NCBI GenBank assembly: GCA_903856025.1
Contig: CAIOAQ010000275.1
Coordinates: 1-34,054, forward strand
DNA from: an uncultured beta proteobacterium
GTDB lineage: Bacteria > Pseudomonadota > Gammaproteobacteria > Burkholderiales > Burkholderiaceae_C
DNA length: 34,054 bases
Direction: 5' to 3'
In this document: positions 1 to 34,054 of the stretch, one piece after another
Position numbering within the stretch: position 1 is the stretch's first letter
Layout of the letters: each line of letters starts with the position of its first letter
The notes under the pieces: model-generated
Databases searched by the model: none
Told to the model about the DNA's origin: nothing
Seen by the model: only the letters and a program-made list of their open reading frames with translations
Program-made: the position numbers and the translations under genes

Positions 1-474
1 TACAGTGCCAATTCCGTGGTTCAGTATTCGGAACTGGCACATTCGACTGTCAACCTGGTGCGTGACGCCCGCATGATGACTGTGGGGGGGGGTGTCCAGC
101 GCACATTCGCATCAGACTGGCATCCCAGCCTTGGCCTGCAGGTCACTTATGCAAAAGAAGCCAACCTGCATTTGCGCAACGATTTAAGCAGAGACCTGTT
201 GACAGCGCGGGTGTCTGGGCAAGCGAACCCCACCGATCGAATAGGTCTGAGCGTTGGTATTGCATGGCAACAAAGTTTGTATGACCAAGCCGATATTGCT
301 TTTGGTACAGCGCGACGGGATGTGATGTGGACTGGCGATGCTGGGATGAACTATTTATGGAGCCGTAATTGGCTGATTCGTGCAGATCTTCAATACACCG
401 ACAACGAGTCGAACCAGGCTTTGTATTCCTATCGTCGCCTTCTTGTGGGTTTGCGGACCCGTTACCTTTTTTAG
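1..474 (+). CDS. C-terminal part of outer-membrane beta-barrel protein, DUF560/Slam (surface lipoprotein assembly modifier)-like; 5' end outside window
   Basis: Frame is open from base 1. Alternating beta pattern, late motif RRDVMW..YTDNESNQALYSYRRLLVGLRTRYLF resembling the DUF560 barrel end, and a terminal aromatic F as in outer-membrane barrels. Confidence 0.6.
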   Translation, partial: YSANSVVQYSELAHSTVNLVRDARMMTVGGGVQRTFASDWHPSLGLQVTYAKEANLHLRNDLSRDLLTARVSGQANPTDRIGLSVGIAWQQSLYDQADIAFGTARRDVMWTGDAGMNYLWSRNWLIRADLQYTDNESNQALYSYRRLLVGLRTRYLF

Positions 475-483
475 GGATTGATC

Positions 484-1647
484 ATGCATCGTTTACTGGT
501 GGGACTCCTGGTGGCTTTAATGACGACTGCCGTTATGGCTGGAGATGTTCGGGTGTTGTCGGTGCTTGGTCAGGTGCAGCGGTTGAACCAAGGGCAGTGG
601 GTACCTTTGAAGGTAGGGGATGCGATTCAGGGGGCATTTGATGTTCGTTCGGGTGAACTTGGAACTGCGCAACTCTTGCTGGATGGCGGCGCTGTTTTGG
701 AAGTTCCACGTAGCAGCGAAATTGCAGTCCTGGTTACGCCGCAGACCGTCCTCAAACTCGTCAGTGGTGGGCTGAGCGTTTTGGCGGGCAAGCAAGAGGT
801 CAATCTGCAAGCACTGGGTTTTGACTTCCGGACTGGGGGATACCTTCGTTTGCACCATTGTGGGGCTGGTTGCAAGGAGGTAACTGGTTTGTATGGCAAA
901 GCGTTTGCTGGCGAAGTTATTGTGGAGTACCCAGGTGGACGATCCGTTCTTAAAGCAAAACCTTTCAGGGTCACAGCAGGAGGTAGACGCCCGGTGCTGT
1001 TGGCGCGCGATACAGATTTGCTGTCTGATGACAATCAACTCGAACTGGCAGCAAAGTCAAAATTGGTGTTGGCTGATCAAATAAAAGTTGGCATGGATGC
1101 TTTCAAGGCCGGTCAATTTAGTCAAGCTCGGGAGGTCCTGCTTGCCGTGAGGGAGACTTCACCCACAGAAAAAATTGTGTCTTATTATTTGGGGTTGATC
1201 GCGCTTGAGCTCAAGGACAACGATGCAGCTTTGAAGCATTTGCAGCAGTATGCAATTGATGATCCACAGTCTGCTCGCGACCGGGGCGTGAATCAATTAG
1301 TCACATTGTTGCTGACCAATCAGTTGCAAAATGAAGTCAAGCAGGCCTTGCAAACGGAGAGCGCAATTTCCGCCGAAAAACCAGAACCCAACACCATCGC
1401 TGTGCAGGCGTTTACCAATCGTGGTGACCCCGCCTATGCCGCTTTGGCCAAAGGGATCGCGGCAATGGTCATCACCGATTTAAGTAAGGTGCCTGGTCTC
1501 AAGGTGCTGGAGCGACAGAAGGTACAGAAGTTAATGGATGAGATTCAACTAAGCGAAAGTGGGTTGGTGACCCAGGACACGATGGTCAAGGCGGGGCGCC
1601 TGATTCGTGCCGAAAAGGTGGTTGTAGGCAGCTTTGGAGTGCAATGA
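484..1647 (+). CDS. Exported FecR-domain protein with TPR and N-terminal part of a CsgG/FlgO-like domain
   Basis: Signal peptide MHRLLVGLLVALMTTAVMA. FecR-like region (GDVRVLSVLGQVQRLNQGQWVPLKVGDAI...), TPR-like region, then NTIAVQAFTNRGDPAYAALAKGIAAMVITDLSKVPGLKVLERQKVQKLMDEIQ...AEKVVVGSFGVQ. Confidence 0.75.
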   Translation: MHRLLVGLLVALMTTAVMAGDVRVLSVLGQVQRLNQGQWVPLKVGDAIQGAFDVRSGELGTAQLLLDGGAVLEVPRSSEIAVLVTPQTVLKLVSGGLSVLAGKQEVNLQALGFDFRTGGYLRLHHCGAGCKEVTGLYGKAFAGEVIVEYPGGRSVLKAKPFRVTAGGRRPVLLARDTDLLSDDNQLELAAKSKLVLADQIKVGMDAFKAGQFSQAREVLLAVRETSPTEKIVSYYLGLIALELKDNDAALKHLQQYAIDDPQSARDRGVNQLVTLLLTNQLQNEVKQALQTESAISAEKPEPNTIAVQAFTNRGDPAYAALAKGIAAMVITDLSKVPGLKVLERQKVQKLMDEIQLSESGLVTQDTMVKAGRLIRAEKVVVGSFGVQ

Positions 1648-2987
1648 TGAGGACCAATAAATGTCTCGGTGTTTTGTTGGTGGCCTCGTCGGCTTTTGTG
1701 GCGCATGCGGAGCGCTTTGATCTGGAGAGCGCCATCATTGAGAGTGCAAGCTCAAAGGCCATAGGCGGGGGTAAAAAAAGTGGTGATGTGTCCACTTTTT
1801 TCACGGCCCAAAAAGAAATGGTTTATGCCGCCTTAAGTGACCTTGGCATACCACTGGAGAGTTTGCCAGTGGATATCCGGCGCAATGTTGAGCGCATGCA
1901 CACCACCAATTTTGCAGCGTTCAAAATGTTTTCATTGGGCCTCAATGCGCAGGACCAGGGCAAGTTTGCCGAAGCCAAGGCCTTCTTTGAAAAAGCGGTT
2001 GAACTGGATCCAAATTTCGAGTTGGCGGGCAATCTGGTTGTCTCCATGCCGGGCAGTAACGTTGCTGGTACCGTTCAGTTGCAAGCGGCTTTGGCTGCTG
2101 CGGCAAAAGCCGCTACGACGTCCGGCAAAGTTCAAGTCGAAGTAGATCTGTCAGGTGCAATTGCCGCTTTGCAGTCCGGTCAATCGGTTGTGGTGGGGAG
2201 TAAACCTGATGCCAGCGTGAGTACAGCCAGCGCAAAAGACGCAAGCAACAATTTCACCACAAACCCAGCTGGCTCAGGCTCTAACTATGCCGACCGGCGT
2301 GTTGTGGCTGTGAGCTACCTGCGGCAAGATGCAACGGGCATTCCAATTGCAATTGCCTCGACCAACGAATGGACATTGGACCAGGTGACTGCCGATTCGA
2401 CCGGATTAGTCAAAGTGGGTGATGCTGCGGTGTTTCAGGCTACCCGATCGAATGCAACCGACCAGCCCACTGGTTCAGTTGTTTTAAGCAGCGGTTCTAC
2501 GGTGTCTTGGGGTACCTGGCAAACAGGCGCGGGAAGTTACACGGTTTCGTCCAACGGTGCCGCCATGACCAATCTTGGACCGCAATTTCAATACATGATC
2601 GGGCAGGCGACGCGCGCCATGCCCACGACAGGCGTGACAGCATTTGTTCCGGCTGGTGGTTTCCTGAACAATGTAAGTGGGACCATTGGTGTTGATTTTG
2701 TCAACCAGGCAGTTCAGTTGAACAATCTTGGCTTTGGCATCGGTAACCTGAATTTTGCAAACCTGAATGGTGCTGCGGTCTATTCCACCACCATTGGTTC
2801 AGGTTTTTTCAAAGGTAACTACGCATCCGGAACCTGTACGGGTTGCACAGCGTTTTCACCGGAAGCCAGCGTTTTCACAGGTAATTTTCTTGGTAAAACG
2901 GCTGATGGCTTGATGTTTTCAACGGTGCTTGCGACTGGAAACGGAACTGTTTCCGGCGTGCACGCATTTTCCAGGCCTGGTCCTTAA
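1644..2987 (+). CDS. Exported protein: CsgG/FlgO-like C-terminal part, TPR, glycine-rich beta C-terminal domain (possibly TbpB-like barrel)
   Basis: ATGA overlap with upstream gene. Signal peptide MMRTNKCLGVLLVASSAFVAHA. RFDLESAIIESASSKAIGGGKKSGDVSTFFTAQKEMVYAALSDLGI aligns by eye to the second half of CsgG/FlgO domains. TPR GKFAEAKAFFEKAVELDPNFELA. C-terminus GSGFFKGNYASG...VFTGNFLGKTADGL. Confidence 0.6.
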   Translation: MMRTNKCLGVLLVASSAFVAHAERFDLESAIIESASSKAIGGGKKSGDVSTFFTAQKEMVYAALSDLGIPLESLPVDIRRNVERMHTTNFAAFKMFSLGLNAQDQGKFAEAKAFFEKAVELDPNFELAGNLVVSMPGSNVAGTVQLQAALAAAAKAATTSGKVQVEVDLSGAIAALQSGQSVVVGSKPDASVSTASAKDASNNFTTNPAGSGSNYADRRVVAVSYLRQDATGIPIAIASTNEWTLDQVTADSTGLVKVGDAAVFQATRSNATDQPTGSVVLSSGSTVSWGTWQTGAGSYTVSSNGAAMTNLGPQFQYMIGQATRAMPTTGVTAFVPAGGFLNNVSGTIGVDFVNQAVQLNNLGFGIGNLNFANLNGAAVYSTTIGSGFFKGNYASGTCTGCTAFSPEASVFTGNFLGKTADGLMFSTVLATGNGTVSGVHAFSRPGP

Positions 2988-3001
2988 TCTCGGACACTTC
3001 G

Positions 3002-5848
3002 TTATTGGAGGCTTGATTTCAGGATGATTTTTTGGTTCTTGGACCAGGTGCCTTTTTTCTCTACAACCTTGGCATAGGACATCAAGTCTTCTGAGGCCGT
3101 AATTTCCAGTTGCCCCAGCTTGGTTTCACGATAACCCAGAATGCGGCCATTGAGCTCAATGGGTACACCTTCACCCAGTACGTTGAACGCTTGACCTGGG
3201 GTGGCACCGTGTTTTTTACCCAGGTTGATGATGATGGACTGGTCATCGTCAGCCATGGCGATGCGACCTTTGAGCGGGTATTTTTCGTGGATATTTTTGG
3301 CGACAGCCTCCGCCATGTCCTCAGCCAGTGAAACCGGATCTATGGTAATGTTTCGTTGAGTGGCTGAATAGGCGATGTTGCTGGTTTCGGTGTCTATGAT
3401 ACGCATGGACACAGCTTTGCTCTGGCCTGCACCGGTGAACGTGCCGGTGGTGATCAATCGTGCCGCCATGATTCTGCCCAGTCGCAACTGCGTATCAGGG
3501 TCGGCCAGCTCAGAGGATCCAAGTTTCAGTTCTGCCAGAAGTTTGTCAAGTATGGCACGGTCCACCACGGTGATGCCTTTGTTGAGCAAAGCTTGTGAAA
3601 ATTCCTGTAGCAAAAGCTTGTCCATGCCCAGCTTGCCCAACAGCTCCGTGTCTCCGCTGGTTTGGAAATCCAAAACCGAAACTGCCATGGCTTGAGATGT
3701 CCAGTCATCTGCGGGGCGGGCAGGTTTGGTGTTTTTCTGCTCCTTGAACCGCGCAACCAGCTCTTTGACTGATTCGTCGATGTAGCGTTGCCGTTCCAGA
3801 TCCATTTTTTGTTTGCCGGCCTGTTCAGCTTGATGCAGAAGCGCCAGCACTGCCCGATCGCGGGGGGCACGTTCGCCAGCTTGTTTCAATAGCTCCAGCG
3901 CCTGCGCGTTATTGCCCATGGACTGAAGTACGGCGGCCTGGTTGGCTAAGGCATCCGCCGCATAGGGGTTGACCTCGACAGCTTCCTTGTAAGCGGTCAC
4001 CGCGATGGACGGTGAAATTTTCTTAAGCAAATTCCCGCGTGCAGTTGTAGCCTCGGCAGTTTGCCAGGAAAAATCTGCCACAGCGTTGGAAGAAGATGCA
4101 ATCGCAACCGCCTGCTCGGCACCATTGCTGTCACCCTTGGCGGCAAGTACCTTCGCTCGTGTCATTTGTGAAGAGGTGCGATTGGGGTTTAACTTTATAG
4201 CGGCATCAGACTCTGCGAGCGCCTTCTCGAGATCGCCTGCCAACAAGGCCACTTCGGCCAAACCTTCGTGTCCTCGCATGGCCATATCTTTGCGTGAATC
4301 CGCAGTCGCAGCTTTGAAAATAACCATGGCATCTGCGGACTTATTTTGCCTGAGCAGGCTGTAAGCATTGCCAATCTGTGCCAAGGTCATCGTTGGCAGC
4401 AATCCCCTGAGGGAGTTGAAGAGTTGACTGGCAGCTACCGGGTTTCCGCGTGTCAGCATGGATTCGGCCAAAGAAAAGATCACGGTATCGTTGCTTGAAC
4501 CTCCGCCATTGATCACACTGGTGACTGTGCCGCCTTGCGTGGTCACGACCACTGTGGGGAGCATGTCAGAGATGTGAAATTTTTTGAGAATTTCTTCGTC
4601 GGCACTCACCAGATGGAAATTGCTGCTCTCTTTGACGCTTAGGCTTTCCAGTGCACTTGTCGGCATCTTTCCAAAAGCCAGCACCACGAGTCCATCATTT
4701 TTATATTGTGCCGACAAATCACGCAGACGGGACAGTGTTTCCAAGCAACCTTTGCATCGTTGGGTATCAAAAAAATACAAGACCGACATGGGATTTTTTG
4801 AAATGGCATCGTTATTGATGGCGGCTTTCCCTACAGAAAAAGTATTGAAAGGAGGCACAGTCTCTCCTATACGCATCGTTGCGCGCTCGACCATCGTGCG
4901 CCCGGTGGCTTCTTTCTTCGCGGAAAACTCAGCAATGCGGTTCTGTGCCAAGCTGACAAATGTTCCTTGTGGGAAATCTTTCAGATAGGCTTTGAAGTCA
5001 TTGATAAAGGTGCTGTTCTTGATGGTTTCCCAGTACGCAACATCTGCCGCATTGCCAGAAACCGGAACGGAAAAACTTGCGCCGTCCAATGGAATGAGAA
5101 AGAAGTCTTCGCCTTTGAGGCTGCTTTCTTCTCGTGGGCTTTGACCGCCGCCGGATTCGCGCTCGACACCATCACGGGTGCGCTTGAAAATCTGCTCAAT
5201 CGTTAATCCTGGAATACGGATGTTGGAGAGCAGGTATTTGGAATACAAACCATTGCGTCCGCTGCCATCGCTGGCTTCTGTGCCTGGTGCTGTGGAAAAA
5301 GCAACCAATGCGCCGCTTGGGGCATCCATCCGCGCCAGTCCGCTAGATGAAGATAAAGAGCGAGACTTTTTTCCGTAGAAGGGGTTGTTGCGGCACGCAT
5401 CCAGTATCACCACGCTGATGCGATTGTTGGCTTCTTCCAGGCGGCGCATGACGAAGTTGATGTCAATGGCGTAATCTTCCACATCCTGCTCAGATTTGTA
5501 TTGGCGACCAACAGGTAGCAGGAAGTTTTTCCCGTTTACTTGTACGCCGTGCCCCGCGAAGAAGAAAAAGCCTGCGGCATCCTTGTTCTTCTTCATCAAT
5601 TCGCCAAAGTCTCGGATGGCTGTTTTCATGCCCTCAGCGTTGAGGTTTTCACGCTGGATGATGTCAAAGCCGACGCTTTTGAGGGCGTTGCCCATGTCCT
5701 GTACATCGTTGACTGGATTGGACAAGGGGGCGAAATCGTAGCCGCCATTGCCAATGAGCAACGCAATTCGTTTTTCTGTCGCTGCATGCAACAGCGTCGT
5801 TGAAAAGCCGATGACAAAGATGAGCAGGATGCGTAAAAACGTAGTCAT
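3002..5848 (-). CDS. Exported caspase-family (peptidase C14-like) protein with redoxin-like, TPR, CsgG/FlgO-like and C-terminal beta domain
   Basis: Signal peptide MTTFLRILLIFVIGFSTTLLHA. KRIALLIGNGGYDFAPLSNPVNDVQDM, catalytic His in FFFFAGHG (H100) and Cys in LDACRNNPF (C152). Redoxin-like SVLYFFDTQRCKGCLETLSRLRDL. TPR run. VSVLDFQTSGDTELLGKL...KLGSSELADPDTQLRLGRIMAARLITTG. Confidence 0.85.
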   Translation of the reverse strand: MTTFLRILLIFVIGFSTTLLHAATEKRIALLIGNGGYDFAPLSNPVNDVQDMGNALKSVGFDIIQRENLNAEGMKTAIRDFGELMKKNKDAAGFFFFAGHGVQVNGKNFLLPVGRQYKSEQDVEDYAIDINFVMRRLEEANNRISVVILDACRNNPFYGKKSRSLSSSSGLARMDAPSGALVAFSTAPGTEASDGSGRNGLYSKYLLSNIRIPGLTIEQIFKRTRDGVERESGGGQSPREESSLKGEDFFLIPLDGASFSVPVSGNAADVAYWETIKNSTFINDFKAYLKDFPQGTFVSLAQNRIAEFSAKKEATGRTMVERATMRIGETVPPFNTFSVGKAAINNDAISKNPMSVLYFFDTQRCKGCLETLSRLRDLSAQYKNDGLVVLAFGKMPTSALESLSVKESSNFHLVSADEEILKKFHISDMLPTVVVTTQGGTVTSVINGGGSSNDTVIFSLAESMLTRGNPVAASQLFNSLRGLLPTMTLAQIGNAYSLLRQNKSADAMVIFKAATADSRKDMAMRGHEGLAEVALLAGDLEKALAESDAAIKLNPNRTSSQMTRAKVLAAKGDSNGAEQAVAIASSSNAVADFSWQTAEATTARGNLLKKISPSIAVTAYKEAVEVNPYAADALANQAAVLQSMGNNAQALELLKQAGERAPRDRAVLALLHQAEQAGKQKMDLERQRYIDESVKELVARFKEQKNTKPARPADDWTSQAMAVSVLDFQTSGDTELLGKLGMDKLLLQEFSQALLNKGITVVDRAILDKLLAELKLGSSELADPDTQLRLGRIMAARLITTGTFTGAGQSKAVSMRIIDTETSNIAYSATQRNITIDPVSLAEDMAEAVAKNIHEKYPLKGRIAMADDDQSIIINLGKKHGATPGQAFNVLGEGVPIELNGRILGYRETKLGQLEITASEDLMSYAKVVEKKGTWSKNQKIILKSSLQ

Positions 5849-5853
5849 GATGG

Positions 5854-6585
5854 TTATTGCCTCGATAGCTGATCTAGTGCCAGTTTGATCTGGCGTTCGG
5901 CAGCGGAAAAGTTGGGGCTGACGGCAAGAATGGCGCTGAATGTTTCGATTGCGCCAGCATAGTCCTTGTGATCCATTTGTGCCAGTCCCTGATTGAATTG
6001 GCGGTTCAAATCGTCACTTGTCGAAACAGTTGCTGCCCCTGTCCGATTCTTTACGGAGAGGGCCTCAAGCTTGGACACCAACGCACCAGCGACCTCCGGC
6101 ATCTTCTGCAGGAGGTCATTGACTTGCGCGCTGACCTCACTTGTGGCAAGAACTTCAGAGGTCTCAGTGGACACCAGTCGCACGTCCAGTCTGGCTTGAT
6201 CGCCAATGCGCATGATGCTGCCAAACACCATGTTTTTAGCACCTGCCAGACGACCAAGACGCAGGCGCGTATCCTCATCAGCCAAGGCGGATGACCCCAA
6301 CTTTTGCTCGTCCAAAATTTCGCGCAGCCGAGATCTTTCGATGACGTGCAGCGTGGAACGGGTGAGTAACTGTTCGATCAACAACTCGGGCAATGAGGTC
6401 GCTAAAGGGGTGGTCGTGTCGTTGGGGATTGTTGTGATGCTGTGTGTGTCAAAGTCCCAGACTGCCAACGGGTCATCTGCACCACCCTGAGCCAAGGTGT
6501 TCTCCATGAGCAAGCCCAGCATCAGCACCGTGCAAACAAAATAGACCCAGATTTTTGGGCGGTTGAAGATGGCAAATCGTTTCAT
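5854..6585 (-). CDS. Exported CsgG/FlgO (LpoB-like) family protein with C-terminal TPR
   Basis: ATG at 6585 (MKRFAIFNRPKIWVYFVCTVLMLGLLMENTLAQ signal). LAVWDFDTHSITT...LLIEQLLTRSTLHVIERSRLREILDEQKLGSSALADEDTRLRLGRLAGAKNMVFGSIMRIGDQARLDVRLVSTETSEVLA. TPR at end. Ends 5 bp before the caspase-like gene. Confidence 0.75.
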   Translation of the reverse strand: MKRFAIFNRPKIWVYFVCTVLMLGLLMENTLAQGGADDPLAVWDFDTHSITTIPNDTTTPLATSLPELLIEQLLTRSTLHVIERSRLREILDEQKLGSSALADEDTRLRLGRLAGAKNMVFGSIMRIGDQARLDVRLVSTETSEVLATSEVSAQVNDLLQKMPEVAGALVSKLEALSVKNRTGAATVSTSDDLNRQFNQGLAQMDHKDYAGAIETFSAILAVSPNFSAAERQIKLALDQLSRQ

Positions 6586-6672
6586 GACGGCTTGAGTGGC
6601 ATCAAACTTCACTGAGGTTTCGGGTTGGATAACTCGGCTATACACGGTACTTCGTGGCGGACGCTATGGGGG

Positions 6673-8931
6673 TTACTTGGTTTCAAAAGTGTAAACGCCA
6701 TCCCAATCTTCGGGGGGTGGTTGATTTGCAAAATGCAGGATGCGGTGCATGTAAATTTGATAGAGCTTTCGGTTGGGGTCTTTGGCGCGCAATGCATCAA
6801 ATGCCGCCTGTGCTGCTTCCCAATGCTGCGAACGGTACAAGGCGAGCGCGCGGTCGTAAGCTGCCAGGTGTTCCAGTACTGCAGGCGTGATCCGCTCAGT
6901 GAGCCCCAATGGTTCATAGATGCGCACAGGTTTGTCTTTGCCTTTGACACGCACGCAATCAAGTTCACGAAATGTGAAGTCGGTCAAACCATTGCGTGTG
7001 AATTCACTGACGATGATGTCGACACCATATTGTTTGGTCAAGCTTTCGAGTCTGGAACCCAGATTCACAGCATCACCCATCACCGTATAAGCAAGTCGAA
7101 ACTCAGAACCCATGTTGCCAACGGTCATCTCTCCGGTATTTACGCCAACTCCAATGGCAATGGGCGGCCAGCCATGCGCTTTGAACTGCTCTTGCAAGGT
7201 GGCCAATTCGGCCACCATGTCCAATGCTGCCAGCACAGCGGATCGGGCATGTTGTGGGTCGCTGACTGGTGCACCCCAAAAAGCCATGATGGCATCGCCC
7301 ATGTATTTATCGATGGTGCCACGATGGCGATGAATCACATGGGTCATCGGGGTCAAATACGCATTCATGAGTTGCGTCAGTTGATTGGGCTTCAAACCTT
7401 CTGAAATATGGGTGAATCCACGTACATCCGAGAACAACACGGTTAGTTCGCGTCCTTCACCTTTGAGGCTGTAGGCACCAGGATCCTGTGCCATCTCGTC
7501 AACCAGTTCTGGCGGGACATATTGGCCAAACAAATGCGCCAGCAGTCGCTTTGCTCGCGAATCTACAAAAAAACCGTAGGACATATTCAGAACAAAAAGC
7601 GCACTCACCAAAATCAGACTGCTGGCCAGTGGCAGTATCAGTTGTTGAAACTGCCAAAAATAGAGATTGCACAACACCATCAGTGCCATCGCGCCGGCCG
7701 ACAAGAGCGTGGCAGGCAAAGGCATAAGCGTTGGCAATGCAAGCGCCAGCGCAATACCTAGCGCAAGGATAAATCCGGCCTCAAGCCCATTTGTGTAGGC
7801 CGGGAGCGCCTTGATGTTGCCGTCCAGAATGGCGGACACCATGTTGGCATGCACCTCCACGCCAGCATACGACTCCTGCACCGGGACAGTGCGCACGTCA
7901 TTCAGCCCAGTCGCCGTGGTTCCGACAAGCACAATGGCGTCACGGAGGATTTCTGGATCAGCCTTGCCCTGCAAGACGTCGCTTGCCGATACATACTGAA
8001 AGGTCCTCTGGCGTCCCCGAAACGGGATCCATGCGCCAACTTGTGCGTCCACGGGAATGCTTTGGTTGCCCAGTTGCAATGTTTCCAATGCGTGAGCACC
8101 AACGAGTGAATATCCCGGCTTCACCGGAGGAGCCTGCAACGCCAAACGGGCCACAGCCAAACTTAAGGTTTCGTATAAATTTCCTTTGTACATTTGCAGC
8201 AGGGAAATTCGCCGGAAAACCCCATCACTTTCCACTAAAGGGGATGCGTTGAAAAAGCCGCCTGCCAGAGCAGCATCTTGGAATTGCGGGAGATTGCCGT
8301 AATAGCCTCTGGCGTTCATGGCACCTACCGATCCGGGCGAAAACTGGTCGCGCCCTATCGCGGGTTCTGGTAGTACGCCCACTTCGGCGGTGTCGTCATC
8401 GCTGTGCGTGAAGAAATAGCCCATGACAATCAATCGATTTTTAAGGCTACGGGCAAACAAATCGTCGTACCGCAGCTGCGGTCGCAAGTGGTCCAGTGCT
8501 TTGGAAAACTGCTCGTTGTCCCTCAGTTCTTGATGTTCAAGTCGTTCCAGAATGTTTAACCCCGAACTGTTGTCATGCTCCGCAAACAACATGTCAAAGC
8601 CGAGCACCTTGATTTGGTACTGGTCAAACAATTTGTTAACCATGTTTGCGAGCTGATTGCGTGGCCATGGCCAGTGCCCCTGCTGCTGAAGGCTTTTTTC
8701 GTCAACATCGACAATCACCACACGCGGATCCCCCGTGTCAGGCATCGTCAACCTCAGGCGTGCGTCGTAGGCGTAGTTTTCAACGCTCTGCACAAAACCC
8801 AGGTTCAGTACGCCGACCGTGTGCAGCAACAAAATCCCAATAACGGCCAGGCTTAAGCTGATGCGCATGGCGTGCCGTTTGAAAAAACCTCTCTTTTTCA
8901 TAGTGGGAAATGATTGTGACGACGCAATCAT
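6673..8931 (-). CDS. CHASE2 domain-containing class III adenylate cyclase
   Basis: CHASE2 region (SVENYAYDARLRLTMPDTGDPRVVIVDVDEKSLQQQGHWPWPRN), TM helices, cyclase core LTVLFSDVRGFTHISEGL, IDKYMGDAIMAFWGAP, YTVMGDAVNLGSRLESL. ORF-track start at 9114 is implausible because it overlaps hutC; start likely 8931 or 8901. Confidence 0.92.
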   Translation of the reverse strand: MIASSQSFPTMKKRGFFKRHAMRISLSLAVIGILLLHTVGVLNLGFVQSVENYAYDARLRLTMPDTGDPRVVIVDVDEKSLQQQGHWPWPRNQLANMVNKLFDQYQIKVLGFDMLFAEHDNSSGLNILERLEHQELRDNEQFSKALDHLRPQLRYDDLFARSLKNRLIVMGYFFTHSDDDTAEVGVLPEPAIGRDQFSPGSVGAMNARGYYGNLPQFQDAALAGGFFNASPLVESDGVFRRISLLQMYKGNLYETLSLAVARLALQAPPVKPGYSLVGAHALETLQLGNQSIPVDAQVGAWIPFRGRQRTFQYVSASDVLQGKADPEILRDAIVLVGTTATGLNDVRTVPVQESYAGVEVHANMVSAILDGNIKALPAYTNGLEAGFILALGIALALALPTLMPLPATLLSAGAMALMVLCNLYFWQFQQLILPLASSLILVSALFVLNMSYGFFVDSRAKRLLAHLFGQYVPPELVDEMAQDPGAYSLKGEGRELTVLFSDVRGFTHISEGLKPNQLTQLMNAYLTPMTHVIHRHRGTIDKYMGDAIMAFWGAPVSDPQHARSAVLAALDMVAELATLQEQFKAHGWPPIAIGVGVNTGEMTVGNMGSEFRLAYTVMGDAVNLGSRLESLTKQYGVDIIVSEFTRNGLTDFTFRELDCVRVKGKDKPVRIYEPLGLTERITPAVLEHLAAYDRALALYRSQHWEAAQAAFDALRAKDPNRKLYQIYMHRILHFANQPPPEDWDGVYTFETK

Positions 8932-8978
8932 GTTACCCCTTAAACCTCGAAATATATGAGACCCAGTAGGCCGAATAG

Positions 8979-9701
8979 CTACAACTGAAACTTGCCACCA
9001 AAGCTGTAGCGTGAGCCCGGGTAAACCAACCGTGCCAGACTGGCCACATGCGGGCCACTGACGGTGCTGCGTGTCATCACCAGGCAAGGCTCGCCGCGCT
9101 TGATGCCCAAGCATTGGGCATCAGCGGGGTTGGCTGGTGTGGCTTCGATGGTGAAGCTGGCCTCGGTCAGTGGTGCATGTTCCAACAAATAGCGGGTTGG
9201 TGTGGTGACGGTGAAATCATTTTCCAAATAAAGCGGAGCCGCTTGCGGGTTCACGTGCCGATCTTCCAGCTGGATGGCGACACCGTCTTCAAAGTGCACC
9301 TGCACCGAATGAAACAGCTTGGCTCCGCTGTGTACCCTGAATATTTGCGCTTGCGCGACGTTGGCCCGCGTTGTTTCCATTAACAAAATCTTGGTCGTGT
9401 GTACATGACCACGCGCCAGAATGTCATCGTGGATGTCGCGTATTTGAAGGCTGCTTGAGATGCGGTGCAGCTGCGCCACCACCGTTCCCGAGCCTTGCAC
9501 TCGGTTGACCACACCTTCCACGGCCAATTCCTTGACCGCCCGGTTGATCGTCATGCGGCTGACGCCAAATTGTTGCTGCAATGCAGACTCGCTGGGTACG
9601 CTGTCGCCGGGTCGCCAGGAACCGTTGGTGATTTGTTGTTTGATGAAGGCTTTGACCTGTTCATAGGCCGGAAGTGGATTTGTCGGGGCGATCGGTGTCA
9701 T
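8979..9701 (-). CDS. hutC: Histidine utilization repressor, GntR/HutC family
   Basis: N-terminal GntR wHTH (PAYEQVKAFIKQQITNGSWRPGDSVPSESALQQQFGVSRMTINRAVKELAVEGVVNRVQGSGTVV), UTRA domain, divergent from hut operon. Confidence 0.95.
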   Translation of the reverse strand: MTPIAPTNPLPAYEQVKAFIKQQITNGSWRPGDSVPSESALQQQFGVSRMTINRAVKELAVEGVVNRVQGSGTVVAQLHRISSSLQIRDIHDDILARGHVHTTKILLMETTRANVAQAQIFRVHSGAKLFHSVQVHFEDGVAIQLEDRHVNPQAAPLYLENDFTVTTPTRYLLEHAPLTEASFTIEATPANPADAQCLGIKRGEPCLVMTRSTVSGPHVASLARLVYPGSRYSFGGKFQL

Positions 9702-9762
9702 GGTCTGAATTTAGCGCATAAACCCCCGCTGATCCACCTGAGGGTTTTCACCTATTTGACAA

Positions 9763-9778
9763 AGTTGTATAGACAACT
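9763..9778. promoter_or_regulatory. Putative HutC operator inside the hutU promoter
   Basis: Perfect inverted repeat AGTTGT-ATAG-ACAACT, between a -35-like TTGACA (9756-9761) and -10-like TATAGA (9778-9783), upstream of hutU and in the hutC/hutU divergent region. Confidence 0.8.
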
Positions 9779-9823
9779 ATAGAATTTAGACACCATGACA
9801 CCCAACTTGTATCGGAGATCACC

Positions 9824-11530
9824 ATGACCCACCCAAGCAACCTGCCATTTGCGGATGCGCAAGCTCGCACTGTGCGCGCACCGCGTGGTAATTCCCTGGT
9901 CTGTGCCAACTGGCAGATTGAAGCTGCGTACCGCATGTTGCAAAACAACCTTGACCCTGATGTGGCTGAAAACCCCGACGCTTTGGTGGTGTACGGCGGT
10001 ATCGGCAAGGCGGCACGAAACTGGGCCTGCTTTGACGGCATTCTGGACAGTCTGAAAAAACTCAAGACTGACGAAACCTTGCTGGTACAAAGCGGCAAAC
10101 CGGTCGGCGTCTTTCGTACCCACGCCGATGCACCACGGGTGCTGATTGCGAATTCCAACCTGGTGCCCAAATGGGCCAACTGGGAGCACTTCAACGAACT
10201 CGACCGCAAAGGCTTGATGATGTACGGCCAGATGACGGCAGGCAGCTGGATTTACATCGGCTCGCAAGGCATTGTGCAAGGCACCTACGAAACCTTTGTC
10301 GAAGCTGGTCGTCAACACTTTGACGGCAACCTGGCGGGGCGTTGGGTGTTGACCGCTGGTCTGGGCGGCATGGGCGGTGCGCAGCCTTTGGCTGCCACCT
10401 TTGCCGGCGCGTGCTCGCTCAACATCGAGTGCCAGCAAACCAGCATCGATTTTCGCCTGCGCACCCGCTATGTGGACGAACAGGCGACCGATCTGGACGA
10501 CGCGCTGGCTCGTATTGCCAAATACACCGCAGAGAAAAAAGCGGTGTCCATTGCCCTGTGTGGCAATGCTGCAGACATCGTGCCGGAGCTGGTCAAACGT
10601 GCCAAGGCCGGTGGCATCCGTCCGGACATCGTCACTGATCAAACGTCTGCGCACGACATCATCAACGGCTATCTGCCCTCAGGTTGGAGCGTGGACCAGT
10701 GGAAGGCCGCTCAAAAAGACCCGTCTCAACACGCAGCACTGACCCAGGCCGCAGGCGAATCCTGCGCACGCCACGTGCAGGCCATGCTCGACTTCCATGC
10801 CATGGGCATACCCACGGTGGACTATGGCAACAACCTGCGCCAGGTGGCCAAGGACTTTGGTGTGACCAATGCCTTTGACTACCCCGGTTTTGTACCCGCC
10901 TATGTGCGCCCGCTGTTTTGCCGTGGGGTCGGTCCCTTCCGTTGGGTGGCCTTGAGTGGTGACCCAGAGGACATCCAAAAGACCGACGCCAAGATGAAAG
11001 AACTCTTCCCCAACAACGCCGGACTGCACCGCTGGCTGGACATGGCGCAAGAACGCATCGCGTTCCAGGGCCTGCCGGCACGCATCTGCTGGATTGGTCT
11101 GGGCGAGCGCCATCTGGCGGGTCTGGCATTCAATGAGATGGTGAAAAACGGTGAACTCAAAGGCCCGATCGTCATTGGCCGTGACCATCTGGACAGTGGC
11201 TCGGTCGCTTCACCGAATCGTGAAACCGAAGCCATGCAGGACGGCAGCGACGCGGTGAGCGACTGGCCGCTGCTCAACGCCTTGCTCAACACGGCAAGTG
11301 GTGCCACCTGGGTCAGCTTGCACCATGGCGGTGGTGTGGGCATGGGCTACTCGCAACACGCCGGGGTGGTGATCGTTGCTGACGGCACGCCCGAAGCTGC
11401 AGCTCGGCTGGAGCGGGTGCTGTGGAACGATCCCGCCACCGGGGTCATGCGTCACGCCGACGCAGGCTATGAAATTGCTGAACAATGCGCCCAACAACAC
11501 GGCATGAACATGCCCATGAAAGGATTCTGA
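9824..11530 (+). CDS. hutU: Urocanate hydratase
   Basis: [48 protein letters not shown] and full-length HutU similarity. Confidence 0.98.
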
Positions 11531-11531
11531 G

Positions 11532-13082
11532 ATGACCGCTACGCTTTGCATTCAACCCGGCCACCTCACGCTGGAGCAACTTCTTGCCATTCACGCGGGT
11601 GGCATCAAGCTCACGCTGCCGCAATCTAGCCAGGCCATCATCGCAGCCAGCCAACAAGTGGTTCAACGTGCGGCCGATGGCGATGCGCCGGTGTACGGTG
11701 TCAACACCGGTTTCGGCAAGCTGGCCAACCAGCGCATCAGCAAAAGTCAGCTGGAAACCTTGCAGCTCAACCTGATCCGCTCGCACAGCGTGGGCGTGGG
11801 CGAGCCGCTGGCCCCCGAAATCATGCGGCTGATGATCGCACTCAAGGCGGCCAGTCTGGCGCGTGGCTACTCAGGCGTGCGTCAGGTGGTGGTGGACACT
11901 TTGCTGGCAGTGTTCAATGCAGGGCTGACCCCTTTTGTGCCGCAACAAGGCTCAGTTGGTGCTTCCGGTGATTTGGCCCCTTTGGCACACATGACCCTGG
12001 CCCTGCTGGGCGAGGGCGACATGCTGGTCAATGGCCAGCGCATGCCCGCTATGCAAGCCCTGCAACAAGCCGGTATCGAACCGCTCAAGTTAGGTGCCAA
12101 GGAAGGCCTGGCGCTGATCAATGGCACACAAACCTCCCCCGCCCTGGCTTTGCACGCCTTGCTGAGTTTCGAGCCGGTGCTAGAAGCGGCGCTGGTGATT
12201 GGTGCTCTCACGATCGATGCCGCCCGTGGCAGTGACGGCCCGTTTGACCCGCGCATCCACATGCTGCGTGGTCAACCCGGTCAAATCGACGTGGCGCAGT
12301 ATTACCGCGCGCTGCTCAAAGGCAGCGCCATCCGCAACTCGCACCTGGACGGCGACGACCGCGTGCAAGATCCTTATTGCCTGCGCTGCCAGCCTCAAGT
12401 GGTGGGGGCCTGCCTGGACCAGGTGCGCCACGCCGCCTTGGTGCTGGTGCGCGAGGCCAATGCGGTCACCGACAACCCGCTGGTGTTTGCCGAAGACGGC
12501 GCCATGCTCTCCGGTGGCAATTTCCACGCCGAGCCCGTGGCGTTGGCAGCGGACGGCATGGCCCTGGCGATTGCCGAAGTGGGTGCAATTGCCGAGCGCC
12601 GTATCGCCATGTTGATTGACAGCAGCGTGTCGCGCCTGCCACCCTTCCTGACCAGCGATGCCGGTTTGAACAGCGGCTTCATGATCGCCCATGTCACCGC
12701 AGCCTCCCTGGCCTCCGAGAACAAATCGCTGGCGCATCCGGCCAGCGTGGACAGCCTGCCCACCAGCGCCAACCAGGAAGACCACGTGTCCATGGCCACC
12801 TTTGCGGCACGCCGCTTGCAAGCCATGATCAGCAACACCGCCCACATTCTGGGTATTGAGTTGCTGGCCGCTGCGCAGGGCATCGAATTTTTGCGCCCGA
12901 TGACCAGTTCTGCCGCGCTGGAAGAAGCCCACAGCTTGCTGCGCTCAGAGGTGCCCGCGCTGACGCAAGACCGCTACCTGGCACCTGATATTGCCCATGC
13001 GGCAGCGATGGTGCGCACGGGGGCGCTGTCACCGATATTCCGCAGCTTGCCGGGTCTGCCCAAGCTGTGGCTTGAAGTCTGA
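11532..13082 (+). CDS. hutH: Histidine ammonia-lyase
   Basis: MIO-forming ASG in [45 protein letters not shown]. Confidence 0.98.
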
Positions 13083-13100
13083 ACACGCACTGGAGAAGCC

Positions 13101-13673
13101 ATGAGCTGGCAAACCATCGCCCTGGCGGACGCACCGCCCAGCCCCTGGAAAAACGGCGGCGGCCTCACCCGCGAACTGGTTGCCTGGCCCAACGCGCAAG
13201 ATTGGGTGTGGCGCATGTCGGTGGCCGAGGTGGCCTTGAGCGGGCCGTTCTCGCACTTCGCTGGTGTGCAGCGTTGGTTTGCGGTGTTGTCGGGCGCTGG
13301 GGTGCGGCTGGACATGGGCACCTCACCCGACGTGGCCGTTCACACCTTGACGGACAGCAGCGCACCGCTGTGCTTTGAGGGTGAACTGCCAGTGCAGTGC
13401 ACCCTGCTGGAGGGCTCCACGCAAGATTTCAACCTGATGTTGCGCCGAGGCTGTGTGGGTGGCCGGATGCTGCGGCTGGACCGTGACCATTTTGAGAAGC
13501 TGAACAATTCAAAAACAATAGCTGTGTACGCAATGAATACGGGGGCTATAGTGCAATTTAATGATGAATCTCTGGCGATTTCACCGAATACCCTGGTTTG
13601 GCGGACTTGTCCCGAAGGAACCCGCCTCATCCTGCAAACCGCCAGCGCCTTGTGGATGGAGATCACCGCATGA
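13101..13673 (+). CDS. hutD: HutD family protein
   Basis: [29 protein letters not shown]; position between hutH and hutI. Confidence 0.92.
13518..13549 (-). repeat. Dispersed 31-bp hairpin repeat, copy 1 (inside hutD)
   Basis: ATAGCTGTGTACGCAATGAATACGGGGGCTAT; reverse complement gives TAGCCCCCGTATTCATTGCGTACACAGCTAT, matching the other five copies at both ends and in length. Confidence 0.75.
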
Positions 13674-14878
13674 AACTCTGGACGCATTGCACCGCCGCCA
13701 CCATGCAAGCGCAGGCTGCCGAGTCCTACGGACTTGTCAACGATGCCGCCTTGGTGGTGGACGGTGCGCATTTGCGCTGGGTTGGCCCGCGCAGTGCGTT
13801 GCCAGCGGAACTGGCACAGCAATGCCTTGAGACGCACGACTGCTGTGGTGCCTTGGTCACGCCGGGGCTGATCGACTGCCACACGCATCTGGTTTATGGC
13901 GGCGACCGCGCCCATGAGTTCGAGTTGCGGCTGAACGGTGCAAGCTATGAAGACATCGCCAAGCGTGGCGGCGGTATCGCCTCCACCGTGCAGGCCACGC
14001 GCAGCGCCACACCGGAGCAGTTGAAAGCGCAAAGCACTGTGCGGCTGAAGCAGCTGCTGAGTGAAGGCGTGACCACCCTGGAAATCAAGTCGGGCTATGG
14101 CCTGGCGCTGGAGCCTGAGCGCAAGATGCTGCAGGTGGCGCGTGCGCTGGGGCAGCAGTTTGCCGTCGATGTACGCACCACTTTTCTGGGCGCACACGCT
14201 CTGCCGCCCGAGTTTGCCGGTCAGCCCGATGCCTACGTGGGCGAGGTCTTGCGCATATTGCCCGCGTTGTGCGCCGAAGGTCTGGTCGATGCGGTGGACG
14301 GATTTTGCGAGCGCATCGCGTTCAGCCCGGCGCAAATCAGGCGTGTGTTTGAAACCGCTTCCGCACTGGGTTTACCCGTTAAGCTGCATGCCGAACAACT
14401 CAGCGACAGCGGTGGTGCCGCTCTTGCAGCGGGCTTTAACGCTCTGAGTTGCGACCATCTGGAATGGTTGTCCGAGGCGGGCGCGCAGGCGATGTCCAAG
14501 GCGGGCACGGTGGCGGTGCTGCTGCCCGGTGCCTTCTATTTCCTGCGCGAAACCAAGTTGCCGCCGGTGGAACTGTTGCGCAGCCAGGGTGTGCCCATCG
14601 CCATTGCCACCGACTGCAACCCGGGCAGCTCGCCTTGCACTTCGCTGCTGCTCATGCTCAACATGGCCTGCACCTTGTTTCGTTTGACCCCGGAAGAAGC
14701 CCTGGCTGGTGTCACCCGCCATGCGGCAAAAGCATTGGGGCTGACGGATCGCGGGGAATTGGCGGCAGGCAACCGCGCCGACTTTGTGCTATGGAATGTG
14801 AAGCACCCTGCGCAGCTTTCATATGGGCTAGGGGCCAATCCATGCATACAAACCGTGTACCAAGGGGAGCCGCGATGA
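13670..14878 (+). CDS. hutI: Imidazolonepropionase
   Basis: ATG at 13670 overlaps hutD stop (ATGA). [47 protein letters not shown]. Confidence 0.97.
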
Positions 14879-15696
14879 ATTTCACATTGCACCAGGGCAA
14901 CGCGCCGCTGTTGGTGAGCATGCCGCATGTGGGCACGCACATTCCGTCCGCGTTGCACAACGCCTACGTGCCACGCGCCTTGGCGGTGGAAGACACCGAC
15001 TGGCACCTGCCCCAGTTGTACAACTTTTTGCCAGAGCTGGATGCCAGCGTGCTGGTGGCGCACACCTCTCGCTATGTCATCGACCTGAACCGCCCGCCTG
15101 ACGATGCGCCCATGTACCCCGGCGCTGCGAACACCGAGCTTTGCCCCACCCGGTTTTTCACCGGTGAGGCGCTTTACCAGCCGGGCTGCGAGCCTACAGT
15201 GGATGAACGGCTGCAAAGGCGTGCGACCTATTGGCAGACCTACCACGATGCGCTGGCGGCAGAACTCCAGCGCCTCAAGGCGATCCACGGCTTTGTGCTG
15301 TTGTGGGACGCGCACAGCATCCGCTCGCAGATTCCCTGGTTGTTTGAAGGCACGCTGCCGGGCTTGAACATTGGCACGGCCAGCGGTGCCAGCGCCGACC
15401 CGGCCATCACCGCTGCCATCGACCAAGTGTGTGGAGCGACCGATGCCGTCACGCACGTGGTCAATGGCCGCTTCAAGGGTGGTTACATCACCAGGCATTA
15501 CGGCGCACCACGTGAGCAGGTGCACGCGGTGCAGCTGGAAATGTGTCAAAACCTGTACATGGCTGAGATTAAGCCCTTTGAATTTGACGAGCACAAGGCT
15601 GAGGCGATTCGGCCCTTGCTAAAAGACATGATGCTGCACGCATTGGCGGCTTGCACTGCTGCAGCCCGAGCGGCTCAGAAAGACCAACGACCATGA
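14875..15696 (+). CDS. hutG: N-formylglutamate deformylase (N-formylglutamate amidohydrolase)
   Basis: [51 protein letters not shown] overlap with hutI. ORF-track start 14449 is upstream of the real start. Confidence 0.95.
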
Positions 15697-17111
15697 GTTC
15701 GACCCCATTTTTTGCATCACAAGCCTGGGTTGGCGGCGCGTGGGCCCCCAACGTGCTGTTGTCGGTGGATGCCCGCGGCAACTGGTGCGGTGTTCAGCCC
15801 CATGCCACTGAGGATGAACGTCGCGGTGCAACACAACTCAGCGGCCCGGTGTTGCCCGGTGTGGTCAATGCCCACAGCCACGCGTTTCAACGTGCCATCG
15901 CGGGCTTGACGGAACGCCGTGGCACCCACGGTGGCGCACAAAGTGACGATTTCTGGAGTTGGCGCGACCGCATGTACTCGGTGGCGCGGCGCATCACGCC
16001 CGAGCAAATGGAGGCGATCGCCACCTTTTTGTATGCCGAGCTGCTGACCGGTGGCTACACCCAGGTGTGTGAGTTTCACTACCTGCACAACGCCGTGGAT
16101 GGCGCAGCCCACGCCGACCCGCTGGAGATGTCACTGGCCTTGGTGCGGGCCGCGCAGCGGGTGGGCATGGGCCTGACGCTGCTGCCCACGCTGTACATGC
16201 GCTCGGGGTTTGAGGCGACGGGCTTGCGTGACGACCAGCGCCGCTTTGCGTCAACGCCAGACAGCGTGCTGCGTCTGGTGGATGCAGTGCAGCGCCAAAC
16301 GGCAGATTTGGCGAACATCAATGTGGGTGTGGCGATCCATTCGCTGCGTGCTGCGGATGCGGCGGCGGTGAATGAAATGGCCCTTGAAGCCAACTCACGT
16401 GGCTTGCCGGTGCACATCCACATTGCAGAGCAAACCCAGGAAGTGCAAGACTGCCTCAATCACACCGGCCAGCGCCCGATTGAATGGCTGATGTCCCACG
16501 TGGCGGTTAATGACCATTGGAACCTGGTGCACGCCACCCATACCACCTTGCCCGAATTGCAGGCGGTGCAGCGTGCCGGTGCGTCGCTCGTCATTTGCCC
16601 CAGCACCGAAGCCAACCTGGGCGATGGTGTGTTTGATTATTCCAACTACGCTGCTTTGGGTGGCAAGTGGTCCATCGGCTCCGATAGCCATGTCACCCGC
16701 AGCTGGTCAGAAGAATTGCGCTTGTTGGAATACGCCCAACGCCTGACGCAGCGCAAGCGCAATGTCGCGGCTCAAACCGGCCCCCATCCCAGCTCCGCGG
16801 CAGCGCTGTTCGAGGCGGCCCTGGCGGGTGGGCAAGCAGCCTGCGCCAAACCACTGGGCGACATCAAGCTGGGGAACCGCGCGGACTTTCTGGTACTTGA
16901 CGCTGCGTCACCCGCCCTCTTGGGTGTTCCGTCCAGCCATGTGCTCGATGCGCTGGTGTTTTCCAGCCCCGATGCGCGGTTCTCTGATGTGTTTGTGGCG
17001 GGCAAACAGGTGCTTGCACGCGGGCAAATCACCAATCACACCGACGGGTCAGATACCTGGCTGCATATCAGGCAGGATTTTGTACGGGAGATGAAACAGC
17101 TTTGGGTCTAA
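15693..17111 (+). CDS. hutF: Formimidoylglutamate deiminase
   Basis: ATG at 15693 overlaps hutG stop. PGVVNAHSHAFQRAIAGLTERRG; FWSWRDRMYSVARRITPEQMEAIA; IGSDSHVTRSWSEELRLLEYAQRL. Confidence 0.96.
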   Translation: MSSTPFFASQAWVGGAWAPNVLLSVDARGNWCGVQPHATEDERRGATQLSGPVLPGVVNAHSHAFQRAIAGLTERRGTHGGAQSDDFWSWRDRMYSVARRITPEQMEAIATFLYAELLTGGYTQVCEFHYLHNAVDGAAHADPLEMSLALVRAAQRVGMGLTLLPTLYMRSGFEATGLRDDQRRFASTPDSVLRLVDAVQRQTADLANINVGVAIHSLRAADAAAVNEMALEANSRGLPVHIHIAEQTQEVQDCLNHTGQRPIEWLMSHVAVNDHWNLVHATHTTLPELQAVQRAGASLVICPSTEANLGDGVFDYSNYAALGGKWSIGSDSHVTRSWSEELRLLEYAQRLTQRKRNVAAQTGPHPSSAAALFEAALAGGQAACAKPLGDIKLGNRADFLVLDAASPALLGVPSSHVLDALVFSSPDARFSDVFVAGKQVLARGQITNHTDGSDTWLHIRQDFVREMKQLWV

Positions 17112-17211
17112 TTCCGTTTCCAAATCATTTGTGTCTAGGCGTGAAGCCGCAGGCAGTGCTGTAGCACGACCAGGCGAAGCAACAACGACACGGATGATTT
17201 AGAAATGGAAT
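17111..17211. repeat. 101-bp element with 25-bp imperfect terminal inverted repeats and internal GTGCT-GT-AGCAC hairpin, directly after hutF
   Basis: Left arm ATTCCGTTTCCAAATCATTTGTGTC (17111-17135) versus reverse complement of right arm (17187-17211) ATTCCATTTCTAAATCATCCGTGTC: 21/25 identical. Confidence 0.75.
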
Positions 17212-17453
17212 AACGCGTTCCTGCTGCTAAAAATCCAACCTGTCAGGCAAAACTAAACCTGTCTGGTCGTCGCGGCTTAATGGACGTAAAAATGATTGCT
17301 GAGCGCAGCTTTGATGGTGGCAAACGGGAAATTCGAGGTCGGGTATGGAGAAAAACATAGACCCGCATTGCCGCGGAAGCGGTCTTTCCTTTCAATCCGC
17401 TATATTGCCATTGCTGACTTGGTGAATCACAGGGTGTTTGTGTCATTGACCGC

Positions 17454-17484
17454 TAGCCCTCGTCGGGACTTCACGGATAGCTAT
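17454..17484 (+). repeat. Dispersed 31-bp hairpin repeat, copy 2
   Basis: TAGCCCTCGTCGGGACTTCACGGATAGCTAT. Confidence 0.75.
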
Positions 17485-17498
17485 CGAATTAATATCGG

Positions 17499-18188
17499 CT
17501 ACAGGGCTGGAAATCGCCATGGCGATTGGCCTTCAAACCACGTCGGCACCTTGTCCATCACATGCAAATACGCCTTTGACGTTTCAAACGCAGTCAGCCA
17601 GGCTCCAAGCGCGGACCACGGCTGGCTGGCAAACCAGGATATATCGGTGTGCGCAAACTGGCGCACAAAAGGCGCTATGGCAGCATCGGCAAGACCGAAG
17701 TGTGCGCCGTGCAGAAAACTCTGAGTCGCCAGTGCATCGTTCAGCATTTGCAAAAACACTGCGCCCTCGGCGCGATCGCCTAGGCCATCAGGCAGAGCGT
17801 AACGGCTGGGGTATTTGTAGCGGTCGAGATTGGCTTTGAAACTGCTGTCGCACTGGGCAATGAGGGCGAGCGTGGCGCTGAGATCCTGTACGGATGAGGG
17901 TAGCCACCGCCACGGATCACGACGGTGCAGGGCATACAGCATGATGTCCAGGCTTTGCTCCAGCACGGCACCGTTTTGCAACACCAGAACAGGCACAGTG
18001 CCTTTGGGCGAAGCCAACAGCAGCGCGGCAGGCTTGCGGGCGAGCACCACCTCGCGCAGCTCGCATACCATGCCGCTGGCCGCCAGTGCCAAGCGGGCAC
18101 GCATGGCGTAGGGGCAACGCCGAAACGAATACAGAACGGGCAGTGGCGGCTGCAGCGGGTGTGCCGCAGTTGGCCCCGATGGTGCCAT
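17499..18188 (-). CDS. Glutathione S-transferase family protein
   Basis: PVLYSFRRCPYAMRARLALAASGMVCELREVVLARKPAALLLASPKGTVPVLVLQNGAVLEQSLDIMLYAL. ATG at 18188 overlaps the stop of trhO. Confidence 0.88.
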   Translation of the reverse strand: MAPSGPTAAHPLQPPLPVLYSFRRCPYAMRARLALAASGMVCELREVVLARKPAALLLASPKGTVPVLVLQNGAVLEQSLDIMLYALHRRDPWRWLPSSVQDLSATLALIAQCDSSFKANLDRYKYPSRYALPDGLGDRAEGAVFLQMLNDALATQSFLHGAHFGLADAAIAPFVRQFAHTDISWFASQPWSALGAWLTAFETSKAYLHVMDKVPTWFEGQSPWRFPAL

Positions 18189-19192
18189 CAGCCAGCGGTT
18201 TTGGTCGGGGAACAGGCGCTGGCGACGTCGGATGGGACGGGTTTGCTGAGCGCGGGTGGCGTGGTTTCGCCAATGAGCGCACTGCCGCGTGCTTTGGCTA
18301 GAACCCATTGGCGCTGGCGTTCTCGGGCGCGGCTCTTTTGGACATCGCTCGTGCAGGCATGGCAGCGCGGGCAGCTCACACCCAGTTCAAACAAGTGCGA
18401 CTCCTGCGCGCCGTCGTCCAGTGGCATGCGGCAACCCCGGCACAGCTTGTGGGTACCCTGTGTCAGGCCGTGGTCTACCGACACGCGTTCATCAAATACA
18501 AAGCAAGTACCTTCCCATAGGCTCTCGTCTGGCGGCACAGTTTCCAGGTATTTGAGGATGCCGCCTTCCAGGTGGTAGACCTCGTCATAGCCTTGGGAGC
18601 GCATGTACGCAGTGGACTTTTCGCAGCGAATGCCTCCGGTGCAAAACATGGCCACTTTCGGCTTTTTTCCATCGGCTGTGGGGCGAAGTTGCTCGGCCTG
18701 TTCGGTCCACGCGGGCAGCGCCGAAAACGTACGAATGTGAGGGTCTATTGCGCCACGAAAGGTGCCAATGGCCACCTCGTAGTCATTGCGCGTGTCTACC
18801 ACCACCACATCGGGGTCGGCAATCAGCGCATTCCAGTTCTCCGGCTTGACGTAAGTTCCAACGATGTGGGTGGGGTCTGTGCCAGGAACGCCCATGGTGA
18901 CGATTTCTTGCTTCAAACGCACCTTCATGCGGTGAAACGGCGCTGTCTCAGCGAACGATTCCTTGTGTTGCAGGTCGGCTAAGAGCGGGTCGTTGCGCAA
19001 ATAGGCCAGCACCGCGTGTACGTCATCGGGCGTACCAGCAATGGTGCTGTTGATGCCCTCACGTGCCAAAAGAATGGTGCCCTTCACCTTGCGCTGCTCG
19101 CAAAACGCCAGCAGGGGAGCCTTGCGGGATTCGTAGTCCGAGAGCGTGACGAATTTGTAGAAGGCTGCGGTTAGGTAAGTGGTGGTCGGCAT
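18188..19192 (-). CDS. trhO: Rhodanese-related tRNA uridine hydroxylase TrhO (YceA family)
   Basis: [49 protein letters not shown]; rhodanese loop [19 protein letters not shown]-terminal Cys-rich region. Confidence 0.95.
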
Positions 19193-19570
19193 GGATGCAT
19201 TTTAAAAGGTGGCAATTTACGCATTGGGACTCGCCGTTTGTGATGTCACAAGCCCATGCCTTAGTTGCCCTCACGCACTTGAAACTCCGAGTACCAGAAT
19301 GCTTTGTAAGAAGCACAGTTTGTCCTGGATCAGACCAGGTCCCCAACAATTGACTGCCAGGATTGAATCCAGTCAAATTGTCGTCGGCGACAACAGTCTA
19401 CAGCCGGTAATCAGAGTCGCTCGATTGAACGGCAGATAGGTGGCAGGAAGATCGGCAAACTGTAGGTCCGCTTCCAGCCTTTAAGAGTCAGTGGCCGACG
19501 CAACGTCTGTAGGCGGCAAGCTTGACTTTGGACTGAATATTCATGCGTGTCACAGCCAGTCGCGCTGACC

Positions 19571-20452
19571 TCAACCCGTCACCGTCGCCATGCGCAACCG
19601 GCGTGCGGCATCCTCGGCGCGCGCATCGTCAATCTCTCGCATCACGGCTTGCATGTCGACACTGGCTTGGGCGCGCTCAAAGCGTCCGGTCAGCACGGTT
19701 TCATTGCTCAATAGCCCCGCCTGGTACAGGCTCCACATCTCCGGGCCGTAGTGGGTGGTCAGCAACGCTGGCGCAAACTGGCCAAAAAAGTCGCGCAGAT
19801 TGCCCACATCGCGCAGCAGCATGCGTTGCGCGTGGTTGTTGCCTGCCGCATCTACCGCTTGGGGCAAGTCAATGATCACCGGCTCGTCCACACCGTCAGC
19901 ATCCTCCACGCCCTGCGTGTGTGCCAGCAGGATGTTGAATTCGGACAAATCGCCATGCACCACCCCGGCGCAGAGCATGCGCACCACCTCTTTGACGAGC
20001 GTGGCGTGGTGCTTGATGGCCTGCTCAGGTGTGAAGGCCACATCGTTCAAGCGCGGGGCTGCGTCGCCGTGCGCGTCGGTCACCAGCTCCATCAGCAGCA
20101 CGCCGTCGCAAAAGTTGTACGGCGTTGGCACCCGTACACCGGCGGCGGCCAAACGGTAGAGTGCATCCACCTCGGCGCTTTGCCAGGCGGCTTCCTGTTC
20201 TTGTCTGCCAAATTTGCTGCCCTTGGCCATGGCACGGGCAGAGCGCGAATTTTTCACCTTGCGGTTTTCGGTGTAATCCACCGCCTGGCGAAAGCTGCGG
20301 TGGGTGGCCTCTTTGTAAATCTTGGCGCAGCGGGTCTCATCCCCACAGCGCACCACAAACACCATGGCTTCCTTGCCACTCATCAGCTGGCGCACCACCG
20401 AATCAATCAGGCCCTCGTCAATGAGGGATTGCAGTCTGGCAGGTGGTTTCAT
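19571..20452 (-). CDS. RIO-family (PA4780-like) serine protein kinase
   Basis: GKEAMVFVVRCGDETRCAKIYKEATHRSFRQAVDYTENRKVKNSRSARAMAKGSKFGR; catalytic VVHGDLSEFNILL; metal-binding PVIIDLPQAV. Confidence 0.92.
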   Translation of the reverse strand: MKPPARLQSLIDEGLIDSVVRQLMSGKEAMVFVVRCGDETRCAKIYKEATHRSFRQAVDYTENRKVKNSRSARAMAKGSKFGRQEQEAAWQSAEVDALYRLAAAGVRVPTPYNFCDGVLLMELVTDAHGDAAPRLNDVAFTPEQAIKHHATLVKEVVRMLCAGVVHGDLSEFNILLAHTQGVEDADGVDEPVIIDLPQAVDAAGNNHAQRMLLRDVGNLRDFFGQFAPALLTTHYGPEMWSLYQAGLLSNETVLTGRFERAQASVDMQAVMREIDDARAEDAARRLRMATVTG

Positions 20453-20586
20453 TCAGGGCTTTGTTCTTGGTTGTCGAAGCCGGATTGTCGGGCCTTGTCA
20501 ATGTCACGATGCAGGCCAAGGCCATGCCCCTAGACTCTGTACTTTGCTGTGCACAGCGGCAGCAGCTTTATTTCAGAAAAAATACG

Positions 20587-21477
20587 ATGAATCCTGGTGT
20601 CCTTTATGCCGGTCTGGCCTATACCGCTTGGGGCCTGTTGCCGATCTTTTTCAAGCAGTTGGGCCACGTCAACGCGTTCGAGGTGGTGATGCACCGCATG
20701 GTGTGGTCGCTGCTTTTTCTGATGTGTGTGCTGGTTGTGCTCAGGCGCTGGACCTGGCTGCGTCAGGTGGCCCGCCAGCCAAAGGTGTTGGCCGCATTTG
20801 GTGTGTCGGCCTTGCTGTTGTCCGCGAACTGGTCGGTGTACATCTGGGCGGTGCAAAACGCCCATGTGGTGGATGCTAGCCTGGGTTACTTCATCCTGCC
20901 CCTGGTCAATGTGTCCTTTGGTTTCGTCTTCTTGCATGAGCGTCCGCGTCGGGCGCAGTGGCTGGCGGTGGCCGTGGCCGCTTGCGGTGTCATTTGGCTC
21001 ACCGTGCAAACCGGGCGCCTGCCCTGGATTGCCCTGGTGTTGGCCTCCACCTTTGGCATCTACGGTCTGATGCGCAAAGTGGCTGTGCTTGGCGCGCTGG
21101 AGGGGCTGACGCTGGAAACCTTGCTGCTTGCGCCTTTTGCCCTGGGCTTGTTGGTGTGGTGGGCCTGGCATGGACAGGGCGCTCTGGTGCAGAGTGATGC
21201 TGTCACCCTAGGCTGGCTGCTGCTGGCCGGGCCGTTGACTGCTGTCCCGCTGCTGCTGTTTGCGGCGGGTGCACGTCGTATTCCCATGGCCACGCTGGGC
21301 ATACTGCAATACATTTCGCCCAGTCTGCAAATGTTGATCGGCGTCTGGCTGTACGGTGAAGCCTTTGACGCGACGCGTGCGCTTGGTTTTTACTTGATTT
21401 GGCTGGCATTGCTGGTGTACAGCCTGGAAGGCTTTATGCAGTCACGTCGGAAGACGCCCGCAGGTGTTGTTGCCTGA
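20587..21477 (+). CDS. rarD: EamA family transporter RarD
   Basis: MNPGVLYAGLAYTAWGLLPIFFKQLGHVNAFEVVMHRMVWSLLFL; 10-TM pattern; LGILQYISPSLQMLIGVWLYGEAF. Confidence 0.92.
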   Translation: MNPGVLYAGLAYTAWGLLPIFFKQLGHVNAFEVVMHRMVWSLLFLMCVLVVLRRWTWLRQVARQPKVLAAFGVSALLLSANWSVYIWAVQNAHVVDASLGYFILPLVNVSFGFVFLHERPRRAQWLAVAVAACGVIWLTVQTGRLPWIALVLASTFGIYGLMRKVAVLGALEGLTLETLLLAPFALGLLVWWAWHGQGALVQSDAVTLGWLLLAGPLTAVPLLLFAAGARRIPMATLGILQYISPSLQMLIGVWLYGEAFDATRALGFYLIWLALLVYSLEGFMQSRRKTPAGVVA

Positions 21478-21491
21478 CGGTATTTGATTTG

Positions 21492-21509
21492 TATACTATG
21501 GGGGGTATA
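21492..21509. promoter_or_regulatory. Putative CsoR/RcnR/FrmR-family operator
   Basis: TATAC-TATGGGGG-GTATA: A/T-rich inverted ends flanking a G tract, 69 bp upstream of the carboxymuconolactone decarboxylase-like ATG. Confidence 0.45.
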
Positions 21510-21577
21510 AATGTCGATGCATTGCTTCGCATCCAGTGCAGCGTGCATCAACCTGTCAACAACCCTGGAGCCTACAA

Positions 21578-21937
21578 ATGAGCACGTTTGAACACATTGC
21601 CCTGATTAAAAACATCAACGAAAACCTGGCACCCTTCAGAAAGTCACAACCCGACGCGATGCAGGCGTTTGGGCAGCTGGCAAAGAGTGCCATGGCCGAG
21701 GGAAGCGTCAGTGCCAAGCACAAGGAACTGATCGCGCTGGCCATTGGCATCACGCAGCATTGTTCGGGGTGCATCGGATTTCATGTCAAGGCGCTGATTC
21801 GTTTGGGCTGTACGCGACAGGAGCTTGAAGAAATGCTGAGTGTCTGTGTGTACATGGGAGGGGGCCCGGCTTTGATGTATTGCGCAGAAGCGCTCGACGC
21901 CTTCGACAAAATGGGCACAGAAAAATCGGCGGCTTGA
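21578..21937 (+). CDS. Carboxymuconolactone decarboxylase (AhpD-like) family protein
   Basis: KHKELIALAIGITQHCSGCIGFHVKALIRLGCTRQELEEMLSVCVYMGGGPALMYCAEALDAFDKM (CxxC...H motif). Confidence 0.93.
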   Translation: MSTFEHIALIKNINENLAPFRKSQPDAMQAFGQLAKSAMAEGSVSAKHKELIALAIGITQHCSGCIGFHVKALIRLGCTRQELEEMLSVCVYMGGGPALMYCAEALDAFDKMGTEKSAA

Positions 21938-21976
21938 CCTATTGCGTAGCCACACTTCGAGAAGAAGTTCGCTGCG

Positions 21977-22924
21977 TCATGCTGGCCCCCTGGTGCGGGA
22001 GAACCCTTTCCAGTTGCCCCCGCTGACCATCACAATGCCTACCAGTACCGGTATGGCACCGATCAAAAAGCTGGCCTCAATCGGCTCATGCAGCAGCCAC
22101 GCGCCAAACACCATGCCAAACAGGGGTGTCAGAAACGAGAACACACCCAGGCGCGAAGCCAGGTACTTGCGCAGCAGCCAGAACCAGGCCAGAAAACTCG
22201 CAAACGACACCACGATGGTGTGAAACGCCAGACTGGCCCAGACCAGAGGTGTTGGGTTAAAACGCGCTTGGTCTGTGGCAAAAGCACCGATCAGCAGCAT
22301 CGCAAACGCGCCAATCAGCTGGTACATGAGCGTTTGTGTGGCAGGTGCGCTTGAGAGTTTGGAACTGCGCACCACCACCGTGGTGGCGGCCCAAGACATG
22401 CCACCCATCAGCCCCAGAAAATCTCCCCACAGCATGTTGCCAGATCCTGCAAAGGCGGTGCTGCGTCCCAAAAAGGTGAACGCAATGCCGCCAAACGCCA
22501 GCGCAATGCCCAGCCACTGCAGCGCGCCCAGGCGCTCCGCAGGCAAGCGCCAAGCCAGCCCGAGTGCAGCAAACATCGGCGCGGTGTACAAAAAAACCAC
22601 CATGTGGGAGGCCGTGGTGTGGCGCAGGCCTTCTGCGACCAGAATGAATTCAAACCCGAACAGCAAGCCCACCACCACGCCTGCACCGAGTGTGCCGTCG
22701 CGCAAGTTCATGGGTTCGTTCTTCCACCACATCACCAGAGCGACCAACAGCGCAGCTGCGCCTGAGCGCAGTGCGATCTGCATGATGGGCGCAATGTCGG
22801 CCACAGTGGCCTTCAGCACCACTTGCTGCATGCCCCAAATGGCGCACAGCACCAGCATCACCATGATGGCGCGGGTGTCGAGGGCTTGGCGGGTGTCCAT
22901 GTCGGCGGCTTTAGAGTGAAACAA
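21977..22924 (-). CDS. EamA/DMT family transporter
   Basis: Two EamA repeats of hydrophobic helices; AIWGMQQVVLKATVADIAPIMQIALRSGAAALLVALVMWWKNEP; GMVFGAWLLHEPIEASFLIGAIPVLVGI. Confidence 0.9.
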   Translation of the reverse strand: MFHSKAADMDTRQALDTRAIMVMLVLCAIWGMQQVVLKATVADIAPIMQIALRSGAAALLVALVMWWKNEPMNLRDGTLGAGVVVGLLFGFEFILVAEGLRHTTASHMVVFLYTAPMFAALGLAWRLPAERLGALQWLGIALAFGGIAFTFLGRSTAFAGSGNMLWGDFLGLMGGMSWAATTVVVRSSKLSSAPATQTLMYQLIGAFAMLLIGAFATDQARFNPTPLVWASLAFHTIVVSFASFLAWFWLLRKYLASRLGVFSFLTPLFGMVFGAWLLHEPIEASFLIGAIPVLVGIVMVSGGNWKGFSRTRGPA

Positions 22925-22979
22925 GGCTTACATTATTGGTGTGACGGCTTCGATAGATATAGCGAAAACCAGACAAACC

Positions 22980-23792
22980 ATGCACCACAACCGACAAAAC
23001 CCGCGCGTGCTTCGCCCCAAGCTGGATGTGCCGCTGTCCAGCCCGGCTTTGCCTGCGCCCATCATGTTTCGCAGCGCCTATGTGCCGCCCGACGGCATCT
23101 ACCCGCTGCACCAACACGCCTGGGGTGAGTTTGTGTATTCGTTCAGCGGTGTGATGGAGGTCAAGGTGGCAGATCACCATTACCTGGCCCCGCCCCAATA
23201 CGGCCTGTGGTTGCCTCCGGATATGGCGCATGTGGGCCTGAACCGCAACGCCGCCCACCACGCCTCGGTATATCTTTGCGCAGCCTTGTGTGCGGCGCTG
23301 CCTTCTGAGCCCTGCGCGTTGACGGTCAGCCCGCTGGCACGCGCGCTGCTGGAGCACTTGCGCGCCCAGCCGGATGAGGTGTCTGACACACCCGAAGGCG
23401 CCTGCTTGCTGCAGGTGTTGGCGGACCAGTTGACGGCAGCGCCGCGTGCCGGCAGCTACCTGCCCACGTCGGAGGACCCGGCGCTGGGGGCTGTGCTGTC
23501 GATGTTGGAGAACACGCCTGGTGACAACCGATCGGTGCCAGAACTGGCTGCCCTGGCTCATACCACCGAGCGCACGCTGATGCGTCGCTGCCAGCGTGAT
23601 CTGGGCATGAGCCTGGCCCAGTGGCGCCAGCGCCTGCGGGTGGTCAAGGCGATGGCGCTTCTGGAGAACGGCCAAACCGTGGAAACCATCGCGCTGGACC
23701 TGGGCTACGGCAGCGCGTCAGCCTTCATCAGTATGTTCAAACGCCTGGCTGGAACCACGCCAGACGAGTTCCGCAAGGCCAGCGCTGGCTGA
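22980..23792 (+). CDS. AraC family transcriptional regulator with cupin sensor domain
   Basis: Cupin PDGIYPLHQHAWGEFVYSFSGVMEV; HTH ERTLMRRCQRDLGMSLAQWRQRLRVVKAMALLENGQTVETIALDLGYGSASAFISMFKRLAGTTPDEFRK. Divergent from the EamA gene. Confidence 0.95.
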   Translation: MHHNRQNPRVLRPKLDVPLSSPALPAPIMFRSAYVPPDGIYPLHQHAWGEFVYSFSGVMEVKVADHHYLAPPQYGLWLPPDMAHVGLNRNAAHHASVYLCAALCAALPSEPCALTVSPLARALLEHLRAQPDEVSDTPEGACLLQVLADQLTAAPRAGSYLPTSEDPALGAVLSMLENTPGDNRSVPELAALAHTTERTLMRRCQRDLGMSLAQWRQRLRVVKAMALLENGQTVETIALDLGYGSASAFISMFKRLAGTTPDEFRKASAG

Positions 23793-23802
23793 CCTGTCAG
23801 CC
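23787..23802. terminator. Palindrome spanning both convergent stop codons
   Basis: GGCTGAC-CT-GTCAGCC, perfect 7-bp arms; contains TGA of the AraC gene (23790-23792) and of the minus-strand zinc-ribbon gene (23797-23799). No U-tract, so a terminator role is tentative. Confidence 0.35.
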
Positions 23803-24057
23803 GTTCAGGGGGCCAACGACCGACCAACCGGCGTGCTGGTTGGTCTTGTCGTTTTCATAGTCCCAAACGGTGCCGCAGTGGTCACACAGGTAGCGGGTCA
23901 CGGTGACCGGCCCGTTGGGGCGCTCTTCTCTGCGGTTTTTGCGTTGCACCAACTCGGCGTGTCCGGGCGCACGTCGCCAGTTGCGCTGAATGCCAGCGCA
24001 GGGTTCACACAGGGTGTGCGGGGTGGGCTCGGTGGGGGTGGGCAGGTCTTGGGTCAT
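23797..24057 (-). CDS. Small zinc-ribbon-like protein
   Basis: Two Cys pairs: CEPCAG and CDHCGTVWDYEND; close to the DTW gene on the same strand. Confidence 0.6.
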   Translation of the reverse strand: MTQDLPTPTEPTPHTLCEPCAGIQRNWRRAPGHAELVQRKNRREERPNGPVTVTRYLCDHCGTVWDYENDKTNQHAGWSVVGPLNG

Positions 24058-24065
24058 GGGGCGGT

Positions 24066-24914
24066 TCAGGTGTGAATGGCTGATTGTCGCCCCGGCGCGT
24101 CACCGGGCCAACACAGCCCCCGCAAACGCTGGTGCGCTGCGTCTTCCAGGTCCAGTGGCTGCTGGTTTTTGGCTTGCAAGTAGTGGTGGGTGAACACATC
24201 TAGGTACGCCTCCAGCACCTCGGCCGCGCGCGGCTCACCGGCCAGGGCCAGGCACAGGGCACCCACCTCGGACGTGCAGAAGTGGTCGCTGCGGCTGGAG
24301 CGGCGCAGGCGGTAGGTGGAGAGCTGGTCGGGGTGCAGACTGAGCACCGGAAACTGGTTCAGATAGGGGCTTTTGCGAAACATCTTGCCCGCCTCGGCCC
24401 AGGTGGCATCCAGCAGCACAAACAGCGGGCGCTTGGCAGGAAGTGCGTCGCCGGGCACCGCAGGCAGCAGCGCGGTCACCACCCGTTCAGGCGTCACAAA
24501 CTCGCCCGGAAACACCACATACGGCTGCCACTGCGGGTCGGCCAACAGCGTCAGCAGGGCCGGGTCCACCTGGGTGCGCGCCCAGCCAAAGGCAAACGTG
24601 TCGGCCACCACATCGGCAATCAGCCAGCCGGTGTTGCTGGGTTTGAGCGGCTCAATGTCGGCCATCAGCAGGCACATGCCCACCTGGGTCGGCACCACCG
24701 GGCGCAAGGCACACAAACAGTGGCTGTGCATCACCCGACAGTCGGGGCAGCGCTCTGCCGGGCCACCCCGGGCGCGAAAGGGTTTGACGGCACGCGCCAG
24801 TCGGTCGGTGCGCAAACGGGACACGGCGTGGGGCGCAAGCGGTGGCCTTGCAGGTGCCTGCTTGGCGGATTTCTTAGTAGTCAAATCGGCCTCTAGCCCT
24901 CGTAAAACAAGCAC
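24066..24914 (-). CDS. DTW domain-containing protein (TapT-like tRNA-uridine aminocarboxypropyltransferase)
   Basis: RCPDCRVMHSHCLCALRP, PLFVLLDATWAEAGKMFRKSPYLNQFPVLSL, STYRLRRSSRSDHFCTSEVGAL. First codons of the ORF lie in a dispersed repeat, so the true start is probably downstream. Confidence 0.9.
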   Translation of the reverse strand: MLVLRGLEADLTTKKSAKQAPARPPLAPHAVSRLRTDRLARAVKPFRARGGPAERCPDCRVMHSHCLCALRPVVPTQVGMCLLMADIEPLKPSNTGWLIADVVADTFAFGWARTQVDPALLTLLADPQWQPYVVFPGEFVTPERVVTALLPAVPGDALPAKRPLFVLLDATWAEAGKMFRKSPYLNQFPVLSLHPDQLSTYRLRRSSRSDHFCTSEVGALCLALAGEPRAAEVLEAYLDVFTHHYLQAKNQQPLDLEDAAHQRLRGLCWPGDAPGRQSAIHT

Positions 24915-24924
24915 GAGTAGCTAT
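24894..24924 (+). repeat. Dispersed 31-bp hairpin repeat, copy 3
   Basis: TAGCCCTCGTAAAACAAGCACGAGTAGCTAT; internal CTCGT/ACGAG arms. Confidence 0.8.
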
Positions 24925-24933
24925 CAAAAATAA

Positions 24934-25320
24934 TCACGCCTTTTTGGCTGGCCGGTGCAACGCGCAAATCTTGTTGCCGTCGGGGTCGCGCAAATACGCC
25001 AGGTAAAGCTGGCCCGACGACGCTTCGCGCCAACCCGGTGGGTCTTCGCAGGTGGTGCCGCCGTTGGCCACGCCCGCCGCGTGGAAGGCATTGGCCTGCT
25101 CGGGCGATGCCATGGCAAAGCCCGTGGTGCTGCCGTTGCCGTGGGTGGCCGTTTCGCCATTGATGGGCGTGGTGATGCCGAACAGGCCGGTAGGGCTGCG
25201 GTAAAAGTAGCGATTGCCGTTCGCAACGCCGGGGCCAATGCCCAGCGTGCCGAGCAACGCGTCGTAGAACTTTCTGGAAACCTCAAGGTTGTTGGTACCA
25301 AGCATCACATGACTGAACAT
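24934..25320 (-). CDS. VOC family (glyoxalase/bleomycin resistance) protein
   Basis: MFSHVMLGTNNLEVSRKFYDALLGTLGI...LYLAYLRDPDGNKICALHRP. Confidence 0.92.
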   Translation of the reverse strand: MFSHVMLGTNNLEVSRKFYDALLGTLGIGPGVANGNRYFYRSPTGLFGITTPINGETATHGNGSTTGFAMASPEQANAFHAAGVANGGTTCEDPPGWREASSGQLYLAYLRDPDGNKICALHRPAKKA

Positions 25321-25390
25321 CGTTTTCTCCGTGGGAGCCCGGTCGTGGGCGGAATGGGAGCAGCGATGGTACTTGATGACAAGTTGGCTA

Positions 25391-28300
25391 CTAGGCGTCA
25401 GGCGGCATCGTCACCGGCGCATGGAACTGTTTGACCCAATTCTGAAAGTCCTCGGCGGGCATCGGCCTGGCCAGGAAATAGCCCTGGGCAATGTCGCAAC
25501 CGAATGCGGCAAGCTGATTCCAGTGCTGCTGGGTTTCAACCCCCTCTGCCACCACCTTACGGCCAAGATCATGGGCCAGGTCGATGGTGGAGCGCACAAT
25601 CACGGCAGACGCGTCGCTGGTTGACATACCGAACACAAAGGACTGGTCGATTTTGATGTACGCCACCGGCAAGCGCTGCAAATAACCGAGTGAAGAATAA
25701 CCTGTACCAAAATCGTCGATGTAGAGGGCAATACCGGTATCACGCAGGCCGTGCAGCACCTGCAAGGAGAATTCGGCGTCATCCATGACCGTGCTTTCGG
25801 TGATTTCCAGCTCAAACATGCCGTGCGGCACCTCCCAGGCTGCTTGCAACTGGCGCACTTTCGCCAGCAGGTTGGGATCACGCAGATTGCGTGCCGAAAG
25901 GTTGACCGCAATCGGCAGTGCGCAGCCTTCGCGCGCCCAGGCATGGTTCAGCCGCAACCCGGTTTCGATGACCCATTCGGTGAGGGGCTTGATCAGCCCG
26001 GTGTGCTCGGCCAAGCCAATGAATTCACCTGGCATGATCAAACCGCGCTCGGCGTGTCGCCAGCGTACCAGCCCTTCAGCGCCGCAGACCCGCCCCGTTG
26101 CCATCTCGACTTTGGGCTGCAGGTAAAGCGCCAGATCGCCCACCTCAATGGCACGACGAAGCTCTCCAGCCATGTTCAGGCGGTGGGACTGGTCTTGATT
26201 GCGGGCTGGGTCGAAGATGACGTAATCGAGCCCCTTTTTCTTGGCCTGATGAATGGCCAAATCCACATGCCGGAACAGATCATGCGGAGTCGAACCATGA
26301 CCCGGGAACAAGCTGATACCGGCCTTGGCTGTCACGTCAAGCGAAATATCAGCGATTTGAAAGGGCTGCGTCAACTGCTCGCTGAGCCGATGCACCATGT
26401 CAATGGCGGCAGCTTCGCCGCTGTTGGGCAGCAGAATTGCAAATTCGTTGCCTCGCAGGCGTGCCACCGTGGAAGACGCGGGCACCGCGCTGCCAAGCCT
26501 GGTCGCAAATTCCCGCAACATCTGGTCACCCTGACCGAAACCAAGGGTGTCATTGATGTCGCTCAACTGCGCCATGTTGGCTTGAAGCACCGCAAAGGGC
26601 TGGTCCAGCCGCTGGCCAGTCTCGATGGCTGTTGCCAAAATTTCCGCGAACTGGGTCTCATTGGGCAAGCCCGTGAGCACGTCGTAACGCGTCAGGCGAT
26701 GCATGGCTTCTTGCGTTTGTTGCTGCTGTGCGCGCGCGCGCAAGGTGGCAATACCAAAGGCCAGGTCATCGGCCGACTCGGTGAGCAGATTGATTTCGTC
26801 CTGCGCGAAGGCATTCTTCTCGTCGTGGTAAATGGCCAGCGCACCGATGACCTCGTTGCCAATCCGTAGCGGGCAGGCCATTGCAGAAGAATTGCCGCTC
26901 AAAAAGGACCGCCATGGGGCATAGTTCGCGTCGGACAACATGTCACTGGCCACGCTGGCCTGCCCCGTGCGAACGGCGGTGGCCGCGGCACCTTGGCCGC
27001 GCTCGTTGTCGGCCCAGCTGACCTTCAGCCCGCGCAGCGCGGTCAAACCTTGGGAATAGCCGCATTCAGCCATCGGCCACAGGCTGCTCGATGCGTCGTG
27101 CATTCGGTACCACACCACCGCCATGCCATAGCCCCCCGCGCTGACAATGGCCCGGCACATGGTCTCCAGCAGCGTCATCTCGTCACTGGCGCGCAACATG
27201 GCCCGGTTGCCGGCGCTCAGGGTCTTGAGCCCGCGGCTGAGATGTTCCAACTGGCGCACATGGACCGTCAGTTCGGCGTTGAGCGTTGCTATTTCTTCTT
27301 CGGCGCGTTTGCGCTCCGTGATGTCGGAGCCCAGCACGTAATAGCCGGTGACCTGGTCTTGATCGTCGCGCTTGGGCAAGTAGTTGATCACCTGCCACAC
27401 GCCGGGGAAGGGTTGCCAGTCGTAGCTTTGCGCATCGCCTTGAAGCACTTTGACGATCAGCGGGGAGGCAATGGCATAGCGCTCGGGCCCCAGAATCTCG
27501 CACACCGTACAACCGGTGATGTCGCTGCGCTCGGGCGCAAAACGTTCCTGGTACTGCTGGTTGACGTAGACGTAGCGTTGTTGCGCATCCACGTAGGCGA
27601 TCAAGGCTGGCGCATTGCTGATGACACTGCGCAGATGGCCTTCGCTCGCCTGCAGTTGCAGGGTGCGTTCATCGACACGTCGCTCCAGCAGCTCATTTTG
27701 CTCACGAATCAACTGGCGCGCCCGACGCTCAGTGGTCACATCGCGGAACACCAGCACCACGCCCGTCAGTTGTCTTGCGGTATCACGTATCGGCGCCGCG
27801 CTGTCGGCAATGGGGTGTTCGCGCCCGTCCCGTGCAATCAGCAGCGTGTGGTTGGCCAGCTCCTGGACGGTGCCTGTGGCCAGGACGGTCGTCACGGGAA
27901 TTACGGCAGGCTCACGCGTTTGCTCATGAATGATGCGAAACACCTCTTCGACGGGATGCCCCAACGCCTGGGCGATAGACCATCCGGTCAACGCTTCGGC
28001 GACCGGATTCATGCGCGTGACACGCCCTTGTGTATCGGTCGCCAGCACGCCGTCACCAATGGAATACAGCGTGGTGGAAAGACTCTCTTCGTTGTTGGCC
28101 AGTGCGCGCCGGCTGGCCTCGGTTTCCTGAAACTGCCTTCGGATCAAGGCATAGGTGGCCGCCAGCAGCAGCACCAGCAGCGTGGCAACCAGTGCACCAG
28201 AGGTCACCATGGCCTGGCGCGCACGCAACTGCTGGGTGCCACGGGTCTCCAGCAACTGGCGTTCCTCATCTTCCAGCTCGCGCAACAAACGGTAGGTGCG

Positions 28301-28771
28301 ATCACGCGTTTCCTTCAGTGGGGCCGTCGCCACGTAGGCATTTGCCGCGTCAAGCCCCTGCGTTTTACGCAGCAGCTCGACTTGTCTGGAAATGGCGATG
28401 CGTTGATGGATCACCTCGTTCAACCGCGTGATGCGCGCTTGCTGGCCCGAGTTGTCGGATGTGAGTTGTTTGACTTTCTGCAGTGCAGCCTCCCGGCTCA
28501 GGAGTGTGGCATCGCGCTCCACAAGTTGCGCAGCATCACCTGTAATCCTGAAGCTCTGCGTATTGAATTCGATTTGCAGCGTGTCATTTTTGATGCGGGC
28601 AAGGCCATCAAGCACCTGATGCGTATGGGCAACCCGGTCGGCAGCATCCGCCGCATCTCTTGCCACTGTCCAAGTGGCAGTGGCGATGCCTACCACCACC
28701 AGCACGGCGATGGCAAACGCGACCAGTACCTTGGTTTCAAAACTGAAGTGGGACTTCATGTGGCCTCTCAT
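25391..28771 (-). CDS. CHASE3-PAS-PAS-GAF-GGDEF-EAL protein (c-di-GMP signalling)
   Basis: CHASE3-like N-terminus between TM helices, PAS boxes, GAF-like region, GGDEF region with degenerate RGNEF, EAL region AEGLVRW...ELEITES...DDFGTGYSSLGYLQRLP. Confidence 0.93.
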   Translation of the reverse strand: MRGHMKSHFSFETKVLVAFAIAVLVVVGIATATWTVARDAADAADRVAHTHQVLDGLARIKNDTLQIEFNTQSFRITGDAAQLVERDATLLSREAALQKVKQLTSDNSGQQARITRLNEVIHQRIAISRQVELLRKTQGLDAANAYVATAPLKETRDRTYRLLRELEDEERQLLETRGTQQLRARQAMVTSGALVATLLVLLLAATYALIRRQFQETEASRRALANNEESLSTTLYSIGDGVLATDTQGRVTRMNPVAEALTGWSIAQALGHPVEEVFRIIHEQTREPAVIPVTTVLATGTVQELANHTLLIARDGREHPIADSAAPIRDTARQLTGVVLVFRDVTTERRARQLIREQNELLERRVDERTLQLQASEGHLRSVISNAPALIAYVDAQQRYVYVNQQYQERFAPERSDITGCTVCEILGPERYAIASPLIVKVLQGDAQSYDWQPFPGVWQVINYLPKRDDQDQVTGYYVLGSDITERKRAEEEIATLNAELTVHVRQLEHLSRGLKTLSAGNRAMLRASDEMTLLETMCRAIVSAGGYGMAVVWYRMHDASSSLWPMAECGYSQGLTALRGLKVSWADNERGQGAAATAVRTGQASVASDMLSDANYAPWRSFLSGNSSAMACPLRIGNEVIGALAIYHDEKNAFAQDEINLLTESADDLAFGIATLRARAQQQQTQEAMHRLTRYDVLTGLPNETQFAEILATAIETGQRLDQPFAVLQANMAQLSDINDTLGFGQGDQMLREFATRLGSAVPASSTVARLRGNEFAILLPNSGEAAAIDMVHRLSEQLTQPFQIADISLDVTAKAGISLFPGHGSTPHDLFRHVDLAIHQAKKKGLDYVIFDPARNQDQSHRLNMAGELRRAIEVGDLALYLQPKVEMATGRVCGAEGLVRWRHAERGLIMPGEFIGLAEHTGLIKPLTEWVIETGLRLNHAWAREGCALPIAVNLSARNLRDPNLLAKVRQLQAAWEVPHGMFELEITESTVMDDAEFSLQVLHGLRDTGIALYIDDFGTGYSSLGYLQRLPVAYIKIDQSFVFGMSTSDASAVIVRSTIDLAHDLGRKVVAEGVETQQHWNQLAAFGCDIAQGYFLARPMPAEDFQNWVKQFHAPVTMPPDA

Positions 28772-29063
28772 TGAACATGCATCTTGATGTTTTTGTTCTC
28801 GGACATTCTGCTATTTGCCATTGTCCGCGTGAGCTTCAACCGTTTCAACGACATGGGGATTTCCAGGCCAAGCGGCCCCTGGTGCGAGGAAAAACATGAG
28901 GCATTGGTAGAAATCGCCATGACAAAACTTGCAAACATCCACGCTAGGGGCTTGCCGTTCAATTTGCCCAGCAAGAAGCTCCTTATTTCATAGCCATCAT
29001 TCGCCGATGCTATGAGGCTGACAACGTTTCAAATTCTTTTGATTGACAATTTATATTGAAAAA

Positions 29064-29081
29064 TTTAACTGTATCGTTAAA
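29064..29081. promoter_or_regulatory. Putative operator upstream of DUF4143 ATPase
   Basis: TTTAAC-TGTATC-GTTAAA inverted repeat downstream of TTGACA (29043-29048), immediately upstream of ATG 29091. Confidence 0.45.
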
Positions 29082-29090
29082 ATTTCAATA

Positions 29091-30266
29091 ATGATAAGTC
29101 GTCAATTCGAATCCACTGTTCGCCAAAAGCTCCTGCAAATCCCTGCAGTCGTGTTGCTGGGGCCGCGCCAGGTGGGCAAAACCACCTTGGCCCGCACCCT
29201 TGCCGCAGACTGGCCGGGCGGCGCGGTGTACCTGGACCTGGAGCGCCCTGCCGACCGCTTGCGGCTGGAAGATGCCGACACCTACCTGCGCGCCCAGCAG
29301 GGCAAGCTGGTGATACTGGATGAGATCCACCGCGCGCCCGGTGTGTTTGAAGTCTTGCGCGGCATCATCGACGACAACCGGCTGGCGGGCATTCGCGACG
29401 GGCAGTTTTTGCTGCTGGGTTCGGCGGCGCTGGATTTGATGCGCCAAAGCAGCGAAACCCTGGCCGGGCGCGTGGCGTATGTCGACATGGCCCCCATCAA
29501 CACCGCTGAGGCTGGCGCAGCGGGCATGGCCGACAACGCCTTATGGCTGCGCGGCGGTTTTCCTGACAGCCTGCTGGCGGCTGACGACACCCAAAGCCTG
29601 GACTGGCGGCGCGACTTTATCCGTAGCTACCTGGAGCGCGACGTGCCCATGTTCGCACCGCGCCTGCCAGCCGAAACCATTGGCCGCCTGTGGACCATGC
29701 TGGCGCACAACCAGGGCAGCGTGCTGAATCAGGCGCGTATCGCCAGCGCGCTGGGCGTGGCCAACCCGACCATCGACCGCTATATTGACCTGCTGGTGGA
29801 TTTGCAACTGGTGCGCCGCCTGCGCCCGTGGGGCGGCAACCTGGGCAAGCGCCTGGTGAAGTCGCCCAAGGTGTATGTGCGCGACAGCGGCCTGCTGCAC
29901 GGTCTGCTGGAGCTGAAAACCCTGAACGACCTGTTGGGCCACCCGGTGTGCGGCTTGAGCTTTGAGGGTCATTGCATCGAGAACCTGATCCAGGCCGCTG
30001 GCACCCGCCGCGTGCCGTACTTTTATCGAACCCAGGTGGGCGCAGAAATCGACCTGGTGTTGGAGCAAGGTGGCAAACCCGAGATAGCGATTGAGATGAA
30101 GCGCTCCATGGCACCCAGCCCGGAAAAGGGCTTCGCCATCGCCTGCGACGACCTGCAGATTACGCAGCGCTACGTGGTGTACCCAGGGCTTGAGCGCATC
30201 CCCCTGCGCCATGGCGCGCAGGCGATTGGCTTGCGGGAACTGGTGGCGTTGTTGGCACAGGACTAA
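29091..30266 (+). CDS. ATP-binding protein, AAA_14/DUF4143 family
   Basis: Walker A GPRQVGKTTLA, Walker B KLVILDEIH, LRGGFPDSLL...FIRSYLERDVP, C-terminal RTQVGAEIDLVLEQGGKPEIAIEMKRS (PD-(D/E)xK-like). Confidence 0.93.
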   Translation: MISRQFESTVRQKLLQIPAVVLLGPRQVGKTTLARTLAADWPGGAVYLDLERPADRLRLEDADTYLRAQQGKLVILDEIHRAPGVFEVLRGIIDDNRLAGIRDGQFLLLGSAALDLMRQSSETLAGRVAYVDMAPINTAEAGAAGMADNALWLRGGFPDSLLAADDTQSLDWRRDFIRSYLERDVPMFAPRLPAETIGRLWTMLAHNQGSVLNQARIASALGVANPTIDRYIDLLVDLQLVRRLRPWGGNLGKRLVKSPKVYVRDSGLLHGLLELKTLNDLLGHPVCGLSFEGHCIENLIQAAGTRRVPYFYRTQVGAEIDLVLEQGGKPEIAIEMKRSMAPSPEKGFAIACDDLQITQRYVVYPGLERIPLRHGAQAIGLRELVALLAQD

Positions 30267-30283
30267 TGCGCAAAATATACATC

Positions 30284-30314
30284 TAGCCCTCGTGGAATAA
30301 GCGAAAACAGCTAT
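30284..30314 (+). repeat. Dispersed 31-bp hairpin repeat, copy 4
   Basis: TAGCCCTCGTGGAATAAGCGAAAACAGCTAT. Confidence 0.8.
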
Positions 30315-30362
30315 AAAACAAGGAGCAAGTGAGTTGTTCTACAGCCTGTCTGCTTGACCCCT

Positions 30363-30953
30363 TCAGCGGGCCTTCGGCACAAAACCAATCGTCAGCCCCT
30401 CGCGGGTCACCGTGATGCTGCCCGGCTGCATGCCCAGGGCATCGGGCAGCGCCAGGTCTTGCGGGCGCAGGGTGTGCAGCACCACTTCCAGCAACGAGTG
30501 CTCGGCCAGCGCGGGGGCATACAGGTTGAGCAGCGCCACCACACCAGGCTGCAGGCTGGGGAACTGCAGGCGCACCAAGCGCAACTGGTGCGCGCGCACC
30601 GTGCGGTCGGTGGCCTCGTAACGCAGCGCAAACTCCACATCCAGCGTGCCCTGCTGGCTGCGCTGCAGCGCCGGGCCCACTGCGGTCACCACCATCTCGG
30701 CCCCCAATCGGTTGAGTGCGGGCAGCAGGCGCAGCTTGGGTGCCTGCACGTCTAGGTTCATCAGTCCCTGCACCGGGTAGCGCAACGGGAAACGCTGCGC
30801 CACGGCCGCCTGCAGCTGCGCGGCAGACACCTCGTAGTGCGGCAGTGCCAGCGGCGGGTCTTCGGGCTCGGCGGTGGCAGGCTGTGCCCAGGCCAGCCGG
30901 GTCAGCGGCAGGCCCAGGGCGAAGGGGAGGGGGAGAAAGTGGCGGCGGCGCAT
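30363..30953 (-). CDS. DUF1439 family exported protein
   Basis: Signal peptide MRRRHFLPLPFALGLPLTRLAWA; YEVSAAQLQAAVAQRFPLRYPVQGLMNLDVQAPKLRLLPALNRLGAEM. Confidence 0.75.
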   Translation of the reverse strand: MRRRHFLPLPFALGLPLTRLAWAQPATAEPEDPPLALPHYEVSAAQLQAAVAQRFPLRYPVQGLMNLDVQAPKLRLLPALNRLGAEMVVTAVGPALQRSQQGTLDVEFALRYEATDRTVRAHQLRLVRLQFPSLQPGVVALLNLYAPALAEHSLLEVVLHTLRPQDLALPDALGMQPGSITVTREGLTIGFVPKAR

Positions 30954-31041
30954 TCAGGGAGTCCTTGGATGAATGCATTGTGCGCCGGGGAGGTAAACGC
31001 TTGGCACCTCAGGGCTAAAGTCTTCATGAAAAATAGGTCCA

Positions 31042-31072
31042 TAGCCCTCGTGAATATTGGGTTTATAGCTAT
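31042..31072 (+). repeat. Dispersed 31-bp hairpin repeat, copy 5
   Basis: TAGCCCTCGTGAATATTGGGTTTATAGCTAT. Confidence 0.75.
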
Positions 31073-31111
31073 GACTTGTGTAGTGGCTAAAAAAAATCAA
31101 ACGGTGTGCAC

Positions 31112-32347
31112 TCAGGGCTTGAGCGCAGGCTGCTCCCAGCCGGGCACGTTCACGGCGTAGCGCGTGGCCTTGCCCACGCCTTCTACGCGCAGCAAACCGT
31201 TGGCAGCCAGGTCGGCCAGGTCGCGCGTGGCGGTGGCTTTGGAGGTGCCGGTGATCCTGGCGTACTTCTCGTTGGTCATGCCGCCCAAAAATCCGCCACC
31301 CGAGCGCACATGCCCGGCGTCCAGCAAGCGATCCAGCACCTTGCTTTGGCGTGGGTTGATATGGCATTGCGCCGCCCGCAGTCGGAACTGCGCCTTTTCA
31401 GTGGCATCCAGCACCACGGCCTGACTGGCGATGCACGCTTGGGTAAACGCCTGCACAAACCATTGCACCCACGGCGTGACATCTATCGATGTCGCCTCGG
31501 GCGCAATGCCGCGCAGGCGCTGCGCATGGTTGAGCGCGTCGTAATACTTGGTGCGGGTCTTCAGCATCTGGTGGGCCATGCCGTACACACGCACCAGCGC
31601 CGGGTTGGTCTGGGGGTCTTGCGCGTGCATGTCCTGCGCCAGCCCCATGTCGGCCAGGGCGCGACCCAGGCGACCGTTGCCGTCTTCAAACGGGTGGATG
31701 GACTCAAACCACAGGTGCACCAGCGCCGCTCGTGCAATGCCGTTGATGGCGGTGGCTTCGCGTGGGGGCCGGGTGCTCTCAAACCATGCCAGAAACTTGT
31801 CCATGTGCGCAGCCACCTGCGCCGATGGCGGTGCCTCGTAGTGCACCACCTCTCGCCCCAGCGCACCGCTGACGATCTGCATGGCATCGGCATGGTCGCG
31901 CACGCGCCCCACGGCAATGCGCGCTATGCCCGACGTGCCCCCCGGAAACAGCGCCGACTGCCAGCGACACAGCCTGTCCAAATCCAGCGCCGTGCTGTGG
32001 TTGGCCAGCGCGTCTTGCATCACCTGCACCAGACCCTCTACCGAGCGGTCAGAGCCCGGCGCATCGGCCAACTGAAGCCGGTGCGCCACGGACGAGCGCA
32101 AGGATTCCAGGTTGAGCTGCTCGCCCTCAATGGCGGCGGTGGCCAGCGCCTCTTGCACCCACAGCTCGCGCTGCACCGCGTTGGCCTGCTCCAGCCCAAT
32201 GGCGCCCAACAAACCCAGCAACCGGCCCTGCTCCAGCCGGGCTTGATCCAGCGCTGCAGCCAGCGCGCCAGTGTCAAACGTCAACTGCGGCCATGCGCTG
32301 TGCTGCCAGATGTAACGTGGGGGTGTGGGCTGGTTTGGGGTGGGCAT
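31112..32347 (-). CDS. Fic family protein (DUF4172-like N-terminus, C-terminal winged helix)
   Basis: Fic motif HPFEDGNGRLGR; N-terminal inhibitory-type motif TAAIEG; C-terminal TNEKYARITGTSKATATRDLADLAANGLLRVEGVGKATRY. ATG at 32347 preferred over the track's TTG at 32365. Confidence 0.93.
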   Translation of the reverse strand: MPTPNQPTPPRYIWQHSAWPQLTFDTGALAAALDQARLEQGRLLGLLGAIGLEQANAVQRELWVQEALATAAIEGEQLNLESLRSSVAHRLQLADAPGSDRSVEGLVQVMQDALANHSTALDLDRLCRWQSALFPGGTSGIARIAVGRVRDHADAMQIVSGALGREVVHYEAPPSAQVAAHMDKFLAWFESTRPPREATAINGIARAALVHLWFESIHPFEDGNGRLGRALADMGLAQDMHAQDPQTNPALVRVYGMAHQMLKTRTKYYDALNHAQRLRGIAPEATSIDVTPWVQWFVQAFTQACIASQAVVLDATEKAQFRLRAAQCHINPRQSKVLDRLLDAGHVRSGGGFLGGMTNEKYARITGTSKATATRDLADLAANGLLRVEGVGKATRYAVNVPGWEQPALKP

Positions 32348-32351
32348 GAGG

Positions 32352-32369
32352 CGTATTTTAAGCAATACG
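32352..32369. promoter_or_regulatory. Putative fic operator
   Basis: CGTATT-TTAAGC-AATACG perfect inverted repeat directly upstream of the fic ATG. Confidence 0.4.
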
Positions 32370-32431
32370 GCTCAAAAAGTGAGGTGTATTCATGAAAATG
32401 CGGTTCAACAAAGATACCGAGTAGGCAACAT

Positions 32432-32449
32432 GTAGCACGAAAGTGCTAC
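32432..32449. promoter_or_regulatory. Putative toxin-antitoxin operator
   Basis: GTAGCAC-GAAA-GTGCTAC perfect 7-bp inverted repeat, 28 bp upstream of the RHH antitoxin ATG. Confidence 0.7.
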
Positions 32450-32477
32450 CATTTCCTCTCCACTTGGAGATCGCAGC

Positions 32478-32762
32478 ATGTCCACAACCACCATCCGAAT
32501 TGAAGACGACCTCAAAGCCCGTGTAGCCGCCGCCGCACAGCACGCTGGCAAAACCGCCCATGCCTTCATTCTGGATGCGATCTCGCAAACCGTGGAGCAA
32601 GTGGAGCTGGACAATGCCTTCAACGCAGTGGCCGACCAGCGCTGGGCCACCATTCAAGCCAGCGGCAAAACCGTACCATGGGACGACGCAAAAGCCTACC
32701 TCGCCGCGCGGGCGAATGGCGAACCCACCCGCAAGCCCGCCGCCCGCAAATTGGCCAAATGA
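32478..32762 (+). CDS. Ribbon-helix-helix (CopG/RelB-like) antitoxin
   Basis: MSTTTIRIEDDLKARVAAAAQHAGKTAHAFILDAISQTVEQ RHH fold; ATGA overlap with the downstream RelE/ParE-like gene. Confidence 0.88.
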   Translation: MSTTTIRIEDDLKARVAAAAQHAGKTAHAFILDAISQTVEQVELDNAFNAVADQRWATIQASGKTVPWDDAKAYLAARANGEPTRKPAARKLAK

Positions 32763-33076
32763 CCCGGCGCGTGACCCGCATCGAGCTGGCGCCGGAAGTC
32801 TTTGACGACTTCGACCGTTTTTTCGAGCACATCGCCCAGTTCGACCCAGCCTCTGCGCCCCAGCGCATTGGCGACATTCTGGAAGCTATCCAGATACTGA
32901 CCCACAGCCCCCAAATCGGGCGGCCCGTGAAAGACGGCAAGCGCGAACTCGTCATCGGCCGCGCCACGCGTGGCCATGTGGCGCTGTACCGCTATGTGGC
33001 GGCGATTGACACGGTGTTTGTGCTGGCGGTGCGGGCGCAGCGGGAGGATGGGGTTAAGCGTGAAAGTGGGGTGTAA
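32759..33076 (+). CDS. RelE/ParE family toxin
   Basis: VTRIELAPEVFDDFDRFFEHIAQFDPASAPQRIGDILEAIQILTHSPQIGRPVKDGKRELVIGRATRGHVALYRY. Confidence 0.9.
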   Translation: MTRRVTRIELAPEVFDDFDRFFEHIAQFDPASAPQRIGDILEAIQILTHSPQIGRPVKDGKRELVIGRATRGHVALYRYVAAIDTVFVLAVRAQREDGVKRESGV

Positions 33077-33104
33077 CCCCCGTGGAATGTTCGCAAGCAG
33101 TTAT
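33074..33104 (+). repeat. Dispersed 31-bp hairpin repeat, copy 6 (covariant TAAC/GTTA ends)
   Basis: TAACCCCCGTGGAATGTTCGCAAGCAGTTAT. Confidence 0.7.
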
Positions 33105-33126
33105 AAAAAACGTAGCGGAAAAGGCT

Positions 33127-33348
33127 TCAAATACCCTGCCACACAGTCTGCGTCTCCACCACCTCAATCAACCGCCCAGCGCTAAACCCCTGCGGGTAAA
33201 GGCTGTGTGGCTCTGCAGGGGTCGCTGGCGTGGTCGGCGAAAACATGCCGCTCGGGTCATGCAACAAATGCCGGTCATCGCGCAGCGCAATAAGCAGTTT
33301 TTCCAGCGAGATTTTCAGGAAGCCGCCAAACTTGCATTCTGAGTAGTA
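33127..33348 (-). pseudogene. Coding-like remnant in frame after the TOPRIM-protein stop codon; origin unknown
   Basis: Minus-strand frame reads YYSECKFGGFLKISLEKLLIALRDDRHLLHDPSGMFSPTTPATPAEPHSLYPQGFSAGRLIEVVETQTVWQGI*; no credible start codon. Confidence 0.4.
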
Positions 33349-34054
33349 TCAATCGCCATCAATGGCGGTGCTTCTGAATACTTCAAGGGCATTGATCAAG
33401 TTACGAAGATCTTCAGGAATGTCATCAACTAAAAAATGCGATGCCACTTGAACATCGCTGACTGAAATTGAAATGCTTGCCTGCAAACGTGTATTTAGAC
33501 GTGCCAAAACCTCTTTGCCCGGAACAATGGTTAGCCGTGAGTTTGGATCGTTCCAAATTTCTTCGAAATCTTCAAATGCTTTTTGAGTAACGGTAGCTGC
33601 ATCCAAATTGGGATGACTTCTCTTCGCCATATCTAGCTGTCGCGCTACGATTTGCGATAAAACTTCACTCTTTAACTCTGCCGTGATCTCCTCAAGAAGC
33701 AATGCAACGTCGGGGCATGGAGGTAATTCACCGCCAGTACGACGCGCCCTTTCAGCGAGTCGGGATTTCACCGCCTTGGTCAATACATTTGGACTTAGAA
33801 GATAGTTCTCAATTTCTTTGCACTTATGTATGTAGATGAGAGTTGCGTGCTTCTTTAGTTCGTTTGCTATCTGTTGAACGTCTTCTTTAGTGCGATAGTC
33901 TTTGTCAAGTACTACGGCTCTTGCCATTTTTGCGCCCACCGTCCCTCGTATTGCCTCAAATAATTTTGTTACCGGATGCCTCACAAGTAGTGTTACTGGG
34001 AAGGCTGGGTCTTGTTGGCTGTGAAGGTTTTCCTTATTCCCTAAACCGAGCCAA
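33349..34054 (-). CDS. C-terminal part of AAA ATPase/TOPRIM (OLD-like) protein; 5' end outside window
   Basis: Minus-strand frame open to the window edge (WLGLGNKENLHSQQDPAFPVTLLVRHPVTKLFEAIRG...). TOPRIM-like VVLDKDYR (DxD) and HKCKEIENYLLSP. Confidence 0.65.
   Translation of the reverse strand, partial: WLGLGNKENLHSQQDPAFPVTLLVRHPVTKLFEAIRGTVGAKMARAVVLDKDYRTKEDVQQIANELKKHATLIYIHKCKEIENYLLSPNVLTKAVKSRLAERARRTGGELPPCPDVALLLEEITAELKSEVLSQIVARQLDMAKRSHPNLDAATVTQKAFEDFEEIWNDPNSRLTIVPGKEVLARLNTRLQASISISVSDVQVASHFLVDDIPEDLRNLINALEVFRSTAIDGD

Follow-up and report, generated by a model that had tools for sequence, protein, structure and literature searches.

We propose, at about even odds (a probability of roughly 0.5), that the genes at positions 1-8931 of the window belong to a locus for the secretion and maturation of a TPS adhesin, in which surface display would be T11SS-like, a caspase-like protease would act in the periplasm and cyclic-nucleotide input would be facultative. 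The window is the whole stretch of DNA that was analysed (34,054 nucleotides) and represents one entire contig, severed within the barrel gene A. Positions 1-8931 encode a Slam-like barrel, a FecR/TPR protein, three CsgG/FlgO-like domains, an exported C14 caspase-like protein and a CHASE2 cyclase. The six genes that a preliminary description of this DNA had reported are all present:

1..474, + strand: gene A, C-terminal part of a TPR and outer-membrane beta-barrel protein (Slam/T11SS-like), truncated by the contig end
478..1647, + strand: gene B, exported, with a signal-peptide-like N-terminus, a weak FecR-like part, TPR and the first CsgG/FlgO-like half (CsgG 3.3e-7)
1390..1632, + strand: first half of the split CsgG-like domain, in B (Pfam CsgG, residues 305-385; alignment to fused homologues)
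1644..1647, + strand: ATGA overlap of the B stop and the C start (identical 4-base overlap in L033, L070 and L071)
1644..2987, + strand: gene C, exported, with the second CsgG-like half, one TPR and an unclassified C-terminal domain rich in beta structure (sequence comparison)
1713..2018, + strand: second half of the split CsgG-like domain and the TPR, in C (alignment to fused homologues in G328 and G449)
2256..2984, + strand: C-terminal domain of C, which may be a distantly related T11SS-cargo (TbpB-type) barrel (profile score)
3002..5848, - strand: gene D, exported, C14 caspase-like with thioredoxin-fold (CKGC), TPR and CsgG/FlgO-like parts (Pfam)
5114..5773, - strand: caspase (C14) domain of D (PF00656 4.3e-36 and 3.7e-35)
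4520..4870, - strand: AhpC/TSA-like redox domain of D, with CxxC (AhpC/TSA 5.9e-7)
3356..3763, - strand: FlgO/CsgG-like domain of D (PF17680 1.2e-4; CsgG 1.9e-4)
5854..6645, - strand: gene E, exported CsgG-like protein with TPR (PF03783 3e-15; probable start ATG 6585)
6673..8904, - strand: gene F, CHASE2 and class III adenylate cyclase, a facultative neighbour (true start about 8904-8934; CHASE2 2.4e-59, cyclase 2.6e-23)

The main evidence comes from the comparison with related genomes, seven of which carry the same genes within or beside a TPS locus made up of a ShlB-type TpsB, a giant TpsA adhesin, A, B and C, plus D and E, while an eighth shows E and D only. D and E lie either within the operon or convergent with it: in L033 and G008 the adhesin and A-B-C run towards D (and E), the order is D-E-TpsB-TpsA-A-B-C in G328, G449 and G392, and it is E-TpsB-TpsA-A-B-C-D in G128. 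The adhesin is contiguous with A-B-C in G008, G459, G128 and G328, and A directly follows TpsA in all seven cassettes where this is visible, usually with a gap of tens of bases. The identity of TpsB is given by its ShlB (1.5e-23) and POTRA_2 (1.2e-17) matches, seen in G128 and G328, and that of TpsA by an N-terminal TPS domain (1.5e-34 in G328, adjoining tpsB) and YDG repeats (4.7e-257). The cassette is rare and patchy (3 of the 141 genera sampled), and the set has been retained at about 45% protein identity despite several rearrangements. Since gene order is kept across other genomes and genera, and since the 6 of 401 family genomes that have E are exactly those that have C, the association of the gene set exceeds chance. 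Conserved co-occurrence, which the preliminary description had named as a check of its reading, is seen among A-E; the cyclase gene F does not share it.

The genome from which the window derives has a single TPS locus, TpsB and TpsA, located on another contig (C547), where TpsB has the ShlB barrel and POTRA_2 and TpsA carries the TPS domain (3.7e-36). This TpsB is 43-45% identical to those of the cassettes, whereas its identity to others is about 30% at most, and by sequence the C547 pair is orthologous to the cassette TpsB-TpsA. The assembly breaks inside the repetitive adhesin gene, and the join of C547 to the window contig, which would place tpsA upstream of A, is inferred. The GC3 of A-F is 52-62%, compared to 66-78% for the remaining window genes, which delimits a low-GC3 island, and that of the TPS locus on C547 (51.6-57.6%) is low like that of A-F.

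The window part of A comprises the last 157 aa of a TPR and barrel protein and matches BBP2_2 (1.2e-6), not Slam, in Pfam; the Slam-like barrel first described there is nevertheless borne out by the full-length orthologue, which matches annotated Slams and can be aligned with them by profile over its whole length. Full-length copies of A lie at L033:15978-17306 and L039:3536-4897. A begins with a TPR domain, after which alignment delimits a barrel of about 290 residues. Against a profile of bona fide Slams the match reached 97.9% probability (E 5.5e-13), mostly from the TPR part, whereas the barrel alone scored 33.5, which 0/150 shuffles reached (26.7 at most), with a probability of only 27%. 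In the 8 members searched, A matched neither PF04575 nor PF24575 even at E 1; a genome search with PF04575 gave no match anywhere, controls included, and cannot show absence. AlphaFold, run on two-sequence alignments of A and C, modelled the TPR region of A alone, with fair confidence, and PDB profile searches with A, C and the C-terminus of C returned TPRs and chance matches only. These comparisons support A as a distant Slam relative, the relationship being clear for the TPR part and weak for the barrel. The C-terminus of C scored 32.5 against a T11SS cargo profile, compared to 13.5 +/- 2.5 for shuffled columns (shuffled maximum 24.6, 0/150), in a collinear match with 25% probability, and PF01298 found no match in C. 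It is possibly a T11SS-cargo-like barrel, with weaker support than for A as a Slam relative, and taken together the two proteins A and C resemble the exporter and the cargo of a diverged T11SS (Slam) system. No relatives of C were found on known plasmids.

B and C each have a signal peptide, as read from the sequence, and alignment to fused homologues shows that the C-terminus of B and the N-terminus of C are two halves of one CsgG-like domain, as had been noted for a "more divergent" copy split over the + strand genes. The domain is fused in L149-L151 and split in the distant G713 and G598. It is unlikely that B and C are linked by a programmed frameshift, since C opens with its own signal-peptide-like sequence in 8 aligned orthologues. 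The FecR assignment of B stands only in part: PF04773 gave no match in the window copy at E 0.1, but weak ones in orthologues (5.6e-4 and 2.6e-3; 18.6-20.7 bits against a cut-off of 24). FecR counts are lower bounds.

HMM searches found CsgG/FlgO-like domains in E, B and D at the values listed above, and the motifs quoted earlier, KLGSSELADPDTQLRLGR and KLGSSALADEDTRLRLGR, are exact. The best-matched stretch of E, however, spans only positions 13-101 of the 210 of the CsgG model; what is matched is the short LpoB/FlgO-sized portion of the model, with no sign of the pore-forming part. No lipobox was seen by eye in E or D. The "CsgG-like assembly" that had been suggested is therefore not upheld in the sense of a curli pore. 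D has a signal-peptide-like N-terminus and a p20-type domain whose catalytic His-Cys dyad (AGHG, DACR) is intact in 8/8 aligned orthologues, and the orthologues of the G328 group are without the AhpC/TSA-like domain. D lies on the strand opposite to A-B-C in L033 and in the window, so that its expression need not be coupled to theirs. Elsewhere, TPS, YDG and caspase are fused into one ORF (G112 and G072), which lends independent support to the caspase-TPS setting.

F has CHASE2, transmembrane helices and the catalytic and base-binding residues of a class III cyclase, as read from its sequence, making it a predicted cyclase; its start is placed near 8904, as the majority of full-length relatives start at roughly residue 70 of the ORF. 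The preliminary description suggested that these genes may form an envelope-sensing machine linking a periplasmic protease/redox protein and a CsgG-like assembly to cytoplasmic cAMP. Spelled out, the protease and the CsgG-like and FecR proteins would relay stress to the CHASE2 cyclase, with cAMP output as the purpose. A cAMP link is possible: F, immediately upstream of E-D in the same orientation, has the low GC3 of the island, the G128 cassette carries a different CHASE2 as a FecR and CHASE2-GGDEF/EAL pair, CHASE2 adjoins 2 of the 8 cassettes compared to 0.06 expected (P 0.0016), and across the family 17 of 90 caspases lie within 5 kb of CHASE2 compared to 0.36 expected. FecR-CHASE2 signalling loci are also already known (PMC9239204, PMC5192318). 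However, the cyclase is not a fixed member of the cassette. Its orthologues in G008 and G459 are on other contigs or at other positions, unlinked to the cassette, none was found at E 1e-30 in G128, G255, G328, G392 or G449, and they are common in genomes of the genus that lack the cassette, often adjoining a GAF-HD-GYP gene. A few F contexts in the genus include adhesin, FecR and ShlB genes. CHASE2 as a standard TPS partner was dropped (0/123 within 5 kb across the family). F is thus most likely an optional addition. Since in related genomes these genes belong to a TPS adhesin locus, adhesin secretion and maturation is the better fit, and we regard a dedicated sensing device as unlikely.

It could also be argued that A-B-C form an independent T11SS-like surface-protein or hemophore system next to TpsA by accident, given that bona fide Slam/cargo pairs are found without TPS and that an A-like-B-C triplet occurs in the distant G713 with no TPS visible; the position of A directly after TpsA in the seven visible cassettes, and the fact that D and E track A though elsewhere in the locus, make this an improbable account as well. 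Still less probable is a shared origin without shared function, in which the genes would have arrived as passengers of a single transferred island. Their low GC3 in the window and patchy occurrence would agree with such an origin, but the same set was kept through the divergence and rearrangements described above and CsgG-like domains recur among its members. As for D, the intact dyad would suit an effector of suicide or defence, a role that has been put forward for the cytoplasmic caspases of bacteria, yet the signal-peptide-like N-terminus of D and its constant linkage to secretion genes render that role very improbable here.

Under the adhesin secretion and maturation hypothesis, TpsB would export TpsA, and C would be displayed or threaded at the outer membrane by A. 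In the periplasm, B, C, D and E could come together via their TPR and CsgG-like domains, the split domain assembling only once both B and C are exported. D might then cleave its putative substrates TpsA or C, leading to adhesin maturation, release or quality control, with the CKGC domain perhaps tuning D by redox, and in this lineage F may link envelope or adhesin state to cAMP. A bolder version, which we consider unlikely, is a composite machine in which type Vb and diverged T11SS-like exporters would act on one surface structure, the exported caspase-family protease would control adhesin maturation or release, and the CsgG-like domain, complete only once its two separately exported halves come together, would serve as an assembly checkpoint. 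To our knowledge, the roles of exported bacterial caspases are largely not understood, and the locus places one of them in a definite context, that of a TPS adhesin operon, which offers testable substrates. A T11SS-like exporter wired into a TPS operon would, as far as we know, be the first case, and the natural split of a CsgG-like domain, maintained in distant lineages, is unusual as a device for assembly. We found no paper describing this gene combination in a literature coverage that was incomplete.

Among known systems, the locus is like the TPS (type Vb) adhesin loci of the FhaB/FhaC type in its TpsB with ShlB and POTRA_2 and its adjacent co-directional TpsA with a TPS domain and long repeats (YDG, MBG, GLUG or FG-GAP). 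We know of no attached Slam-like barrel, FecR/CsgG-like proteins or caspase in TPS loci as usually described, and the cassette differs from them in adding all of these. It resembles T11SS (Slam/DUF560) in the TPR and barrel of about 290 residues of A beside a C with variable N-terminus and C-terminal beta domain, and in the collinear profile match, but A and C are too diverged for PF04575, PF24575 and PF01298, and C is without a lipobox and has half a CsgG-like domain as its N-terminus. The short alpha/beta domain of the CsgG/FlgO/LpoB superfamily is found in B+C, D and E, although here it is fused to TPR, caspase or FecR-like parts and split across B/C. D shares the p20-type domain and His-Cys dyad of the bacterial C14 caspases (orthocaspases), yet it is exported and has redox, TPR and CsgG/FlgO-like domains. 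Finally, a CHASE2 sensor, FecR-like and TPR proteins also occur in one neighbourhood in FecR-CHASE2 operons (BiofilmReg of Burkholderia, PMC5192318; the Campylobacterota CHASE2 cyclase cluster, PMC9239204), whereas in the cassette the FecR-like part lies in an adhesin operon, CHASE2 is optional, and the output is a cyclase in the window and GGDEF/EAL in G128.

Genes A to E of the window form a conserved set linked to two-partner secretion (TPS). The window takes up all of contig C275 (bases 1-34054), its leftmost gene is open at the left end, and its gene map is as follows.

Left end, + strand: A (beta-barrel gene, inside which the window begins), B and C (C at 1644-2987)
Downstream of hutC, - strand: F, E (5854-6645) and D
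8979-17111: ordinary histidine-utilisation operon (hutC, hutU, hutH, hutI, hutG, hutF), next to the low-GC island

C and D are convergent, their stops 14 bases apart, and beyond A-F the window holds only the hut operon and unrelated genes. Domain searches bore out most of the preliminary description: D carries caspase (3.7e-35), AhpC/TSA (5.9e-7) and CsgG (1.9e-4) matches, CsgG is also found in E (3e-15) and B (3.3e-7), and F combines CHASE2 (2.4e-59) with a cyclase (2.6e-23). The FecR match of B was below threshold in the window's copy and reached 18.6-20.7 bits in orthologues, against a cut-off of 24.

When E and C were used as separate queries against 401 family genomes, both matched the same six, spanning three genera; the chance of this overlap is about 2e-13, the genomes not being independent. 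The set is kept through 41-47% identity, which agrees in direction with this result. In the distant Gammaproteobacteria G713 and G598 a C-like N-terminus is adjoined by B, and an A-like gene precedes B at one G713 locus. The set occurs, whole or in part, in eight further genomes:

G459 (L033): adhesin-A-B-C convergent with D-E, as in the window
G008: adhesin-A-B-C convergent with D at the contig end, as in the window
G328, G449: D-E-TpsB-TpsA-A-B-C, single strand
G392: order of G328/G449, its C placed from the coordinates of the C search
G128: E-TpsB-TpsA-A-B-C-D
G255: divided by a contig break
G458 (L032): E-D only, at the contig end

The identity of the exporter TpsB and giant adhesin TpsA is backed by ShlB, POTRA_2 and TPS domains, and the adhesins of G459 and G008 carry YDG and/or MBG repeats (the B genes of G449 and G255 were missed by a simple gene caller). 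Only one TPS locus is present in the window's own genome; it lies on contig C547, and its TpsB shows 43-45% identity to cassette TpsBs versus about 30% or less to others. This TpsB is followed by a TpsA fragment of 3563 residues, which carries 24 FG-GAP repeats besides a TPS domain and is cut off by the end of the contig. The GC3 of this pair (51.6 and 57.6%) is like that of A-F (52-62%), versus 66-78% in the window's other genes. We infer that this operon runs on into the window, the assembly having broken within the adhesin repeats.

The remark that a CsgG-like domain is split over the + strand genes was right, since B and C carry the two halves of one domain when aligned with a fused protein, encoded by a separate gene away from the cassette in the cassette-bearing G328, G449 and G255 (L149, L150, L151). 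In that protein the CsgG part of B is followed immediately by the N-terminal part of C; the first half of the domain forms the end of B, and C has its own signal peptide, then the second half and TPR as seen in E. B and C overlap by 4 bases in the window, L033, L070 and L071. By these alignments, one CsgG-like domain is exported as two polypeptides, which may reassemble.

An A orthologue matches (7e-5) 'surface lipoprotein assembly modifier' genes of Alloyangia plasmids, which adjoin annotated type 11 secretion (T11SS) cargo; these Slam and cargo controls themselves match PF04575 and PF01298. Profile comparison of A with the Alloyangia Slams gave 97.9% (E 5.5e-13, 352 columns), driven mainly by the TPR. 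The A barrel alone scored 33.5 versus 14.6 +/- 2.6 for shuffled columns (0/150), and a TpsB barrel 19. The C-terminus of C, collinear with the cargo, scored 32.5 versus 13.5 +/- 2.5 (0/150) and has WGxWQxG-like and MPTTG motifs in common with it (T11SS features: PMC12282271). Because A and C fall short of the Pfam thresholds, these scores are only suggestive of T11SS membership; A is probably a diverged Slam, and C possibly its cargo.

D is a caspase-family protein with a signal peptide and a His-Cys dyad intact in 8/8 aligned orthologues. Its CKGC motif is kept in three orthologues and is CRSC in G128; those of the G328 group have no redox domain. D may act as a protease in maturation, release or quality control, and the CsgG-like and TPR domains may build a periplasmic scaffold. 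Independent support for a caspase-TPS tie comes from G112 and G072, where TPS, YDG and C14 caspase domains lie within one ORF. Over 81 family genomes, 6/90 caspases had a TPS domain within 25 kb (1.7 expected) and 17/90 had CHASE2 within 5 kb (0.36 expected). At L133:7086-11090 (-) and L134:8886-14435 (-), an ORF next to a ShlB-like gene combines a TPS domain, YDG repeats and, C-terminally, a C14 caspase; these caspases appear to be TPS cargo themselves. T6SS-like genes were seen by eye near the TPS loci L133 and L136. Clusters of a caspase, a cyclase-less CHASE2 protein and further caspases recur (L129, L130, L131, L138, L042, L043, L050), one caspase having DUF4384, with OmpA-family and CHAT proteins in L130. 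One contig of a same-genus genome (L041) holds four caspase genes within 20 kb.

The cyclase, counted earlier as part of the set, is facultative: F adjoins none of the other cassettes and has strong matches in 34/61 same-genus genomes, whereas a search of same-genus genomes gave a strong D orthologue in only two. F orthologues often lie upstream of a GAF-HD-GYP gene (L115-L120, L122, L125, L080), suggesting cAMP/c-di-GMP crosstalk. In a few contexts (L121, L123, L124) an adhesin-like gene (with YDG in L123) and FecR and ShlB genes lie upstream of the F orthologue, which amounts to a TPS locus with a CHASE2 cyclase. The G128 cassette has FecR and a CHASE2-GGDEF/EAL protein alongside (by eye, GGDEF degenerate and EAL intact), so the CHASE2 input recurs while the output differs; CHASE2 is at 2/8 cassettes (P 0.0016, simple Poisson model). 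CHASE2 with degenerate GGDEF and EAL (non-CHASE2 domains by eye) also occurs near FecR genes at L084:16025-19000 (-) and L137:6975-10046 (-). In the window, the set could be coupled to cAMP. FecR lies within 5 kb of at least 41/123 CHASE2 genes, versus 0.6 expected, and the CHASE2-FecR pairing is known (PMC5192318, PMC9239204), including an operon in which disrupting the regulator abolished biofilm (PMC5192318).
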